48,597 nt of DNA from Candidatus Saccharimonadota bacterium. GTDB taxonomy: Bacteria > Patescibacteriota > Saccharimonadia > Saccharimonadales > Saccharimonadaceae. Position 1 is the stretch's first letter. Each line of letters starts with the position of its first letter. A program made the translations under genes and the position numbers. The stretch spans positions 1 to 48,597 of the forward strand of contig JAFWLO010000003.1 in assembly GCA_017545595.1 (NCBI GenBank), written 5' to 3'. Of this stretch, positions 1 through 48,597 are shown in pieces. The notes under the pieces were generated by a model. It was not told where the DNA came from. It made no database searches and worked only from the letters and a program-made list of their open reading frames with translations.

Positions 1-498
1 AATTACATCAAGTCCAAGGGTAGGTTCATCGAGAAAAAGGATTTTTGGGTAGTTAATAAGCGCTATAGCGATAGATAGTCTGCGTTGCCAACCGCCTGAA
101 AGTTTTTTCGCCTTTTCATCAATAACTTTTTCTAGTTTGAAGTCTTTGACGAGTTTTTCAATTTTTTCGTTTCTATCTTTAATTTGATAAACACCAGCGA
201 AGAATTCAAGATTTTCTTTCACGGTCAGGTTCGGTGCGATGGCAGTTTCTTGCGGGGAGATATTAAGCATGGTTTTTATCTTTTGCGAGTTATTTTCCAA
301 ATTCAAGTTTAGGATTTTAATCTTGCCTTTCGTGGGTTTGACTAGTCCAGTCAGCATTTTAATCGTCGTGGTTTTGCCGGCGCCATTCGTTCCGAGTAGG
401 GCAAAAAGTTCGCCGTCTTTAATTTTAAGATTCAAATTGTCAACGACGGTTTTGTTCTTGTATTTTTTCGTTAAGTTATCGGTTTCTATCGAATACAT
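1..498 (-). CDS. ABC transporter ATP-binding protein (3' end outside window)
   Basis: Reading leftward from an ATG at 498, 166 codons stay open to the window edge, so the C-terminus is missing. The visible part is a nucleotide-binding domain of the ABC-2 export type: Walker A GTNGAGKTT near residue 40, a Q-loop region, the signature LSGGWQRRLSIA near residue 135, and Walker B ILFLDEPTLGLD at the window edge. The protein would hydrolyse ATP on the cytoplasmic face and power a permease presumably encoded to the left of the window. The start lies 2 nt after the stop of the upstream AbrB-like gene, so the two are cotranscribed. The substrate cannot be told from the sequence. Confidence 0.93.
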   Translation of the reverse strand, partial: MYSIETDNLTKKYKNKTVVDNLNLKIKDGELFALLGTNGAGKTTTIKMLTGLVKPTKGKIKILNLNLENNSQKIKTMLNISPQETAIAPNLTVKENLEFFAGVYQIKDRNEKIEKLVKDFKLEKVIDEKAKKLSGGWQRRLSIAIALINYPKILFLDEPTLGLDVI

Positions 499-500
499 TT

Positions 501-692
501 TTATCTCGGTATTATCTTCTCGATTTTGTCTTCTAAAACTTCAGATTTCACAATCGCCATTCCGCGTTTTTTGTCGCACAAGACGACCACGGAATCACCA
601 GGATTAATACTAAACATCTCTCTAGCTTCTTTTGGGATAACGATTTGTCCTTTTTCTCCGACTTTAGAAATACCTACGAACTTGTCTTTCAT
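501..692 (-). CDS. AbrB/SpoVT-type swapped-hairpin transcription factor
   Basis: A 63-residue protein made almost entirely of one AbrB-like swapped-hairpin beta barrel: GEKGQIVIPKEAREMF is the classic 'GQIVIPKE.R' DNA-binding strand-turn, followed by the INPGDSVVV strand. Such proteins dimerise and bind DNA as regulators or as antitoxins. It is first in an operon with the ABC ATPase, so autoregulation of the transporter operon is the simplest inference. No toxin gene is adjacent. The length is normal for a single-domain member. Confidence 0.88.
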   Translation of the reverse strand: MKDKFVGISKVGEKGQIVIPKEAREMFSINPGDSVVVLCDKKRGMAIVKSEVLEDKIEKIIPR

Positions 693-734
693 AATTTTCC
701 TATATTGGTATGATTAGTTATACTTTTCATATTT

Positions 735-740
735 ATTATA
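735..740 (-). promoter_or_regulatory. -10 box of the abrB-ABC operon
   Basis: The reverse strand reads TATAAT here, about 43 nt upstream of the AbrB start. The -35 region is weak. Confidence 0.5.
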
Positions 741-780
741 CCATATATTCCGCAATTTTTATTTTTCATTTTTGCGAAAT

Positions 781-1063
781 AGTCACGTAAGCTCTATGGC
801 GAGTACCCTACATTAACATTGTAAGCTCTTAAGTAGAGCTTTTGCATTGACGTTGGTAGCTCTACTACTTGACCGGGTTGCTAATGCTTTGGGTTGTATT
901 CATTAATTCTACTGAGGCCAGGGATATAGTTTGTAGGATATAAAACATTGATAATACCCCTCACTCGGTAGAAGTCCTCTACGAGGATATTCCAATTCGA
1001 TTGGACAAGGTTCACCAAATTTTATAACGATTTTTATAGTTTTAGGCCGTTAGGTCTTTTTTT
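781..1063. other. Structured intergenic region, possible ncRNA or decayed gene
   Basis: No intact gene covers the 530 nt between 693 and 1224. On the + strand the stretch holds several pairings: AAGCTCT (823-829) with AGAGCTT (835-841); the competing GTAGAGCT (833-840) with AGCTCTAC (858-865); CCTC-TAC-GAGG near 977; and TCCAAT-TCG-ATTGGA near 990-1004. It ends in a terminator-like hairpin with a T run. On the minus strand one frame is open for about 75 codons with a single TAG, so a decayed small coding region is an alternative. I recognise no Rfam-like consensus: no tmRNA, RNase P or SRP landmarks were found. Confidence 0.3.
1044..1063 (+). terminator. Weak intrinsic terminator candidate
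   Basis: AGGCC, a GTTA loop and GGTCT form a 5-bp stem (one G-U pair) followed directly by a run of T. It would end a + strand transcript through 781-1040. Confidence 0.4.
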
Positions 1064-1122
1064 GTTGAAAATGAGAAATAATTGAACCCCTGGCTAGGTC
1101 GGGGTTGCGCTAGATAAGAAAA

Positions 1123-1143
1123 AACGCCCCGCGAAGGGGCGTT
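1123..1143 (-). terminator. Intrinsic terminator of the small gene at 1225-1635
   Basis: On the minus strand AACGCCCC, loop TTCGC and GGGGCGTT are followed by TTTT. A second hairpin (AACCCC/GGGGTT, 1085-1106) lies just beyond. Confidence 0.85.
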
Positions 1144-1224
1144 AGGAGATTTGGCTGAGATAAGATGTGTTTTGAGGAAGTGATGTTTCCGCTTCGGCTA
1201 AAGCTTGAGCTTTTTATTCTGCCT

Positions 1225-1635
1225 TTAGACCGTTGCGAAGCGCGGGTTGAATGCGCGGTGATGGAGCTTCGGTTCCCGCTCGGTCAGGTCGATAATGCCA
1301 GAGGCCCGATAGTTCGGGTAAGCAATCTCGAACTTGTCGTTCCGGAAACAGCTCATAAGGAGCCGATTCCCGACAAAGGAACGTTCGCCAAAGTCGGCGA
1401 GGCAGGTGTCATAAAATTCTGCAAGGACTTTGCGGTTTCCTTTTTCCGACAGAAGACAAGCGAACTGATCCGCCCGCGTAAAGCGGAAGACCCGAGACAG
1501 ATTACTGAAGAGTTCAAAGAGCTCTTCAGGGGTGAGAAAATCTGCGATTTTTGCGATTTTCTTCTTCAAGTCCGCATCAAACTCGAGACCTTTCCCTCTC
1601 TGCTGGTTGATAGTTTCAGTTACTTCTTTTCTCAT
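1225..1635 (-). CDS. Hypothetical protein, 136 aa
   Basis: A well-supported but unrecognised gene. It has an AGGAGGAG ribosome site 9 nt before the ATG, a consensus sigma70 promoter (1688-1716) and a strong terminator after the stop. The protein is soluble, has no signal peptide or membrane segment, and looks mostly helical in its first 80 residues (a run of DLKKKIAKIADFLTPEELFELF character). It then has a basic/aromatic C-terminal part. It contains two cysteines (CLL, DTCLAD region) without a metal-binding pattern. It stands alone as a monocistronic unit. I cannot assign a function. Confidence 0.7.
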   Translation of the reverse strand: MRKEVTETINQQRGKGLEFDADLKKKIAKIADFLTPEELFELFSNLSRVFRFTRADQFACLLSEKGNRKVLAEFYDTCLADFGERSFVGNRLLMSCFRNDKFEIAYPNYRASGIIDLTEREPKLHHRAFNPRFATV

Positions 1636-1687
1636 ACTTCTTTTCTCCTCCTAAAGAGCTATTTTGGGAATTGACCCAATCGTCTTT

Positions 1688-1716
1688 ATTATAGCACACT
1701 TCGTGAAAAAAGTCAA
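1688..1716 (-). promoter_or_regulatory. Consensus sigma70 promoter
   Basis: On the minus strand TTGACT (1716-1711), a 17-nt spacer and TATAAT (1693-1688). It drives the hypothetical gene ending at 1225. Confidence 0.85.
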
Positions 1717-1857
1717 TAGTTTTTAAGCTTATCGGGGGGGTTTACAGGGGTGTGCGGGGTGGTTTTTGAGGAGTTTTAAGAGGGCGTAAAGACGGTGCGC
1801 CGGATATTTTTGGTTTAGACTCTATGGGTCGGGAGAGGGGGCCAAGCGAACGAAGTT

Positions 1858-2958
1858 TTAGACATTAAAGCGAAATTCGACAACGTCGCCGTCTTGCATA
1901 ACGTAGGTCTTCCCTTCGGTACGCATGAGGCCGGCTTCGCGGACGGCTTTTTCGCTTCCGAGACGACTGAGGTCGGAGAAATTGCAGATTTGGGCGGAGA
2001 TAAAGCCGCGTTCGAAGTCGGAATGGATGGCGCCGGCAGCTTCGGGGGCAGTTGCTCCCTGTTTTATCGTCCAGGCACGGCATTCTTTCTTTCCGGCCGT
2101 AAGGAAGCTCTGGAGGCCGAGGGTGGAATAGGCGGCCTTGATGAGCTCGCCGAGGGCGTCTTCTTCGACGCCGTAGCTTTCAAGGAATTCCTTGCGTTCG
2201 GCGCGAGACATGCCCGACATTTCCTCCTCGAGCTTCGCGTTGACGAAGACCGCGTTGTTCTCTAGAGAATGCTTTTCTTGACCGTTAGCTGGGTTTTTGG
2301 AGGAGTTTTCTGATTTTTGATTTTGAGAAGATGAATTAGAATCTGGGGCTTTTGATGATTCGGGAGCTACGAGGGCACGGAGAGAGGACTTAAGAGCCTT
2401 GTCGGTTAGGCCAGATTCGTCGACGTTAAACATATAAATAACAGGTTTTTCCATCAGGAAGGGGATTTGGTTTTCTTCAGCGAACTTCGGGTTTTTCTTA
2501 GACTTCGCCTCGATTTTTTCTCTTGTTTCTAGGTCGGCGAGTTCTAGTTCGGTTTTTATAACATCTATGTCGTTTTTTGCAAGGGCAAGGACATCAGATT
2601 CGGGCTTATTGTCGGCGCGGACAATATCGCCGTCTTTGAAGGCGCGGACAACATGGCAGATTGCGTGACATTCGCGGATATGGGCGAGGAATTTGTTGCC
2701 GAGGCCTTCGCCCTTCGAGGCGCCAGCAACGAGGCCGGCAATATCCACGAATTCGACGGTCGCGGGGACAATTTTGTCGGTATCAAAAATTTTCCCGAGA
2801 ACCTCGAGACGTTCGTCGGGGACAGGGACGATGCCGACGTTCGGTTCGATCGTTGCGAAGGGGTAGTTCGCGGCGAGAGCGCCAGCGTTCGTTAATGCGT
2901 TAAAAAGTGTCGATTTTCCGACGTTCGGAAGGCCGACAATGCCGATTTTTAGATTCAT
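1858..2958 (-). CDS. ychF: Redox-regulated ribosome-associated ATPase YchF
   Basis: An Obg-family P-loop protein of 366 aa that binds ribosomes and prefers ATP. Visible motifs are the G1 loop GLPNVGKST near residue 8, the GVVP/DERL region, the DIAGLVAGASKGEGLGNKFL switch/G3 region near residue 70, and a C-terminal TGS-like domain ending in the VVEFRFNV strand. The ATG at 2958 is preferred over an in-frame TTG at 2964 because the AAAGGA element then sits at normal spacing. Between the helical and TGS regions there is a Ser/Asn/Lys-rich insertion of about 35 residues (around residues 205-240) that most family members lack. It is monocistronic. Confidence 0.95.
   Translation of the reverse strand: MNLKIGIVGLPNVGKSTLFNALTNAGALAANYPFATIEPNVGIVPVPDERLEVLGKIFDTDKIVPATVEFVDIAGLVAGASKGEGLGNKFLAHIRECHAICHVVRAFKDGDIVRADNKPESDVLALAKNDIDVIKTELELADLETREKIEAKSKKNPKFAEENQIPFLMEKPVIYMFNVDESGLTDKALKSSLRALVAPESSKAPDSNSSSQNQKSENSSKNPANGQEKHSLENNAVFVNAKLEEEMSGMSRAERKEFLESYGVEEDALGELIKAAYSTLGLQSFLTAGKKECRAWTIKQGATAPEAAGAIHSDFERGFISAQICNFSDLSRLGSEKAVREAGLMRTEGKTYVMQDGDVVEFRFNV
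2942..2958. repeat. 17-bp direct repeat, left copy
   Basis: CCGATTTTTAGATTCAT, which is the antisense of the ychF start, recurs exactly at 4150-4166. The two copies bracket the 1.2 kb that holds the short RNA, the MazF remnant and the membrane protein. Confidence 0.6.
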
Positions 2959-2994
2959 AACCAACCTGTCCTTTCTACCGTTTTCTTGTCCCTA

Positions 2995-3023
2995 TTGACA
3001 AAATGCTTAATGTTTGATATAAT
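2995..3023 (+). promoter_or_regulatory. Consensus sigma70 promoter of a short RNA
   Basis: TTGACA (2995-3000), exactly 17 nt, then TATAAT (3018-3023). A hairpin terminator begins only about 20 nt after the predicted start. Confidence 0.85.
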
Positions 3024-3029
3024 GGAAAT

Positions 3030-3084
3030 ATATTCGAGGCTACTCGCAATCCCCCCTCCTGAAAAGTTGGGGGGCACATTTTTT
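3030..3084 (+). ncRNA. Predicted ~55-nt RNA
   Basis: Transcription from the promoter at 2995-3023 should begin near 3030 and stop after CCCCCC (3051-3056), a 12-nt loop and GGGGGG (3069-3074) followed by a T6 run (3079-3084). No start codon with an open frame fits inside, so the product would be a very short structured RNA. The T run overlaps the stop of the MazF remnant on the other strand. Read-through into the downstream genes is possible. Confidence 0.5.
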
Positions 3085-3229
3085 ACTTATATAATTCACG
3101 AAATGCTTTCTTTACTTTTTCTAAATCTGATTCAGGAACACGTCCTAGTTTGGAGTGTAGTCTAGAAACACTCATAACTCTCGCTTGGCATACGGCGGCA
3201 AATTCCTTTCTTCCATATCTGTAATTATA
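3083..3229 (-). pseudogene. PemK/MazF toxin C-terminal remnant
   Basis: The minus strand is open for 48 residues after a TGA. It reads as the end of a MazF-like mRNA interferase: a conserved VCQARVMSVSRLHSKLGRV stretch followed by PESDLEKVKKAF and LYK. The whole N-terminal part with the catalytic arginine/serine region is absent and no antitoxin is next to it. The remnant is therefore inactive unless a 30-aa piece starting at the internal ATG is made. It marks this stretch as an old accessory locus. Confidence 0.65.
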
Positions 3230-3243
3230 TCACAAGATGGTGT

Positions 3244-3249
3244 TATAAT
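3244..3249 (+). promoter_or_regulatory. -10 box, leaderless arrangement
   Basis: TATAAT followed by 6 nt (AATCTT) and the ATG at 3256, the same geometry as other leaderless genes in this window. Confidence 0.65.
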
Positions 3250-3255
3250 AATCTT

Positions 3256-3309
3256 ATGGCAACGTTTTTCTGTACAAATTGTGGTGAAAGAATTTTATAT
3301 ACTAATTAA
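3256..3309 (+). CDS. 17-aa half zinc ribbon mini-ORF
   Basis: ATG at 3256, placed exactly where transcription should begin, encodes MATFFCTNCGERILYTN and then TAA. The CTNCG knuckle is the first half of a zinc ribbon such as opens many small membrane proteins. The second CxxC is missing. Five nucleotides later the coding potential resumes in another frame (3315/3333). Either this is a leader peptide coupled to the next gene, or the N-terminal piece of a gene split by a frameshift. Confidence 0.5.
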   Translation: MATFFCTNCGERILYTN

Positions 3310-3332
3310 AGAATATGGTTTTAAGGAATGAG

Positions 3333-4109
3333 ATGGAACAAAACACAACCGCCACAACGCCCGTCATGAATAGTGGTGAGCAAAAGAATGGAAAAGGATG
3401 GAAAGTTGCTACAACAATCGCTTTAGTTGTGGCTGTTTGTGGCGTTGGATTTGGCATCTATGGCATGTTGCAGAGTTCTCAAAAAGACAATCAGATTTCT
3501 GATTTGAAAGTTCAGGTTGAGGATTCTAATGGTAAGATTACCTCCTTAGAAACTGAGAAAATTGAAACTACTGATAAGAATGGTGCAACGGTGACTATCG
3601 CTGACTCAGTAATGTCTAATCTTGGATTTATGGTGAATTATAAAGATATCCCTATGGAGCTTGTTCCTGCATCTTATGGCAAAAATAAATATTATTTATA
3701 TCCTGACGGAAAAGTCATTGTTCGCCACGATTGGACACGATACAACGACACGGATCTTCCTACAGACCAAAGAAAAGAAGATGATTTAACATCTAGATTT
3801 AATAGCAAAGTCATTGATTTGGCTGAAGGGCATCTTCGCAATGGTGCTATTTCGACACTATTCTTTCTTCAAGACGATGGAAAAGTTGCATGGATACATG
3901 ATCTTGAATTGGTTAAGGATAGCAACCAACCAATTGCATATATAGAGGATACACAAGAAATAGCTCACCTTTATGGAAACTACTATAACAATTATGGGAA
4001 CTACTATAACAAAGATATCGCAGGTTTTGTTCGATCAAAATCTGGAGAGATTTATGCTATAAAGCCTGTCTTTGAAGATGGTTATGTCGTTAAATACATT
4101 TTAGATTAA
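3333..4109 (+). CDS. Membrane-anchored coiled-coil protein, unknown function
   Basis: 258 aa from the ATG at 3333, chosen because AAGGAA precedes it by 4 nt. An in-frame ATG at 3315 lacks a ribosome site. A polar N-terminus (GEQKNGKGWK) leads into one membrane helix (about residues 24-45, ALVVAVCGVGFGIYGML). A short coiled coil with QISDLKVQVEDSNGKITSLE character follows, then an external globular domain of about 190 residues rich in Tyr/Asp. A 21-nt duplication gives YGNYYNNYGNYYN near residue 215. The topology suggests an N-in, C-out surface protein. I do not recognise the external domain. Together with the zinc-ribbon mini-ORF upstream it resembles zinc-ribbon/TM proteins common in this phylum. 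Confidence 0.75.
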   Translation: MEQNTTATTPVMNSGEQKNGKGWKVATTIALVVAVCGVGFGIYGMLQSSQKDNQISDLKVQVEDSNGKITSLETEKIETTDKNGATVTIADSVMSNLGFMVNYKDIPMELVPASYGKNKYYLYPDGKVIVRHDWTRYNDTDLPTDQRKEDDLTSRFNSKVIDLAEGHLRNGAISTLFFLQDDGKVAWIHDLELVKDSNQPIAYIEDTQEIAHLYGNYYNNYGNYYNKDIAGFVRSKSGEIYAIKPVFEDGYVVKYILD

Positions 4110-4149
4110 AGGGTAATTAGAAATCAGATTGGTTTAAAAATTGAAGATT

Positions 4150-4166
4150 CCGATTTTTAGATTCAT
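4150..4166. repeat. 17-bp direct repeat, right copy
   Basis: Exact copy of 2942-2958 (the antisense of the ychF start), now in noncoding DNA directly before a terminator. Confidence 0.6.
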
Positions 4167-4177
4167 GAGTAAATCAT

Positions 4178-4201
4178 AAAACCGCCTCGGAAGGCGGTTT
4201 T
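4178..4201. terminator. Bidirectional intrinsic terminator
   Basis: AAAACCGCCT, loop CGGA and AGGCGGTTTT. It closes the gene ending at 4109 and isolates the FISUMP cassettes from it. Confidence 0.85.
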
Positions 4202-4290
4202 ATGGGCGAGTTATCCTTCAGAGGTGTTGCGGGATAAATGTCAGAACGTCGTCGAGAAGAAACTAGTTTGTTACGCGTTGAAGAAAAATA

Positions 4291-4560
4291 TTCTCCACCC
4301 TCTTCGACTCAACGCTATCTATGAATGTAGGAAGTGGCTTAACCAGAGCTGACTCCGGTATTCTATCCGAACCGTTTGCGCTTCCCCGTAGCGGCTACTA
4401 TGGCTGGGTCTCTACTAGCCTTAGCAGTAGGAGTTCGTACGGCTACTACTGGTCTTCGAATACTTACGCTACCACGTACTCCCACGAACAGCTCTTCGCT
4501 TCTACAAACTTCAGTCCTCAGCATGGGAGCAACAAGGGCAGTGGCATTACAGTGCGGTGT
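4291..4560 (+). repeat. FISUMP cassette 1 (silent DGR-like variable repeat)
   Basis: A 270-nt unit that encodes, in one frame, only the last ~90 residues of a FISUMP/C-type-lectin-like domain. The frame runs FDSTLSMNVGSGL, then GILSEPFA, the YWSS core, and ends GITVRC at 4558-4560. It has no upstream gene, promoter or ribosome site. The ATG at 4321 lies inside the domain and aligns with an internal Met in the other copies. After the final Cys the frame runs out of phase into cassette 2. The unit aligns with cassettes 2, 3 and 5 over 240 nt without any insertion or deletion. Differences concentrate at codons that are AAC or AAT in at least one copy. Confidence 0.8.
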
Positions 4561-4567
4561 GTCGCTC

Positions 4568-4837
4568 TTCTCCAACCTCTTCGACTCAACGCTTTCTATG
4601 AATGTAGGAAGCAACCTCGCCAGAGCCGACTCCGGTATTGTCTCCGAACCGTTTGCGTTTCCTCGTAGTGGCTACTATAGCTGGGGCACTGCTGGCTTTT
4701 ACTATAGGAGTTCGTACGGTTTCCACTGGTCTTCGCGTACTTACCATACCGCGGACTCTCGTTACCATGGCTTCTACTCTTCGTACTTCGGCCCTCAGGC
4801 TGGGCGAAGCAAGGGCTACGGCTTTACGGTTCGTTGT
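4568..4837 (+). repeat. FISUMP cassette 2
   Basis: Same 270-nt unit 7 nt after cassette 1, starting at the shared TTCTCCAACCTCTTCGACTC boundary and ending at the Cys codon 4835-4837. Its variable codons encode R, Y, S, G, G, Y, Y, F and R where cassette 3 has mostly N. The surrounding frame (GIVSEPFAFPRSG, YFGPQ, GFTVRC) is conserved. A chance open frame from cassette 1 runs into it, but this is a product of codon structure, not a fused gene. Confidence 0.8.
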
Positions 4838-4882
4838 CAAGCTTCAAAAATTATGAAGTTCTTGCAGTTTTACAAAGCGACT

Positions 4883-5148
4883 TCTCCCTTTTCAGTTCAA
4901 CGCTATCTATGAATACAGGAACCAACTTAACCAGAGCCGATTCCGGTATTCTATCCGAACCGTTTGCGTTTCCTCATAGTGGCGCCTATAACTGGAACTC
5001 TACTAGCCTCGGCAATAGGAGTTCATACGGCAACTACTGGACTTCGCATGCTTACTCTACCACGCGCTCTCACTACCAGGCATTCGGCTCTACCATCTTT
5101 GGCCCTCAGAATGGGAACAACAAGGGTTACGGCGTCGCAGTTCGTTGT
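4883..5148 (+). repeat. FISUMP cassette 3, closest to the presumed template
   Basis: From the internal ATG (4909) to the Cys codon (5146-5148) it is 240 nt, exactly as in cassettes 1, 2 and 5. Its left 25 nt are diverged. At codons 28, 30, 36, 42, 68, 70 and 71 of the unit it carries AAC or AAT, the state expected of an unmutated template. It is therefore the copy nearest to a hypothetical template repeat. Confidence 0.8.
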
Positions 5149-5159
5149 ACTATTTCTAA

Positions 5160-5252
5160 TTATCGCAGAACGATGACACAACGAATTGCGAGTCCAGCCC
5201 CCTTGTAGTCAGCACTTTCGGGCAGAAAAGAGGCTGAGCTGAAGAAGGCAAA
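5160..5252 (-). pseudogene. Inverted, diverged FISUMP C-terminal fragment
   Basis: Between cassettes 3 and 4, on the opposite strand, 30 codons read as another FISUMP end: AFFSSASFLPES, then ADYKGAGLAIRC, a short tail VIVLR and TAA. It is clearly related in pattern (F-S-S, P, KG.G.A.RC) but much more diverged than the five cassettes. It abuts the truncated left end of cassette 4, so a rearrangement joined the two. Confidence 0.6.
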
Positions 5253-5477
5253 AACTTAACCAGAGCCGACTCCGGTATTATCTCCGAACCGTTTGCGTTT
5301 CCTCGTAGTGGTCGCTATATCTGGGGCTCTACTGGCCTTAACACTAGGAGCTCGTACGGCTACTACTGGTCTTCACATGCTTACTCTACCACGCTTTCTC
5401 GCAACCAGCTCTTCAGCTCTATGTACTTCAATCCTCAGTCTGGGTACCACAAGGGCTATGGTTTTACAGTTCGTTAG
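5253..5477 (+). repeat. FISUMP cassette 4, 5'-truncated
   Basis: The unit begins only at codon 6 (ACTTAACCAGAGCC) where the inverted fragment ends, then aligns without gaps. Its last codon is TAG in place of the TGT (Cys) of the others, so it ends GFTVR. The variable codons again keep their third base (R, R, I, G, G, N, T, Y, H, L). Confidence 0.78.
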
Positions 5478-5512
5478 TTTTCTTCTATATAAGAAAACTA
5501 TTCTAAGTTTCC

Positions 5513-5541
5513 TTGACGGTTTTCTTCCATAGAGGTAAAAT
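5513..5541 (+). promoter_or_regulatory. Promoter of the DUF4143 ATPase gene
   Basis: TTGACG (5513-5518), a 17-nt spacer and TAAAAT (5536-5541). The ATG follows at 5551, so the mRNA has almost no leader. Confidence 0.75.
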
Positions 5542-5550
5542 ATAAACAAG

Positions 5551-6768
5551 ATGATTAAGAGAAAAACTTATTTAGATAGAGTTATGGCCTTCGCTGATGC
5601 CGATTTGATAAAAATCTTGGTTGGCATTCGTCGCGCCGGCAAATCTTCTATCCTAACCGGAGTGGAGAACGCCCTTCTTCGCGGTCGTCATGTCGCTAAG
5701 AATAACATTATAAAAATCAACTTCGAAGATCTCGATTATCTCGATATTTCCACGAAGTCTGATTTTCTTAAGCTTGTGCGACCCTTTGTTGGAGACAGGA
5801 CCGAAAAAAAATATTTTCTTCTCGACGAAGTTCAGCGTATCGACGGTTGGGATGAAGTCGTCAACGGTCTTCGCGTAGCTGGAGCCGATGTCTATCTTAC
5901 CGGGTCGAACTCTAAACTTCTCTCGAAGGAACTCTCGACCTATCTCACTGGTCGTTTTATCAATACTCAAGTTTTCCCCCTTAACTTCTCTGAATATCTC
6001 GATTTCCGACGCGCTTCCGGAGCTGAGCTAAAAACTCTCAGTGAAGAGTTCAAGGCGTTTATGGAGCGTGGCGGTTTTCCGGCGCTCCACACCTCCGAGA
6101 GAAGCCTTTCCGAATGTGACGAATATATTCGTGACGTTTATTCTACCATCATCTTCCGTGACCTCGTCGAGCGACACAAAATCCGCAATACAGAACTCCT
6201 TACGCGCATTGTTAAATATATTTTTGACAATATCGGGAATCTATTTTCCGCTAAGTCTGTCGCTGACTTTCTTAAATCCGAACAACGAACCCTGTCCATC
6301 GAAACTATCTATAATTATCTCAAATGGCTCGAGGAAGTCTTTGTTATTTTCCGCGTTCCGCGCACTGATCTTCGAGGTAAGAGCATTCTAAAAATGCAGG
6401 AAAAATTCTATCTCGGAGATATCGGTTTTCTTTATGCCGTCAACGGTCGTAACAGGTCGTACTCCTCTGGCGTTCTAGAAAATATCGTCTTCTGCGATTT
6501 GGTTTCTAAAGGATATGACGTTAAAATCGGCAAAAATGGAGATAAGGAAATCGACTTTGTTGCCGAGCGGCAAGGCGAGAAGCTTTATCTTCAAATATGC
6601 GAAACTTTAAAGGGTGAATCTACGCGCGAACGAGAGTTTTCCGCATTCGAGGGTATAAATGACAATTTCCCAAAATACGTCCTCGTCGGCGATAAATCTT
6701 CCATTCCTGCTTCAAAAAACGGAATTTCTGCTGTATATCTTCCAGATTTTCTTCTCTCTTTACGATAA
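5551..6768 (+). CDS. AAA-family ATPase with DUF4143 domain
   Basis: 405 aa. The N-terminal AAA_14 domain has Walker A GIRRAGKSS near residue 25, Walker B YFLLDEVQ near residue 90, a sensor VYLTGSNSKLLS near residue 115, and the GRF.N.QVFPLNFSEYL region typical of the family. After a middle helical part, a DUF4143 (PD-(D/E)xK-like) C-terminal domain carries LENIVFCDLVSKGYDV and KEIDFVAER. Members are widespread in reduced genomes and their biochemical role is unsettled. The gene sits exactly between FISUMP cassettes 4 and 5, starting 74 nt after one and ending 8 nt before the other. A second, divergent paralogue is at 32395-33738. Confidence 0.92.
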   Translation: MIKRKTYLDRVMAFADADLIKILVGIRRAGKSSILTGVENALLRGRHVAKNNIIKINFEDLDYLDISTKSDFLKLVRPFVGDRTEKKYFLLDEVQRIDGWDEVVNGLRVAGADVYLTGSNSKLLSKELSTYLTGRFINTQVFPLNFSEYLDFRRASGAELKTLSEEFKAFMERGGFPALHTSERSLSECDEYIRDVYSTIIFRDLVERHKIRNTELLTRIVKYIFDNIGNLFSAKSVADFLKSEQRTLSIETIYNYLKWLEEVFVIFRVPRTDLRGKSILKMQEKFYLGDIGFLYAVNGRNRSYSSGVLENIVFCDLVSKGYDVKIGKNGDKEIDFVAERQGEKLYLQICETLKGESTREREFSAFEGINDNFPKYVLVGDKSSIPASKNGISAVYLPDFLLSLR

Positions 6769-6776
6769 TTCTACGC

Positions 6777-7046
6777 TTCTTTAACCTCTTCGACTCAACG
6801 CTATCTATGAATGTAGGAAGCAACTTAACCAGAGCCGATTCCGGTATTCTCTCTGAACCGTTTGCGTTTTCTAGTAGTGGCGCCTATATCTGGCACTCTA
6901 CTGCCCTTCACGGTAGGAGTTCGAGCGGCAACTACTGGTCTTCGCATACTTACTCTACCACGGGCTCCCACTACCAGGTCTTCTATTCTACGGGCTTCTA
7001 TCCTCAGGATGGGTACCGCAAGGGCTACGGCTTTACAGTTCGTTGT
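6777..7046 (+). repeat. FISUMP cassette 5
   Basis: A complete 270-nt unit with the same left boundary sequence as cassettes 1 and 2 and the same 240-nt body. The variable codons read S, A, I, H, A, H, G, N, H, G, D, R, again with conserved third bases. After the Cys codon it continues for 8 codons (VAFIEKLLK) to TAA. It starts 8 nt after the ATPase stop codon and has no promoter of its own. It could be co-transcribed with the ATPase but has no ribosome site at the internal ATG (6807). Confidence 0.8.
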
Positions 7047-7131
7047 GTGGCTTTTATAGAAAAACTGCTTAAATAATTCCCTGCATGAGATGACTAAGTC
7101 TAGGCGGATGTTTATGATATACTTAGAGCAT

Positions 7132-7929
7132 ATGTTTAGTAATTATAGCGTAAAAGACAACAACAGAGCCGAGGAGACGGCGAGGAATACGGAACTATCG
7201 TTTGCGGACAAATTTACTAGAGGATACCAGACGAGAAATCGCGAGGAAATTGAGGCCGTCAAAGCGCAAATGAAACACGAAATACCTCGGCGAGAAGTTA
7301 TGTTGTTTGATTCTAGAAAACAAACGGAAAAATATCAGAGAGAAATGACGTTCGAAAAAGGTAAGGTTTTTAGAGAGACGAAAGAGCAACTTAAAGAGAT
7401 TTTTAGCGAGGGGGCGGAATTGCTCTATACCAGGGGGATTTATCAGAGTGTCTCGGACGGAATCCTAAAAACGCTCGGAGTTCCGGAAGAAAACTTACCG
7501 CCGGTTCGGATTATTTCTAGCGAACGGGAGCTCCAAAAATTCAAATTCTCGGGGAGGCCGAGAGGGAGATTTTTAGAGCCCGACGCAAAAAAGGCAAGAA
7601 ACCAGCTCGAGAAAGAAAACGGACGAATCGACATCTTTCTGCCGAACTTCGGGGAGGATTTGAGTCCGGAAGTGGTGTTTGGGACGCTTGCGCACGAATG
7701 TTTTCACGCATATCAAAACAGCAAGGTCGGTCAGAAAATTCCGCCAGATGATTTTGGAGACGCGGTGGCGGCGGCTGCGTATGTTCGCGGAAAACAAGAA
7801 TACGTCGCAGCAAAACGAAACCACGTCAGTTACGAAAGACAGGGGTACGAAGTTTCTGCGAAGGAGTTCGGAAAGAATACCGTTGCGACGACGATGAGAG
7901 TTTTGAACGAAGCGATGCGAGAAGCCTAA
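7132..7929 (+). CDS. HEXXH putative metallopeptidase, unknown family
   Basis: 265 aa from the ATG at 7132. This start is preferred over the in-frame ATG at 7090 because an extended -10 (TGATATACT, 7115-7123) lies 8 nt before it, giving a leaderless message. The N-terminal half is charged and predicted helical (KQTEKYQREMTFEKGKVF). The C-terminal half contains TLAHECFHAYQ near residue 185, a HEXXH zinc site, and further on YEVSAKEFG, where the Glu could be the third ligand. There is no signal peptide, so it would be cytoplasmic or exported by an unseen route. The gene ends the accessory island and overlaps the convergent PAP2 gene by 4 nt. Confidence 0.75.
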   Translation: MFSNYSVKDNNRAEETARNTELSFADKFTRGYQTRNREEIEAVKAQMKHEIPRREVMLFDSRKQTEKYQREMTFEKGKVFRETKEQLKEIFSEGAELLYTRGIYQSVSDGILKTLGVPEENLPPVRIISSERELQKFKFSGRPRGRFLEPDAKKARNQLEKENGRIDIFLPNFGEDLSPEVVFGTLAHECFHAYQNSKVGQKIPPDDFGDAVAAAAYVRGKQEYVAAKRNHVSYERQGYEVSAKEFGKNTVATTMRVLNEAMREA

Positions 7930-8579
7930 GACTTTTCGGGAAGGAAGGCGAGAGCAAACTTGAAGAAAGAGAGGAGCGTCGCGGAAATCAGGACGCCGCC
8001 GAGAATGTCGGTCGTCCAGTGGACACCAGAGATAAGGCGGCCGACGACAATAATCAGCGCGACAACCCACGAAAAAGTCCAGACAAGGGACTTTTTTCTT
8101 GAATCTTCAAGAAGGAGGGAGGCCTCAATCGAGGCAGAAAAAGCGAGACAAATCGAAAGAAGGGTATGAGACGAAGGATAAGAGGGTTCAAGGACTCCAT
8201 CCATGAGAATCGGGCGGAAGTTTACGACAAAATGCTCGAAGAGGACAAAAACCAGAGCGACGAGACAGTAGAACGCCCCGAGAACGAAGAGGCTTTTTTC
8301 TACCTTTTTTAGGGATTTTTCCTTAAAAAGCTGATAGAGGCCAATAAAGAGAAAAATCGGAACGGAGAGAAAAGCCATACCAAGGAAGACGTCGGTCACA
8401 GTCCCGAAAGCAGGGTTTTCTCCGAGAAATTCATGGACGGAGGAATTTAATGAGGCAAAGCCAACGAGAGAGCCTTCCGGCCCGACGGGGCGAACGTCAA
8501 AAGTCTTGACAAGAAAAGTGAAGACGACAGACGCAACAAAGAGAAAAACAGAGAGAAAAAGCCATTTTTTCTTGTTCAT
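7926..8579 (-). CDS. PAP2-family membrane phosphatase
   Basis: 217 aa with about six hydrophobic helices. The three PAP2 acid phosphatase motifs are seen: motif 1 as NFRPIL near residue 123, motif 2 as YPSSHTLL near residue 136, and motif 3 as GRLISGVHWTTDILGG near residue 184 (Arg, His, Asp present). The first lysine of the usual K-x6-RP motif is Glu here, which is unusual. The family dephosphorylates lipid pyrophosphates, and undecaprenyl-diphosphate recycling for cell-wall synthesis is the likeliest role. It may be monocistronic; the upstream gene is 39 nt away on the same strand. Confidence 0.85.
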   Translation of the reverse strand: MNKKKWLFLSVFLFVASVVFTFLVKTFDVRPVGPEGSLVGFASLNSSVHEFLGENPAFGTVTDVFLGMAFLSVPIFLFIGLYQLFKEKSLKKVEKSLFVLGAFYCLVALVFVLFEHFVVNFRPILMDGVLEPSYPSSHTLLSICLAFSASIEASLLLEDSRKKSLVWTFSWVVALIIVVGRLISGVHWTTDILGGVLISATLLSFFKFALAFLPEKS

Positions 8580-8618
8580 TAGGATTATTTTATCATGGAA
8601 TTTTAGCGTTTTCTAGAG

Positions 8619-9617
8619 TTATTTCAACGGGAGCCATTCGACGAGATGGAAGTCTGAGCCGGTTACGGCGGCGCCAGCGAGGAGAGGAGAGAAATTTGCT
8701 TTGAGAGCTGGGGAGTATTTAAGGAAAGATTCAGCCGCAAAAGTCATTTGGTTGAGTTTTTTATCTGTAATCATCTCGAGAGCAGTTCCCCGTTCAAAAG
8801 TTTTGCGATATTTTACTTCCGTGAAATATATTTTATCCTCAAAAGTCGAAATAATATCGATTTCGTAAAATTTTGTGCGATGATTTCTAGAGACAATAAC
8901 GTGGCCGGATTTTTCTAAGAAGTCAGCGACGACGGATTCGGCTCGATCTCCGACGGATTTTGAGGTTTTTAGAGAAAGCTTTTTGGATGAATCTTGAGGA
9001 GAATCGGAGCTCGATTCGCCAACAAGAGCTTTTATCGGAGCGAAAGAAAAACGATGTTCAGGGCAAGGGCCGAGGTTAATCAGAGCGGATTTATGAGCAG
9101 AGGTGCCGTAACCGACGTGTTTTTCAAAACCATAGCCGGGGTAGATTTCGGATAGAGACTCCATATATTCGTCACGGGCGACTTTCGCTATAATTGAGGC
9201 GGCGGAGACTTCTTTAATAAGAAAATCGGCTTTTTTAAGGTTTTCTACATAGTTTTCTAGAGGAGTTCCGGCGAGGAAATTTATCGTTCCGTCGATAATA
9301 ATCTCCGAGAAGGGGACTTTTTTGAGCTTTATTTCGGAAACGGCGCGACGAGTGGCTAGTTTTAAGGAGGCTGAAAGACCGAGGGCGTCAATTTCTCGAC
9401 TCGAGACCCAGCCTAGGCCGGTCGCGAGGGATTTTTCGAGAATTTCAGAGGAATATTCTTTGCGCTTTTTAGGGGTGAGCTTTTTAGAATCGGTCAATTT
9501 TTCGGTCCAGGCAGGAAGTTCGGAGTTTTCGTCGCGCGGGAGAACACAGGCGCCAATAACAAGAGGACCTGCCCAGGGACCTCGCCCGACTTCGTCAATG
9601 CCTAGAATAAGTTTCAT
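8619..9617 (-). CDS. rnhB: Fused ribonuclease HII - YraN-like nuclease
   Basis: 332 aa. Residues 1-200 are RNase HII: GIDEVGRGPWAGPL at the start (catalytic Asp and Glu), EIIIDGT near residue 107, and SAASIIAKVARDEYM with GYGF.KHVGYGTSAH further on. A Ser/Lys-rich linker (GESSSDSPQDSS) follows. Residues 225-332 are a YraN/UPF0102 domain with GDRAESVVADFL, YEIDII and FTEVKYR, the PD-(D/E)xK nuclease pattern. The genes are normally neighbours (rnhB-yraN) and are fused here. The ATG at 9617 is chosen because the TATAAT at 9629-9624 sits 6 nt before it; a longer frame from 9632 would start inside the promoter. The protein removes ribonucleotides from DNA. Confidence 0.93.
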   Translation of the reverse strand: MKLILGIDEVGRGPWAGPLVIGACVLPRDENSELPAWTEKLTDSKKLTPKKRKEYSSEILEKSLATGLGWVSSREIDALGLSASLKLATRRAVSEIKLKKVPFSEIIIDGTINFLAGTPLENYVENLKKADFLIKEVSAASIIAKVARDEYMESLSEIYPGYGFEKHVGYGTSAHKSALINLGPCPEHRFSFAPIKALVGESSSDSPQDSSKKLSLKTSKSVGDRAESVVADFLEKSGHVIVSRNHRTKFYEIDIISTFEDKIYFTEVKYRKTFERGTALEMITDKKLNQMTFAAESFLKYSPALKANFSPLLAGAAVTGSDFHLVEWLPLK

Positions 9618-9623
9618 GATTGA

Positions 9624-9629
9624 ATTATA
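9624..9629 (-). promoter_or_regulatory. -10 box, leaderless rnhB-yraN
   Basis: Minus-strand TATAAT with a 6-nt gap to the ATG at 9617. Confidence 0.65.
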
Positions 9630-9655
9630 CAATGGATTTTTTAGAAAAATTAGAT

Positions 9656-9661
9656 TATAAT
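9656..9661 (+). promoter_or_regulatory. -10 box of the beta-lactamase-like gene
   Basis: TATAAT with 13 nt to the ATG at 9675, predicting a leader of about 6 nt. It lies back to back with the rnhB promoter. Confidence 0.55.
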
Positions 9662-9674
9662 TAGCATAAGCTAA

Positions 9675-11087
9675 ATGGTCAGAAAAGCAAGAAAAGACGC
9701 GGGAAAGCCTAAAAAATCGGTTTCTAGCAAAAAAACTTCAAAAAAATCGCAAAAAGTACGAGCAAAAGCATCGAAATTTGAGCTGTTTTTGAAGTCTGTG
9801 CTGGTTATTTTTGACCTTGTTCTTTTCGGAGGGCTTGCAGGGTTTTGGATTTTTGAGTTTTATCTCATGGAGAATGCCGAGATTCATTTTGAGCTTGTCG
9901 GGGATCGGAACATAGAGATGAAAACCGGCGAAAAATTCGAGGAACCGGGTTATTCTGCGGAATATTGCACGAGACTCGGATGCTACGATATCTCGGGGTA
10001 TGTCAGCTACGTCATAAACAACGCTGGAGATTTTAGCGAGAGCAGAGCGGGAGAATACGCAGTTTTTTACGAGTTACAATACCAAAACTGGGTAAAGAAT
10101 TGGAACTTGAACGAGGCTCGGACGGTCGCGATTTATGATGATATCCCGCCAAAAATCAACTTAGCCGGGGACACAGTGATTGGGATTTATGAGGGGGACG
10201 GGTATGAGGAGCCTGGATTCTCGGCTGAAGACGAAGGCGACGGAGATTTGACAAGCAAGGTCGAGACGAGCGGAGGGGTCGATTCTGGGACGCCTGGAGT
10301 TTATAAAGTTAATTATGCCGTCACAGATAGAGCCGGGAACCGAACAGAAGCGAACAGATATGTGTTCGTATATAAGAGGTGGTACACGGCGAGTCCGACG
10401 CCGACAAAAAGCTTCGACGATCTTGTGAATTATATCCAGAATATGGGGTGGGATATGAGCTTTGGGTATAAAAATTTTGAGAATGGGAAGTCCTACACAT
10501 TCCAGGGGGATAAGGTTTATTATGGGGCGAGTTTAGTGAAGACAATCGACGCGATGTATGCTTATGAGAAGACGGATGTCGATTCAGGGACAGCGGCGAT
10601 AATCAGGGGAGCTATCACTTATAGCAACAATGGCTCGCACAAAACGTTGGTTGATAAATATGGGGCGGAAAATCTCCGAAACTATGCGAGCGAGATTGGG
10701 ATGAAACATCATCTTCGGGGGTCGGCGATTTATGGAGACACTTATTATTTCTGCGACACAACGGTCGATGACCAGCTTGCAGAATGGAGTCATCTCTGGG
10801 AGCTCATAAATACAAATCCACGAGGCGGAGAGCTTAGTCGATATTTTATAAATAATTATTGGGATAATTTGAGTTTTTCTGGGAGTCCGACGCATATGTA
10901 TAAAAACGGACTTTATGGGAATAATTATCATGAGGTCGGGATTATGTTCGCGGATAGTCCGTATGAGGTTGCGATTTTGTCAACGGAGGGGTGGAGAAAA
11001 AATAGCACAACAATCGTGAAGGATATTTCTCATAGAATTTATATGATAAATCAGCTTGTTGCGAGCGGAGAGGAGCTGGGGGAATAG
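9675..11087 (+). CDS. Surface-anchored Ig-like and class A beta-lactamase-fold protein
   Basis: 470 aa. A Lys-rich cytoplasmic N-terminus of about 40 residues precedes one membrane helix (about 42-65). Two DUF5011/bacterial Ig-like domains follow (about 70-150 and 155-230); the second has the typical EEPGFSAEDEGDGDLTSKV opening and YAVTDRAGN end. The C-terminal domain (about 245-470) resembles class A beta-lactamases/serine DD-peptidases: SxxK as GASLVKT near 285, SNN as YSNNGS near 315 and KNG in MYKNGL near 415. The last is a variant of KTG. It is probably an external peptidoglycan-acting or host-interacting serine hydrolase rather than a resistance enzyme. It is the only rightward gene in a leftward block. 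Confidence 0.85.
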   Translation: MVRKARKDAGKPKKSVSSKKTSKKSQKVRAKASKFELFLKSVLVIFDLVLFGGLAGFWIFEFYLMENAEIHFELVGDRNIEMKTGEKFEEPGYSAEYCTRLGCYDISGYVSYVINNAGDFSESRAGEYAVFYELQYQNWVKNWNLNEARTVAIYDDIPPKINLAGDTVIGIYEGDGYEEPGFSAEDEGDGDLTSKVETSGGVDSGTPGVYKVNYAVTDRAGNRTEANRYVFVYKRWYTASPTPTKSFDDLVNYIQNMGWDMSFGYKNFENGKSYTFQGDKVYYGASLVKTIDAMYAYEKTDVDSGTAAIIRGAITYSNNGSHKTLVDKYGAENLRNYASEIGMKHHLRGSAIYGDTYYFCDTTVDDQLAEWSHLWELINTNPRGGELSRYFINNYWDNLSFSGSPTHMYKNGLYGNNYHEVGIMFADSPYEVAILSTEGWRKNSTTIVKDISHRIYMINQLVASGEELGE

Positions 11088-11181
11088 ATGTCGAGGACAG
11101 GGGTAGGTCGAGGGAAGCCGAGAAGTTGGGGCGTTGTTTAGGGCGTTTTTAAGGAGCCAAGATAAGAAACAAGGAGATTAA

Positions 11182-11207
11182 AAAATCCGGAACTTAGTCC
11201 CGGATTT
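11182..11207 (-). terminator. Intrinsic terminator of rplS
   Basis: On the minus strand AAATCCGG, a 9-nt loop and CCGGATTT followed by TTT. Confidence 0.8.
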
Positions 11208-11227
11208 ATAAGGCTGGTTTGAGTTTT

Positions 11228-11707
11228 CTATTCTTCGGGTTCGGCGGAACCTTTAGGGTTTTTCGCTTCCTCGAGGGTTTCTGTGGAGTTTTCTTCGGAC
11301 TCGAGAACTTTTTCTGCTTCTTTTTCAGGGGCAAGGGTGTTCACGGCGACACGGTCGAAGTCCTTCGCAACGAGACGAGCGGACTTTCCGGAGCGTTCGC
11401 GGAGGTAAGAAAGGTTGTTTCGGCGGACTTTTGCGCGCTTGACAATTTCTACCTTCTCAACAAGAGGAGAGTGAAGGAGGAAGGATTTTTCAACACCAAC
11501 TCCAGAAGCGATTTTTCGGACGACGATTCGGGCAGTATGAGACTCTTTTCTCTCGACACGAATAACGATGCCTTCAAAAACTTGGAGACGGAATTTTTCG
11601 CCTTCTTTGATTTTTTGAGTGACCTTCACAGTGTCACCGGAGCGAACATCGACGACGGCTTTCTTTTTCTGGGCTTCGCCAATTTTTTGTAATATAGAAA
11701 AACTCAT
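11228..11707 (-). CDS. rplS: 50S ribosomal protein L19
   Basis: 159 aa. The core (about 115 residues) has the family pattern DVRSGDTVKVTQKIKEG, FEGIVI, VRKIASGVGVEK and the basic KRAKVRRNNLSYLRER near the subunit interface. A Glu/Ser/Pro-rich tail of about 40 residues follows, an extension most L19 proteins lack. The start at 11707 has AAAGG 7 nt upstream. A longer frame begins at a TTG at 11731 without a ribosome site. It lies 78 nt after ruvA. Confidence 0.95.
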   Translation of the reverse strand: MSFSILQKIGEAQKKKAVVDVRSGDTVKVTQKIKEGEKFRLQVFEGIVIRVERKESHTARIVVRKIASGVGVEKSFLLHSPLVEKVEIVKRAKVRRNNLSYLRERSGKSARLVAKDFDRVAVNTLAPEKEAEKVLESEENSTETLEEAKNPKGSAEPEE

Positions 11708-11784
11708 TTTATAACCTTTATTTTTAGACAATTACAAACATTTTATCATATTTTCCCGAAAAAGAAAAGAGGAAAAGAGAGAAA

Positions 11785-12363
11785 TCAACGATTTTTAAGG
11801 GCGAGACGGATACGTTCGTCAACCGGGAGCGAAGAATCGACGTTTTCGAGAGCGGAAGTAGCTTCTTTTAGAGGGAAACCGAGAGCAATAAGTGCGTCAA
11901 GAGCTTCGTCGTTTTCGGGCTTTTGGTTCGGAACATTCGCGATAGTTGCGCCATAATGAGACGGAATACCAACCTTGTCGCGGAGATCGACGATAACACG
12001 CTCGGCAGACTTCTTCCCTACTCCAGCAGCTTTCGAAACAAAAGCAGAGTCGGCGTTTGCGATAGCATTTCGGACTTCTTCGGGAGCGGCGAGGGACAAA
12101 ATAGAAATTGCTGCCTTCGGACCGATTCCGTTTACGGTTATGAGGAGCTCAAAAAGTTTTTTCGCAGCGAGGGAGGTGAAACCAAAGAGAGATTCGTCCT
12201 GCTCGCGGACTTGATGGTAGGTGTAGAATTTTATTTCGTCACCGAGATTTACGGATTCGTAATCGAGAGAAGTGATAGTAATTTCGTATCCGACCCCAGA
12301 GACGTCGACAATGACGGAGTTGTTGAATTTTTCGGCAAGAACGCCTTTTATGTGTGCAATCAT
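11785..12363 (-). CDS. ruvA: Holliday junction branch-migration protein RuvA
   Basis: 192 aa. The N-terminal OB fold begins MIAHIKGVLAEK. A tandem helix-hairpin-helix domain has VNGIGPKAAISILS and AAGVGKKSAERVIVDL. The C-terminal three-helix domain (DEALDALIALGFP) contacts RuvB. It forms the tetramer that holds four-way junctions. It starts 3 nt after the ruvC stop and is translationally linked to it. No ruvB is present in the window. Confidence 0.96.
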   Translation of the reverse strand: MIAHIKGVLAEKFNNSVIVDVSGVGYEITITSLDYESVNLGDEIKFYTYHQVREQDESLFGFTSLAAKKLFELLITVNGIGPKAAISILSLAAPEEVRNAIANADSAFVSKAAGVGKKSAERVIVDLRDKVGIPSHYGATIANVPNQKPENDEALDALIALGFPLKEATSALENVDSSLPVDERIRLALKNR

Positions 12364-12366
12364 AGG

Positions 12367-12873
12367 TTAATTATAGCGCGTTTCGTGCTCCGTATCGCCG
12401 TTTCGGGAGAACATGGAGTGGACGATAGCGGCAGCGACAGCGTCAGAGGCGTCGTCGGGCTTAATAATTTCGGGGAGCTTTAGATGGAGGCGAACCATTT
12501 CTTGCATTTGCTTTTTGTCGGCATGGCCATAGCCGGTCATAGCTTTTTTAATTTCGTTCGGAGAATATTCAAAAATCGGTAGTTTTTCTTGGCCAGCGAC
12601 GAGCAAAACGACTCCGCGGGCTTCGGCGACGGATATGCCTGTGGTGATATTTTGCATGAAAAAAAGCTTCTCAATCGACACGCAATCGGGCTTATCTTCG
12701 GAAATTATATCATGAAGTGAATTAAAAATATCGAGGAGACGTTCGGGAAGGGGAGTATGAGGAGGAGTAGCAATAACGCCCGAATCAAGGAGTCTAAGGG
12801 GGCCTTTTTTCGGGAAGTCTATTACTCCGAAGCCACAAATACCCGTCCCGGGGTCGACGCCTAGGATTTTCAT
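12367..12873 (-). CDS. ruvC: Holliday junction endonuclease RuvC
   Basis: 168 aa, RNase H fold. It begins ILGVDPGTGICGFG (catalytic Asp near residue 6), has SIEKLFFMQN (catalytic Glu near 66), and ends with KPDDASDAVAAAI, supplying the last two acidic residues near 138-141. All four carboxylates are present, so it should cut junctions. Its start is directly adjacent to the radA stop. Confidence 0.96.
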   Translation of the reverse strand: MKILGVDPGTGICGFGVIDFPKKGPLRLLDSGVIATPPHTPLPERLLDIFNSLHDIISEDKPDCVSIEKLFFMQNITTGISVAEARGVVLLVAGQEKLPIFEYSPNEIKKAMTGYGHADKKQMQEMVRLHLKLPEIIKPDDASDAVAAAIVHSMFSRNGDTEHETRYN

Positions 12874-14232
12874 TTATTTTACGTGGTGGATTAAAGTTTC
12901 TCGAAGGTCGCGAACAGGAATAACAAAGCTATCTTTTATTGTTCGGGGGGCGATTGCGTGAGTGAAGCCGAGCTTTTTCGCTTCAGCGATTCTTTGATCG
13001 GGGCGGAAGGCAGAACGGATTTCTCCCCCGAGACCGACTTCCCCGAAGACGACATAATCTTCGTTCAGTTTTCTCTTAGCAACAGCAGAGGCGATGGCGA
13101 GGCAGATTGCTAGATCGGCTCCGGAATCGTTTAGTTTTATTCCGCCGACGACGTTAATGAAAATGTCTTGGTCGTAAAGATTGAGCTTAGTGCGACGTTC
13201 AAGGACGGCGATAAGGAGTTTAAGACGGTTTAGGTCGTAGCCAGAGGCAGTGCGGTTAGGGTAGCCGAAGCTGGTTTTAGAGGCGAGAGCCTGGATTTCT
13301 ACAAGAATCGGACGAGTCCCTTCGAGGGTCGCGAGAATAATTGAGCCGTCAGTGTTTTGACGCTCGGCGAGAAGGGCGGCGGAAGGATTTTTGACCTCTT
13401 TCAATCCCGACTCGACCATTTCAAAAATCGCAACTTCGGAAGTTGAACCAAAGCGGTTTTTTATGGCGCGAACGGTCTTGAACCCGCCATAGCGGTCGCC
13501 TTCGAAGTTTACGACGACATCAACAAGATGCTCGAGAACCTTCGGACCGGCGAGAGTTCCCTCTTTTGTAACGTGGCCAACAATAACAACTGCGGTGTCG
13601 GAGGCTTTCGCCGCGCGAATAATAAGGTTTCCGCAATTCGTAACTTGAGAGACACCTCCGGGGGCGGAGGAGATTTCTGCAATTGAGAGAGTTTGGATTG
13701 AATCGACAACGACAAAATCAAAATCGCCAGATTCGATGGTTTTTGCGATGTCGTTTCCGGAGGTGCTCGAGGCGAAAGATAGCTTTTCGGACTCAGCTCC
13801 GAGGCGTTCAGCGCGGAGCTTGACCTGACCGGCGGATTCCTCGCCAGAAATGTATAAAACTGGGCGGTATTTTGCGATTTCTGTGCAGATTTGCATGAGG
13901 AGAGTGGATTTTCCGATGCCTGGTTGACCAGTTAGGAGAATGACCGAACCCTTCAGGATTCCACCTCCGAGGACTTCGTTAAGGTCAGGAAAACCGGTTT
14001 TTAGGCGGAGCTTCGACTCAGAGGGGGTGATGGAATTTATATTGACGTATTCGAGCTTTTTCCCGGAGATTTGGCTCTTTGCGAGGGCGTTTTTTCCGAT
14101 TTCTGCGCCAAGATTAGAGGGGGTCGTTTCGATAAGCGTGTTCCACTGACCACAGTTTGAACATTTCCCTGCCCACTTCGAAAAAGTCATTCCACACTCG
14201 GAACAGGTGAATTCTGCATGGACTTTCGCCAT
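12874..14232 (-). CDS. radA: DNA repair ATPase RadA/Sms
   Basis: 452 aa. It opens with a C4 zinc finger (CSECGMTFSKWAGKCSNCG). A RecA-like core has Walker A GQPGIGKST near residue 98 and the RadA-specific KNRFG motif near residue 260. The C-terminal Lon-like domain has DLAICLAIASA and GEVGLGGEIR. It acts in branch migration during recombinational repair, which fits its junction with ruvC-ruvA. An AGGAGG ribosome site precedes the ATG. Confidence 0.97.
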   Translation of the reverse strand: MAKVHAEFTCSECGMTFSKWAGKCSNCGQWNTLIETTPSNLGAEIGKNALAKSQISGKKLEYVNINSITPSESKLRLKTGFPDLNEVLGGGILKGSVILLTGQPGIGKSTLLMQICTEIAKYRPVLYISGEESAGQVKLRAERLGAESEKLSFASSTSGNDIAKTIESGDFDFVVVDSIQTLSIAEISSAPGGVSQVTNCGNLIIRAAKASDTAVVIVGHVTKEGTLAGPKVLEHLVDVVVNFEGDRYGGFKTVRAIKNRFGSTSEVAIFEMVESGLKEVKNPSAALLAERQNTDGSIILATLEGTRPILVEIQALASKTSFGYPNRTASGYDLNRLKLLIAVLERRTKLNLYDQDIFINVVGGIKLNDSGADLAICLAIASAVAKRKLNEDYVVFGEVGLGGEIRSAFRPDQRIAEAKKLGFTHAIAPRTIKDSFVIPVRDLRETLIHHVK

Positions 14233-14250
14233 CTTAGACCTCCTTTCTGA

Positions 14251-14316
14251 GATTTTAAGGTTGTTTTAAGCTAATTTTAAGGTATTTTTAAGCTTTCTTT
14301 AAGGTTATTTTAAGGT
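14251..14316. repeat. Six tandem 11-bp repeats between galU and radA
   Basis: On the + strand six consecutive 11-mers follow the pattern NNTTTTAAGST (GATTTTAAGGT, TGTTTTAAGCT, AATTTTAAGGT, ATTTTTAAGCT, TTCTTTAAGGT, TATTTTAAGGT). The last copy and a half includes the galU stop region. The period equals about one helical turn. This could be a regulator-binding array, a slippage tract or a transcript spacer. Confidence 0.75.
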
Positions 14317-15141
14317 TCCGCAAACGACGTTGTTCGCGTGAACCCAGCCTTCGAGAGAGCCACCGTCGAGATATTCGCCTTCGGTCTTTGCGGCGCGCAT
14401 GATTCCGCCCTTTTCGATGAAAGTCTCAAAGGGGTCGGTTATCATATATTCTTGGTCGGTCGGGCCGAAATCATGAGTGTTCACATATTCGACGATTTCT
14501 TTAAGGAGAGCGGGAGAGATGATATATTTACTGACGCTCGCGAGGCCAGTGACTTCTTCAGGGCGGGGTTTTTCGGTGATTTTTGTGACGCGCTCATTTT
14601 CAATCGTGAGGGCGCCGCCGTTTAACAGGGCAGATTCAGGGCGAGTTACGCCGAGAAGGACAGATTCGTCGGGGGATTTTTGGGCCTTAAGAAGGGACTC
14701 TGCGGCAGATTCGCCACCAGGGTTCCAGATGAAATCGTCGCCCATATAAACAAAGACTGGCTCGTCAATTCCGTATTCTTCGACAACCATGGCGACGGGG
14801 ACAGCGGTGCCGTATTTTGCGGAGGGGTCTTGAGAAACGTAATGGATTTTCACTCCGTCGGGGAGGGTTTTTGCGAGCTTTAGACGATCGTCCTTTCCGC
14901 GAGCTTCGAGATAAAGATTTAAGGCGAGGTTGTCTTTGTAGAATTCTCGGACTTGGCACGGTTCGACGTTAGAAATGACCATGTAGATATCTTTAACGCC
15001 AGCGGAGATGAGTTCTTGGACGGAATAATCGACGAGAGGGCGATTCCCGACAGGAAGCATGGATTTTTCGATAATTTTCGTGATTGGAAGACGTCGCGTT
15101 CCCCAACCCGCGACAGGAATAATAGCTTTCGTGATAGCCAT
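14305..15141 (-). CDS. galU: UTP-glucose-1-phosphate uridylyltransferase-like nucleotidyltransferase
   Basis: 278 aa. The nucleotidyltransferase Rossmann domain opens with AIIPVAGWGTRRLPITK and EKSMLPVGNRPLVDYSVQEL, the GalU nucleotide-binding loop and lysine. VFVYMGDDF gives the metal Asp and EKP.PEEVTGLASVSKYI the sugar-binding part. It would make UDP-glucose from UTP and glucose-1-phosphate for glycans. The gene continues the leftward operon from gpmI. Its last three codons and stop lie within the 11-bp repeat tract. Confidence 0.9.
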   Translation of the reverse strand: MAITKAIIPVAGWGTRRLPITKIIEKSMLPVGNRPLVDYSVQELISAGVKDIYMVISNVEPCQVREFYKDNLALNLYLEARGKDDRLKLAKTLPDGVKIHYVSQDPSAKYGTAVPVAMVVEEYGIDEPVFVYMGDDFIWNPGGESAAESLLKAQKSPDESVLLGVTRPESALLNGGALTIENERVTKITEKPRPEEVTGLASVSKYIISPALLKEIVEYVNTHDFGPTDQEYMITDPFETFIEKGGIMRAAKTEGEYLDGGSLEGWVHANNVVCGTLK

Positions 15142-15172
15142 GATGTTGTCCTGTTTAGTTTTTTACATTATA

Positions 15173-16810
15173 TCACGCGGTGGGTGGTTTTAGGCTCAGG
15201 AGTGAAGGATTCCACTCTTCAGGAATGTCGGAGAGGTCGAGGAGAGTCGCAATAGAGGCGGCGATGTTCGAGAGACCTGGGGATTTTATGGAAGGATTAG
15301 AGGAATACAAATCGCGGTTTTTAGTGTTATCGTAAAAAATACAGGGGACCTTGTTGGTTGAATGGGAAGTCTTCGGATTTCCGGAGGAATCGAGGAGTTC
15401 TTCGGCGTTTCCGTGGTCGCCGGTTATAATCATCATTCCTCCGAGCTCATCAACCTTTTTCGCAATTCGGGCAAGAGAAATGTCAATCGCTTCAAGGGCG
15501 GAAATTGTCGGTTCGAGCTCGGCAAAGTGGCCTACCATGTCGCCTCCGGGGAAATTCAGGCGGATAAACTTGTATTTTTCTAGATTTTCTAGGACAACAT
15601 CGGCTATTTCTGCGGATTTCATCCAGGGGCGAGTGTCAAAGGGGAGAGTATCGGACTCGAGACGAATATGGTCTTCGCCCGGCTGTTTTTCGTAGCTGTT
15701 GCCGTTAAAATAATAAGTTATGTGGCCGAATTTAACAGCTTCGGAGATGGCGAGTTGAGGAATATTGTGCTTTCCGAGGAGAACGTTGAGGGTGTTTTTA
15801 ATTTCGACGGGAGAGACCATGGTAAGATGCGGGACGTGAGTGTCGGAATTATATTCGGTCATGCCAGCGAAACAGACGTTCGGGCAGGAATTTCCGTTTG
15901 AGATTTCTTGGCCGGGGAAACTGCGGTCGAAATATGGAAAGTCGTTGTATGTGAAAGCCATTGCGATTTCTATTGCGCGGTCGGCACGGAAATCGAAATA
16001 GATAAAAGAATCGCCGTTTTCTACGCGTCCAACAGGGGCGTCGGATTCGTCGACGACGACAAAAGGCGGAAGATATTGATCCTGAACTTCGGGGTCTTTC
16101 TCTCGGAAGAATTTTATCGCCTCGACGGCGGAGGAGAATTTATGTTCGGCGACGCCATGAACAATCATATCCCAACCGAGTTTAACCATATTCCAGTTGC
16201 TTTCGTAGCGGTCGGCGACAGCAACCATGCGGCCAGCGCCGGAAGCTATCTTATAATCGCGTCCGGATTTTTTGAACGGAGCGAGGAAAGACTCGAGGCG
16301 GTTAATGTATTTTGGCTCACTCTGAGGGGGGACATCGCGACCATCGAGGACGAGATGAATGCGGATTTTTTCGATACCTTCTTTATCGGCTTCAGAAATC
16401 ATTTTTTCGAGGTGGGAAATTGAGCTATGGACGTTTCCGTCAGAGAAAATCCCGGAAAAATGAAGGGTTTTTCCGCTTGAAGCTTTTAGATTTGAGATAA
16501 TTTCGTGCCAAGCTTCGGAGTTGAAGACCTCGCGAGAATCGAAAGCGTCTTCAACTTTAGCGATTCCCTGTTTTGCAATTTGGCCAGAGCCAATGGCATT
16601 ATGGCCGACTTCGGAGTTTCCCATATCCCCCTTTAAAACTCCGACAGCTTCGCCGGAGGCTTCAAGAGGGATGTTGAGATAGTCTTTTAGAGCATAGTCG
16701 AGAAATTCGGTGTGCGCCTGAGTGACGGCGTTGCCAGGCCCGTCTGGGGCGAGGCCGACGCCGTCGAGAATTGCTAGAACGATAGGACCGGAATAGGATA
16801 GAGTTTTCAT
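15173..16810 (-). CDS. gpmI: 2,3-bisphosphoglycerate-independent phosphoglycerate mutase
   Basis: 545 aa, a usual length for the dimanganese iPGM. The phosphatase domain opens with VLAILDGVGLAPDGPGNAV and has GNSEVGHNAIGSG, which carries the nucleophilic serine. The transferase domain has HLVLDGRDVPP and ADRYESNW with YFDFRADRA. The C-terminal metal ligands are FPGGDMVGH and ITGDHGNAEE, with TSHSTNKVP. It converts 3-phosphoglycerate to 2-phosphoglycerate in glycolysis. It starts 3 nt after the agmatine deiminase stop, so lower glycolysis is joined to the agmatine pathway. Confidence 0.96.
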   Translation of the reverse strand: MKTLSYSGPIVLAILDGVGLAPDGPGNAVTQAHTEFLDYALKDYLNIPLEASGEAVGVLKGDMGNSEVGHNAIGSGQIAKQGIAKVEDAFDSREVFNSEAWHEIISNLKASSGKTLHFSGIFSDGNVHSSISHLEKMISEADKEGIEKIRIHLVLDGRDVPPQSEPKYINRLESFLAPFKKSGRDYKIASGAGRMVAVADRYESNWNMVKLGWDMIVHGVAEHKFSSAVEAIKFFREKDPEVQDQYLPPFVVVDESDAPVGRVENGDSFIYFDFRADRAIEIAMAFTYNDFPYFDRSFPGQEISNGNSCPNVCFAGMTEYNSDTHVPHLTMVSPVEIKNTLNVLLGKHNIPQLAISEAVKFGHITYYFNGNSYEKQPGEDHIRLESDTLPFDTRPWMKSAEIADVVLENLEKYKFIRLNFPGGDMVGHFAELEPTISALEAIDISLARIAKKVDELGGMMIITGDHGNAEELLDSSGNPKTSHSTNKVPCIFYDNTKNRDLYSSNPSIKSPGLSNIAASIATLLDLSDIPEEWNPSLLSLKPPTA

Positions 16811-16813
16811 GTT

Positions 16814-17908
16814 TTAAGCTTTTGGAACCTGTTGGGTTATACAGTGGATATTTCCACCCCCAAGAAGAATCTCTCGGGCGAAAATCGGTTCGATTTTTCT
16901 GTCTGGGAATAAATCTTGAAGGATGTTGATTGCGGCTTGATCGTGCTCATCGTTGAATGTCGGAAGGATAATCGCGCCGTTGCAGTTGTAGTAGTTGATA
17001 TAGCTAGCAGGGAGACGATCGCCTTCGTTGCGAGGGAAAGTCCCTTCTACGACATCAACGCCTTCGGATTCTTCTTTCGTGATGGTGATTGGGTTCGGGA
17101 CATGAATCTTCGTGATTTCTAACTTTCGGCCTTTTGCGTCCGTGACGGATTCGAGATATTCGAGATCCTTTTTTGAGCGTTCGTGCTGAGGGTCTTGTTC
17201 GTTGTCTTCCCAAGCGAGAACAACCTTCCCCGGAGCGACAAACTGGCAGATGTTATCGACGTGACCGTTCGTGTCTTCGTCTTTATAAATCCCGAACGGG
17301 AGCCACAGAACTTTCTCGGCGCCACAGTAATCTAGCAGATATTTTTCGATTTCTTCCCGAGAAAGATCGGGGTTTCGACCTTTGTCGAGGAGGGTTTCTT
17401 CGGTTACCAGGAGAGTGCCTTCTCCGTCGGAATGAACAGAACCGCCTTCGAGAATAAAGTCAGGGCGATAACGATCGACGGCTTCGATTCCACAGATTTT
17501 TGAACCGATTTCGTCGTCTTGATCCCATGGGAAGTAGATTCCGTTATAAAGGCCACCGTAGCCGTTAAATTTCCAGTCAACAGCACGAAGGCCGCCCTTT
17601 CCGTCAACAACGAAGGTCGGGCCAGTATCGCGGACCCAGGAATCGTTGTTAGAGATTTCTACAACGTGAACATTTCTCATATTCATTCCGAGAACATGAG
17701 GATATTGAGCGGGGCTGACACCGACATTAACAGGTTCGTATTTCGCGATTGTTTCAATAACTTGCCTGAAAGCTTTTTGCGCCGGCTTGGCGCCGAGACG
17801 CCAGTTGTCTGGACGCTCGGGCCAAAGAATGTATGTTGCGCTATGCTCGCTCAGCTCGGATGGCATATAATAGCCATCTTGTTTTGGGGTTCTATTTTCT
17901 ATTCGCAC
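16814..17908 (-). CDS. aguA: Agmatine deiminase
   Basis: 364 aa, a PPAD_porph-fold enzyme that converts agmatine to N-carbamoylputrescine and ammonia. Landmarks are YYMPSELSEHSATYILWPER at the N-terminus, SNDSWVRDTGPTFVV near residue 85, ILEGGSVHSDGEGT near 150, DTNGHVDNICQF near 212 (catalytic His/Asp), and the C-terminal LLGGGNIHCITQQVP holding the nucleophilic Cys. These separate it from arginine deiminase. Its start overlaps the antiporter gene by 17 nt. All active-site residues are present. Confidence 0.95.
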   Translation of the reverse strand: MRIENRTPKQDGYYMPSELSEHSATYILWPERPDNWRLGAKPAQKAFRQVIETIAKYEPVNVGVSPAQYPHVLGMNMRNVHVVEISNNDSWVRDTGPTFVVDGKGGLRAVDWKFNGYGGLYNGIYFPWDQDDEIGSKICGIEAVDRYRPDFILEGGSVHSDGEGTLLVTEETLLDKGRNPDLSREEIEKYLLDYCGAEKVLWLPFGIYKDEDTNGHVDNICQFVAPGKVVLAWEDNEQDPQHERSKKDLEYLESVTDAKGRKLEITKIHVPNPITITKEESEGVDVVEGTFPRNEGDRLPASYINYYNCNGAIILPTFNDEHDQAAINILQDLFPDRKIEPIFAREILLGGGNIHCITQQVPKA

Positions 17909-19346
17909 GACGTAAAGCCTTTCTGCGTTCGTCTTTTAGCGAAGCGTTATAAACCAGAACTTCTCCGATAACTACACAAACAACTGTTGAGATGATAAGA
18001 ACTTTGTTATCCATAATAGCTTCAAAGCTGAACTCCGGAACAAGCGTAAAGAATAGAGAAATAAAGAGCATAATGACAGGAACAATTCCGAACAGAGAGA
18101 TTTTTAGGCCACTTCCAGAAATCCAGTACCCCTTCTTGTCTTGGATTCCCTTTTTGTGGAGTTTCATGAAGGCGAAGAACATCGGGATGTAGCCGACCAA
18201 GAGACACACAAGCGAGAGGTCGAAGAAGGCCCAGAACATGTTTGTGAGTTCTTCGGCTTCGGGGAAGAGATAGGCGAGAAGGATACCGGCGACTGCAAGA
18301 ATCGTAGCGACGATACTGGTATAAATAGAAACCATATAGGGAACGCCGTCTTTGTTGAGTTTTTTCCAGGGTTTTGGAAAGACGCCGTCTTTTGCGGCGT
18401 AAGCCGTGACGGAGTAAACGCCAAATTGCCAGGAAGCAATATTCGCGATAAGAGTATAAATAAACATACAGCCGACGACAGTGATAATTGCGCTGACTGC
18501 ACCCGCGGAAAGCCCAACAGCATTAAGCAAAACTTCATAGGATTCGAGAAGTCCAGAGTTCGTGGCGATTTCTTCCAGAGGAATTGCGACGCCCATCGCA
18601 AAGCTCGGGAGAAGGTAGAACACGGCGATAAGAATGCCGCCGAGAATGATAGCTTGAGGAATTTGTTTCTTTGGATTATCCATGTCGTCAATGAAGGTTC
18701 CAACAACTTCAAAGCCGAGCATATTGAAGATAATCAAAGATACGAAGGAGACGCCTGTCCAATCTATCCCGCCTTCGCTAGAAACGAGAGGCATGAGATC
18801 GTGCCAGGACTCAATCGGATTCGCAGAACCATGTTTTGCGAAGACGTAAATTCCGATAAAGCCGATCCCGGCAAGAACGATAAACTTCGCGATTGCGCCG
18901 ACGTTCGCAACCCAAGCAGATTGGGAGATGCGGAGCATTCCGAGGATGGTAATCAAGACGATATAGCCGACTTGAATCAGAAGAACGGCCGTCAAAGATA
19001 GCTCAACGCCGAACGATTGCATGATGAGAGTCGTAAGAAGGTCGGCAAGAGAGGCGATCCAGAGCGGGAAGTTCACCCAATAGAACCAGGCGACACGGCC
19101 AGCCCATTTCTTTCCGAGGGCCTTTTTGACCCAGGTGTACATTCCGCCTTCGGAAGGGTATTGAGTTCCGAGTTCGGCAGAAATAAGAGCGTAAGGAATA
19201 AAGAATCCGAGGATCATGATGACCCACCAGAGATATTGAGAGTTCCCAATCGAAGCGGTCGGCGCGACGGCGTCAATCACGAGAACGATACAGACCGTGG
19301 CGAGAACTGCCGAAAACAGTCTGAATTTAGGTTTTTTTGTTGGCAT
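17892..19346 (-). CDS. APC-family agmatine/putrescine antiporter
   Basis: 484 aa with about 12 membrane helices. The start at 19346 is set by GGAGG and by the preceding stop 1 nt away; a longer frame from 19427 would run through the upstream gene. The N-terminal helix pair has the APC pattern SAVLATVCIVLVIDAVAPTA, and later GTQYPSEGGMYTWVKKALG, the substrate-binding G.(S)GG.Y.W region. By context, between putrescine carbamoyltransferase and agmatine deiminase, it should exchange external agmatine for internal putrescine (AguD role). The substrate itself is inferred from the neighbours. Confidence 0.88.
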   Translation of the reverse strand: MPTKKPKFRLFSAVLATVCIVLVIDAVAPTASIGNSQYLWWVIMILGFFIPYALISAELGTQYPSEGGMYTWVKKALGKKWAGRVAWFYWVNFPLWIASLADLLTTLIMQSFGVELSLTAVLLIQVGYIVLITILGMLRISQSAWVANVGAIAKFIVLAGIGFIGIYVFAKHGSANPIESWHDLMPLVSSEGGIDWTGVSFVSLIIFNMLGFEVVGTFIDDMDNPKKQIPQAIILGGILIAVFYLLPSFAMGVAIPLEEIATNSGLLESYEVLLNAVGLSAGAVSAIITVVGCMFIYTLIANIASWQFGVYSVTAYAAKDGVFPKPWKKLNKDGVPYMVSIYTSIVATILAVAGILLAYLFPEAEELTNMFWAFFDLSLVCLLVGYIPMFFAFMKLHKKGIQDKKGYWISGSGLKISLFGIVPVIMLFISLFFTLVPEFSFEAIMDNKVLIISTVVCVVIGEVLVYNASLKDERRKALRRANRK

Positions 19347-19347
19347 T

Positions 19348-20373
19348 TTAGTTGTTGCCCTCCTTTTTGTTTTTAATTTCATCAAGCGCTGTTTGCGCAA
19401 CGCCACCAAAATATAAGCAAAGTCCACGTTGGGCGGTCAGACGGTTTTCGGCTTGGTCGAAACAGATAGAGTTTTTTCCATCCATAACAGAGTCGGAGGC
19501 TTCTTCGTTTCGGTTCGCAGGGAGACAATGCATGAATTTTGCGTTTTCATTCTTCGTCGCAGACATAAGGTCGTCGTTGACTTGGAAAGTCGGGTAGAAA
19601 TCTTTCATATAGACCTCTTTCGGAGTCTCCTTGTCGTAAAGACCATACCAAACATCGGTATAGACAAAGTCGGCGCCTTCGAGACAGGCTCGATCTGAAG
19701 TAACCTTAACGGAACCGCCGTATTTTTCGGCATTTTCTCGACCGATTTTCTGGAAATCTTCAGAGAGAAACTTGTTTTCGGGAGCGTAATGAACGTAATT
19801 CATACCGAGCTTTGTTGTAATCATCATTAAACTCGCGCAAACTTGCGTGCAATCGCCAACAAAGACAACTTTAACATCGTTCCAGTCTTTTTCCGGGGGG
19901 AGATTATCGAGGATGGTGATAATGTCGCCGATTTCTTGGGTCGGATGGTTGTAGTCGGACATACCGTTCAAAACGGGAACTTTCGCGTATTTTGCGAGAG
20001 CTTTCACTGATTCGTGACGATCAACGCGCGCCATGATGAGATCGCACATTCGGCCGAGAACCTGAGCGGTATCTTCGATTGTTTCGTGAGCACCGAGTTG
20101 GATAGCGCCGGGGGCAAGATTGAGCGCATGACCACCGAGCTGAGACATAGCAACTTCGAAGGAAACACGAGTTCGCGTTGACTTCTGCTCGAAGAGCATT
20201 GCGAGGTTTTTATGGTAAAGAGGGTTGAAGGTGTGTCCGGATTTTATAAAATCACGGACAATAACCGAGGTTTTTATGATGTCGAGGATTTCAGACTGGT
20301 CGAAATCCGTCGTGTCGATGAAGTCCTTCCGGGATGGGGACTTGTTCGTTAAAGTGTAAATGCTATCATCCAT
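19348..20373 (-). CDS. aguB: Putrescine carbamoyltransferase
   Basis: 341 aa, aspartate/ornithine transcarbamoylase family. The carbamoyl-phosphate site is EQKSTRTRVSFEVAM near residue 62. NHPTQEIGD lies near 142 and MHCLPANRNEE near 283. VYTDVWYGLYDKE near 240 and FYPTFQVNDDLM follow the putrescine-type pattern instead of the ornithine SMGQE type. It phosphorolyses N-carbamoylputrescine to putrescine plus carbamoyl phosphate. It leads the agmatine subcluster: there is a 44-nt gap with an AT-rich possible promoter before it. The choice of putrescine over ornithine rests on that motif and on the neighbours. Confidence 0.9.
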   Translation of the reverse strand: MDDSIYTLTNKSPSRKDFIDTTDFDQSEILDIIKTSVIVRDFIKSGHTFNPLYHKNLAMLFEQKSTRTRVSFEVAMSQLGGHALNLAPGAIQLGAHETIEDTAQVLGRMCDLIMARVDRHESVKALAKYAKVPVLNGMSDYNHPTQEIGDIITILDNLPPEKDWNDVKVVFVGDCTQVCASLMMITTKLGMNYVHYAPENKFLSEDFQKIGRENAEKYGGSVKVTSDRACLEGADFVYTDVWYGLYDKETPKEVYMKDFYPTFQVNDDLMSATKNENAKFMHCLPANRNEEASDSVMDGKNSICFDQAENRLTAQRGLCLYFGGVAQTALDEIKNKKEGNN

Positions 20374-20417
20374 AGTTTGATTCTATAATAAAATACAAAA
20401 AAGCACAAGCAGAAAGC

Positions 20418-21359
20418 TTATTTCGTGATAATTGTGCCACTTTTGAGTTTCAGGGCGTCTTCGAGGTTTTTTAGGGAACAAATTATACCAATTTTTCCTT
20501 TTTTTGCGAATTCTGTCGCCGCGAGAACCTTCGGGAGCATTGAACCAGCTCCGAAAAAGCCTTGACGGGCGTAATATTCGGCCTCTTTCGAGGTTAGGCG
20601 ACTAAGTGCGAGCTGATTTGGTTTTCCGAAATTTAGATAAGCGTAATCGACAGCAGTCACAGACAAAAATGCGTCGGCTTTTATCATTTCGGCGAGTTTT
20701 TCGGCAGCAAAATCTTTGTCGATAACAGCATCGACACCTTTAAGGACGCGGAGGACCTTTGTTCTATAAACTGGAACACCGCCCCCGCCAGCGGCAATGA
20801 CTGTCGAGCCGGTCTTTAAGAGATCGAGAATCTCACGTTTTTCAATAATTCCCTTGGGTTTTGGAGAAGGAACGACACGACGATAACCTCGGCCGGAATC
20901 CTCCTTCACGATCCAGCCTTTTTCTTTCGCGAGTTTTAGAGCTTCCTTTTCGGAATAGAACTGACCGACGGGCTTTGTTGGATTCTTAAATGCGGGGTCG
21001 TTTTTGTCGACTTCGACTTGAGTGATGACGGTCGCGACTTTCTTATTTCTTCCCTCTTTTGCATAAGCGTTGTATATTGATTGTGCGAGCCAATAACCAA
21101 TTTGACCTTGAGACATAGCGACGGCGGTTTCGAGCGGCATAGCAGGAGCCTTGTCGGTCGCAGCTTGTTCTTCGTGGATTAGAATGTTCCCTACTTGAGG
21201 TCCGTTCCCGTGAGCAACGACGATGTCAAAGGACTTCGATAATTTTGCGATAAGTTCGCCGACCTTTTTTGCGACGGATTTTTGAGCTTCGGCAGAGACT
21301 TCCCCGTTTTTCTGGAGAGCGTTTCCGCCGAGAGCGATGACGATTCGTTTTTTTGGCAT
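20418..21359 (-). CDS. arcC: Carbamate kinase
   Basis: 313 aa, amino-acid-kinase fold. It opens RIVIALGGNALQ, has VVAHGNGPQVGN near residue 50, VIAAGGGGVPV near 200, VDAVIDKDFAAEKLA near 220 and QGFFGAGSMLPKVLAA near 270. It transfers phosphate from carbamoyl phosphate to ADP, giving the only ATP of the agmatine route. The start abuts the pgi stop with no gap, so it is expressed with pgi even though it functions with the downstream agmatine genes. Confidence 0.95.
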   Translation of the reverse strand: MPKKRIVIALGGNALQKNGEVSAEAQKSVAKKVGELIAKLSKSFDIVVAHGNGPQVGNILIHEEQAATDKAPAMPLETAVAMSQGQIGYWLAQSIYNAYAKEGRNKKVATVITQVEVDKNDPAFKNPTKPVGQFYSEKEALKLAKEKGWIVKEDSGRGYRRVVPSPKPKGIIEKREILDLLKTGSTVIAAGGGGVPVYRTKVLRVLKGVDAVIDKDFAAEKLAEMIKADAFLSVTAVDYAYLNFGKPNQLALSRLTSKEAEYYARQGFFGAGSMLPKVLAATEFAKKGKIGIICSLKNLEDALKLKSGTIITK

Positions 21360-22610
21360 TTATTTTCCTAACAATTTATACATTTCTTTTTTGTATTTTT
21401 CGACACCGGGTTGATCAAAAGGATCTACTCCTTGAAGAGTGGCAGAGATAGCGCAAGCGACCTCAAAGAAGAAAATAAGGAAGCCAAGAGAGCGCTCGGA
21501 GATGCCGTTTTCGGCGTCTTCGTCGAGAACTTCGATTTCGAAGGTGGAGATTCCGCCAGAATCATGAGCTTTCATCGTGGCCTGGAGGGCTTTTTCAGAG
21601 ATTTCGGTCAGAGGAACGCCTTCGAGATAATCTAGGCCGTCATGAGAATCTTTCTCTGCGGGGACGGTAAGGGGGTTTTTCTCTGAGGAAACTCTCAGGA
21701 AGGTTTCGAAGATATTTCGGCGACCGTCTTGAAGATATTGACCGAGAGAATGGAGGTCGGTGGAGTAAATAACTGAGGCGGGGAAGATGCCTTGTTTGTT
21801 CTTTCCTTCGGACTCTCCAAAAAGTTGTTTCCACCATTCGTTAAAATAGAGAAGCCTCGGCTCGAAGCTTGCGAGGACTTCAACATCGCAACCACATTCG
21901 TCGTAAAGATAAAAACGGGAGAAAGCGTAGGAAACAAGCATGGATGTTTCGAGAGAATCGGAGGAAACTTGAGAGTTTTTACACTCGAGCGCGCCGTTTA
22001 GAAGCTGACCAATATCGCAGCCGGCGACGGCGAGCGGAAAGAGGCCGACGGGCGACAAAACAGAGTAACGGCCGCCGACTCCGAGAGGAATATCGAAGGT
22101 TTTATATCCGTTTTTCTCGGCTTCTTCGCGAAGAGCGCCCTTTTCGGGGTCGGTCGTTAAGATGATTCGGGATTTCGCTTTTTCGGCGCCGTAACGAGAA
22201 ATAAGTTCCTTTTTAAGAATTCGGTAAGCCAGAGCGGGCTCAAGGGTCGTTCCGGATTTAGAGATGACGTTCAGAGAGAAGTCTTTTCCTTCGAGTTTTT
22301 TAAGGATTTTTTTCAGTTCGAAGGAAGAAAGGCTATTTCCAGCGAAGAGGAGTTTTGTGCGGGATTTTTCGGAGTTTTCTAAATCAAGGGCTTCGTAAAC
22401 GGCGCGAGTCCCGAGGTAAGACCCGCCGATTCCGACACAAACGAGATAATCGGAGGATTCTTGGACTTCTTTCGCGACCGAAGAAATGTCGCCGAGGGTT
22501 GAAGCGAGGGTTTTATCCGGGAGGTCGAACCATTCCCCCATCGGATCTTCTCTTAAATCTTCTATGATTTCGGCGGCCAAATCATAATCTAAATCAATAT
22601 CGTTTCTCAT
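21360..22610 (-). CDS. pgi: Glucose-6-phosphate isomerase
   Basis: 416 aa, slightly short for the bacterial family. Landmarks are CVGIGGSYLGTRAVYEAL near residue 58, NVISKSGTTLEPALAY near 113 (phosphate-binding loop) and GVGGRYSVLSPVGLFPLA near 178. QQGIFPASVIYSTDLHSLGQ-type sequence near 270 and KHDSGG-like AHDSGGI near 345 complete the active site. It interconverts glucose-6-phosphate and fructose-6-phosphate. An extended -10 (TGCTATCAT) sits 6 nt before the ATG, so the operon message is probably leaderless. Confidence 0.94.
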   Translation of the reverse strand: MRNDIDLDYDLAAEIIEDLREDPMGEWFDLPDKTLASTLGDISSVAKEVQESSDYLVCVGIGGSYLGTRAVYEALDLENSEKSRTKLLFAGNSLSSFELKKILKKLEGKDFSLNVISKSGTTLEPALAYRILKKELISRYGAEKAKSRIILTTDPEKGALREEAEKNGYKTFDIPLGVGGRYSVLSPVGLFPLAVAGCDIGQLLNGALECKNSQVSSDSLETSMLVSYAFSRFYLYDECGCDVEVLASFEPRLLYFNEWWKQLFGESEGKNKQGIFPASVIYSTDLHSLGQYLQDGRRNIFETFLRVSSEKNPLTVPAEKDSHDGLDYLEGVPLTEISEKALQATMKAHDSGGISTFEIEVLDEDAENGISERSLGFLIFFFEVACAISATLQGVDPFDQPGVEKYKKEMYKLLGK

Positions 22611-22668
22611 GTATTTATGATAGCATAAGAACGATAAAAAGTTTTACAAAAAATCGAATTTCTTAAAA

Positions 22669-22755
22669 TGGTCCCCGGAACAGGGGTTGAACCTGCACTC
22701 GATTGCTCGAACTAGCACCTGAAGCTAGCGCGTCTGCCAATTCCGCCATCCGGGG
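22669..22755 (-). tRNA. tRNA-Leu (CAG)
   Basis: 87 nt including an encoded CCA. The acceptor stem CCCCGGA pairs with TCCGGGG. The D-arm region is TGGCGGAATTGGCAGACGC. The anticodon stem CTAGC/GCTAG encloses loop TTCAGGT (anticodon CAG). A long class II variable arm and GGTTCAACCCC T-arm follow. It reads CUG codons. Confidence 0.95.
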
Positions 22756-22805
22756 AAGATAAAAATATTATACATTATTTTTTATAAAACGTTAAATGGT
22801 TGTGA

Positions 22806-22811
22806 TATAAT
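22806..22811 (+). promoter_or_regulatory. -10 box, leaderless
   Basis: TATAAT with a 6-nt gap to the ATG at 22818. A TTG-containing -35 is not obvious. Confidence 0.6.
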
Positions 22812-22817
22812 TAGCAC

Positions 22818-23504
22818 ATGGAAAAACTTGTTCCATATATTATTTATTTTTTTGTTTATTCTTTTATTGGTTACATAATAGAAATAATATATTGTTCGAT
22901 TGCAGAAAAAAGAATCGTTAGTAGGGGGTTCTTGTTTGGGCCGATTTTGCCTGTTTATGGATTTGGAATGGTCGCGGTTCTGCTCGCGACAAAAACCGTC
23001 CGAGATGATCTTGTTTTAACTTTTCTTGTTTCTATGCTAGTTTGCTCGACGATAGAATACTTTACGAGCTGGCTGATGGAAACTTTATTTCAAGTTAAGT
23101 GGTGGGACTATAGCGAAGATACAAAATTTAACTTGAACGGACGGATTTGTCTGCATAATTCCCTTTTGTTCGGGATTGCAGGATGTTTGATTGTTAAACA
23201 AATCCAACCGATTGTCGATAAGTTTTATTTTTCTTTAGAGCCATATCAATGTCATGTGGCGATTTTTTTACTTGTGCTCGTTCTTTTAGACACGGTGTTT
23301 TCCGCGTTTGTTGTTAGTGAAGTCAAGAGTAATTTGTCGCTGAAATTCGGAAAAGGAGACCAGACAAACGAGATTAAAAAACTCGCGAGGAGGTTCGTTT
23401 TGAAATTATTGACTGGGAAGACTTTTGCCGAGCGAAAGATAAAGCAGGCGAAAAAACTCGCCAAGAAGAAACAGAGAGAACTAAAAAGACGGCTTAATAT
23501 GTAA
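22818..23504 (+). CDS. PF06541-type membrane protein (putative ABC-transporter type IV)
   Basis: 228 aa with five or so membrane helices. The N-terminal YFFVYSFIGYIIEIIYCS and KRIVSRGFLFGPILPVYGFG are the signature of the PF06541 family, usually labelled putative ABC-transporter type IV. STIEYFTSWLMETLFQVKWWDYS and NLNGRICLHNSLLFG also fit. The last 45 residues are a basic helix (KKLAKKKQRELKRR), probably cytoplasmic. The family's true function is unknown and no ATPase is adjacent. It is a single gene between tRNA-Leu and a palindrome. Confidence 0.88.
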   Translation: MEKLVPYIIYFFVYSFIGYIIEIIYCSIAEKRIVSRGFLFGPILPVYGFGMVAVLLATKTVRDDLVLTFLVSMLVCSTIEYFTSWLMETLFQVKWWDYSEDTKFNLNGRICLHNSLLFGIAGCLIVKQIQPIVDKFYFSLEPYQCHVAIFLLVLVLLDTVFSAFVVSEVKSNLSLKFGKGDQTNEIKKLARRFVLKLLTGKTFAERKIKQAKKLAKKKQRELKRRLNM

Positions 23505-23540
23505 AATGTATTGACAATGTTAATACATTGTCAATACATT
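23505..23540. repeat. Perfect 16-bp-arm palindrome with nested direct repeats
   Basis: AATGTATTGACAATGT, a TAAT spacer, and its exact reverse complement. The right half also contains AATACATTG twice at an 11-nt period (23522 and 23533). It starts on the base after a stop codon and has no T run, so it is not a standard terminator. A separate terminator follows. An operator, a recombination site or a transcript-stabilising hairpin are all possible. Confidence 0.8.
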
Positions 23541-23552
23541 GCCGAGAAGCTT

Positions 23553-23579
23553 AAAAATCCCCCTGACTGGGGGATTTTT
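23553..23579. terminator. Bidirectional terminator between convergent genes
   Basis: AAAAATCCCCC, loop TGACT and GGGGGATTTTT, 4 nt from the stop of the surface-protein gene. Confidence 0.9.
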
Positions 23580-23583
23580 AAAG

Positions 23584-25296
23584 CTAAGGAGCAGGAGGAG
23601 TAGAGGGGGTTTCTGGAGCGGGTGGATTGTCTGGAGTAGAGGAGCTATCTGAGGTAGAGGGGGACTCTGGAGCGGATGGGCTATCTAAAGCCGAAGAATC
23701 GTTTCGGGCCGAGGGACTATCTGGGGCGGAAGGGGACTCTGGAACAGATGGGCTTTCCGGGGCCGAGGAGCTGTCTGGGGCGAAGGGATTAGTCGGGACG
23801 GGCTGAATCGGGGAAGCGGGGGAAGGCATAGAAGCGTCAGAAGAGGCGAGCTTTGCGCGCTTTCTTCGGCCGTGAATAAGGAGAATCAGGACAGCGAGGA
23901 GAATTACAATAATCGAAGATCCGCCAACGATATAGGGAAGATAATTCGTTTCTTCTGAGGCGGAGGAGGTTGTCGTCGCGGCGGTTTCTTCAATTTGAGA
24001 CGTTTCTGAAGAAGACGCGAGGGTAACTTCAGGGACGGCGGGAGCTTCGGAAGTGTTAACTTCGACCTCGGAGCCAGCAACGAAGAGTTTATAGCCGTTC
24101 GAGTAGATATTTGTGTTCGAGGCGTCGTCATTTAGGAGCTCGCTTAGATATGTGTCGGCGGTTAGAACGACGGTCGCTTCCCGTTCGAGGGACATTTGGA
24201 CGTTCGAGGCGGCGTTGTCGGAGTTTATTGCGCCCTTGAAGAAGCTAGATTTCATAAGGCTGAACTGAAGGGAAGAGAGATTATCGAGAATAATGTCACC
24301 TTCGGCAACTTGGCCGTCGAAGTTAAGTTCGACATGACCGCCGTTGTTCCCTGTTTCTCCCCATTTCGCGGACTCAGCACGGAGAAAGACGCCGGAATTG
24401 TCGTTGTTTATGATTTTGTTACCCGAGAGAGCAATCTTCGCGGTCGTGTTCGTGACATAAAAAGTGTCGCCTTGGTTGGTCTCTAACAGGGAGTTTACGG
24501 CCATGAAGCTACCGGAGCCGACGGTCGCATCGCCAGACATAGACTGGTAGATGAAAATGTTTTTATAGGTTTCGGAATTGCCGTTTAGAGTGTTGTTGGT
24601 GTCGGAAAGGGTGGAATTTTCTAAATAAACATCGTTTGCGCCTTCAACGACAACACCTTCTGACGAGGAAGATTTTAACGTAGCGCCAGAAACGCGGATG
24701 CTTGCTGTCGAATAAATCGCTGGGGAACCTTGACCAGAGGTCGAGAAGGAGCCGCCTTGGACGGAGATGTTTCCGCCACCTCGGTCGGAACGGATAGCTG
24801 CGGAGGAATTTCCAGAGGTTTCAACGGCGAGATTGGTCGCGGTCAGAGAGCCGCCTCCGGTCACCATAATTCCGCCCGAGTTGTTTCCGGAGGTTTTTAT
24901 AGTGGATTCGGAAATGTCGATGATTCCTGAACCGTAAGCAAAAACAGCATTCGCGTGCGCACCAGAGGTCGTTACGGAGGCATTCTCGAGAACTAATCTT
25001 CCTCCCGTCGCGAGAACTGCGGCGTTTGTGCCATAAAAATCGGAGTTTTCCGAGGTTTCGTCGCCGGATTTAGTGACGGTCGGGGAGGAGAGAGTGAGTT
25101 CTCCGTCAGAGACGAGAATGGCGTTTTCTCCGCCAACGGTGCTGGAGTATTCTTCTTCGCTAATACTAGCAGAGGAAGAGTATTCCGTGACCGCGGAATA
25201 TGTGATGTTGTCTGAAGAACCTCCTCCTGAGCCGCCGGAGGGAGGTTGACCACCTCCTTGGGCGCTTGGAGGAGTTTGGTTTTCGTTTGTGAACAT
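23584..25296 (-). CDS. Beta-helix surface protein with C-terminal membrane anchor and SPE-rich tail
   Basis: 570 aa. After a Gly/Ser/Pro-rich start, residues 30-400 are short beta-strand repeats of the right-handed parallel beta-helix type (patterns such as GGRLVLENASVTTSGAHANA, GSGIIDISESTIKTSG). A Thr/Ser/Glu stalk leads to one membrane helix (about 453-475, YIVGGSSIIVILLAVLILLI) and HGRRKRAK. The last ~85 residues are degenerate five-residue units (SAPES/PDSPS). No N-terminal signal peptide is visible, although the stop-transfer basic residues after the helix imply the large N-terminal part is outside. The ATG has AAGGAA-type sequence upstream and a TATAAT at 25333-25328. It resembles adhesin-like proteins of gut and oral bacteria. 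Confidence 0.8.
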   Translation of the reverse strand: MFTNENQTPPSAQGGGQPPSGGSGGGSSDNITYSAVTEYSSSASISEEEYSSTVGGENAILVSDGELTLSSPTVTKSGDETSENSDFYGTNAAVLATGGRLVLENASVTTSGAHANAVFAYGSGIIDISESTIKTSGNNSGGIMVTGGGSLTATNLAVETSGNSSAAIRSDRGGGNISVQGGSFSTSGQGSPAIYSTASIRVSGATLKSSSSEGVVVEGANDVYLENSTLSDTNNTLNGNSETYKNIFIYQSMSGDATVGSGSFMAVNSLLETNQGDTFYVTNTTAKIALSGNKIINNDNSGVFLRAESAKWGETGNNGGHVELNFDGQVAEGDIILDNLSSLQFSLMKSSFFKGAINSDNAASNVQMSLEREATVVLTADTYLSELLNDDASNTNIYSNGYKLFVAGSEVEVNTSEAPAVPEVTLASSSETSQIEETAATTTSSASEETNYLPYIVGGSSIIVILLAVLILLIHGRRKRAKLASSDASMPSPASPIQPVPTNPFAPDSSSAPESPSVPESPSAPDSPSARNDSSALDSPSAPESPSTSDSSSTPDNPPAPETPSTPPAP

Positions 25297-25362
25297 TTCC
25301 GTTTCCTTATTTAACGTATTTATGTTTATTATATAACGGAAGCGGAAAGATTGTAAGATTTT

Positions 25363-27528
25363 TTAGACTTTGTTGATAACGGGGATAACAATCGGAGTGT
25401 GGCCGGTTGCGTCGAAAAGAATGTGAGCAATGTCCTCTTTAATCTCTTCTTTGAGAACTTTAAGCTCGGGGTCGGTCGAGATGGACTTATCGGTTTTTGC
25501 GCGGAGGTAATGACGGATTTTTCCAATCAGTTCTTCGGAGTTATCGAGATAGATGAAAGCTCGAGAGACGATGTCTGGGGTTTTTATCAGGCGACCGGTC
25601 TTTTTCGAGAGGGTCAAGACGATAACGAAGATACCTTCGCGAGAGATGTGAATACGGTCTTTAACGACAGCTTCGTGGACGGGCTGATCAGCGTCGTCAT
25701 AGAGTTTGTTTCCGACGTGAATTCGGCCGGTTTTCTTGATGGTCTGGTTCGGAAGAAGCTCAATAACGTCGCCATTGTCTGCGAGAATAATGTTGTCTTT
25801 AGGGATACCGACGACATTTTCTGCCATCTCGGCGTTATGTTCGAGCATATAAAACTCACCGTGGTAAGGGACATAGTTCTTGGGGTGGAGACGAGTAACA
25901 AATTCGACGTGATCTTCGTAGTAGGCATGACCGGAGAGGTGGAGCGGGCCGAGATTTGTTAGGTGGCCTTTTCCGTTTTGGATGACGGTTGCACCTTCGC
26001 GGAGAAGTCCGCCGACAGTTGAGACGACGTGGGGCTCGTTCCCTGGAATAGGATTAGACGAAAAAACGATAGTGTCGGTTGGTTTGATCTTGATGAATTT
26101 ATGAGAGCCGGAAATCATGCGGTTCAAAACGGCGTTCAACTCGCCCTGAGAACCGGTGCAGACAATAGTGATTCTTTCGTCGGGGAGTTTTATGATGTCC
26201 TCCATCTTTACGATGGTGTCTTTCGGGACTTTTATAGAGTGAGCGCGGAGGGCGACTTCGACGTTGTTAATCATGGAGAAGCCTGAGAAAGCGACTTTTC
26301 TGCCTCGTTTCGCGGCTTCCTTTAAGATGAGTTCGATACGGCCAATCTGGGAGGAGAAGCAGGAGACGATAACACGACCGGAGGCGTAGTTATCCATGAC
26401 TTTTCCGAGGTTTTCTCCGACGTCAAATTCGGAGTGAGGATGCTTCCCTGGAGAGTCGATGTTAGTCGATTCGTTCAACATGAGGGCGATTCCCTCTTTG
26501 TTTGCAATTTCGTCAATGCGTTCGTAATCGGTTTGGACGCCGACAGGATTCGCTTCGTGACGCCAGTCTCCGGAGAGGTAAATCACGCCGTTAGGGGTGC
26601 GGATGACGATGGCGGTGTTACCGGGGATGGAGTGGAGGGTATGGATAAATTCGACAGAAAAATGTTCTGAGACTGAGATTTTTTCGTGCTTAAAAGGGTC
26701 AACAGCGATGTAATTTAAATCGGGAACGTCGGAGAGTTCGGACATCTGTTTTTTGATCATGCCGAGAGTAAATTCGGTTCCATAGATAGGGGTCGTGAGA
26801 TTAAACTTCGGCAGGAGATGGCGACAGGCGCCGATGTGGTCGAGGTGGGCGTGAGTGAAACAGATAGCCTTGACGTGGTCGCGGTTGTCCTCTAGGTATT
26901 TTATGTCGGGAATGAGGTAGTTTACGCCGGGGTAGTCTCCGTCGGCAAAAAGAACGCCCATATCGACAACAATCATCTCGTTTTTGTATTCTATGACGGT
27001 CATGTTTTTTCCGATTCCGATTTCTCCGAGACCGCCGATAGGAATGATGCGAACAGCGTCGGGGTTTGGACGAGCAGATTTAAGCATGGAGTTCGTCACC
27101 TGAGAACCGTTATAACCGTTATAACGGGATTTATTAACAGGGACGCCGATGATATGTTGGGTCGCCTGAGCGTTGACGTCTTGAGAGAGCATTTTTTGAT
27201 GGTGAACCATCTCGCCCTTGCGCGTCGAGACGGAAAGGTTAACCTTGCGCTTTTCTGCCTCGGATTTAACGGGTTTTTGGGCCTTTTTGGGGGATTTTGA
27301 GGTCTTAGGTTTCGCAGATTTCGCGTTTGAGGCGGTTTTTGAGGGTTTTGAGGCGTTTTTCTTCGAAGAGGCATTAGATCGCACTAATTTCTCGTCCTTG
27401 CCTCCTGGGGCAAAATTTGAGTTAAAATTGCGTTTTTGAGACTCTTCAAAACGTTTTCTGATGTCAGGAAGTCGCTCTGCGCCCTGTTTTAAGAGACGAG
27501 CACGGCGCTCTTGCTCCTTTAGATTCAT
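25363..27528 (-). CDS. rnj: Ribonuclease J
   Basis: 721 aa, against about 555 in typical RNase J. The first ~155 residues are a basic, low-complexity extension (SKPSKTASNAKSAKPKTSKS). The core then starts at VRIIPIGGLGEIGIGKNMTV. Metal ligands are in THAHLDHIGA near 225 and SGDWRHEANP near 320. The beta-CASP part has VIVSCFSSQIGRI, FSSNPIPGNE and a LHLSGHA motif, and a C-terminal domain follows. It degrades and matures RNA as an endo- and 5' exonuclease. The basic extension may bind RNA or ribosomes. Confidence 0.95.
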   Translation of the reverse strand: MNLKEQERRARLLKQGAERLPDIRKRFEESQKRNFNSNFAPGGKDEKLVRSNASSKKNASKPSKTASNAKSAKPKTSKSPKKAQKPVKSEAEKRKVNLSVSTRKGEMVHHQKMLSQDVNAQATQHIIGVPVNKSRYNGYNGSQVTNSMLKSARPNPDAVRIIPIGGLGEIGIGKNMTVIEYKNEMIVVDMGVLFADGDYPGVNYLIPDIKYLEDNRDHVKAICFTHAHLDHIGACRHLLPKFNLTTPIYGTEFTLGMIKKQMSELSDVPDLNYIAVDPFKHEKISVSEHFSVEFIHTLHSIPGNTAIVIRTPNGVIYLSGDWRHEANPVGVQTDYERIDEIANKEGIALMLNESTNIDSPGKHPHSEFDVGENLGKVMDNYASGRVIVSCFSSQIGRIELILKEAAKRGRKVAFSGFSMINNVEVALRAHSIKVPKDTIVKMEDIIKLPDERITIVCTGSQGELNAVLNRMISGSHKFIKIKPTDTIVFSSNPIPGNEPHVVSTVGGLLREGATVIQNGKGHLTNLGPLHLSGHAYYEDHVEFVTRLHPKNYVPYHGEFYMLEHNAEMAENVVGIPKDNIILADNGDVIELLPNQTIKKTGRIHVGNKLYDDADQPVHEAVVKDRIHISREGIFVIVLTLSKKTGRLIKTPDIVSRAFIYLDNSEELIGKIRHYLRAKTDKSISTDPELKVLKEEIKEDIAHILFDATGHTPIVIPVINKV

Positions 27529-27586
27529 AAGTTTTCCTTTTTATTTATAGAGGTTAATAAAAACAAGTAAAAATGATTATATCTCT

Positions 27587-27615
27587 ATTATATCAAAAAT
27601 AACTTAAAAAGTCAA
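27587..27615 (-). promoter_or_regulatory. Consensus promoter of rnj with an 11-bp tandem repeat
   Basis: Minus-strand TTGACT (27615-27610), a 17-nt spacer and TATAAT (27592-27587). AAGTCAATGTT occurs twice in tandem (27609-27619, 27620-27630), duplicating the -35 element. Confidence 0.8.
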
Positions 27616-27676
27616 TGTTAAGTCAATGTTTTGGAGCTTCAAACCATAAAAATTAGGAATTTTCGCGAAAAAATGG

Positions 27677-27682
27677 TATAAT
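27677..27682 (+). promoter_or_regulatory. -10 box of the MBL-fold gene
   Basis: TATAAT preceded by a TTCGCGAA palindrome. A GAGGAGGG ribosome site then precedes the ATG at 27723, so this message has a normal leader of about 35 nt. Confidence 0.65.
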
Positions 27683-27722
27683 AATAGAGTTTTAAGCATC
27701 TTTCTAGAGAGGAGGGCAATAG

Positions 27723-28610
27723 ATGGGTAGCGAAAAAGTTCTTTCAAAAAGTCAAAATCACGAACTGTTGCATTTTTTAGGGGTCAGAACTGGTTCGACG
27801 ACCTCTCATAACAACGCATATTTTTTCCCAACCCCAGATACGATGGTGTTTGTAGATATGTCGCTTCTTAACATTCCGAAGGCGAAAACACTACTTAAGG
27901 GTAGAAAAGATAAGATAAATCGAGTTATACTTTATCTTACACATCTGCACGCAGATCATGCTTCAGGGGTCGTTCCGTTGGCAATTTATATCAAAAATCT
28001 GTTCAAAAACAAGATTCTCCTCGAAGTCATTTCTTCGCCAGAGGTCGCAAGAGCGGCTTCGATCGCACTCACGTTAGAGGGCGGAAAAATGACATTCGAC
28101 TCGGAAACGAAGAAGATGGACGAGGTTCTTAGGTTTTATTCGATAACCGATAAGGGGGCTTTCTGCTACTTTGAAGGGGTCGATGTTGAGGCAGAATCGC
28201 TGAGGTTTAAGTATCCGTGGTTCCACGGAGAGATAATTCCGACGAGGCACGACGCTCGACTCACGGGGGCTTGCGGATTTAGGTTTGATTTTTGGAAAAC
28301 GACAGTGTTTTATTCGGGCGACACAAATACGCTCGAGCCGTTTTCTCCGAGAATTCAGGAATACTGCGACACCGCAATGAACAAGGAAGTTTGGTTTTAT
28401 GTCGAGACGCGAGTGAACGATTCGAAGAGACATCTTCAGTGGGAGAAAATCCGATTGGAGCTTTCGCTTCTTCATCAGTTTATCGGGAAGAGGTTCCATG
28501 TTGTTTTAATGCACTATAATCAGCCCGGAATTATTATTCCCGACCTTCTTGAGCTCAACAAGGATGGGCATTGGATTGAGCTTGCGGAGAGTGAGGTGAT
28601 TTCGACTTAA
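27723..28610 (+). CDS. Metallo-beta-lactamase-fold hydrolase
   Basis: 295 aa. THLHADHASG near residue 77 is the zinc-binding HxHxDH motif. TRHDARLTGACGFRF near 180 holds the next His, and FYSGDT near 202 the bridging Asp. HYNQPG near 265 may give the last His. The fold and spacing resemble RNase Z/phosphodiesterase-like MBL proteins, but the C-terminal part has no recognisable exosite. The substrate is unknown. It is monocistronic and divergent from rnj, which encodes another MBL enzyme but is not similar outside the fold. Confidence 0.88.
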   Translation: MGSEKVLSKSQNHELLHFLGVRTGSTTSHNNAYFFPTPDTMVFVDMSLLNIPKAKTLLKGRKDKINRVILYLTHLHADHASGVVPLAIYIKNLFKNKILLEVISSPEVARAASIALTLEGGKMTFDSETKKMDEVLRFYSITDKGAFCYFEGVDVEAESLRFKYPWFHGEIIPTRHDARLTGACGFRFDFWKTTVFYSGDTNTLEPFSPRIQEYCDTAMNKEVWFYVETRVNDSKRHLQWEKIRLELSLLHQFIGKRFHVVLMHYNQPGIIIPDLLELNKDGHWIELAESEVIST

Positions 28611-28611
28611 C

Positions 28612-28643
28612 AAAAAGTCCCGCAGAGATAGCGGGGCTTTTTT
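28612..28643. terminator. Bidirectional terminator between MBL gene and nusA
   Basis: AAAAAGTCCCGC, a 7-nt loop and GCGGGGCTTTTTT, ending both convergent transcripts. Confidence 0.85.
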
Positions 28644-28648
28644 CTAGG

Positions 28649-29902
28649 CTAGGCTTCTTTTTTAGCGTCGTCTCTTGAGGCTTCGGGTTCCTCAGGAGTT
28701 TCCTGTTCTTTAGAAGGAGCTTCGGTTTCTTCGGAGGAATCATCCGAGGCTTCAGGGGCTTCTTCGGATTTTTCGAGGCTTTCCGAGGCTTCGGGGGCTT
28801 CTTCGGACTCTTCTTCTTCGATTGCGGAGAGGAGAGAATCTTCGACGTTAGTTTTTTTCTTCTTCTCGGGAGCTTTCGCAAGTTCGATGTCGAGCTCGTA
28901 GCCGGTTAACTTCGAGGCGAGACGGACGTTTTGGCCCTGGCGACCAATTGCGATAGACTGTTGATCCTCGGTGACGTAAACTTTAGCGTTCTTTCCGTTG
29001 ATTTCGACTTTAACGACCTCGGCGGGCGAAAGAGCTTCGCGGATATATTCGGAGGCGTTATCGCTCCAGGTTATAATGTCGATTTTTTCACGTTCGCCGA
29101 TTTCGTTCATGACGGCTTGGACGCGGACGCCACGGCTTCCGACGAAAGTCCCGACGGGGTCAACCCCAGGAACAGAGGACATGACGGCGATTTTTGTTCT
29201 TCGGCCAGCTTCGCGAGCGATGGCACGGATTTCTACGGTTCTGTTTTCTATCTCGGGAACCTCTTGACGGAAGAGATATTCGACAAATTCGGCGCAACCC
29301 CTCGAGAGAATGAGCTGAGCGCCACGTTCGTCGCGGTCGATTCCCTTGATATAAACCTTGAGGCGAGAACCAACAGTGTAATATTCTCCGTCAATCTGTT
29401 CACTACGAGGCATAATGCCGGTTGTTCGACCGAGGTCGATGCGAACGATATTACGTTCGACTCGAGAGACCATGCCGGTCATGACGGTTCCGATTTTGTC
29501 TTCGAACATATTCAAAACGGCGTCACGTTCAGCTTCGCGAAGGCGTTGGAAGATGACTTGCTTCGCGGTTTGAGCCCCGACGAGAGAAATGTCCGTGACT
29601 TTGTGTTTTTCTTCGACAATTTCTCCAATTTCTTTGCCTTCGGCTTCGTCTTGAGGGATTTCCGTTGAAGGATTGTAGGCGAGACCGGATTCGATGACGG
29701 TTCTTTCGACAAACACGTCAGCTTCGCCGGTATTTACGTTCAAAACAGCGCGAACGTTCATGTCTTTGTCGCCGTTATCTCGGCGCCAAGCGGCAGCAAT
29801 CGCCATTTGAATAACGTCGAGAACGACTTCTTCAGGGAGATTTTTTTCCTCGGCGATGATTTTCACCATCGAGGACATTTGTTTGAGGTCTAAACCTTCC
29901 AT
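28649..29902 (-). CDS. nusA: Transcription termination/antitermination factor NusA
   Basis: 417 aa from the ATG at 29902, which follows AAAGGAAAAA. A longer frame to 30190 would run through the leader and promoter and is rejected. The N-terminal RNAP-binding domain ends near 120 (AAWRRDNGDKDMNV is its usual centre). An S1 domain (GTVMTGMVSRVERNIVRIDL) spans about 135-200. Two KH domains follow, the first with GSRGVRVQAVMNEI-type and the second with IGRQGQNVRLASKLTG. The last 70 residues are an acidic Glu/Ser/Ala/Pro tail replacing the AR repeats of other bacteria. It controls pausing and termination. Confidence 0.96.
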   Translation of the reverse strand: MEGLDLKQMSSMVKIIAEEKNLPEEVVLDVIQMAIAAAWRRDNGDKDMNVRAVLNVNTGEADVFVERTVIESGLAYNPSTEIPQDEAEGKEIGEIVEEKHKVTDISLVGAQTAKQVIFQRLREAERDAVLNMFEDKIGTVMTGMVSRVERNIVRIDLGRTTGIMPRSEQIDGEYYTVGSRLKVYIKGIDRDERGAQLILSRGCAEFVEYLFRQEVPEIENRTVEIRAIAREAGRRTKIAVMSSVPGVDPVGTFVGSRGVRVQAVMNEIGEREKIDIITWSDNASEYIREALSPAEVVKVEINGKNAKVYVTEDQQSIAIGRQGQNVRLASKLTGYELDIELAKAPEKKKKTNVEDSLLSAIEEEESEEAPEASESLEKSEEAPEASDDSSEETEAPSKEQETPEEPEASRDDAKKEA

Positions 29903-29931
29903 TTTTTCCTTTCTATTTTCTATTTCTATAC

Positions 29932-29958
29932 TAAAAACGCCGACCTTCTTCAGGTCGG
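29932..29958 (-). terminator. Terminator-like hairpin in the nusA leader (attenuator candidate)
   Basis: On the minus strand CCGACCT, loop GAAGA and AGGTCGG are followed by CGTTTTT, between the nusA promoter and its ATG. Because the upstream neighbour is divergent, the hairpin can only act on the nusA transcript. Confidence 0.75.
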
Positions 29959-29977
29959 ACAATAAGGGTATGTTTTT

Positions 29978-30006
29978 ATTATACACCATATATACAGAAA
30001 AATCAA
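29978..30006 (-). promoter_or_regulatory. nusA promoter
   Basis: Minus-strand TTGATT (30006-30001), a 17-nt spacer and TATAAT (29983-29978). It gives a leader of about 70 nt. Confidence 0.8.
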
Positions 30007-30013
30007 GAGGGTA

Positions 30014-30019
30014 TATAAT
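30014..30019 (+). promoter_or_regulatory. -10 box, leaderless ABC exporter operon
   Basis: TATAAT with a 6-nt gap to the ATG at 30026. It lies back to back with the nusA promoter. Confidence 0.7.
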
Positions 30020-30025
30020 GTTATT

Positions 30026-30733
30026 ATGATTGAGATTAAAAACGTCACGAAGTTTTATGGAAACAAAAAGGCGCTTGATAAAATTTCTTTTACTGTTGAC
30101 CAGGGGGAGATTTTCGCATTTATTGGGCATAACGGAGCGGGGAAAACGACGCTTATCAAGGCGATTGTCGGGATTCATGAGTTCGACCACGGGGATATTC
30201 TTATCGACGGAAAGTCAATAAAAACCGAACCGATAGAGTGCAAGAAAAAACTCGCGTATGTTCCGGACGACCCGGAGCTTTACGAAGAAATGAAGGCGAT
30301 TGACTTTATAAATTTCGTTTGTGATATGTACGAAATCGACGAGAAAACTCGAAAGAAGAATATTGAGAGATACGCGGAAATGTTCGAAATAAAGCATGAA
30401 TTGAACGGAGTTATAAAATCTTTTTCTCACGGAATGAAGCAGAAAGTCGCGCTAATTTCAGCGCTTTCTCATGAGCCAGATGTGCTCGTGATGGATGAGC
30501 CATTCGTCGGACTCGACCCGAAGGCGATTTTTGATATGAAGGAAGTTATGAAAGAGATGGCGAGGGAAGGCAAAACAATTTTCTTCTCGACGCACATTCT
30601 TGACGTCGCGGAAAAACTCTGTTCGAGGGTCGCTATCGTTAAGAAAGGAAAACTGGTTAAACTCGGGAAGATGAAGGAAGTCCGAGGCGACGCGTCGCTC
30701 GAGAAAGTGTTTTTGGAGCTTGAAGAAAAATGA
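30026..30733 (+). CDS. ABC-2-type exporter ATP-binding protein
   Basis: 235 aa. Walker A is GHNGAGKTTL near residue 34. The signature is FSHGMKQKVAL near 132, with H replacing the second G of the usual LSGGQ. Walker B is VLVMDEPFVGLDPKA near 152, and the H-loop FFSTHILD near 190. It overlaps the permease start in an ATGA, so the two products are made together and form one exporter. The substrate is unknown. Related two-gene systems occur as bacteriocin-resistance or lipid exporters. Confidence 0.92.
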   Translation: MIEIKNVTKFYGNKKALDKISFTVDQGEIFAFIGHNGAGKTTLIKAIVGIHEFDHGDILIDGKSIKTEPIECKKKLAYVPDDPELYEEMKAIDFINFVCDMYEIDEKTRKKNIERYAEMFEIKHELNGVIKSFSHGMKQKVALISALSHEPDVLVMDEPFVGLDPKAIFDMKEVMKEMAREGKTIFFSTHILDVAEKLCSRVAIVKKGKLVKLGKMKEVRGDASLEKVFLELEEK

Positions 30734-32373
30734 GAGAGAGTGGAGGGTTTGGGACGAGACTAAAACAGAACGCGAAGCGGATGTCTTCGCTTATTCGAGC
30801 AAGCCTATCCGAAGGGATGGGGCTGTTCGAGTATAAAACAAAAAACAGGGGTGCAAGCAGGATTGTTCCCTTTGTTTTGATATTTTTAGCGTTTGGGTCG
30901 ATTTTTTCCTCGGCGCTTGGGCTGGCGTGGGACATGAAACAGAGCGGGACGGAGGCGATGATTCTTTCCCTGTTTACTCTCGCGACATTCGTTCTGATTA
31001 TCGCGGAAGGGATTTATAAGTCGAGTAGCCTTTTGTTCAACTGCAAGGACAATGATATGCTTCTTTCGATGCCGATAAAAAAGTCGGAAATTGTGTTTCT
31101 TAGAATATTTAAGTTTTATCTGTTTCAGATGATTTATAATGCGATTTTTCTCGGGCCGGGAGTGCTGGCATATGCGATTGTCGCAGAGGTGAGTGCAAGT
31201 TATTATTTTGTGGCGCTCCTCGCGTTCTTGCTTTTGCCAGTTATTCCTGTCGCGATTTCTTGCGTCGCGGGAGCACTAACTTCGATTCTCTCTTCGAAGT
31301 TTAGGAAGAAAAATTTACTTCAGATTATGTTTTCTTTTCTTTGGATTGGAGGGTGCTTTGCACTGGCGTATATTTTGGACTTTTTCGGAGACGCGGGGAC
31401 GAGCGTAGGAGTGGTTGGGGAGAAATTTATGCGAGTTTATTATCCCGCGAGAGCGTTCGTGAAAATGGCGACAGAGTTCGACATTATTACGATGGTAATT
31501 TTTATCGCGATAAACTTAGCGGTGTTTGGGGCGGTGGTTTTATTTATAAGTAAAATATATTTCAAAATTGTGACGAGAGTGAATACAGGAGAGGGCGTCG
31601 AGAGACGGGGGAGATTGAAGTTTACACAGAGCGGGAAAAAAGTTGCAATCATCCGGAAAGAAATTAGAAAATATTTTTCTACACCCGTGCTTGTTTCTAA
31701 CACGGCGATTGGGTTGATTCTTTATCTCTTCGCGATTGGGGCGGTTTGTTTGAAGTTTGATGAGATAGCTGGGAGTTTAGCGGAGGGGACGGAGATTTTT
31801 AGCGTGGAACAGATACGAAGTTTTGTGCCGACAGCGCTGTTTTGTCTCGTGATTTTTACGAGCATGATGACGTTTATCTCGGCGACGATGATTTCTTTAG
31901 AGGGGAAGGCGTTTAATATCCTAAAAACCTTGCCGATGAGACCGAAAGATATACTCGAGGCGAAAGTTCTCGCTTCGGTCGCGCTGATAGTTCCGGCGCT
32001 TCTCCTCGGGGAGGTTGCAATGTTTGTTGTTTTTCCGATGAAACTCGTTGATATGGGGCTAATATTGGCGGGGACGCTGGTTTTTCCGCTTTTGACCGAA
32101 ACGGTTGGGATTTTTATTGACCTTAAATATACGAAGTTTGACGCCGAAAGCGAAACGGAAGTCGTCAAACAGAGCGCAGGGATTATGGTCGCATCGTTCT
32201 CGGGGTTGTTTCTTACGGTGCTTACGGTTAGCTTGGGAGTTAGTCTCGCGTTCGTCCTGGGACAGACGGCGGGGATGGCAATTCTCGTCGGAGGGTGCGG
32301 GGTGATAGATTTTCTGCTTTGGCGAAAGCTCGGAACAAGCGGGGAGAAGAAGTTTTATAGGCTGGAGGCGTAA
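30730..32373 (+). CDS. ABC exporter permease, ~12-14 membrane helices
   Basis: 547 aa, extremely hydrophobic, with helices spread over the full length (for example ASRIVPFVLIFLAFGSIFSS near 40 and LATFVLIIAEGIYKSSSLLF near 80). DNDMLLSMPIKKSEIVFLRIFKFY near 105 is the coupling-helix region seen in large ABC-2-like permeases of Firmicutes. It overlaps the ATPase gene by 4 nt. It has no large external domain. Substrate unknown. Confidence 0.85.
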   Translation: MRESGGFGTRLKQNAKRMSSLIRASLSEGMGLFEYKTKNRGASRIVPFVLIFLAFGSIFSSALGLAWDMKQSGTEAMILSLFTLATFVLIIAEGIYKSSSLLFNCKDNDMLLSMPIKKSEIVFLRIFKFYLFQMIYNAIFLGPGVLAYAIVAEVSASYYFVALLAFLLLPVIPVAISCVAGALTSILSSKFRKKNLLQIMFSFLWIGGCFALAYILDFFGDAGTSVGVVGEKFMRVYYPARAFVKMATEFDIITMVIFIAINLAVFGAVVLFISKIYFKIVTRVNTGEGVERRGRLKFTQSGKKVAIIRKEIRKYFSTPVLVSNTAIGLILYLFAIGAVCLKFDEIAGSLAEGTEIFSVEQIRSFVPTALFCLVIFTSMMTFISATMISLEGKAFNILKTLPMRPKDILEAKVLASVALIVPALLLGEVAMFVVFPMKLVDMGLILAGTLVFPLLTETVGIFIDLKYTKFDAESETEVVKQSAGIMVASFSGLFLTVLTVSLGVSLAFVLGQTAGMAILVGGCGVIDFLLWRKLGTSGEKKFYRLEA

Positions 32374-32394
32374 AGACAAGGGGGAGAAAGATTG

Positions 32395-33738
32395 TTATTT
32401 TTCTTTAAGATATCGTTTTAGCAGGAAGATAAGAAAGAAGGGGAAAGTGTAGAATTCGCCGTTAAAACCGAGGTTTTTTTCGGCGAATTTGATGCCGTAT
32501 TTTATGTCGGAGAATGTGTTCGTGTTTTTTATTGCGTGTTTGAGGGAGACTGAGGAGCCGTCCGTTGCCTTGATTTCTAGAGGAACGAGCGATTCCCTGT
32601 CGCGGACGATAAAATCGAGTTCAATTGTGCTTTTTTCGTTCTTGTAAAAGAAGAGGTCGTACCCAGCTTTTTTGAGCATGTCGGCAGCAAGATTTTCGTA
32701 CAAAGCACCTTTATAAGTCCCGAAATTCTTGTTAGCGCGAAGATCGGACTGAACCTCGTCATCGAGACTCCCGACAAGAAGCCCGGTGTCGCGGAAATAA
32801 ACTCGATAATTGTCGGGGTTAAAGTTTCCTCGAAGAGGAAGAGAGGGCGACTCCATGCAATAAGAAATATTCACAATCCCAGCCGTTTCGAGCCAATCAA
32901 TCGCTCCGAGATATTCGCGACTGCGAGCATTTTCATCGATTTTCGAGATGCGGAATTTTTTATTTTCGTTCCCGAGGAAGACGGGGATTTTTTTATAGGC
33001 GTTCATGATACGACTTTTGTCGACTCCTGTCGCATATTTCGTGATGTCTTCTTCGTAATCTCTAAGAATCTGGCGCTGGAGTTCGAGAGTCCCTTCGAAA
33101 GTGCGGTTTTTTATGAAAGAAAAAACGATTTCCGGCATTCCGCCGAGAATCATATATTCGTGAAAAGCGTCGAACATGACTTTCAGCTCAAGTTCAGAAA
33201 AAGGCTCGAGCGAAAGCATGTGAGAAAAAAGATTTTCAATTTGGGCGGAAGTGTAACCCTTCGCCCAGAGGAATTCTTCAAAGTCGAGAGATGACATTTC
33301 GTAATCTTCTTTATTTCCGACGCTGTTCGATTCGATTGTTTTATAATTAATTCCCATGAGAGAACCGGAGCAAATGACGTCAAAACGACCGTCTTGGTGA
33401 AAAAACTTCAATGAGGTCGCGCAGTTCGGGCAATCTTGGAGTTCGTCAAAGAAGATAAGAGTTTCTCCGGGGAGGAATTTAAGACTCGGGTTTATGAGGC
33501 TCATAGCGCGAATAACGGAGTCAACTTCGAAGCCGTCATCGAAAATAGCCTTAAACTGAGACTGTTCGACAAAATTTATCTCGATGAAATTTTTATAGTT
33601 GTTTTTAGCGAAAAACTCAACCGCTCGAGTTTTTCCAATCTGACGAGCGCCCTTGATGATTAGCGGTTTTCTAGAGGGGTTTTTCTTCCAATTAAGGAGA
33701 AAAAAATCGATTTTTCGCGCGAGTCTATCATCATTCAT
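32395..33738 (-). CDS. AAA-family ATPase with DUF4143 domain (second copy)
   Basis: 447 aa. Walker A is IKGARQIGKTRAV near residue 30, Walker B LIFFDELQDCPNC near 95, and the sensor FDVICSGSLMGINY near 125. MSSLDFEEFLWAKGY follows. The DUF4143 domain has AIDWLETAGIVN, DTGLLVGSL, LYENLAADML and TIELDFIVRD with PLEIKA, a nuclease-like core. It is only distantly similar to the copy at 5551-6768. A -10 box (TAAAAT, 33750-33745) lies 6 nt before the ATG, so it is leaderless. Function of the family is not established. Confidence 0.92.
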   Translation of the reverse strand: MNDDRLARKIDFFLLNWKKNPSRKPLIIKGARQIGKTRAVEFFAKNNYKNFIEINFVEQSQFKAIFDDGFEVDSVIRAMSLINPSLKFLPGETLIFFDELQDCPNCATSLKFFHQDGRFDVICSGSLMGINYKTIESNSVGNKEDYEMSSLDFEEFLWAKGYTSAQIENLFSHMLSLEPFSELELKVMFDAFHEYMILGGMPEIVFSFIKNRTFEGTLELQRQILRDYEEDITKYATGVDKSRIMNAYKKIPVFLGNENKKFRISKIDENARSREYLGAIDWLETAGIVNISYCMESPSLPLRGNFNPDNYRVYFRDTGLLVGSLDDEVQSDLRANKNFGTYKGALYENLAADMLKKAGYDLFFYKNEKSTIELDFIVRDRESLVPLEIKATDGSSVSLKHAIKNTNTFSDIKYGIKFAEKNLGFNGEFYTFPFFLIFLLKRYLKEK

Positions 33739-33744
33739 ACTGTT

Positions 33745-33828
33745 ATTTTACACATTTTTCCGGCTTTTTTCAAGAGATTTTACACATTTTTCCGGCTTTT
33801 TTGAGGGGGTGTTTACACATTTTTCCAG
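33745..33828. repeat. Three ~32-bp tandem repeats upstream of the DUF4143 gene
   Basis: TTTTACACATTTTTCCGGCT recurs at 33746 and 33778, with a shorter copy (TTTACACATTTTTCC) at 33812, at periods of 32 and 33 bp. On the gene's strand each copy presents GGAAAAATGTGTAAA, i.e. a repeated -10-like GTGTAAAAT and a mini start codon. The unit nearest the gene supplies the actual -10. Confidence 0.8.
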
Positions 33829-33854
33829 AAAAATAGCCCCGGGGGAGCTATTTT
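33829..33854. terminator. Bidirectional terminator-like hairpin
   Basis: AAAATAGC, a C/G-rich centre and GCTATTTT, 90 nt beyond the end of the DUF916-like gene. Confidence 0.6.
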
Positions 33855-33944
33855 GGGTTAGAGATTCGGTCGAAAGGCTGAAAGCCGGATACTATCTATA
33901 AAACCTCTATTATGCCAAGATTAGGAATATATCTCGACGGTGGG

Positions 33945-34865
33945 TTATTTTTTTGAGGATTTTTTCTTTGTGAAGACGATGGAGAAGATGATTAGGAAGA
34001 CACAGGCGATGATGATAATGAGGAGCCAGATTGGACAAACGATGACGTATTTATCGACTTTGGATTCGACGCCTTCATACTCTACGTTATAGATCACATG
34101 GAACACGCCCATAGACGGAGTTTCTTTCCACGAAACTTTCGAAAGGGTCGTATTTCCTGGCATTATCCAAACAGTTTTTGGATCTTCCTCATTTGTATAG
34201 ACTTCTTCTTTAGAAAATAGAGGAAAAATTTGAAGGGTCTGAGTTGATGCAGAATGGACATTTCCCTCGTTTTTCGTCATGGCAGAGCCGTATATTTCTC
34301 CGGTAAACATAAAACTAGGGACAGTAACGTCGGTAATATCTCCTTTTCTGACGGTCTCTCCGGCAACTTCAGCGTAAATAAGGTAGCCCATCTCAAAAAC
34401 TTCGTGAATACTAAAGCCCTCTTTCGATTCTTCATCTTTCTTTGAACTAACGGAGATTGAGCCATATTGACCGCCGGCAGGAGCATCGGATGGGACGTTT
34501 ATTTTGTATCCGACTATCTCAGATGAGTTCGGCGGAACAACACCTTCGGTTTTAGAAAGTTCAATCCATTCGGTGATATCGGTATAATGTCCGTTAGCGG
34601 TGGCAGTAATATTCTGTTCGTTATCCTGAGTGAAAGGCTCGACATGGAGCTCGTAATAAAAATTTGTTGTACTGCTTGCGGGATTAACAATAGTGAAGGA
34701 AGATTCAAAAGTTTCTCCCGGTGTTAGGCTAACCATGTCGTACATTGGTGATAGAGAAAAAGCCTCCGCGGCAAAAACTGGATTATTCCCGATACTAAAG
34801 GTGCTAATTATCGCGATTACTAAGGATAAACTTGCTAGTAAGAATGATTTGATTTTTGTAGACAT
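33945..34865 (-). CDS. DUF916/WxL-interacting-like surface protein
   Basis: 306 aa. A signal peptide (SFLLASLSLVIAIISTFSI, cleavage near the AEAF) precedes two Ig-like domains. The first has the DUF916-like opening FSLSPMYDMVSLTPGETFESSFTIVNP and ends with DAPAGGQYGSISVSSK. A C-terminal membrane helix (about 275-298) and a KKKSSKK tail anchor it. In Gram-positive bacteria such proteins hold WxL-domain proteins at the wall. It is the last gene of a three-gene leftward operon with AAAGGA before its ATG. Confidence 0.8.
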   Translation of the reverse strand: MSTKIKSFLLASLSLVIAIISTFSIGNNPVFAAEAFSLSPMYDMVSLTPGETFESSFTIVNPASSTTNFYYELHVEPFTQDNEQNITATANGHYTDITEWIELSKTEGVVPPNSSEIVGYKINVPSDAPAGGQYGSISVSSKKDEESKEGFSIHEVFEMGYLIYAEVAGETVRKGDITDVTVPSFMFTGEIYGSAMTKNEGNVHSASTQTLQIFPLFSKEEVYTNEEDPKTVWIMPGNTTLSKVSWKETPSMGVFHVIYNVEYEGVESKVDKYVIVCPIWLLIIIIACVFLIIFSIVFTKKKSSKK

Positions 34866-34874
34866 ATTATTCCT

Positions 34875-35522
34875 TTATGAATTATTGTTTTGTTCCGAAC
34901 TATTTTTACAGACGAACTTCTGAGATTCAAAAACTGTTTTAAAATCAGATAGCGTTTTAGGGTAGCTCTCGTGTGGAATCAAGAAATAATCTTTGCTGAA
35001 TTCATCATATTCTTTTGATTTTGCGGAAAGATTAATCAGTAGCCTATCATTCATAATCGAAAATTTATTATTAAATTTACTCGTACTGTAATTATAAGCT
35101 CGTAGTCCAATATTAAAATTCGCATGAGTGCGCGCTTCTGCCACAATTGCTTCTGAATTATCTGAAAATGTTAAAAGATTTTTTAAGCTAATAGACTTTA
35201 GTTCGTCATCACTAGTGAATACGGCCGTAACAGTAAGCTTAGTTTCTTGAGGCTTTGGCTCAAAGCTTCCGAGTTTGTCATAGATTAATTCATTCGAGAT
35301 ACATTCGAGAGACTCGTTTTTTATGTTCGCTGGGTATTCGCCGATTGTAGTCGTCTTTCCCCTGAGAAGCCAGATGATGATTAAAATTATAATGAGTAAA
35401 AAGAGCAAGAGGCAGACTAGTTTTATTATGCGATGAGAGCTTTTTACTTTCGCTTTTTCCACCCTTTGCCCTGTTTGCTTCTTTTTTGATGGTTCCGGCT
35501 TAAAATACAGCTTTTCTTCCAT
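34875..35522 (-). CDS. Membrane-anchored extracellular protein, unknown
   Basis: 215 aa. A basic N-terminus (KKKQTGQRVEKAKVKSSH), one strong membrane helix (about 34-52, LVCLLLFLLIIILIIIW), and an external domain of about 160 residues rich in Asn/Ser with two cysteines (LECIS, KFVCKN) that could form a disulfide. I recognise no family. It sits 9 nt before the DUF916-like gene and downstream of the major secreted protein, so it is probably part of the same surface assembly. An AGGAG site precedes the ATG. Confidence 0.7.
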   Translation of the reverse strand: MEEKLYFKPEPSKKKQTGQRVEKAKVKSSHRIIKLVCLLLFLLIIILIIIWLLRGKTTTIGEYPANIKNESLECISNELIYDKLGSFEPKPQETKLTVTAVFTSDDELKSISLKNLLTFSDNSEAIVAEARTHANFNIGLRAYNYSTSKFNNKFSIMNDRLLINLSAKSKEYDEFSKDYFLIPHESYPKTLSDFKTVFESQKFVCKNSSEQNNNS

Positions 35523-35550
35523 TTTTTCTCCTAAGCAGTTTTACAGGAAA

Positions 35551-35592
35551 CCCCCTCCCGCTAGGGGGAGGGGTAAAATAGCTCTGCTATTT
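35551..35592 (-). terminator. Two intercistronic hairpins after the secreted protein gene
   Basis: On the minus strand AAATAGC-AGA-GCTATTT is followed by CCCCTCCC paired with GGGAGGGG and then TTT. The T run is weak, so partial termination is likely, which would make the first gene of the operon more abundant than the two anchors behind it. Confidence 0.55.
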
Positions 35593-35598
35593 AATTGA

Positions 35599-36429
35599 TT
35601 AGCTTCCGATGCCACGATAAAGTTTGTATGTAACAGTACCAGCATAGGTGTCGGCTTCTTGAGATGCAGCGATACCCATACCGTAGGTGACAGTCAAAGA
35701 ATCACCTGCTTCATCGGAAACGCCAGCATGTGTCGCGATAACGGTTTCAGTAGTCGGAGCGACGTTAGCTGCGGTAGGAATAGTCATAGCAGTCCCAGCA
35801 GAAGCAGAAGTGAGGGCTTTTAGATTATAGCCAGAAACTGCCTCGGAATATGTCGCCGCGAGAGGGATAGTTAATGGATCTGTATCAGCGCCATTACTGA
35901 GAGCTGTGCCTTGAGCGGTGATAGAATATCCTTCACCATCGTTACAGACAACCCACATAGTGGTCTGAGCGAATGTATCTGTTGTTGTTCCAGCGAGCAT
36001 GGAACGATGAACAGTGTGTTGAGAAGGATTGTTCTTAGCAGCTATAATCCCACCTTCATTGTTTATACCGTAGCCAGTGGAAGCCACGTCAGTGTCATTG
36101 TGGCCACCTTCATCCGTTCCGGAAGCTGCTTCGGTAGCGCCAGTAGTGTCCCATGCTGTAGCGGAAATTTTACCACCAGCAGAATATGTTGTGTCTGCGG
36201 CGTTTGCACCATAATCTCCTTGGCTATTGTCGTGCGTGATGCCACTAGGATAAGGAGTGGTGTTTTTAACGGCAGAGCCGAACGTACAAGACGGAAGAAC
36301 GTTTACGACGAGTTGGTCGACATGAGAATCGCTTGGATCTGTCGCTTGCGTTGCGAATGTTGCTAGCGGAGCTAACGCAACTGCAAATGAGGCGACAACG
36401 CCGGCGCTAGCAATGAGTTTTTTAGACAT
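35599..36429 (-). CDS. Secreted WxL-like surface protein
   Basis: 276 aa. A signal peptide (LIASAGVVASFAVALAPLATFA) leads into a Thr/Ala/Gly-rich beta protein. Near residue 130 it has TTMWVVCNDGEGYSITAQG, and it ends TYAGTVTYKLYRGIGS. These two places match where WxL proteins carry their W-x-L motifs and their final 'TYTGTITW.L' strand, but the second W is Y. Two cysteines (PSCTFG and VVCND) could bridge. With the DUF916-like partner encoded downstream, a WxL-type noncovalent wall-attachment role is the best guess. A simple pilin-like subunit is the alternative. Confidence 0.7.
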   Translation of the reverse strand: MSKKLIASAGVVASFAVALAPLATFATQATDPSDSHVDQLVVNVLPSCTFGSAVKNTTPYPSGITHDNSQGDYGANAADTTYSAGGKISATAWDTTGATEAASGTDEGGHNDTDVASTGYGINNEGGIIAAKNNPSQHTVHRSMLAGTTTDTFAQTTMWVVCNDGEGYSITAQGTALSNGADTDPLTIPLAATYSEAVSGYNLKALTSASAGTAMTIPTAANVAPTTETVIATHAGVSDEAGDSLTVTYGMGIAASQEADTYAGTVTYKLYRGIGS

Positions 36430-36433
36430 ATGT

Positions 36434-36471
36434 TTTAGTGTCCTTTTTTATTGTCTAAAGCTGACACTAAA
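36434..36471 (-). promoter_or_regulatory. Leader hairpin covering the ribosome site
   Basis: On the minus strand TTTAGTGTC, a 20-nt loop and GACACTAAA. The AAGGA ribosome site overlaps the start of the second arm, 4-12 nt before the ATG. Folding would reduce translation of the secreted protein. Confidence 0.6.
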
Positions 36472-36484
36472 CTTCCGTGCTTTC

Positions 36485-36490
36485 ATTATA
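36485..36490 (-). promoter_or_regulatory. Extended -10 of the WxL-like operon
   Basis: Minus-strand TGTTATAAT. No clear -35. It predicts a ~50-nt leader containing the hairpin at 36434-36471. Confidence 0.65.
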
Positions 36491-36578
36491 ACACAATAAA
36501 AGGAGAAAAGAAGAGATATTTTTTCGAATTTTTCTTGTTCCTACCTCTGTTATTTTCTTAATTTTAGCATAAAAACTA

Positions 36579-36607
36579 TTGACACGAAAAAGACATAAGC
36601 GTAAAAT
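36579..36607 (+). promoter_or_regulatory. Promoter of a predicted RNA
   Basis: TTGACA (36579-36584), 17 nt, TAAAAT (36602-36607). It is divergent from the WxL-like operon. Confidence 0.8.
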
Positions 36608-36613
36608 AGGAAA

Positions 36614-36770
36614 TACAAAGGTCAATTATTAACATGTTAAATTTTTGTTTGACCTATACTTAAGTTTGGACATTTTAGAGCTTCGCTTTCTTCCGACATC
36701 GGATTTATATATTTTCTTCCAAAAATTATGCCTCCGATGGAATCCCTAGGCGCCTAGGGATTTTTCTTTT
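36614..36770 (+). ncRNA. Predicted ~155-nt structured RNA
   Basis: A clean promoter at 36579-36607 and a terminator ATCCCTAGG-CG-CCTAGGGAT plus T run (36742-36769) bound about 155 nt without a plausible gene; the longest frames are 9 codons. Inside, AGGTCAA (36619-36625) pairs with TTGACCT (36649-36655) around a TTAACATGTTAA palindrome, and CATCGGA (near 36697) pairs with TCCGATG (near 36733). This matches no RNA family I recognise. A cis or trans regulator of the adjacent surface operon is possible. Confidence 0.6.
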
Positions 36771-36776
36771 GCATTC

Positions 36777-37781
36777 TTAGCTTAAGAGAGATTTTCCGGC
36801 GCAACGCGAAAACTTCCTGTTTTTGGAGAGTTTTCGCATTCGCGAGCGACGAGAGATTTCTTTCTGGACCCTATCGAACTCTCGAGGAGGAATAATAGCA
36901 TCGTGAGAATCTTTTATGTACCATTGTTTTCTTTCGCCGAAGTTCTTTCGGGTTTCGTGAGACAAAAAATCGACCGTGTAGGTCTTTTGGAGGAGAGCGT
37001 CGCCCTTGTATTTTTCGTTAGAGAGGATGCTTCGAACTGTCTCAGGAGACCATCTGGCCTTTCCGCGCGGAGTCGGAACGCCGTCGAGAGTTAGGGTTTT
37101 CGCGATTCCGCGGAACGACTCTCCGGACAGAAATTCGGCGTAAATCCGCCGAACTATATGAGCCTCCTTCTCGTTTATGACGGGGAGACCGTCACTCCCG
37201 CGGTCGTAGCCGAGAAAACCTTTGTAGGGGAGGGTGATTTTGCCGGATTCCATCCGACGCTGTATTCCCCAGCGAACATTCTCGGAAATTGAACGGCTTT
37301 CTTCTTGAGCGATGGACGACATTATCGTAAAAATTAGCTCCGCAGTCGGGTCAAGGGAGCTGATGTTTTCTTTCTCGAAATATACCTCAATTCCCTTCGA
37401 CTTTAGCTCGCGCGTCACAATCAGAGCGTCGACGGTGTTACGTGCGAAGCGAGAAATCGACTTCGTGAGGATGAGGTCGATTTTTCCGGAAAGGGCGTCT
37501 TCGACCATGCGAGAAAAGTTGTTGCGTTTTTTAAGATTCGTTCCAGTCAGTCCGGAGTCGGCATAAATCTCGACAAGTTGCCAGTTTGGGTTCGAGGAGA
37601 TATGCTCGAGATAATAAGATATTTGGGCAGAATAACTGTTTGTCTGGGCGTCGAGTTCGGTCGAGACGCGCGCATAGGCAGCGACTCGAACCTTTTCTCG
37701 GCTTTTGTTTGGGTTTTTATGGGGTGTTTTTTGAGGGTTGTGGATTATGATTGTTTCTCGTTTATGGGTTGTTCCAGCCAC
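36777..37781 (-). CDS. Large serine recombinase, C-terminally truncated
   Basis: 334 aa. The catalytic resolvase domain has VRVAAYARVSTELDAQ near residue 31 (nucleophilic Ser), YADSGLTGTNLKKR near 84, LILTKSISRFARN near 110 and IAQEESRSISENVRWG near 165. The Recombinase domain follows (GFLGYDRGSDGLPVI, SPETVRSILSNEKYKG). The protein stops at KFSRCAGKSLLS, where full-length relatives (450-550 aa) begin their zinc ribbon and coiled coil. No remainder is found downstream. The start is GTG with GGAGG, inside the last codons of the upstream surface gene (20-nt overlap). Probably inactive for integration, or a minimal invertase-like form. Confidence 0.85.
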   Translation of the reverse strand: MAGTTHKRETIIIHNPQKTPHKNPNKSREKVRVAAYARVSTELDAQTNSYSAQISYYLEHISSNPNWQLVEIYADSGLTGTNLKKRNNFSRMVEDALSGKIDLILTKSISRFARNTVDALIVTRELKSKGIEVYFEKENISSLDPTAELIFTIMSSIAQEESRSISENVRWGIQRRMESGKITLPYKGFLGYDRGSDGLPVINEKEAHIVRRIYAEFLSGESFRGIAKTLTLDGVPTPRGKARWSPETVRSILSNEKYKGDALLQKTYTVDFLSHETRKNFGERKQWYIKDSHDAIIPPREFDRVQKEISRRSRMRKLSKNRKFSRCAGKSLLS

Positions 37782-39258
37782 GGCGTTGGTTTCCTCCTGC
37801 TCCCGCGGGAGCTCCTCCGCCGCCCGGCCCCATCATCATTTCTTGAGCGCCGGAACCGACCCGAGAGGTCTTTCCGGAGATTGTTACAGAGTTTACTTCC
37901 GCTTCGTTAATATATATTATATATGTTTCTCCTTCCTTGAACTGTTCGGAAGAAAGCGAAGCATGGGAGAAGGATTTTGAGGAGACGTGGGAGAGGACGA
38001 GGTTTCCGGAGGAATCTTTTACGGAGAGTTTCGTGCCGGCGGAGTAGGTCGAGTCGAAGTAAACAGAGAGGGAATGTCCGCTCGAGGCTTCGGACGGAGC
38101 GGTCGCCATACCACTCGCACCGACGGCGATGAGAGAGCCGCCATTGTAAAATACGCCCGCCTCGGCGTCGAGAGCGCCGTTTGCGGAATTTATCGGACCG
38201 TCAACGACAACGGCTCCGCCACTCACCGTTAGGCTTCCGTTCGAATCGAGACCGTCACCCTGAGAATTAACGTAGAGGTTCCCACCGGAGATTTCTATCT
38301 TGTAGTTTGAGGAAGAAGCTTGGTAACGCGCCATGTTCGGCGAAGAGCCATCGTTTCCACCTGCGGCATTCACTCCGTCGTCAGAGGCGACGACCTTTAT
38401 ATCTCCGCCGGAAATCGTGACGCTCGAACCCTCGAGGCCTTCGTAAGATTTTTCTATGTTTATGGTTCCGCCGGAGATTTCTAGGGCGGATTCGGCATGG
38501 ATTCCATCGTCGCCGGCAGAAATTGAGAAGTCGCCACCGGAGATTTTTACCGTTCCCTTTCCAACTTCGTCGGAGTTGTTGGATTTTATTGCGTCGCCTC
38601 CGGCAGAAATCTCGAAGGTTCCACCAGAAATCTCAACAGAGTCGCGACCGCGGATTCCTTCGTCTTTCGTGTCGAGTTTATAAGTCCCGGAAGTAATCTT
38701 GAGGTCGTCTTTAGAGACGATTCCGTCTTCGTAATTCCCTGTTACGATTAGAGTTCCGGAACCCTGGAGAACGAGATCATCTTTAGAGAAGACAGTCGCA
38801 CAGATGTCTTCGTCAGAGGTTTTATACGAGGAAGAATCGGAGAAGGTGTTTGTTGTTCCTTCAACGGTTTCTAGAAAGACGGTTTCTGCTTCTGAGACGA
38901 GAATTGCGGGGCCGGAAGAATTCTTGACGGTAACGCCGTTTAGGATAAGTTTTACGATTCCGGAGGTGTTTATTTCTATCATCCCGTCGGAGATTTCTCC
39001 GGAGAGAGTGTAAACTCCGGGGTTTGAAATTTTGAGCGAGTCTTCCAGCTCAATAGTTTGTTCGGAATACGTTGACCAAGAGACGGCGGAATCGTCGAGG
39101 ACGCTACTTCCGCTGGGGTTTTGTTTGTTGAAGAAAATCAGGGCGATAACAATAAGAACGACCGGGACAAGGACGAGAAGAATGTAGGGGATGAGTTTTT
39201 TGTTGGATTTTGACTTGTTTCTAGGTGGAGTTGTTTTGACGGAGTTTTTTGCGTTCAT
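37762..39258 (-). CDS. Cthe_2159-type carbohydrate-binding beta-helix surface protein
   Basis: 498 aa. A basic N-terminus, one membrane helix (about 23-43) and an external parallel beta-helix whose rungs repeat DDGI/EISGG units (for example DLKITSGTYKLDTKDEGIRG, SISAGDDGIHAESALEISGG). That is the pattern of the PF14262 family, whose founder Cthe_2159 binds acidic polysaccharides. The C-terminus is Gly/Met-rich (MMMGPGGGG) and ends RRGWNNP. It follows DUF4956 with a 1-nt overlap and is the third gene of a VTC-DUF4956-Cthe_2159 operon, a combination known in many Gram-positive bacteria. Confidence 0.88.
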   Translation of the reverse strand: MNAKNSVKTTPPRNKSKSNKKLIPYILLVLVPVVLIVIALIFFNKQNPSGSSVLDDSAVSWSTYSEQTIELEDSLKISNPGVYTLSGEISDGMIEINTSGIVKLILNGVTVKNSSGPAILVSEAETVFLETVEGTTNTFSDSSSYKTSDEDICATVFSKDDLVLQGSGTLIVTGNYEDGIVSKDDLKITSGTYKLDTKDEGIRGRDSVEISGGTFEISAGGDAIKSNNSDEVGKGTVKISGGDFSISAGDDGIHAESALEISGGTINIEKSYEGLEGSSVTISGGDIKVVASDDGVNAAGGNDGSSPNMARYQASSSNYKIEISGGNLYVNSQGDGLDSNGSLTVSGGAVVVDGPINSANGALDAEAGVFYNGGSLIAVGASGMATAPSEASSGHSLSVYFDSTYSAGTKLSVKDSSGNLVLSHVSSKSFSHASLSSEQFKEGETYIIYINEAEVNSVTISGKTSRVGSGAQEMMMGPGGGGAPAGAGGNQRRGWNNP

Positions 39259-39929
39259 TAGATAAGTTCCTCTCTCGTGGAGCGAGAAAGAATAACTTTA
39301 AGATTGGAGTTTTTTACACGGATTTTATCGAGAAATTCTTTTTCGTTCGCAGATTTTTTAAGGTTTATATCGTAAGTTAACTGATAGAGGCTACCCATGT
39401 TGGTCGTTCTCACATTAACGAGTTCGACATGAGTGGCGTATTTTTTGAAAATGTCGTTAAACGCGCCGGTATAGTCGAGGTCTTCAGGGACGGTGATCTG
39501 GAGAGTTTGGGGCTGAGCGGAGAGATTGAAGACGTTAGTGTTCGAAAGAACGAGGATAACGAGAACGACAACGGCGGTAACAACAGTGGCGAAGAGGATG
39601 TGACCCATGCCGAGAGCGAGACCGACAGCCATCGCAAAGAAAACGGAGGAAATTTCTTTAGAGTTCCCGGCGATAGAGCGGAAGCGGATGAGGGAGAAGG
39701 CGCCGAGAATTGCAACAGAGGAGCCGAGCGAGCCGTTTACCATCAACATAACAACTTCGACGAGGAGCGGAAGGATTGTCAAGGTTATCAGGAAGTTTTT
39801 TGAGGTTTTTGAGGTTTTTAGGTGGGCGAAAGCGATAACGAGGCCGAGGAGAATCGCGACGAACGAGCAGATTAAAATTGACTTTATGTCGAGAGCGGCC
39901 GCCGACGTGTCGAAAATACTATTAAACAT
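39258..39929 (-). CDS. DUF4956 membrane protein
   Basis: 223 aa with four hydrophobic helices in the first 130 residues (ILICSFVAILLGLVIAFAHL, FLITLTILPLLVEVVMLMV and others). FSLIRFRSIAGNSKEISSVFFAMAVGLALGMG in between is the hallmark of the family. A cytoplasmic ferredoxin-like C-terminal domain follows. It overlaps the VTC gene by 8 nt. The family always travels with VTC-like polymerases, so a shared complex at the membrane is likely. Confidence 0.9.
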   Translation of the reverse strand: MFNSIFDTSAAALDIKSILICSFVAILLGLVIAFAHLKTSKTSKNFLITLTILPLLVEVVMLMVNGSLGSSVAILGAFSLIRFRSIAGNSKEISSVFFAMAVGLALGMGHILFATVVTAVVVLVILVLSNTNVFNLSAQPQTLQITVPEDLDYTGAFNDIFKKYATHVELVNVRTTNMGSLYQLTYDINLKKSANEKEFLDKIRVKNSNLKVILSRSTREELI

Positions 39930-40680
39930 TTTTGTTCCTTTCTGTTATTGTTTGATAAATTTTTCCGTATTTAGAAAAACGCGAAGGAAAGACCCTTAAT
40001 TTCGACAATTCTCGGACGAACCAAAGAGGCATAGAGTTCATGGTTTTTACTTCCATAATTATACAATGTTTTTTGTCGTTTGTCAGGGGGAAGTATTTTT
40101 CGTAATCGCCGGGTTTTTCTAGACGCAAATCTTTTTCTCGGAAACGCAAATTCTCGTCGAAGGTCAGGCGGAAATTTTTGTTTTCTTTCGCGACGTAGGC
40201 GGTTCGGTCGGAAGAAATGAGAAGTTTCGGCTCGAGATTGTAGATTTTTACGAGGTAGTCGAGTTCATCTGCAATTTGGAGTTGTTTACTGTCTGAAACT
40301 TTGTTTTTTTCTAAAATAGCTTTTAGAGAAGACTTCCCGGACTGAAAAGTGTAAAAATCTTTTAGCGGGAGAACAAGACGGCGTTTGTTGCCGATTTTTA
40401 CGGGGCCTTTAGAAAGTTTCGACTTGACTTCAAAAAATATTTTCGAAGACCTTGTCGGAGTTTCGTAAGCACGGACCCGGATTTTTTCGCGAAAAGGCGG
40501 ACGGTCGATGGATTTTATAACGAAGTCGAAGTTTTTTGTGTCGAGATATAGACTTAAAACTTGTTCAGAAAAATATTCGTCTCTTTCTAGATTTTTTATA
40601 ATCGAGGAGAGGAGGGACTTTTTCTCCTCACGAGAGATGAGGTATTTTTCTTCGACTCGTTCTATCGTATCTATGTCCAT
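39922..40680 (-). CDS. VTC-domain polyphosphate polymerase-like protein
   Basis: 252 aa, triphosphate-tunnel fold. Tunnel residues are seen in ERVEEKYLIS near residue 8, LSLYLDTKNFDF near 42, REKIRVRAYE near 63, FFEVKSKLSKGPVKIGNKRR near 77 and HCIIMEVKTMNSMPLW near 205. Related eukaryotic VTC proteins make inorganic polyphosphate from ATP. For bacterial members this is inferred. It leads the operon, and the -10 (40692-40687) lies 6 nt before the ATG, giving a leaderless message. Confidence 0.9.
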   Translation of the reverse strand: MDIDTIERVEEKYLISREEKKSLLSSIIKNLERDEYFSEQVLSLYLDTKNFDFVIKSIDRPPFREKIRVRAYETPTRSSKIFFEVKSKLSKGPVKIGNKRRLVLPLKDFYTFQSGKSSLKAILEKNKVSDSKQLQIADELDYLVKIYNLEPKLLISSDRTAYVAKENKNFRLTFDENLRFREKDLRLEKPGDYEKYFPLTNDKKHCIIMEVKTMNSMPLWFVRELSKLRVFPSRFSKYGKIYQTITERNKNV

Positions 40681-40686
40681 GGTTTT

Positions 40687-40692
40687 ATTATA
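40687..40692 (-). promoter_or_regulatory. -10 box, leaderless VTC operon
   Basis: Minus-strand TATAAT, gap AAAACC, then the ATG at 40680. Confidence 0.65.
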
Positions 40693-40722
40693 TCGAAGAA
40701 AGCTTAAAAATTCTTAAAAATT

Positions 40723-41523
40723 TTAAGGTTTCTCGGCAGCGCGGAGGACGTTTTCGAAAAGAATCGTGACAGTCATCGGGCCGACTCCGCCAAACTTCGG
40801 GGTCAGAGCCTTCAAATCGTCACGTTCGCGAACTTCGTCGGAGAGATCACCCTTTAAAACTCCGTCTTCAGAAGCAGTACCGGCGTCAACGACAACGGCG
40901 CCGGATTTTATATGGGAGTTGTTCAAGAGATGAGGAACGCCGGTCGCCGTGATGACAACATCGAAGGTATTTAGAGAATCTAGGGAGTCGCCTTTTTCGA
41001 AGGAAGTTACGTCGTAATTTGAGTTTTTGAACATTTTTTCGAGGGGAGCGCCGACGAGGCGACCACGTCCAACAAGGGCGATTTTTTGGTTTTTAAGTTC
41101 GATATCGTAGCCGGCAAGAAGCCAGTTTATCGCGGTCGCAGTCGCGCTGTCGAACTTTCCGGAACCAGACAATCCGTCAACGTCTTTTTCTGGAGATATG
41201 AGTTTAAGGACTTCTTCGGTTTGTTCGACGTGTTTTAGCGGGAGCTGAACAATAATTCCAGAGACGCTCTCGTCTTTGTTAGCCTCGAGGACAAGTTTTT
41301 TAAGCTCGTCCGCGTCTTTTGCTAGTTTGTCTTCGACTTTTATTTTTATGTCGTCACCATATTTTTTCTTGAGGGCGACATATTTTTCTATGACAGGAGA
41401 ATCGTTATCGCGAAGAATGAGGAGCTTCGGAGAAATTTTTCGGGATTTTAGAGCGAGGACGGTTTTTCTTTGGCGCTCTTTTATATAGCCGGAAAGTTCG
41501 CGGCCGTCGAGGAGTTTCGTCAT
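40723..41523 (-). CDS. folD: Methylenetetrahydrofolate dehydrogenase/cyclohydrolase
   Basis: 266 aa, slightly short of the ~285 typical. YVALKKKYGDDIKI near residue 47 includes the catalytic Lys. IIVQLPLKH near 95, KDVDGLSGSGKF near 116, the NADP loop VGRGRLVGAPLEKMF near 150 and GGVGPMTVTILFEN near the end are present. The nucleotide loop has RGRLVG where most have RSxxVG. It supplies one-carbon units. It starts directly after murB's stop and is cotranscribed with it. Confidence 0.94.
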   Translation of the reverse strand: MTKLLDGRELSGYIKERQRKTVLALKSRKISPKLLILRDNDSPVIEKYVALKKKYGDDIKIKVEDKLAKDADELKKLVLEANKDESVSGIIVQLPLKHVEQTEEVLKLISPEKDVDGLSGSGKFDSATATAINWLLAGYDIELKNQKIALVGRGRLVGAPLEKMFKNSNYDVTSFEKGDSLDSLNTFDVVITATGVPHLLNNSHIKSGAVVVDAGTASEDGVLKGDLSDEVRERDDLKALTPKFGGVGPMTVTILFENVLRAAEKP

Positions 41524-42750
41524 TTAGGAGTTCCTTTCGGAGGAGTTTTTGGAAATTTTATTTGGCTCTGAAGATTTTTTCTCGGAAGTGGTTTCGGGAT
41601 TTTCGGAGGTTTCTTCTGTGTGGGGTTTAATAAAGACTGGCTCTTGCTCGAGGGTGAGGCCGAACTTTTCTCGGACGGCGGCTGAGATTTCTTGTTTGGC
41701 AAGCTCGAGGTCGTTCTCAGAAGAGGCAGATTCGTTAATGAGAATAAGCGCGGCTTTATCGGAGACGCGGAAGCCGTGGAAGAGCTTACCTTTCAGGCCG
41801 GCATTCTCGAGAAGCCAGCCGGTATTGACTTTGTATTCTATGAAAGATTTTCCGGACTTGTCGGTTTTTTCAGTTTTTCGGACAGGAATTCCCTTTTCTT
41901 CGGCAAGACGAGCGGAGGATTTGTCGAGATAGATGTTTTTAAAGAAACTTCCGGCGGAGGGGATTTCGGCAGGGTCGGGGAGTTTCTCGGCGCGAATTTC
42001 GGAGACGGCGTGGCGGATAACTTCGGGAGTGAAGGAGGTGATTTTGTGCGCGTCGAGGTAGGACTGGAGGGAGTTATAGAAAGGCGGTTCGGGGTTTTTC
42101 TTCTCTAGGCGGAAAGTGCAGGTCAGAATAAAATAGCGACCGGCGGTTTCTCCAGAGTTAAAAATAGAATGGCGATAAGCGAAGTCCATTTCGCTCGCTG
42201 GGATTTCGACATATTCGTCGAGGAGGGAGTCGAAAGCTTCGACAGAGACGAGAGTTTGAGAAACTTCTTGGCCGTAAGCGCCGATATTCTGGACGGGGGC
42301 GGCAGCGACGGTTCCGGGGATTTTTGACATGGCTTCGACGCCAGAAAAGCCCTTTTTCGTAACAAATTCGACAAAATCGTCCCAGATTTCTCCTCCGCCG
42401 ACCTCGATGAGGAGAGTTTCGGGGGGATATTTAGAAGCTTTAGATGGGCTTTGCTTATCGGAACTTTTTGAAGAAGTTCTAGGGGAGTTTTTAGGACTGT
42501 CAGCTGAGGATTCTTCAAGGATTTTAAAGCCTTTGATGTTGTTTTTTATGATGACGCCGGGGAAGCCGGAGTCGAGGGCGATTGTGTTCGCGCCGAGACC
42601 GAGAAAATAGACGGGGAGATTTTTTTCTTCGGCGAACTCGAAGGCTTCAGCGCATTCGTTCGGGTCTTCAATTTCTATCAAGAAATCGGCGGGGCCACCA
42701 AGGCGCATGGTTGTTAGCTCGGAAAGTTTAACATTTTCTCGGATTATCAT
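41524..42750 (-). CDS. murB: UDP-N-acetylenolpyruvoylglucosamine reductase MurB
   Basis: 408 aa. The ATG at 42750 is chosen because TATAAT (42762-42757) is 6 nt upstream. The longer open frame to 42945 crosses the promoter and the divergent yggU. FAD-binding parts are TTMRLGGPADFLIE near residue 15, FLGLGANTIALDSGFPGVII near 55 and MSKIPGTVAAAPVQNIGAYG near 135. PAEIPSAGSFFKN near 285 holds the catalytic Ser. A Ser/Lys/Pro-rich insert of about 30 residues lies near 80-110, and a similar polar tail follows the core. It makes UDP-MurNAc, so the cell has a peptidoglycan pathway. Confidence 0.95.
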   Translation of the reverse strand: MIIRENVKLSELTTMRLGGPADFLIEIEDPNECAEAFEFAEEKNLPVYFLGLGANTIALDSGFPGVIIKNNIKGFKILEESSADSPKNSPRTSSKSSDKQSPSKASKYPPETLLIEVGGGEIWDDFVEFVTKKGFSGVEAMSKIPGTVAAAPVQNIGAYGQEVSQTLVSVEAFDSLLDEYVEIPASEMDFAYRHSIFNSGETAGRYFILTCTFRLEKKNPEPPFYNSLQSYLDAHKITSFTPEVIRHAVSEIRAEKLPDPAEIPSAGSFFKNIYLDKSSARLAEEKGIPVRKTEKTDKSGKSFIEYKVNTGWLLENAGLKGKLFHGFRVSDKAALILINESASSENDLELAKQEISAAVREKFGLTLEQEPVFIKPHTEETSENPETTSEKKSSEPNKISKNSSERNS

Positions 42751-42756
42751 ATATAT

Positions 42757-42800
42757 ATTATATAACATCTTTGGAATATGGTGTAATATAATTATATAAT
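42757..42800. promoter_or_regulatory. Divergent leaderless promoters of murB and yggU
   Basis: Minus-strand TATAAT at 42762-42757 serves murB (6-nt gap). On the + strand, TATAAT at 42787-42792 serves the ATG at 42801 (8-nt gap); a second TATAAT abuts that ATG. Confidence 0.65.
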
Positions 42801-43043
42801 ATGAATTATGTCGTAAAAGTAAAACCTGGAGCGAAGACGCCTTCGAGAGTCGAGAAGGGCGAAGATGGGGTGGATTTTGTGGTTTTCTTGCATGAACGAC
42901 CGAAAGAGGGCGAGGCCAACAAGGCGCTTGTGGAGATTTTAGCAAAACATTTCAAGGTTGCGAAAGGTCAGGTTGAGATAAGGTCGGGATTTAAGGCAAG
43001 GCTGAAGCGTGTAGAAATTATGGGAGAAGCAAATGGCGCATAA
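42801..43043 (+). CDS. DUF167/YggU family protein
   Basis: 80 aa. It shows the complete small-domain pattern: VKVKPGAKTPSR, LHERPKEGEANKALVEILAKHF and VEIRSGFKARLKRVEI. The function is unknown, though the family is widely conserved. It overlaps the queH start by 11 nt. Confidence 0.9.
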   Translation: MNYVVKVKPGAKTPSRVEKGEDGVDFVVFLHERPKEGEANKALVEILAKHFKVAKGQVEIRSGFKARLKRVEIMGEANGA

Positions 43044-43611
43044 AAAAGTTTTTATGCACACTTGTTGTGCACCGTGTTCGGTTTTTTGTATTGATTCCCT
43101 GCGGGCGGAAGGGATTGAGCCGACTTGTTTTTGGTTCAACCCGAACATACATCCGTATATCGAATATAAAACTCGAAGAGATTGCTTGAAGGAATATTTG
43201 AGAACTGTCAGAGTCAGAGGGGTGTTTGTTGAGAAATATGGGTTGGACGATTTTTGCCGAGCGGTCGTTTCTGATATTCCGAACAGATGCGTGAATTATT
43301 GTTATCGGGCGAGAATGACTCAGACGGCGCTCGAGGCGAAAAGGAGAGGATTTTTCGCCTTTACGACGACGCTTCTTGTTTCTCCGTACCAGAAGCATGA
43401 GGAGCTCAAGGCGGTTTGCGAGGAGATTGCGGAAATGACTGGGGTGGAGTTTTTGTATCGTGATTTTCGGAAAGGGTTCCGCGAGGGGCAGAAAAAGGCA
43501 CGGGAGCTGGGGCTTTATATGCAAAAATACTGCGGTTGCGTGTTTTCTGAGGAGGAGAGGTATTCTAGGCAAATTTTGAAGGATATGGAGAGAGGGGTGG
43601 TTGAGATTTAA
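43033..43611 (+). CDS. queH: Epoxyqueuosine reductase QueH
   Basis: 192 aa, DUF208/QueH. The N-terminal MHTCCAPCS and the later YCGCVFSEEERYS give the cysteines of the Fe-S cluster and metal site. WFNPNIHPYIEYKTRRDCLK near residue 36, SDIPNRCVNYCYRARM near 80 and FAFTTTLLVSPYQKHEELK near 110 are family hallmarks. It reduces epoxyqueuosine to queuosine in tRNA, the last step. No other queuosine gene is in the window, so salvage or genes elsewhere must supply the substrate. Confidence 0.94.
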   Translation: MAHKKVFMHTCCAPCSVFCIDSLRAEGIEPTCFWFNPNIHPYIEYKTRRDCLKEYLRTVRVRGVFVEKYGLDDFCRAVVSDIPNRCVNYCYRARMTQTALEAKRRGFFAFTTTLLVSPYQKHEELKAVCEEIAEMTGVEFLYRDFRKGFREGQKKARELGLYMQKYCGCVFSEEERYSRQILKDMERGVVEI

Positions 43612-43736
43612 TGGTTTTTGATGGTTGTTTGTGAAGTCTAGGACCGATTTAGGCGAGTTTAGATGTGGGACGAGATTCGGGCTTGAGAAAGTGGGGTTTA
43701 TTTTTTTTGAGAAAAGTGATATAGTATTTTAAGGTT

Positions 43737-43813
43737 GGTCCGGTAGCTCAGCTGGTTAGAGCACGAGCCTCTTAAGCTTGGTGTCGAGGGTTCGAGTCCC
43801 TCCCGGATCACCA
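43737..43813 (+). tRNA. tRNA-Lys (CTT)
   Basis: 77 nt with encoded CCA. The acceptor GGTCCGG pairs with CCGGATC (one G-U). The D-arm is TAGCTCAGCTGGTTAGAGC. The anticodon stem CGAGC/GCTTG has loop CTCTTAA (anticodon CTT). The T-arm is GAGGGTTCGAGTCCCTC. A TATAGT -10 lies at 43720-43725. Confidence 0.96.
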
Positions 43814-43820
43814 AACGAAC

Positions 43821-43848
43821 AAAAAAAGACCCCGTAGGGTCCTTTTTT
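43821..43848. terminator. Bidirectional terminator between tRNA-Lys and the FtsX-like gene
   Basis: An A7 run, GACCC, loop CGTA and GGGTC, then T6. It serves both convergent units and overlaps the last base pairs of the permease stop codon. Confidence 0.85.
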
Positions 43849-46138
43849 ATTCATTCGCTTTTAGGCTTTTGACCATGTCGATTTTTGCCACACGGCGCGT
43901 GAGCCAGCTTGATACAACAAACGAAACGAGGAATGTCCCCAGAGCCGAAATTAGACAAGTCGAGAGCGTCACGAATACGCCAAAGTCATACGAATCTTCA
44001 ATCGCTTCTTTGAAGATGAAATCTGTCACAGCGTAACCTACCGGCAAACCAATAATAATTGCAACAATTGCCACCCATAAGTTTTGTTGAATAAATACAC
44101 GTCCAATCTTGCAGTCAGAAAACCCAAGCACTTTCAAGGTCGAGAATTGGTAGTCTTTTTCAGCGAAACTAAGAATGCCCATATTGTAAACAATTATCGC
44201 GCCAAGTAGCGCCGCAAAGACAACCAGAAGTACGACCATGCTCATCATTGTATCGAGCATCATATTCATACCATCGCGGATAGCGTCGATGTTCTGAATT
44301 GACGCTACACCTTTTGGTAAATCACCCACTTCGTCGTCCGTATAAATCGAATCAGGTAAATATTCGCGGCCGAGCGACTCATAGAATTTTCGCGTCATCG
44401 TGATATTTTGATTCTGTGGATCGCGACTCATGCCGACAATTTTCGTGCGGTAGTATTTTTTTTCGCCCATTACGTGCCATTCGATTTCTTCGCCGAGTTT
44501 AAGGCCTTCATTTTCGGCTAGTTTTTGTGTAATAATTACGCCGTCTTCCGGGATATTCATCGGTTTCCAATCTTTGTCTAGTGTACGTACAGCGTCACCA
44601 GAATCGTTAATGAGAATCGAATTAAGTTTAAGTTCGCCGTCTTTTTTGACTTCTACAACAAGCGTCTTTGAACTATTGTGTGAGTATTCGTCCATTAACT
44701 CGTTAATGCGCTTCGAACTTGCATCTTCTGCTATGTTCAGACGGTACTTGTAATTATTTATGACGCTAAGTTCGGTTTCTAGATAATTATTCATTGTATC
44801 TTTGATACCGAAGCCACAGACAAGTAGGAGCATACAACCGACCACGCCAACTACACCAGTAATTGTACGGACTTTATTGCGAATAATATCGCGGATGTTC
44901 CAGCGAGTAGAGAACGACATTTTGCTAAAAATTTTAGAAGTCGTAAAGCGCAAATTGCGACTTTTGACTTTTGGTCTCTCAACACGCAAAATCTCTGCCG
45001 CCGGTTGGCGCACATAACTATGCACAACTAAATAGCAAGTGAGGCAAGTTGCGACAATGACGAGCGCCATCATTAGCCAGACGTCCCAGCTTGTAACCGT
45101 ATGATATTCTGCTACTTCAAAATAAGTCATTTGCATGTTGAGGAAAAAGTTGCCAAACCAGAAGTAGCCAAGCAGTAAACCTACGCTCGTGCCGAGAATC
45201 GCAAGCAGAAGCGCGTAAGAAATGTAATGCCACGCAATACGACCATCTGTAAAACCAAGTGCTTTCATCGCGCCGATTTGCATGCGATCTTTGCGCACGA
45301 TACGCGCCATCGTCGTCACGACGCAGAGTAGGGCAATCGTAATGAATAAACTTGAAAAGATGCCGACATAAGTCTTACCCTCGTCAATTTCACCTTGATA
45401 ACTAGCAGCCGAATATTGATCTTTCGCATAAACTACCGAAACTACGCCATCTACATTATCCGTCAAGGCCGTCTTTACGGCGCTTCGGTCATCTTCGTTT
45501 TCCACGTCAACCATAACACTTGAATAAAAACGCATTGCTTCTGGCAATTCATTCTGGCTAATATATGCGTAGCCGTATTTGTCGTGCGTCGGAAATATTT
45601 CCGTATCATCTTTTACGTATCCGACATGATCCGGCGTATAAATTAAGCCAACGATTTTTTCTTCAAGCTTTACGCCATTTGTGTCGAATTTCAGAGTATC
45701 GCCAACTTTCAAATTATTGTTCCTAGCAAAATATTCGTCTAGCCAAATGCCGGATTTATTATTATCGAATGCTTCACCATCTACGACATGAAACTTCGAA
45801 ATGTCATTAGATTTAATAAAATTTAATTGCAGATCGCGCGAATCTAGATTCTTTACTTCAGCAAGCACAGTTAGCTTACCCTCAGCGTTTTTGGCATGTT
45901 CCATTTTCTTTATGTCCGCAACCGTATCGTCATTTAACTTGCCAAACGCATCTAAATCCTGCAAATTGTTATCGGCATAATACTTATCTGCCGATACTTC
46001 CATACCGGTCATATAAGCTTTAATGCCAGAGTAGGCCATCATGCCAATAAAAAGCATCAAAAATATTGTGATAAATTGCGAGAAATTCTTACGCATATCG
46101 CGTAGCATTTTCCGCCTTAACATATTTCGTCTAATCAT
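43847..46138 (-). CDS. FtsX/MacB-type ABC transporter permease
   Basis: 763 aa with the two-repeat FtsX layout. An N-terminal helix (FITIFLMLFIGMMAYSGIKA) is followed by an external domain of about 210 residues. Three helices (about 255-375; SLFITIALLCVVTTMARIVRKDRMQIGAMKALGF has the hallmark lysine/ALG motif) come next. A fifth helix (about 425), a second external domain, and three C-terminal helices (MSMVVLLVVFAALLGAIIVYNMGILSFAEK..FSTLKVLGF) complete it. Such permeases drive mechanotransmission or lipid/peptide export. The codon style here is more A/T-rich than the neighbouring genes, suggesting acquisition. Confidence 0.9.
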   Translation of the reverse strand: MIRRNMLRRKMLRDMRKNFSQFITIFLMLFIGMMAYSGIKAYMTGMEVSADKYYADNNLQDLDAFGKLNDDTVADIKKMEHAKNAEGKLTVLAEVKNLDSRDLQLNFIKSNDISKFHVVDGEAFDNNKSGIWLDEYFARNNNLKVGDTLKFDTNGVKLEEKIVGLIYTPDHVGYVKDDTEIFPTHDKYGYAYISQNELPEAMRFYSSVMVDVENEDDRSAVKTALTDNVDGVVSVVYAKDQYSAASYQGEIDEGKTYVGIFSSLFITIALLCVVTTMARIVRKDRMQIGAMKALGFTDGRIAWHYISYALLLAILGTSVGLLLGYFWFGNFFLNMQMTYFEVAEYHTVTSWDVWLMMALVIVATCLTCYLVVHSYVRQPAAEILRVERPKVKSRNLRFTTSKIFSKMSFSTRWNIRDIIRNKVRTITGVVGVVGCMLLLVCGFGIKDTMNNYLETELSVINNYKYRLNIAEDASSKRINELMDEYSHNSSKTLVVEVKKDGELKLNSILINDSGDAVRTLDKDWKPMNIPEDGVIITQKLAENEGLKLGEEIEWHVMGEKKYYRTKIVGMSRDPQNQNITMTRKFYESLGREYLPDSIYTDDEVGDLPKGVASIQNIDAIRDGMNMMLDTMMSMVVLLVVFAALLGAIIVYNMGILSFAEKDYQFSTLKVLGFSDCKIGRVFIQQNLWVAIVAIIIGLPVGYAVTDFIFKEAIEDSYDFGVFVTLSTCLISALGTFLVSFVVSSWLTRRVAKIDMVKSLKANE

Positions 46139-46139
46139 A

Positions 46140-46844
46140 CTACCAACTCACTTCGTCAATTGCTTTTGGTTTTTTATTGATGGTGTCTCGTTCGATTTCG
46201 CCGTTTTTTAAATAGATGACGTGGTCGGCAATTTCGGCGATTTGGGCGTTGTGCGTTACTATTACGACAGTCGTATTTTCATCTGCTTGCTGACGAAGGA
46301 GTTTTAAAACTTCTACGCCAGTCTTAGAGTCAAGCGCGCCAGTCGGTTCATCGCAAAGTAGAAGTGCTGGGTCTTTCATGATTGCACGCGCAATCGAAAC
46401 GCGTTGCTGTTCGCCGCCAGAAAGTTCGTTTGGAAATTTTTTAGCGTGGCGACCAAGCCCAACACTTTTTAATACCTCGAGTGCATCTTTATCTGTGGTC
46501 GATACATCTTCTACGATTTTGACGTTTTCTTCCGCTGTCAAAGTTGGCATAATATTGTAGAACTGAAAGATAAAGCCAACTTTTTCGGCACGATATTTCG
46601 TGAGTTGCTTAGCGGTGTATTTAGAAATCTCACGACCATCTACTTCGACGCTACCAGAAGTTGGTGAATCCATACCACCAAGGATGTTCAGAAGCGTTGA
46701 TTTGCCGGCGCCGGAAGGCCCAAGAATCACGACTAGTTCACCTCTCTTGATAGTTAAATTGACTTTGTTTAGGGCTTTATATTCTTGCCCACCAATAAGA
46801 TATTCGCGGCTCACTTGACTAAGCTCAACAAAATTAGTACTCAT
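46140..46844 (-). CDS. MacB/LolD-type ABC ATP-binding protein
   Basis: 234 aa. Walker A is [18 protein letters not shown] near residue 40, the signature [14 protein letters not shown] near 140 and Walker [17 protein letters not shown] near 160. [19 protein letters not shown]-loop region follows. All motifs are canonical for the MacB/LolD subfamily that pairs with FtsX-like permeases. Its stop is 1 nt before the permease ATG. Confidence 0.95.
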
Positions 46845-46949
46845 TAATACTCCTATGAATTATTAATATGAAAGTTTAAAATTTGTAGCTCAGTACGACA
46901 CCGCGATAATGGAAAGATTGGTTGATGTCGTGTCAAATAGACGTTTACA

Positions 46950-46955
46950 ATTATA
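46950..46955 (-). promoter_or_regulatory. -10 box of the FtsX-type transporter operon
   Basis: Minus-strand TATAAT preceded at 16 nt by TAGACA. It gives a ~100-nt leader, unusually long here. The leader contains ACGACA and TGTCGT as an inverted pair near 46900-46930, a possible operator. Confidence 0.55.
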
Positions 46956-47042
46956 CTACGATTTTCGTTTTTGTCTATTTTTTGTCATTGACATTGTTAG
47001 TATTGTTTTTTGCCTCTACGGCTCAGGTAGAGCGGGATGGGG

Positions 47043-47947
47043 TTAGTTGCCGAGGGTTTTGATCTGATTGAAGTTGACTTTTTCGGCGGCGGCGCGGAGT
47101 TTGGCTTCGTTTCCGTAATGCGTTCTTTGGCCAGGACTATCTGAAAGCATGTGCTGGGCGAACGGAAAGCTTGCTGTGCGTTCCAATACGCCTCCAACTC
47201 GCCCGACATTACAGTAGACTTTTGCGAGTCGTACGTCTCCGAGCGGAACTTCAAGCGCTTGTTTCATTTCTTCTGGGAAAAAGGTGAGTGAGAATAAATC
47301 GCCATCCGACTCGCCTGAAGTTCGTCCGTAGGCAATCGAGGTGTTTCCTTCTATCCAGAGCCTTTGATTTAATGGTTTCATCTTTGCTCTAGTCAAGTTC
47401 ATCTCGCATTTTGCATATTTTCGGCCAGTTACATCTACCATGTCGCACACAAAATTGCCTTCGCACGTGGTGGTCATCACTCCTGTCTTAACGTCTGGTG
47501 ATTTTAGCCCATGCTTTTCGTCATAGGAAATTGTGTCACTGATGTAATCACACATAATCCATGAAAGTAGGCCGGTATCGGTGTTTTCTGCTACTAGATA
47601 GAATTCGGTGCGTGCGCCCCAAAATACGCTGGTGTGGATGCGAAACATGGTAACGATACCGTAGTATTTTTCTGGGCTACCTTCAAATACGGCGGTTTTG
47701 GCTGGTCTGAATCTGTTGGGCAAGTATTTTTGGATTTTGTCTGGGTCGGGGATTTCGTAAAACAAAAATGTGCAGTAAGGCTCTACCACGAAGGGCATTT
47801 TGCTAGCTTTTTTGACGCAGCTGTGACGATTTTCCTTTGCGCCCATATTGGAAGGTGTTTCATTTTGGTTTGCATGTATAAGACTTTGCCAACTTCCATC
47901 GGGTCGACTAACTTTTCTACGCCTTTGGCATAATTTAAGATATTCAT
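47043..47947 (-). pseudogene. Frameshifted protein of uncertain (decarboxylase-like beta-barrel?) family
   Basis: A -10 box (TATAAT, 47959-47954) sits 6 nt before the ATG at 47947, from which MNILNYAKGVEKLVDP and KMKHLPIWAQRKIV are read, ending SKKLAKCPSW at 47783. At about 47790-47800 coding potential jumps frame: MPFVVEPYCTFLFYEIPDPD (Met at 47798) continues to 47043. The two parts read naturally as one protein of about 300 aa if one base were inserted near the CCC. The second part is soluble, beta-rich, with WGARTEFYLVAENTDTGLLS and FAQHMLSDSPG. I suspect a relative of acetoacetate-decarboxylase/DUF2071-type barrels, but am not sure. It is a recent pseudogene, a sequencing error, or translated only from 47798. 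Confidence 0.65.
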
Positions 47948-48073
47948 AAGACTATTATACTATCTCACAAAAGGTTGTGGGATATGACATAGATATTATT
48001 GGTGAATACCTAGAGGTTTTGATTCAGTCTGACGATTGTAATATGTATTGTTATATTTCGATAAACAATTATT

Positions 48074-48448
48074 TTAGTTGTCTGATAGTAGAAAACTTTT
48101 CTCGATAAGGTTGAAGATCATTTCGTTTGGTAATGTTCCGTCGAGAAGGATTGTAATCCAATTGTTTTTGTTCATGTGATAAGCCGGGAAGATATGGTCA
48201 CTCGTTTCGGCGAAATCATAAGTCTGATTTTTATCGAACTTAAGATTAATAACGTCGATTGCTTTATCTTCTTTTAGCCCCAGACTCTTGCTGGATATAG
48301 TTGCTACTAAAGCAAACCATTTCTTGTTATTGTCATGGCGAAAAACTGCGTAACCTGGATAGCGATCTGGCCACAAGAATTCTGGATTCGCTCCATATTC
48401 GGATTTAATGTGTTCTACTACTGTTTTTACTTGACTATTCTCGTTCAT
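48074..48448 (-). CDS. MmcQ/YjbR family protein
   Basis: 124 aa, a CyaY-like fold. EFLWPDRYPGYAVFRHDNNKKWFALV near residue 22 and VINLKFDKNQ are the family core. FPAYHMNKNNWITILLDGT near 88 and LIEKSFLLS complete it. Members are labelled DNA-binding by analogy only. The role is unknown. It starts 2 nt after the stop of the cyclophilin-like gene, forming an operon with it. Confidence 0.9.
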   Translation of the reverse strand: MNENSQVKTVVEHIKSEYGANPEFLWPDRYPGYAVFRHDNNKKWFALVATISSKSLGLKEDKAIDVINLKFDKNQTYDFAETSDHIFPAYHMNKNNWITILLDGTLPNEMIFNLIEKSFLLSDN

Positions 48449-48450
48449 TT

Positions 48451-48597
48451 TTATTCCACGTCAATACTTATTGAGATTTTTCCATCATCTAGGCTTGGCA
48501 AATTGTTAATATGCCCAATTTTTGAGTAGCTATAACTTGTGTCGAATGATTCATAGAAGATTACGAGACAGTTATCACCAAATAACATTACGTCACC
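48451..48597 (-). CDS. Cyclophilin-like fold protein (5' end outside window)
   Basis: The last 48 codons of a gene entering from the right edge. GDVMLFGDNCLVIFYESFDTS and YSKIGHI are the C-terminal strands of the small cyclophilin-like family (PF18050 type), and a short tail ends ISIDVE. The catalytic residues, if any, are outside the window. It shares an operon with the MmcQ-like gene. Confidence 0.8.
   Translation of the reverse strand, partial: GDVMLFGDNCLVIFYESFDTSYSYSKIGHINNLPSLDDGKISISIDVE

Follow-up and report, generated by a model that had tools for sequence, protein, structure and literature searches.

Under the prevailing view, diversity-generating retroelements (DGRs) write over their target in each round, and earlier variants are lost. 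Neisseria pilS/pilE and Borrelia vls combine promoterless partial copies having conserved flanks with a long expressed gene and RecA, while shufflons and Acinetobacter pdif modules consist of alternating inverted C-terminal segments. Within DGRs, one template of Treponema denticola serves several distant variable repeats (VRs), a few targets being truncated, and some isolates keep VRs without reverse transcriptase (RT) and template (PMC4891356); Fib_succ_major (FISUMP) has been recorded among the domains targeted by DGRs (PMC4159848). No published description of silent DGR cassettes was found in a literature search that was thin on subscription journals. The window analyzed here was the whole 48,597-nucleotide contig C15 of the Candidatus Saccharimonadota genome G000 (745 kb, 15 contigs, 98.8% complete), and its five FISUMP cassettes were probably part of a genome-wide, DGR-fed silent archive that is exploited by homologous recombination.

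The five window units shared one orientation and a gap-free internal alignment (Table 1), confirming the indel-free array proposed in a sequence-only reading of the same DNA. "Array of five" was correct for the window but undersold the genome: a whole-genome tblastn search gave 57 FISUMP copies on both strands in about 10 clusters, about 55 FISUMP 3'-end cassettes (window five included) were scattered over the genome, and two classes were distinguished, with about 35 cassettes in the conserved and about 18 in the diverged class. Orientation mostly alternated in the largest cluster. In the Pfam search, the window units scored under the family cut-off and matched the C-terminal third of Fib_succ_major (about positions 125-187 of the 187-position profile); their ORFs of about 79-124 aa spanned no more than this last third, too short for a complete domain. 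Around these units, promoter-like sites were not enriched (4 found versus 7.0 expected), and the earlier view that they lacked target N-terminus and promoter was upheld. A YchF search identified uncultured Saccharibacteria from the ruminant gut as relatives, among them Candidatus Nanosyncoccus alces; any FISUMP copy lay near the YchF locus in 6 of 80 relatives and short cassette-like ORFs in only 2, and because such synteny was so rare the cassette sites were taken as species-specific. As a separate observation, four of the seven AAA_14/DUF4143 ATPase genes of the genome adjoined DGR elements (rough p 4e-4).

Table 1. Coordinates of cassettes and associated features (entries without contig or locus label are window positions)
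Feature	Location	Strand	Remarks
Silent cassette 1	4299..4568	+	5' box ~4303; ACCAGAGC at 4342; VRC end ~4552
Silent cassette 2	4576..4845	+	head-to-tail behind cassette 1
Silent cassette 3	4887..5155	+	
Silent cassette 4	5243..5477	+	5'-short form, begins near ACCAGAGC (5259); TAG at 3' end; the common 225-bp unit form
AAA_14/DUF4143 ATPase gene	5551..6768	+	separates cassettes 4 and 5; adjoins DGR elements
Silent cassette 5	6785..7054	+	carries 5' box
Other DGR-adjoining AAA_14/DUF4143 genes	C5:1067-2341; C7:22952-24226; C2:65242-66528		
Largest cassette cluster	C7:16.9-26.8 kb		
Template repeat	C2:66870-67070 (L035:2871-3071)	-	
DGR RT gene	C8:106495-107616		374 aa, intact
Probable target gene	C4:1-2805	-	935+ aa
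Full homing tail	C5:529; C2:53161; C2:68144		
Partial homing tail	C8:54794		
Second template-repeat remnant	C2:53.9-54.1 kb (L034:15890-16070)		
Second, unrelated RT gene	C9:15739-16791 (L033:6739-7791)		best PADLOC match RT_VI
Tyrosine recombinase gene	C2:25460		XerC/D-like in size
Surface-type protein gene	C14:5857-8928 (L044)		1023 aa
G029 spacer examples	L272:1145-1174; L284:1066-1097		between inverted cassette pairs

In most cassettes, homology to the gene set in no more than a few bases from ACCAGAGCC and ran to CGTTGTGT(CGC), while a few cassettes extended further 5'. On their 5' side, conserved cassettes went beyond the stretch homologous to the current template, and this extension carried target-gene sequence. 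The 3' homing tail (IMH-like) was absent from the window cassettes and most others in G000, being kept in full at three sites and in part at a fourth. The cassette unit of congener G011 differed from that of G000 but was equally sharp, and it ended at the stop codon. ACCAGAGCCGACTCCGGT, which borders the common unit on its 5' side (positions 5259-5276 of the window, and likewise at the 5' ends of cassettes in general), formed an imperfect inverted repeat with a 7-bp stem. Further intergenic repeats of the interspersed type, such as GACATTCCCGAGCAAGAGCTACTGCGTCGCGCCTTG, recurred next to cassettes on C2, C10, C11, and C7. A common flanking element or attachment site was rejected: only general intergenic repeats and, in congener G029, variable palindromic spacers were found.

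The RT and template repeat, for which the sequence-only reading had pointed to the rest of the genome, were found on C8 and C2, respectively. The template displayed AAC or AAT at all 17 hypervariable codons. The C8 RT, found with the RT of congener G030 (canonical layout target-TR-RT-accessory) as query, was 65% identical to it and harbored the motifs IVIGNLSSQLL (IGxxxSQ type) and YVDD. A PF00078 search gave the C9 RT only, but loss of the DGR RT was ruled out by the G030 query. As a candidate for the Avd-type accessory gene expected earlier, a 272-aa gene overlapped the C8 RT; it seemed to correspond to the 270-aa neighbor of the G030 RT, a gene whose protein had no Pfam match. The C4 gene, an orthologue of the 1104-aa G030 target with N-terminal similarity to it, was the likely target of this DGR. 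Its contig ended within the FISUMP domain, before the VR, and the sequence turned multi-copy there; the anticipated full-length FISUMP gene was thus found as the C4 target, but its VR lay beyond the contig end and no full VR with a cassette haplotype was seen. The genome carried the main hallmarks of a DGR, among them template and RT, and RecA was encoded as well.

Three further loci were recorded in addition to these parts: (i) the template-repeat remnant on C2, which retained the upstream sequence and 3' tail with the repeat body missing, and whose tail was a closer match to most cassette 3' ends than the intact template was; (ii) the C9 RT gene, located directly behind an HTH gene and ahead of DNA methyltransferases in what looked like a defence island; and (iii) the C14 gene, adjoining a sortase-like gene, whose protein had two FISUMP-like domains with weak similarity only to the cassettes.

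The cassettes were compared with the template of their own genome. In the five window copies, 108/260 template A positions differed (41.5%) versus 69/685 others (10.1%; p ~1e-25). Across 35 cassettes, changes affected 668/1161 AAY-codon adenines (57.5%), compared to 36/581 third bases of AAY codons, 64/615 adenines of other codons, and 319/4100 other non-A bases, the third-base and other non-A change amounting to 6-8%; each contrast had a Fisher p below 1e-90, with cells not fully independent, and the adenine bias suspected from the letters alone was overwhelming. Of the 12 variable codons listed earlier, 26, 28, 30, 35, 36, 42, 63, 68, and 71 had AAC/AAT in the template, while 23, 33, and 47 were not AAY there, and eight more AAY codons (40, 53, 56, 58, 60, 65, 70, and 74) had to be added. 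The same pattern was displayed by (i) G011 against its own template (AAY adenines 432/743, AAY third bases 15/372) and (ii) G029, which had no template found, with heterogeneity at codon positions 1-3 of 0.54, 0.35, and 0.13 in variable codons versus 0.09, 0.07, and 0.17 in conserved ones. A DGR origin of the cassettes was close to certain. Ordinary paralogue decay, to which the mere existence of diverged cassettes might be ascribed, had negligible probability: variable-codon third positions were nearly invariant in three species, and the RT and template, the absence of which together with equally changed third positions had been named as its signature, were both present.

Haplotypes were nearly all independent, with just two similar cassette pairs; apart from these duplicated pairs, no haplotype blocks common to complete VRs and cassettes were found. 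Such independence, like the homing tails kept at a few sites, would be expected if every cassette were a remote active target, i.e., a VR diversified in place, but the window cassettes and most others lacked the tail, a target gene, and the domain's N-terminal two thirds, making this explanation highly improbable. No full target gene surrounded the VR of the window cassettes, and these were not canonical DGR variable repeats; the former designation as DGR variable repeats held for the footprint and not for ordinary VRs, since N-terminus and homing tail were missing.

The adenines of G011 allowed mutagenesis to be separated from what followed it. Synonymous third-position adenines (TCA serine codons) were changed in 39/72 cases (54%), while amino-acid-changing adenines outside AAY codons were changed in 20/159 (13%; p ~1e-10), and a matched context pair gave 9/18 for CAC versus 7/69 for the adenines of TAC tyrosine codons. 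BPP-1 RT misincorporates at adenines in every context, strongly before C (PMC12875486), and thus sequence context was unlikely as the cause of this contrast; protein-level selection therefore acted after mutagenesis. G000 cassettes had a pN/pS of 0.40 at non-A sites and one stop in 33 cassettes; in the conserved class, this trace of selection may derive from the source gene. Eleven diverged cassettes carried the STLSMN box, and the ten of them aligned in full had a body pS of 0.71 (synonymous saturation) with 10/10 frames open, the chance of an open frame under neutral change being about 0.02-0.035 per cassette; the eleventh had a stop just past the box in the chosen frame, and a 124-aa ORF read through it. 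The 5' box itself was nearly identical within the diverged class (pS 0.18) and was read as an upstream crossover segment, another nucleotide-level role being possible. Four-gamete conflict was found in 62/120 site pairs, which could stem from DGR rewriting or recurrent mutation too.

These data also bear on whether the cassettes are dead by-products, that is, mutagenized DGR cDNA or VR fragments at ectopic sites that were never reused. The cassettes do resemble insertions in their sharp shared ends, their unrelated flanks, and their occurrence in both orientations, and promoter-like sites were not enriched; however, raw cDNA should change Tyr/Thr/Gln adenines as often as synonymous ones, which was not the case, conserved cassettes carried gene sequence beyond the current template homology, and diverged cassettes retained ORFs and the conserved box despite synonymous saturation. 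We regard dead by-products as unlikely. The off-target retrohoming products once offered as the other option were disfavored by the G011 contrast, and the archive usable by recombination was favored over them because a protein filter and long-term purifying selection were visible.

Among 60 congeners, 59 had FISUMP matches. Short-frame cassette genomes included G000 (57 hits), G029 (at least 100), G011 (29), G008 (29), and G063 (48); G079 and G077 harbored many full-length FISUMP genes instead; and only a canonical DGR was assigned to G030 and, judged by low hit count, G033. Neither a DGR RT nor a template was found in G029, yet at least 100 footprint-bearing cassettes were present. In this genome 51/66 close junctions were inverted (p 1e-5), and spacers of 28-34 bp were common at tail-to-tail junctions; these spacers were partly palindromic, resembled TTAGCATGCTAA, and were of dif-like size. 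These junctions, with the alternating orientation on C7, might indicate a shufflon- or dif-module-like site-specific system in which a recombinase moves or flips inverted cassette pairs. Against it, the sole tyrosine recombinase of G000 lay away from the arrays, no dedicated recombinase was found beside them, no conserved site was present between tails in G000, the window units were direct repeats, and alternation may persist simply because direct repeats delete; the probability left to such a system was very small, marginally below that of in-place diversification.

The silent archive was well supported as a function; like silent cassettes elsewhere, the copies were partial and promoterless, with both ends homologous to the expressed-type C4 gene. 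As a mechanism, the C8 RT would introduce adenine-specific errors while copying the C2 template, and the copies would enter the VR of a surface protein that is expressed, presumably at the C-type-lectin-like FISUMP end of the C4 gene; variants still able to fold would pass selection. VR copies with fixed boundaries (the FDSTLSMNVGS box or ACCAGAGCC on the 5' side, a point just ahead of the stop and homing tail on the 3' side) would be stored at intergenic sites without N-terminus or promoter, and homologous recombination at the conserved 5' box on one side and the 3' end on the other would swap stored ends into the expressed gene. We infer this cassette-to-gene exchange, and likewise the direction of copying, the read-out by recombination, and a part in the binding of host bacteria. 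More tentatively, and with somewhat less than even probability, the whole may constitute a system in which the DGR writes, selection filters, a dedicated fixed-end mechanism stores, and recombination replays; if so, the library would remain useful after RT loss, as in G029. The carriers are episymbionts needing grip on changing host bacteria, and the archive, if true, would offer a concrete route by which Saccharibacteria might switch or regain hosts. It would also add memory to DGRs and join retroelement mutagenesis with recombinational antigenic variation, otherwise described separately, and the cassettes provide a natural record of surviving DGR variants.

Compared to the canonical DGR (Bordetella phage BPP-1; congener G030), G000 shared the DGR-type RT, AAY template, and adenine-specific change, along with a candidate accessory gene and a probable C-terminal target domain, but canonical DGRs have one or few VRs inside genes, while the G000 copies mostly had no promoter, N-terminus, or homing tail. 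The T. denticola DGR has 2 to 7 target genes, (PMC4891356), in contrast to the tens to at least 100 fixed-end silent cassettes observed here, and the papers searched contained no other case of similar extent. Shufflons and Acinetobacter pdif modules resembled the cassettes in the alternating inverted order of C-terminal segments, but G000 had neither a dedicated recombinase nearby nor a conserved site. Neisseria pilS/pilE and Borrelia vls shared with G000 the partial promoterless copies, conserved flanks, RecA, and a long gene, presumably expressed in G000; their diversity accumulated, whereas that of G000 was written by a mutagenic RT and would be brought into expression by conversion.

Follow-up and report, generated by a model that had tools for sequence, protein, structure and literature searches.

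The window is a stretch of 48,597 nucleotides, contig C15 of the 745-kb genome of a Candidatus Saccharimonadota bacterium that is assembled in 15 contigs. Five short cassettes (c1 to c5), one cassette remnant and a gene for an AAA_14/DUF4143 ATPase lie near its left end (Table 1). Cassettes c1, c2 and c5 start at TTCTCC or TTCTTT and extend exactly 270 bp up to a Cys codon, and the common left end and constant length claimed for these three in the original prediction were confirmed from the coordinates. Cassette c3 has the same left end and a box one codon shorter; c4 starts about 45 bp later than the long cassettes, and TAG replaces its Cys codon. The junction between c1 and c2, which follow head to tail, is only 7 nt, GTCGCTC, and c5 starts 8 bp past the stop codon of the ATPase gene. 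The reverse-strand remnant would be a weak assignment on its own and is supported by the tail-to-tail pattern seen elsewhere. Among the seven AAA_14/DUF4143 ATPase genes in the genome, four adjoin a cassette, the template or a variable-repeat (VR) copy, and these ATPases may be markers of plastic sites or participants in the process.

Table 1. Coordinates of the cassettes and related features, in the window or, where a contig (C) or locus (L) is named, elsewhere in the genome
Feature	Location	Strand	Description
Cassette 1 (c1)	4291..4560	+	long type, 270 bp, VR copy; 19/37 template mismatches on adenines, P=0.002
Cassette 2 (c2)	4568..4837	+	long type, 270 bp, tandem to c1; 29/44 mismatches on template adenines, P=1e-7
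Cassette 3 (c3)	4882..5148	+	long type, 267 bp; 17/31 mismatches on template adenines
Reverse cassette remnant	5175..5252	-	3' quarter; profile match 10.9 bits, ends ...GAGLAIRC; tail to tail with c3
Cassette 4 (c4)	5253..5477	+	short type, start AACTTAACCAGAG; 21/33 mismatches on template adenines
AAA_14/DUF4143 ATPase gene	5551..6768	+	between c4 and c5; PF13173 E=6e-29, PF13635 E=2e-17
Cassette 5 (c5)	6777..7046	+	long type, 270 bp; 22/32 mismatches on template adenines
Serine recombinase	36777..37781	-	Ccr/XisF family-related; 30 kb from cassettes
Other AAA_14/DUF4143 genes	C7:22952-24226; C2:65242-66528; C5:1067-2341		beside cassette, template or VR copy
Template repeat (TR)	C2:66869-67074		C2:66879-67073 encodes same core as cassettes; Asn at all 17 variable sites, AAC codons
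Diversity-generating retroelement (DGR) reverse transcriptase (RT)	C8:106492-107598	-	intact, 374 aa, GNxxSQ and YVDD motifs; profile of relatives' DGR RTs E=3e-178
Putative expressed gene	C4:1-2805	-	935+ aa, hydrophobic signal-like N-terminus, FISUMP match from residue 503
Truncated copies with longer left ends	C5 (from SQVDGN); C2:53 kb (from YAAT); C2:68 kb; C8:54 kb
Second repeat family	L035:3306-3487, 3810-3993; L032:13766-14014; L033:5495-5691		non-coding

Copies across the genome and their ends

At the DNA level 55 cassette matches were found in the genome, and a protein profile gave 56 in the loci examined; about 50 cassette copies are counted genome-wide, which favor one or other of two left ends and have a single right end. 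They occupy at least 12 places on both strands, in clusters at C7:17-27 kb, C2:42-44 kb and C8:54 kb, with others on C3, C5, C6, C10 and C11 that lie close to contig ends or right at them, and neighbours are arranged in tandem (15), tail to tail (12) or head to head (10). The long left end (box TTCTCC...AGC) is found in 20 copies and the short one (ACCAGAGCC...) in 31. Homology to the VR gene is lost at the same 1-2 nt, 6 or 7 nt left of the ADSG codon, in 21 of the 31 short copies, whose left flanks form 20 clusters unrelated to one another, and because of these two observations the left boundary is not a matter of chance. The claim of unrelated flanking DNA is thereby borne out, as is the rejection of random truncation, which would not leave some 30 copies with their ends confined to about 12 nt. 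The same boundary was also found inside a longer gene, where it had been proposed to look. Right ends fall at the Cys codon or a few nucleotides past it (GTCGC). The left end has exceptions in four gene-like copies, one on C5, two on C2 and one on C8, which reach further left to differing extents; variable ends elsewhere had been named as what would make the boundary a coincidence of three copies, and the ends proved sharply preferred, though two left ends and four longer copies exist.

Hallmarks of mobile elements were sought at the cassettes. Target-site duplications, which the original prediction had suggested looking for, are absent (shared flank word 3.80 nt observed vs 3.97 nt shuffled), and no attC-like hairpins stand downstream (mean z 0.10). 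No terminal inverted repeats were seen, and by eye no repeat recurs between the two heads and the tail. Searches with PF00589 and PF00239 placed no recombinase beside the cassettes: the former matched once, at an Xer-like tyrosine recombinase (C2:25460), and the latter matched serine recombinases on C15 at 37 kb and on C5 at 42-43 kb (two) and a fragment at C9:20 kb. The mechanism recognising both ends that had been proposed is thus favored by the preferred ends and disfavored by the second left end and the absence of these hallmarks, and is at most a hypothesis.

Template, reverse transcriptase and frame conservation

To judge from their sequences, the cassettes are almost certainly VR copies of DGR origin. 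Compared with the template, the gene-like VRs of C5 and C2 have 19-24 differences at adenines and 0-1 elsewhere. In the 35 type-A cassettes, 759 of 1124 mismatches fall on template adenines, which make up 27.5% of sites (P=7e-171), and positions 1-2 of the Asn codons are changed in 58% while position 3 rarely is. The adenine bias is significant in each window cassette taken singly (P 0.002 to 1e-7). Away from the adenines, type-A copies diverge by up to 16%, and the 16 type-B copies by 29-53%, yet the latter are still open. An RVT_1 (PF00078) search of the genome matched only a DRT-type RT on C9, which was set aside as the DGR RT once a profile built from relatives' enzymes found the gene on C8. 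Neither template nor cassette lies beside the C8 gene, and the 272-aa ORF directly upstream of it, considered as an Avd-like accessory protein, has no confident Pfam or NCBIfam match. The C9 enzyme is DRT type VI-like and lies with an HTH partner and two DNA methyltransferases at C9:15.4-19.3 kb (L044:5431-9301), putatively a separate defence locus.

Downstream of the template, and likewise of the gene-like VRs on C5 and C2, stand a hairpin and CCCCCTCCCCC. No such hairpin/C-tract element (IMH and hairpin) follows the Cys codon of the cassettes, which are therefore VR copies and not full DGR targets. The IMH-like element that had been suspected after the Cys codon thus exists after the template and the gene-like copies only, and the suspicion of a DGR behind that suggestion was right in substance. 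Two further loci may be mentioned here. At C8:53993, a recombinant copy, the left end is gene-like and the right end cassette-like; at C2:53.9-54.1 kb (L034:3400-3572) a left flank that by eye resembles the template's is joined to the 68-nt VR 3' element from the Cys codon with the body missing, apparently an emptied template site.

The putative expressed gene on C4 encodes a protein that ends ...PLGWQLPRNSG at the contig end, just before the cassette box, so that the expressed VR falls in an assembly gap. There is accordingly one putative expressed copy and many partial copies without a start of their own, as in pilS-like arrangements. The cassettes are presumed silent, since the short types have no in-frame start and evidence of promoters is lacking. 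A PDB profile search returned antifreeze-protein matches only, none significant.

Every full copy among the approximately 50, including the 16 divergent ones, is open in frame and free of frameshifts, and the only stop among all distinct variants is the final codon of c4, whereas 7.6 stops would be expected (P=0.003). In five structural codons none of 175 adenines is changed, compared with 584 of 980 in AAC codons. The two ACG codons differ from each other (T35 changed in 17/35, T45 in 1/35, P=1e-5), and there is also heterogeneity between the AAC sites (P=0.0007), site 57 being aromatic in most copies. Because the structural adenines are unchanged, selection at the protein level before storage is probable, although local RT context effects could account for part of the pattern. 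Changes private to single cassettes look neutral with respect to missense: 19 are synonymous, and 22.0 would be expected. Current selection on single cassettes is therefore weak.

Probable exchange between copies and recurrence in relatives

The left-arm adenines of the cassettes are not mutated, so that copying went through DNA and not through error-prone cDNA; error-prone reverse transcription of the target mRNA was ruled out as the copying route on this ground. LINE-like 5' truncation was likewise rejected, as the fixed short left end does not fit it. Nearly all cassettes carry unrelated variants, and long common tracts occur in two pairs only. The recombinant copy at C8:54784 has a cassette-type core that runs into the DGR 3' element at the Cys codon, and its codons 39-53 are the same as those of C7:25471. 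C11:1075 and C2:43009 have 16 of 17 variable codons in common, but their left flanks are related and the pair is therefore possibly a segmental duplication. A further repeat family, non-coding and about 190-260 bp long with copies 88-96% alike, also adjoins the template and the cassette arrays and has no match in Rfam.

The DGR RT is found in 39 of 60 sampled members of the genus, and cassette-like short frames are abundant in several of them. Arrays with fixed ends of their own and unrelated flanks occur in the genomes G008 (left end TTCCAGAGCTC), G011 (TTTCCCGCTCCGGCAACAA) and G045 (CTCCACTGGTAGCC), with hypervariable codons of NNY form in 293 of 300 cases in G008 and 143 of 143 in G045; G086 holds a template and at least one cassette. 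The genus survey found no DGR RT in G045, which may reflect a gap or a loss. The G045 array (L157-L162) is very regular, with two cassette families alternating face to face, and its gaps measure 28-33 nt tail to tail in 7 of 9 pairs and 111-142 nt head to head. No full-length gene cut at the array boundary was found in the relatives' genomes, and scans of public genomes and viral contigs gave no further relatives.

Origin and proposed use of the cassettes

The observations are best fitted, and probably explained, by a DGR that feeds a pilS-like repertoire of silent cassettes exchanged by homologous recombination. On this account a single secreted surface protein with a FISUMP domain would be the source, and the cassettes would be silent copies of its variable C-terminal VR that have kept the frame. 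The DGR, with its RT on C8 and all-Asn template on C2, would rewrite template adenines and so turn AAC codons into NNC in the VR. Working variants would then be copied as DNA to other places, from ACCAGAG or TTCTCC up to the Cys codon, the endpoint at which the template repeat also ends. Lacking the 3' hairpin/C-rich element, the copies would probably be shielded from further rewriting and could act as donors, with conserved arms (33-81 bp on the left, about 20 bp on the right) serving homologous recombination back into the C4 gene. DGR origin, fixed ends, frame conservation, the missing 3' element and recurrence in relatives are the observed parts of this account; silence, storage after protein-level selection and the use of cassettes as donors are what we infer. 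Extended further, it would become a two-stage system: the DGR invents binding variants, and a dedicated copying process with fixed ends stores those that have been tested as cassettes proof against the DGR, from which the expressed gene is later resupplied. This extension is possible and is offered tentatively.

The cassettes could instead be functionless by-products of duplication of the DGR target, their ends fixed by breaks at fragile or repeated sequence. Neutral missense changes, the lack of target-site duplications, remnants such as window 5175-5252 and solo heads of 18-20 nt, and the variable left ends of the four gene-like copies all agree with this reading; but the intact frames of even the most divergent copies, the deficit of stops, a left end precise to the nucleotide in about 20 unrelated contexts and recurrence in several species of the genus make it unlikely. 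Less likely again are cassettes that are active targets, rewritten in place by the RT in trans, with arrays merely multiplying the targets. RT and template are intact and unlinked, so that action in trans is needed anyway, variants differ between nearly all cassettes, and trans activity of a DGR has been reported in Thiohalocapsa (PMC10907252). Rewriting in place is, however, opposed by the missing 3' element, since the prototype DGR of BPP-1 requires a hairpin downstream of the VR for efficient homing (PMC3240598), by non-adenine divergence in type-A copies that homing would erase, and by structural adenines left untouched although silent DNA has no filter. Movement or inversion of cassettes with defined ends by shufflon-, integron- or transposon-like site-specific recombination is the least probable reading, for although fixed ends, many tail-to-tail and head-to-head neighbours, the regular gaps of G045 and serine recombinases in the genome (one in the window, two on C5) are in its favor, no repeat is common to the two heads and the tail, duplications and downstream hairpins are absent, no tyrosine or serine recombinase adjoins the cassettes and the sole tyrosine recombinase is Xer-like.

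The R64-type shufflon resembles the cassettes in having alternative C-terminal segments in both orientations; here no common recombination site lies at the segment ends and no adjacent tyrosine or serine recombinase was found. The silent repertoire favored above is closer to Neisseria pilE/pilS, where a single expressed gene is accompanied by many promoterless partial copies with common flanking homology. The pilE/pilS silent-cassette gene conversion (PMC6796969, PMC4023411) is among the closest known systems, but here diversity comes from a reverse transcriptase, the cassettes lie at 12 or more places on both strands, and transfer from donors is only deduced. With the DGRs of the Patescibacteria clade (Roux et al. 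2021, PMC8144416) the system has in common the RT type, adenine-specific template rewriting, a C-terminal VR of a surface protein and a hairpin element 3' of the target, and it differs from them in the unlinked RT and template and in the approximately 50 extra VR copies outside the target gene that carry neither the 3' element nor starts of their own. No description of DGR silent cassettes was found in the open PMC literature, subscription papers lying outside the search.

DGRs are regarded as generators in which each new product replaces the one before. A genome in which about 50 earlier products persist, frame-intact, precisely bounded and inaccessible to homing, would give a hypermutation system a store and perhaps a means of recall, and would offer a testable link between retroelement mutagenesis and antigenic variation by gene conversion. 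Cassettes annotated as small ORFs may have entered surveys as DGR targets. The copies show how a genome of 745 kb expends space on binding diversity, and if the two-stage reading is true, an ultra-small, probably epibiotic bacterium would possess a heritable memory of useful binding surfaces.
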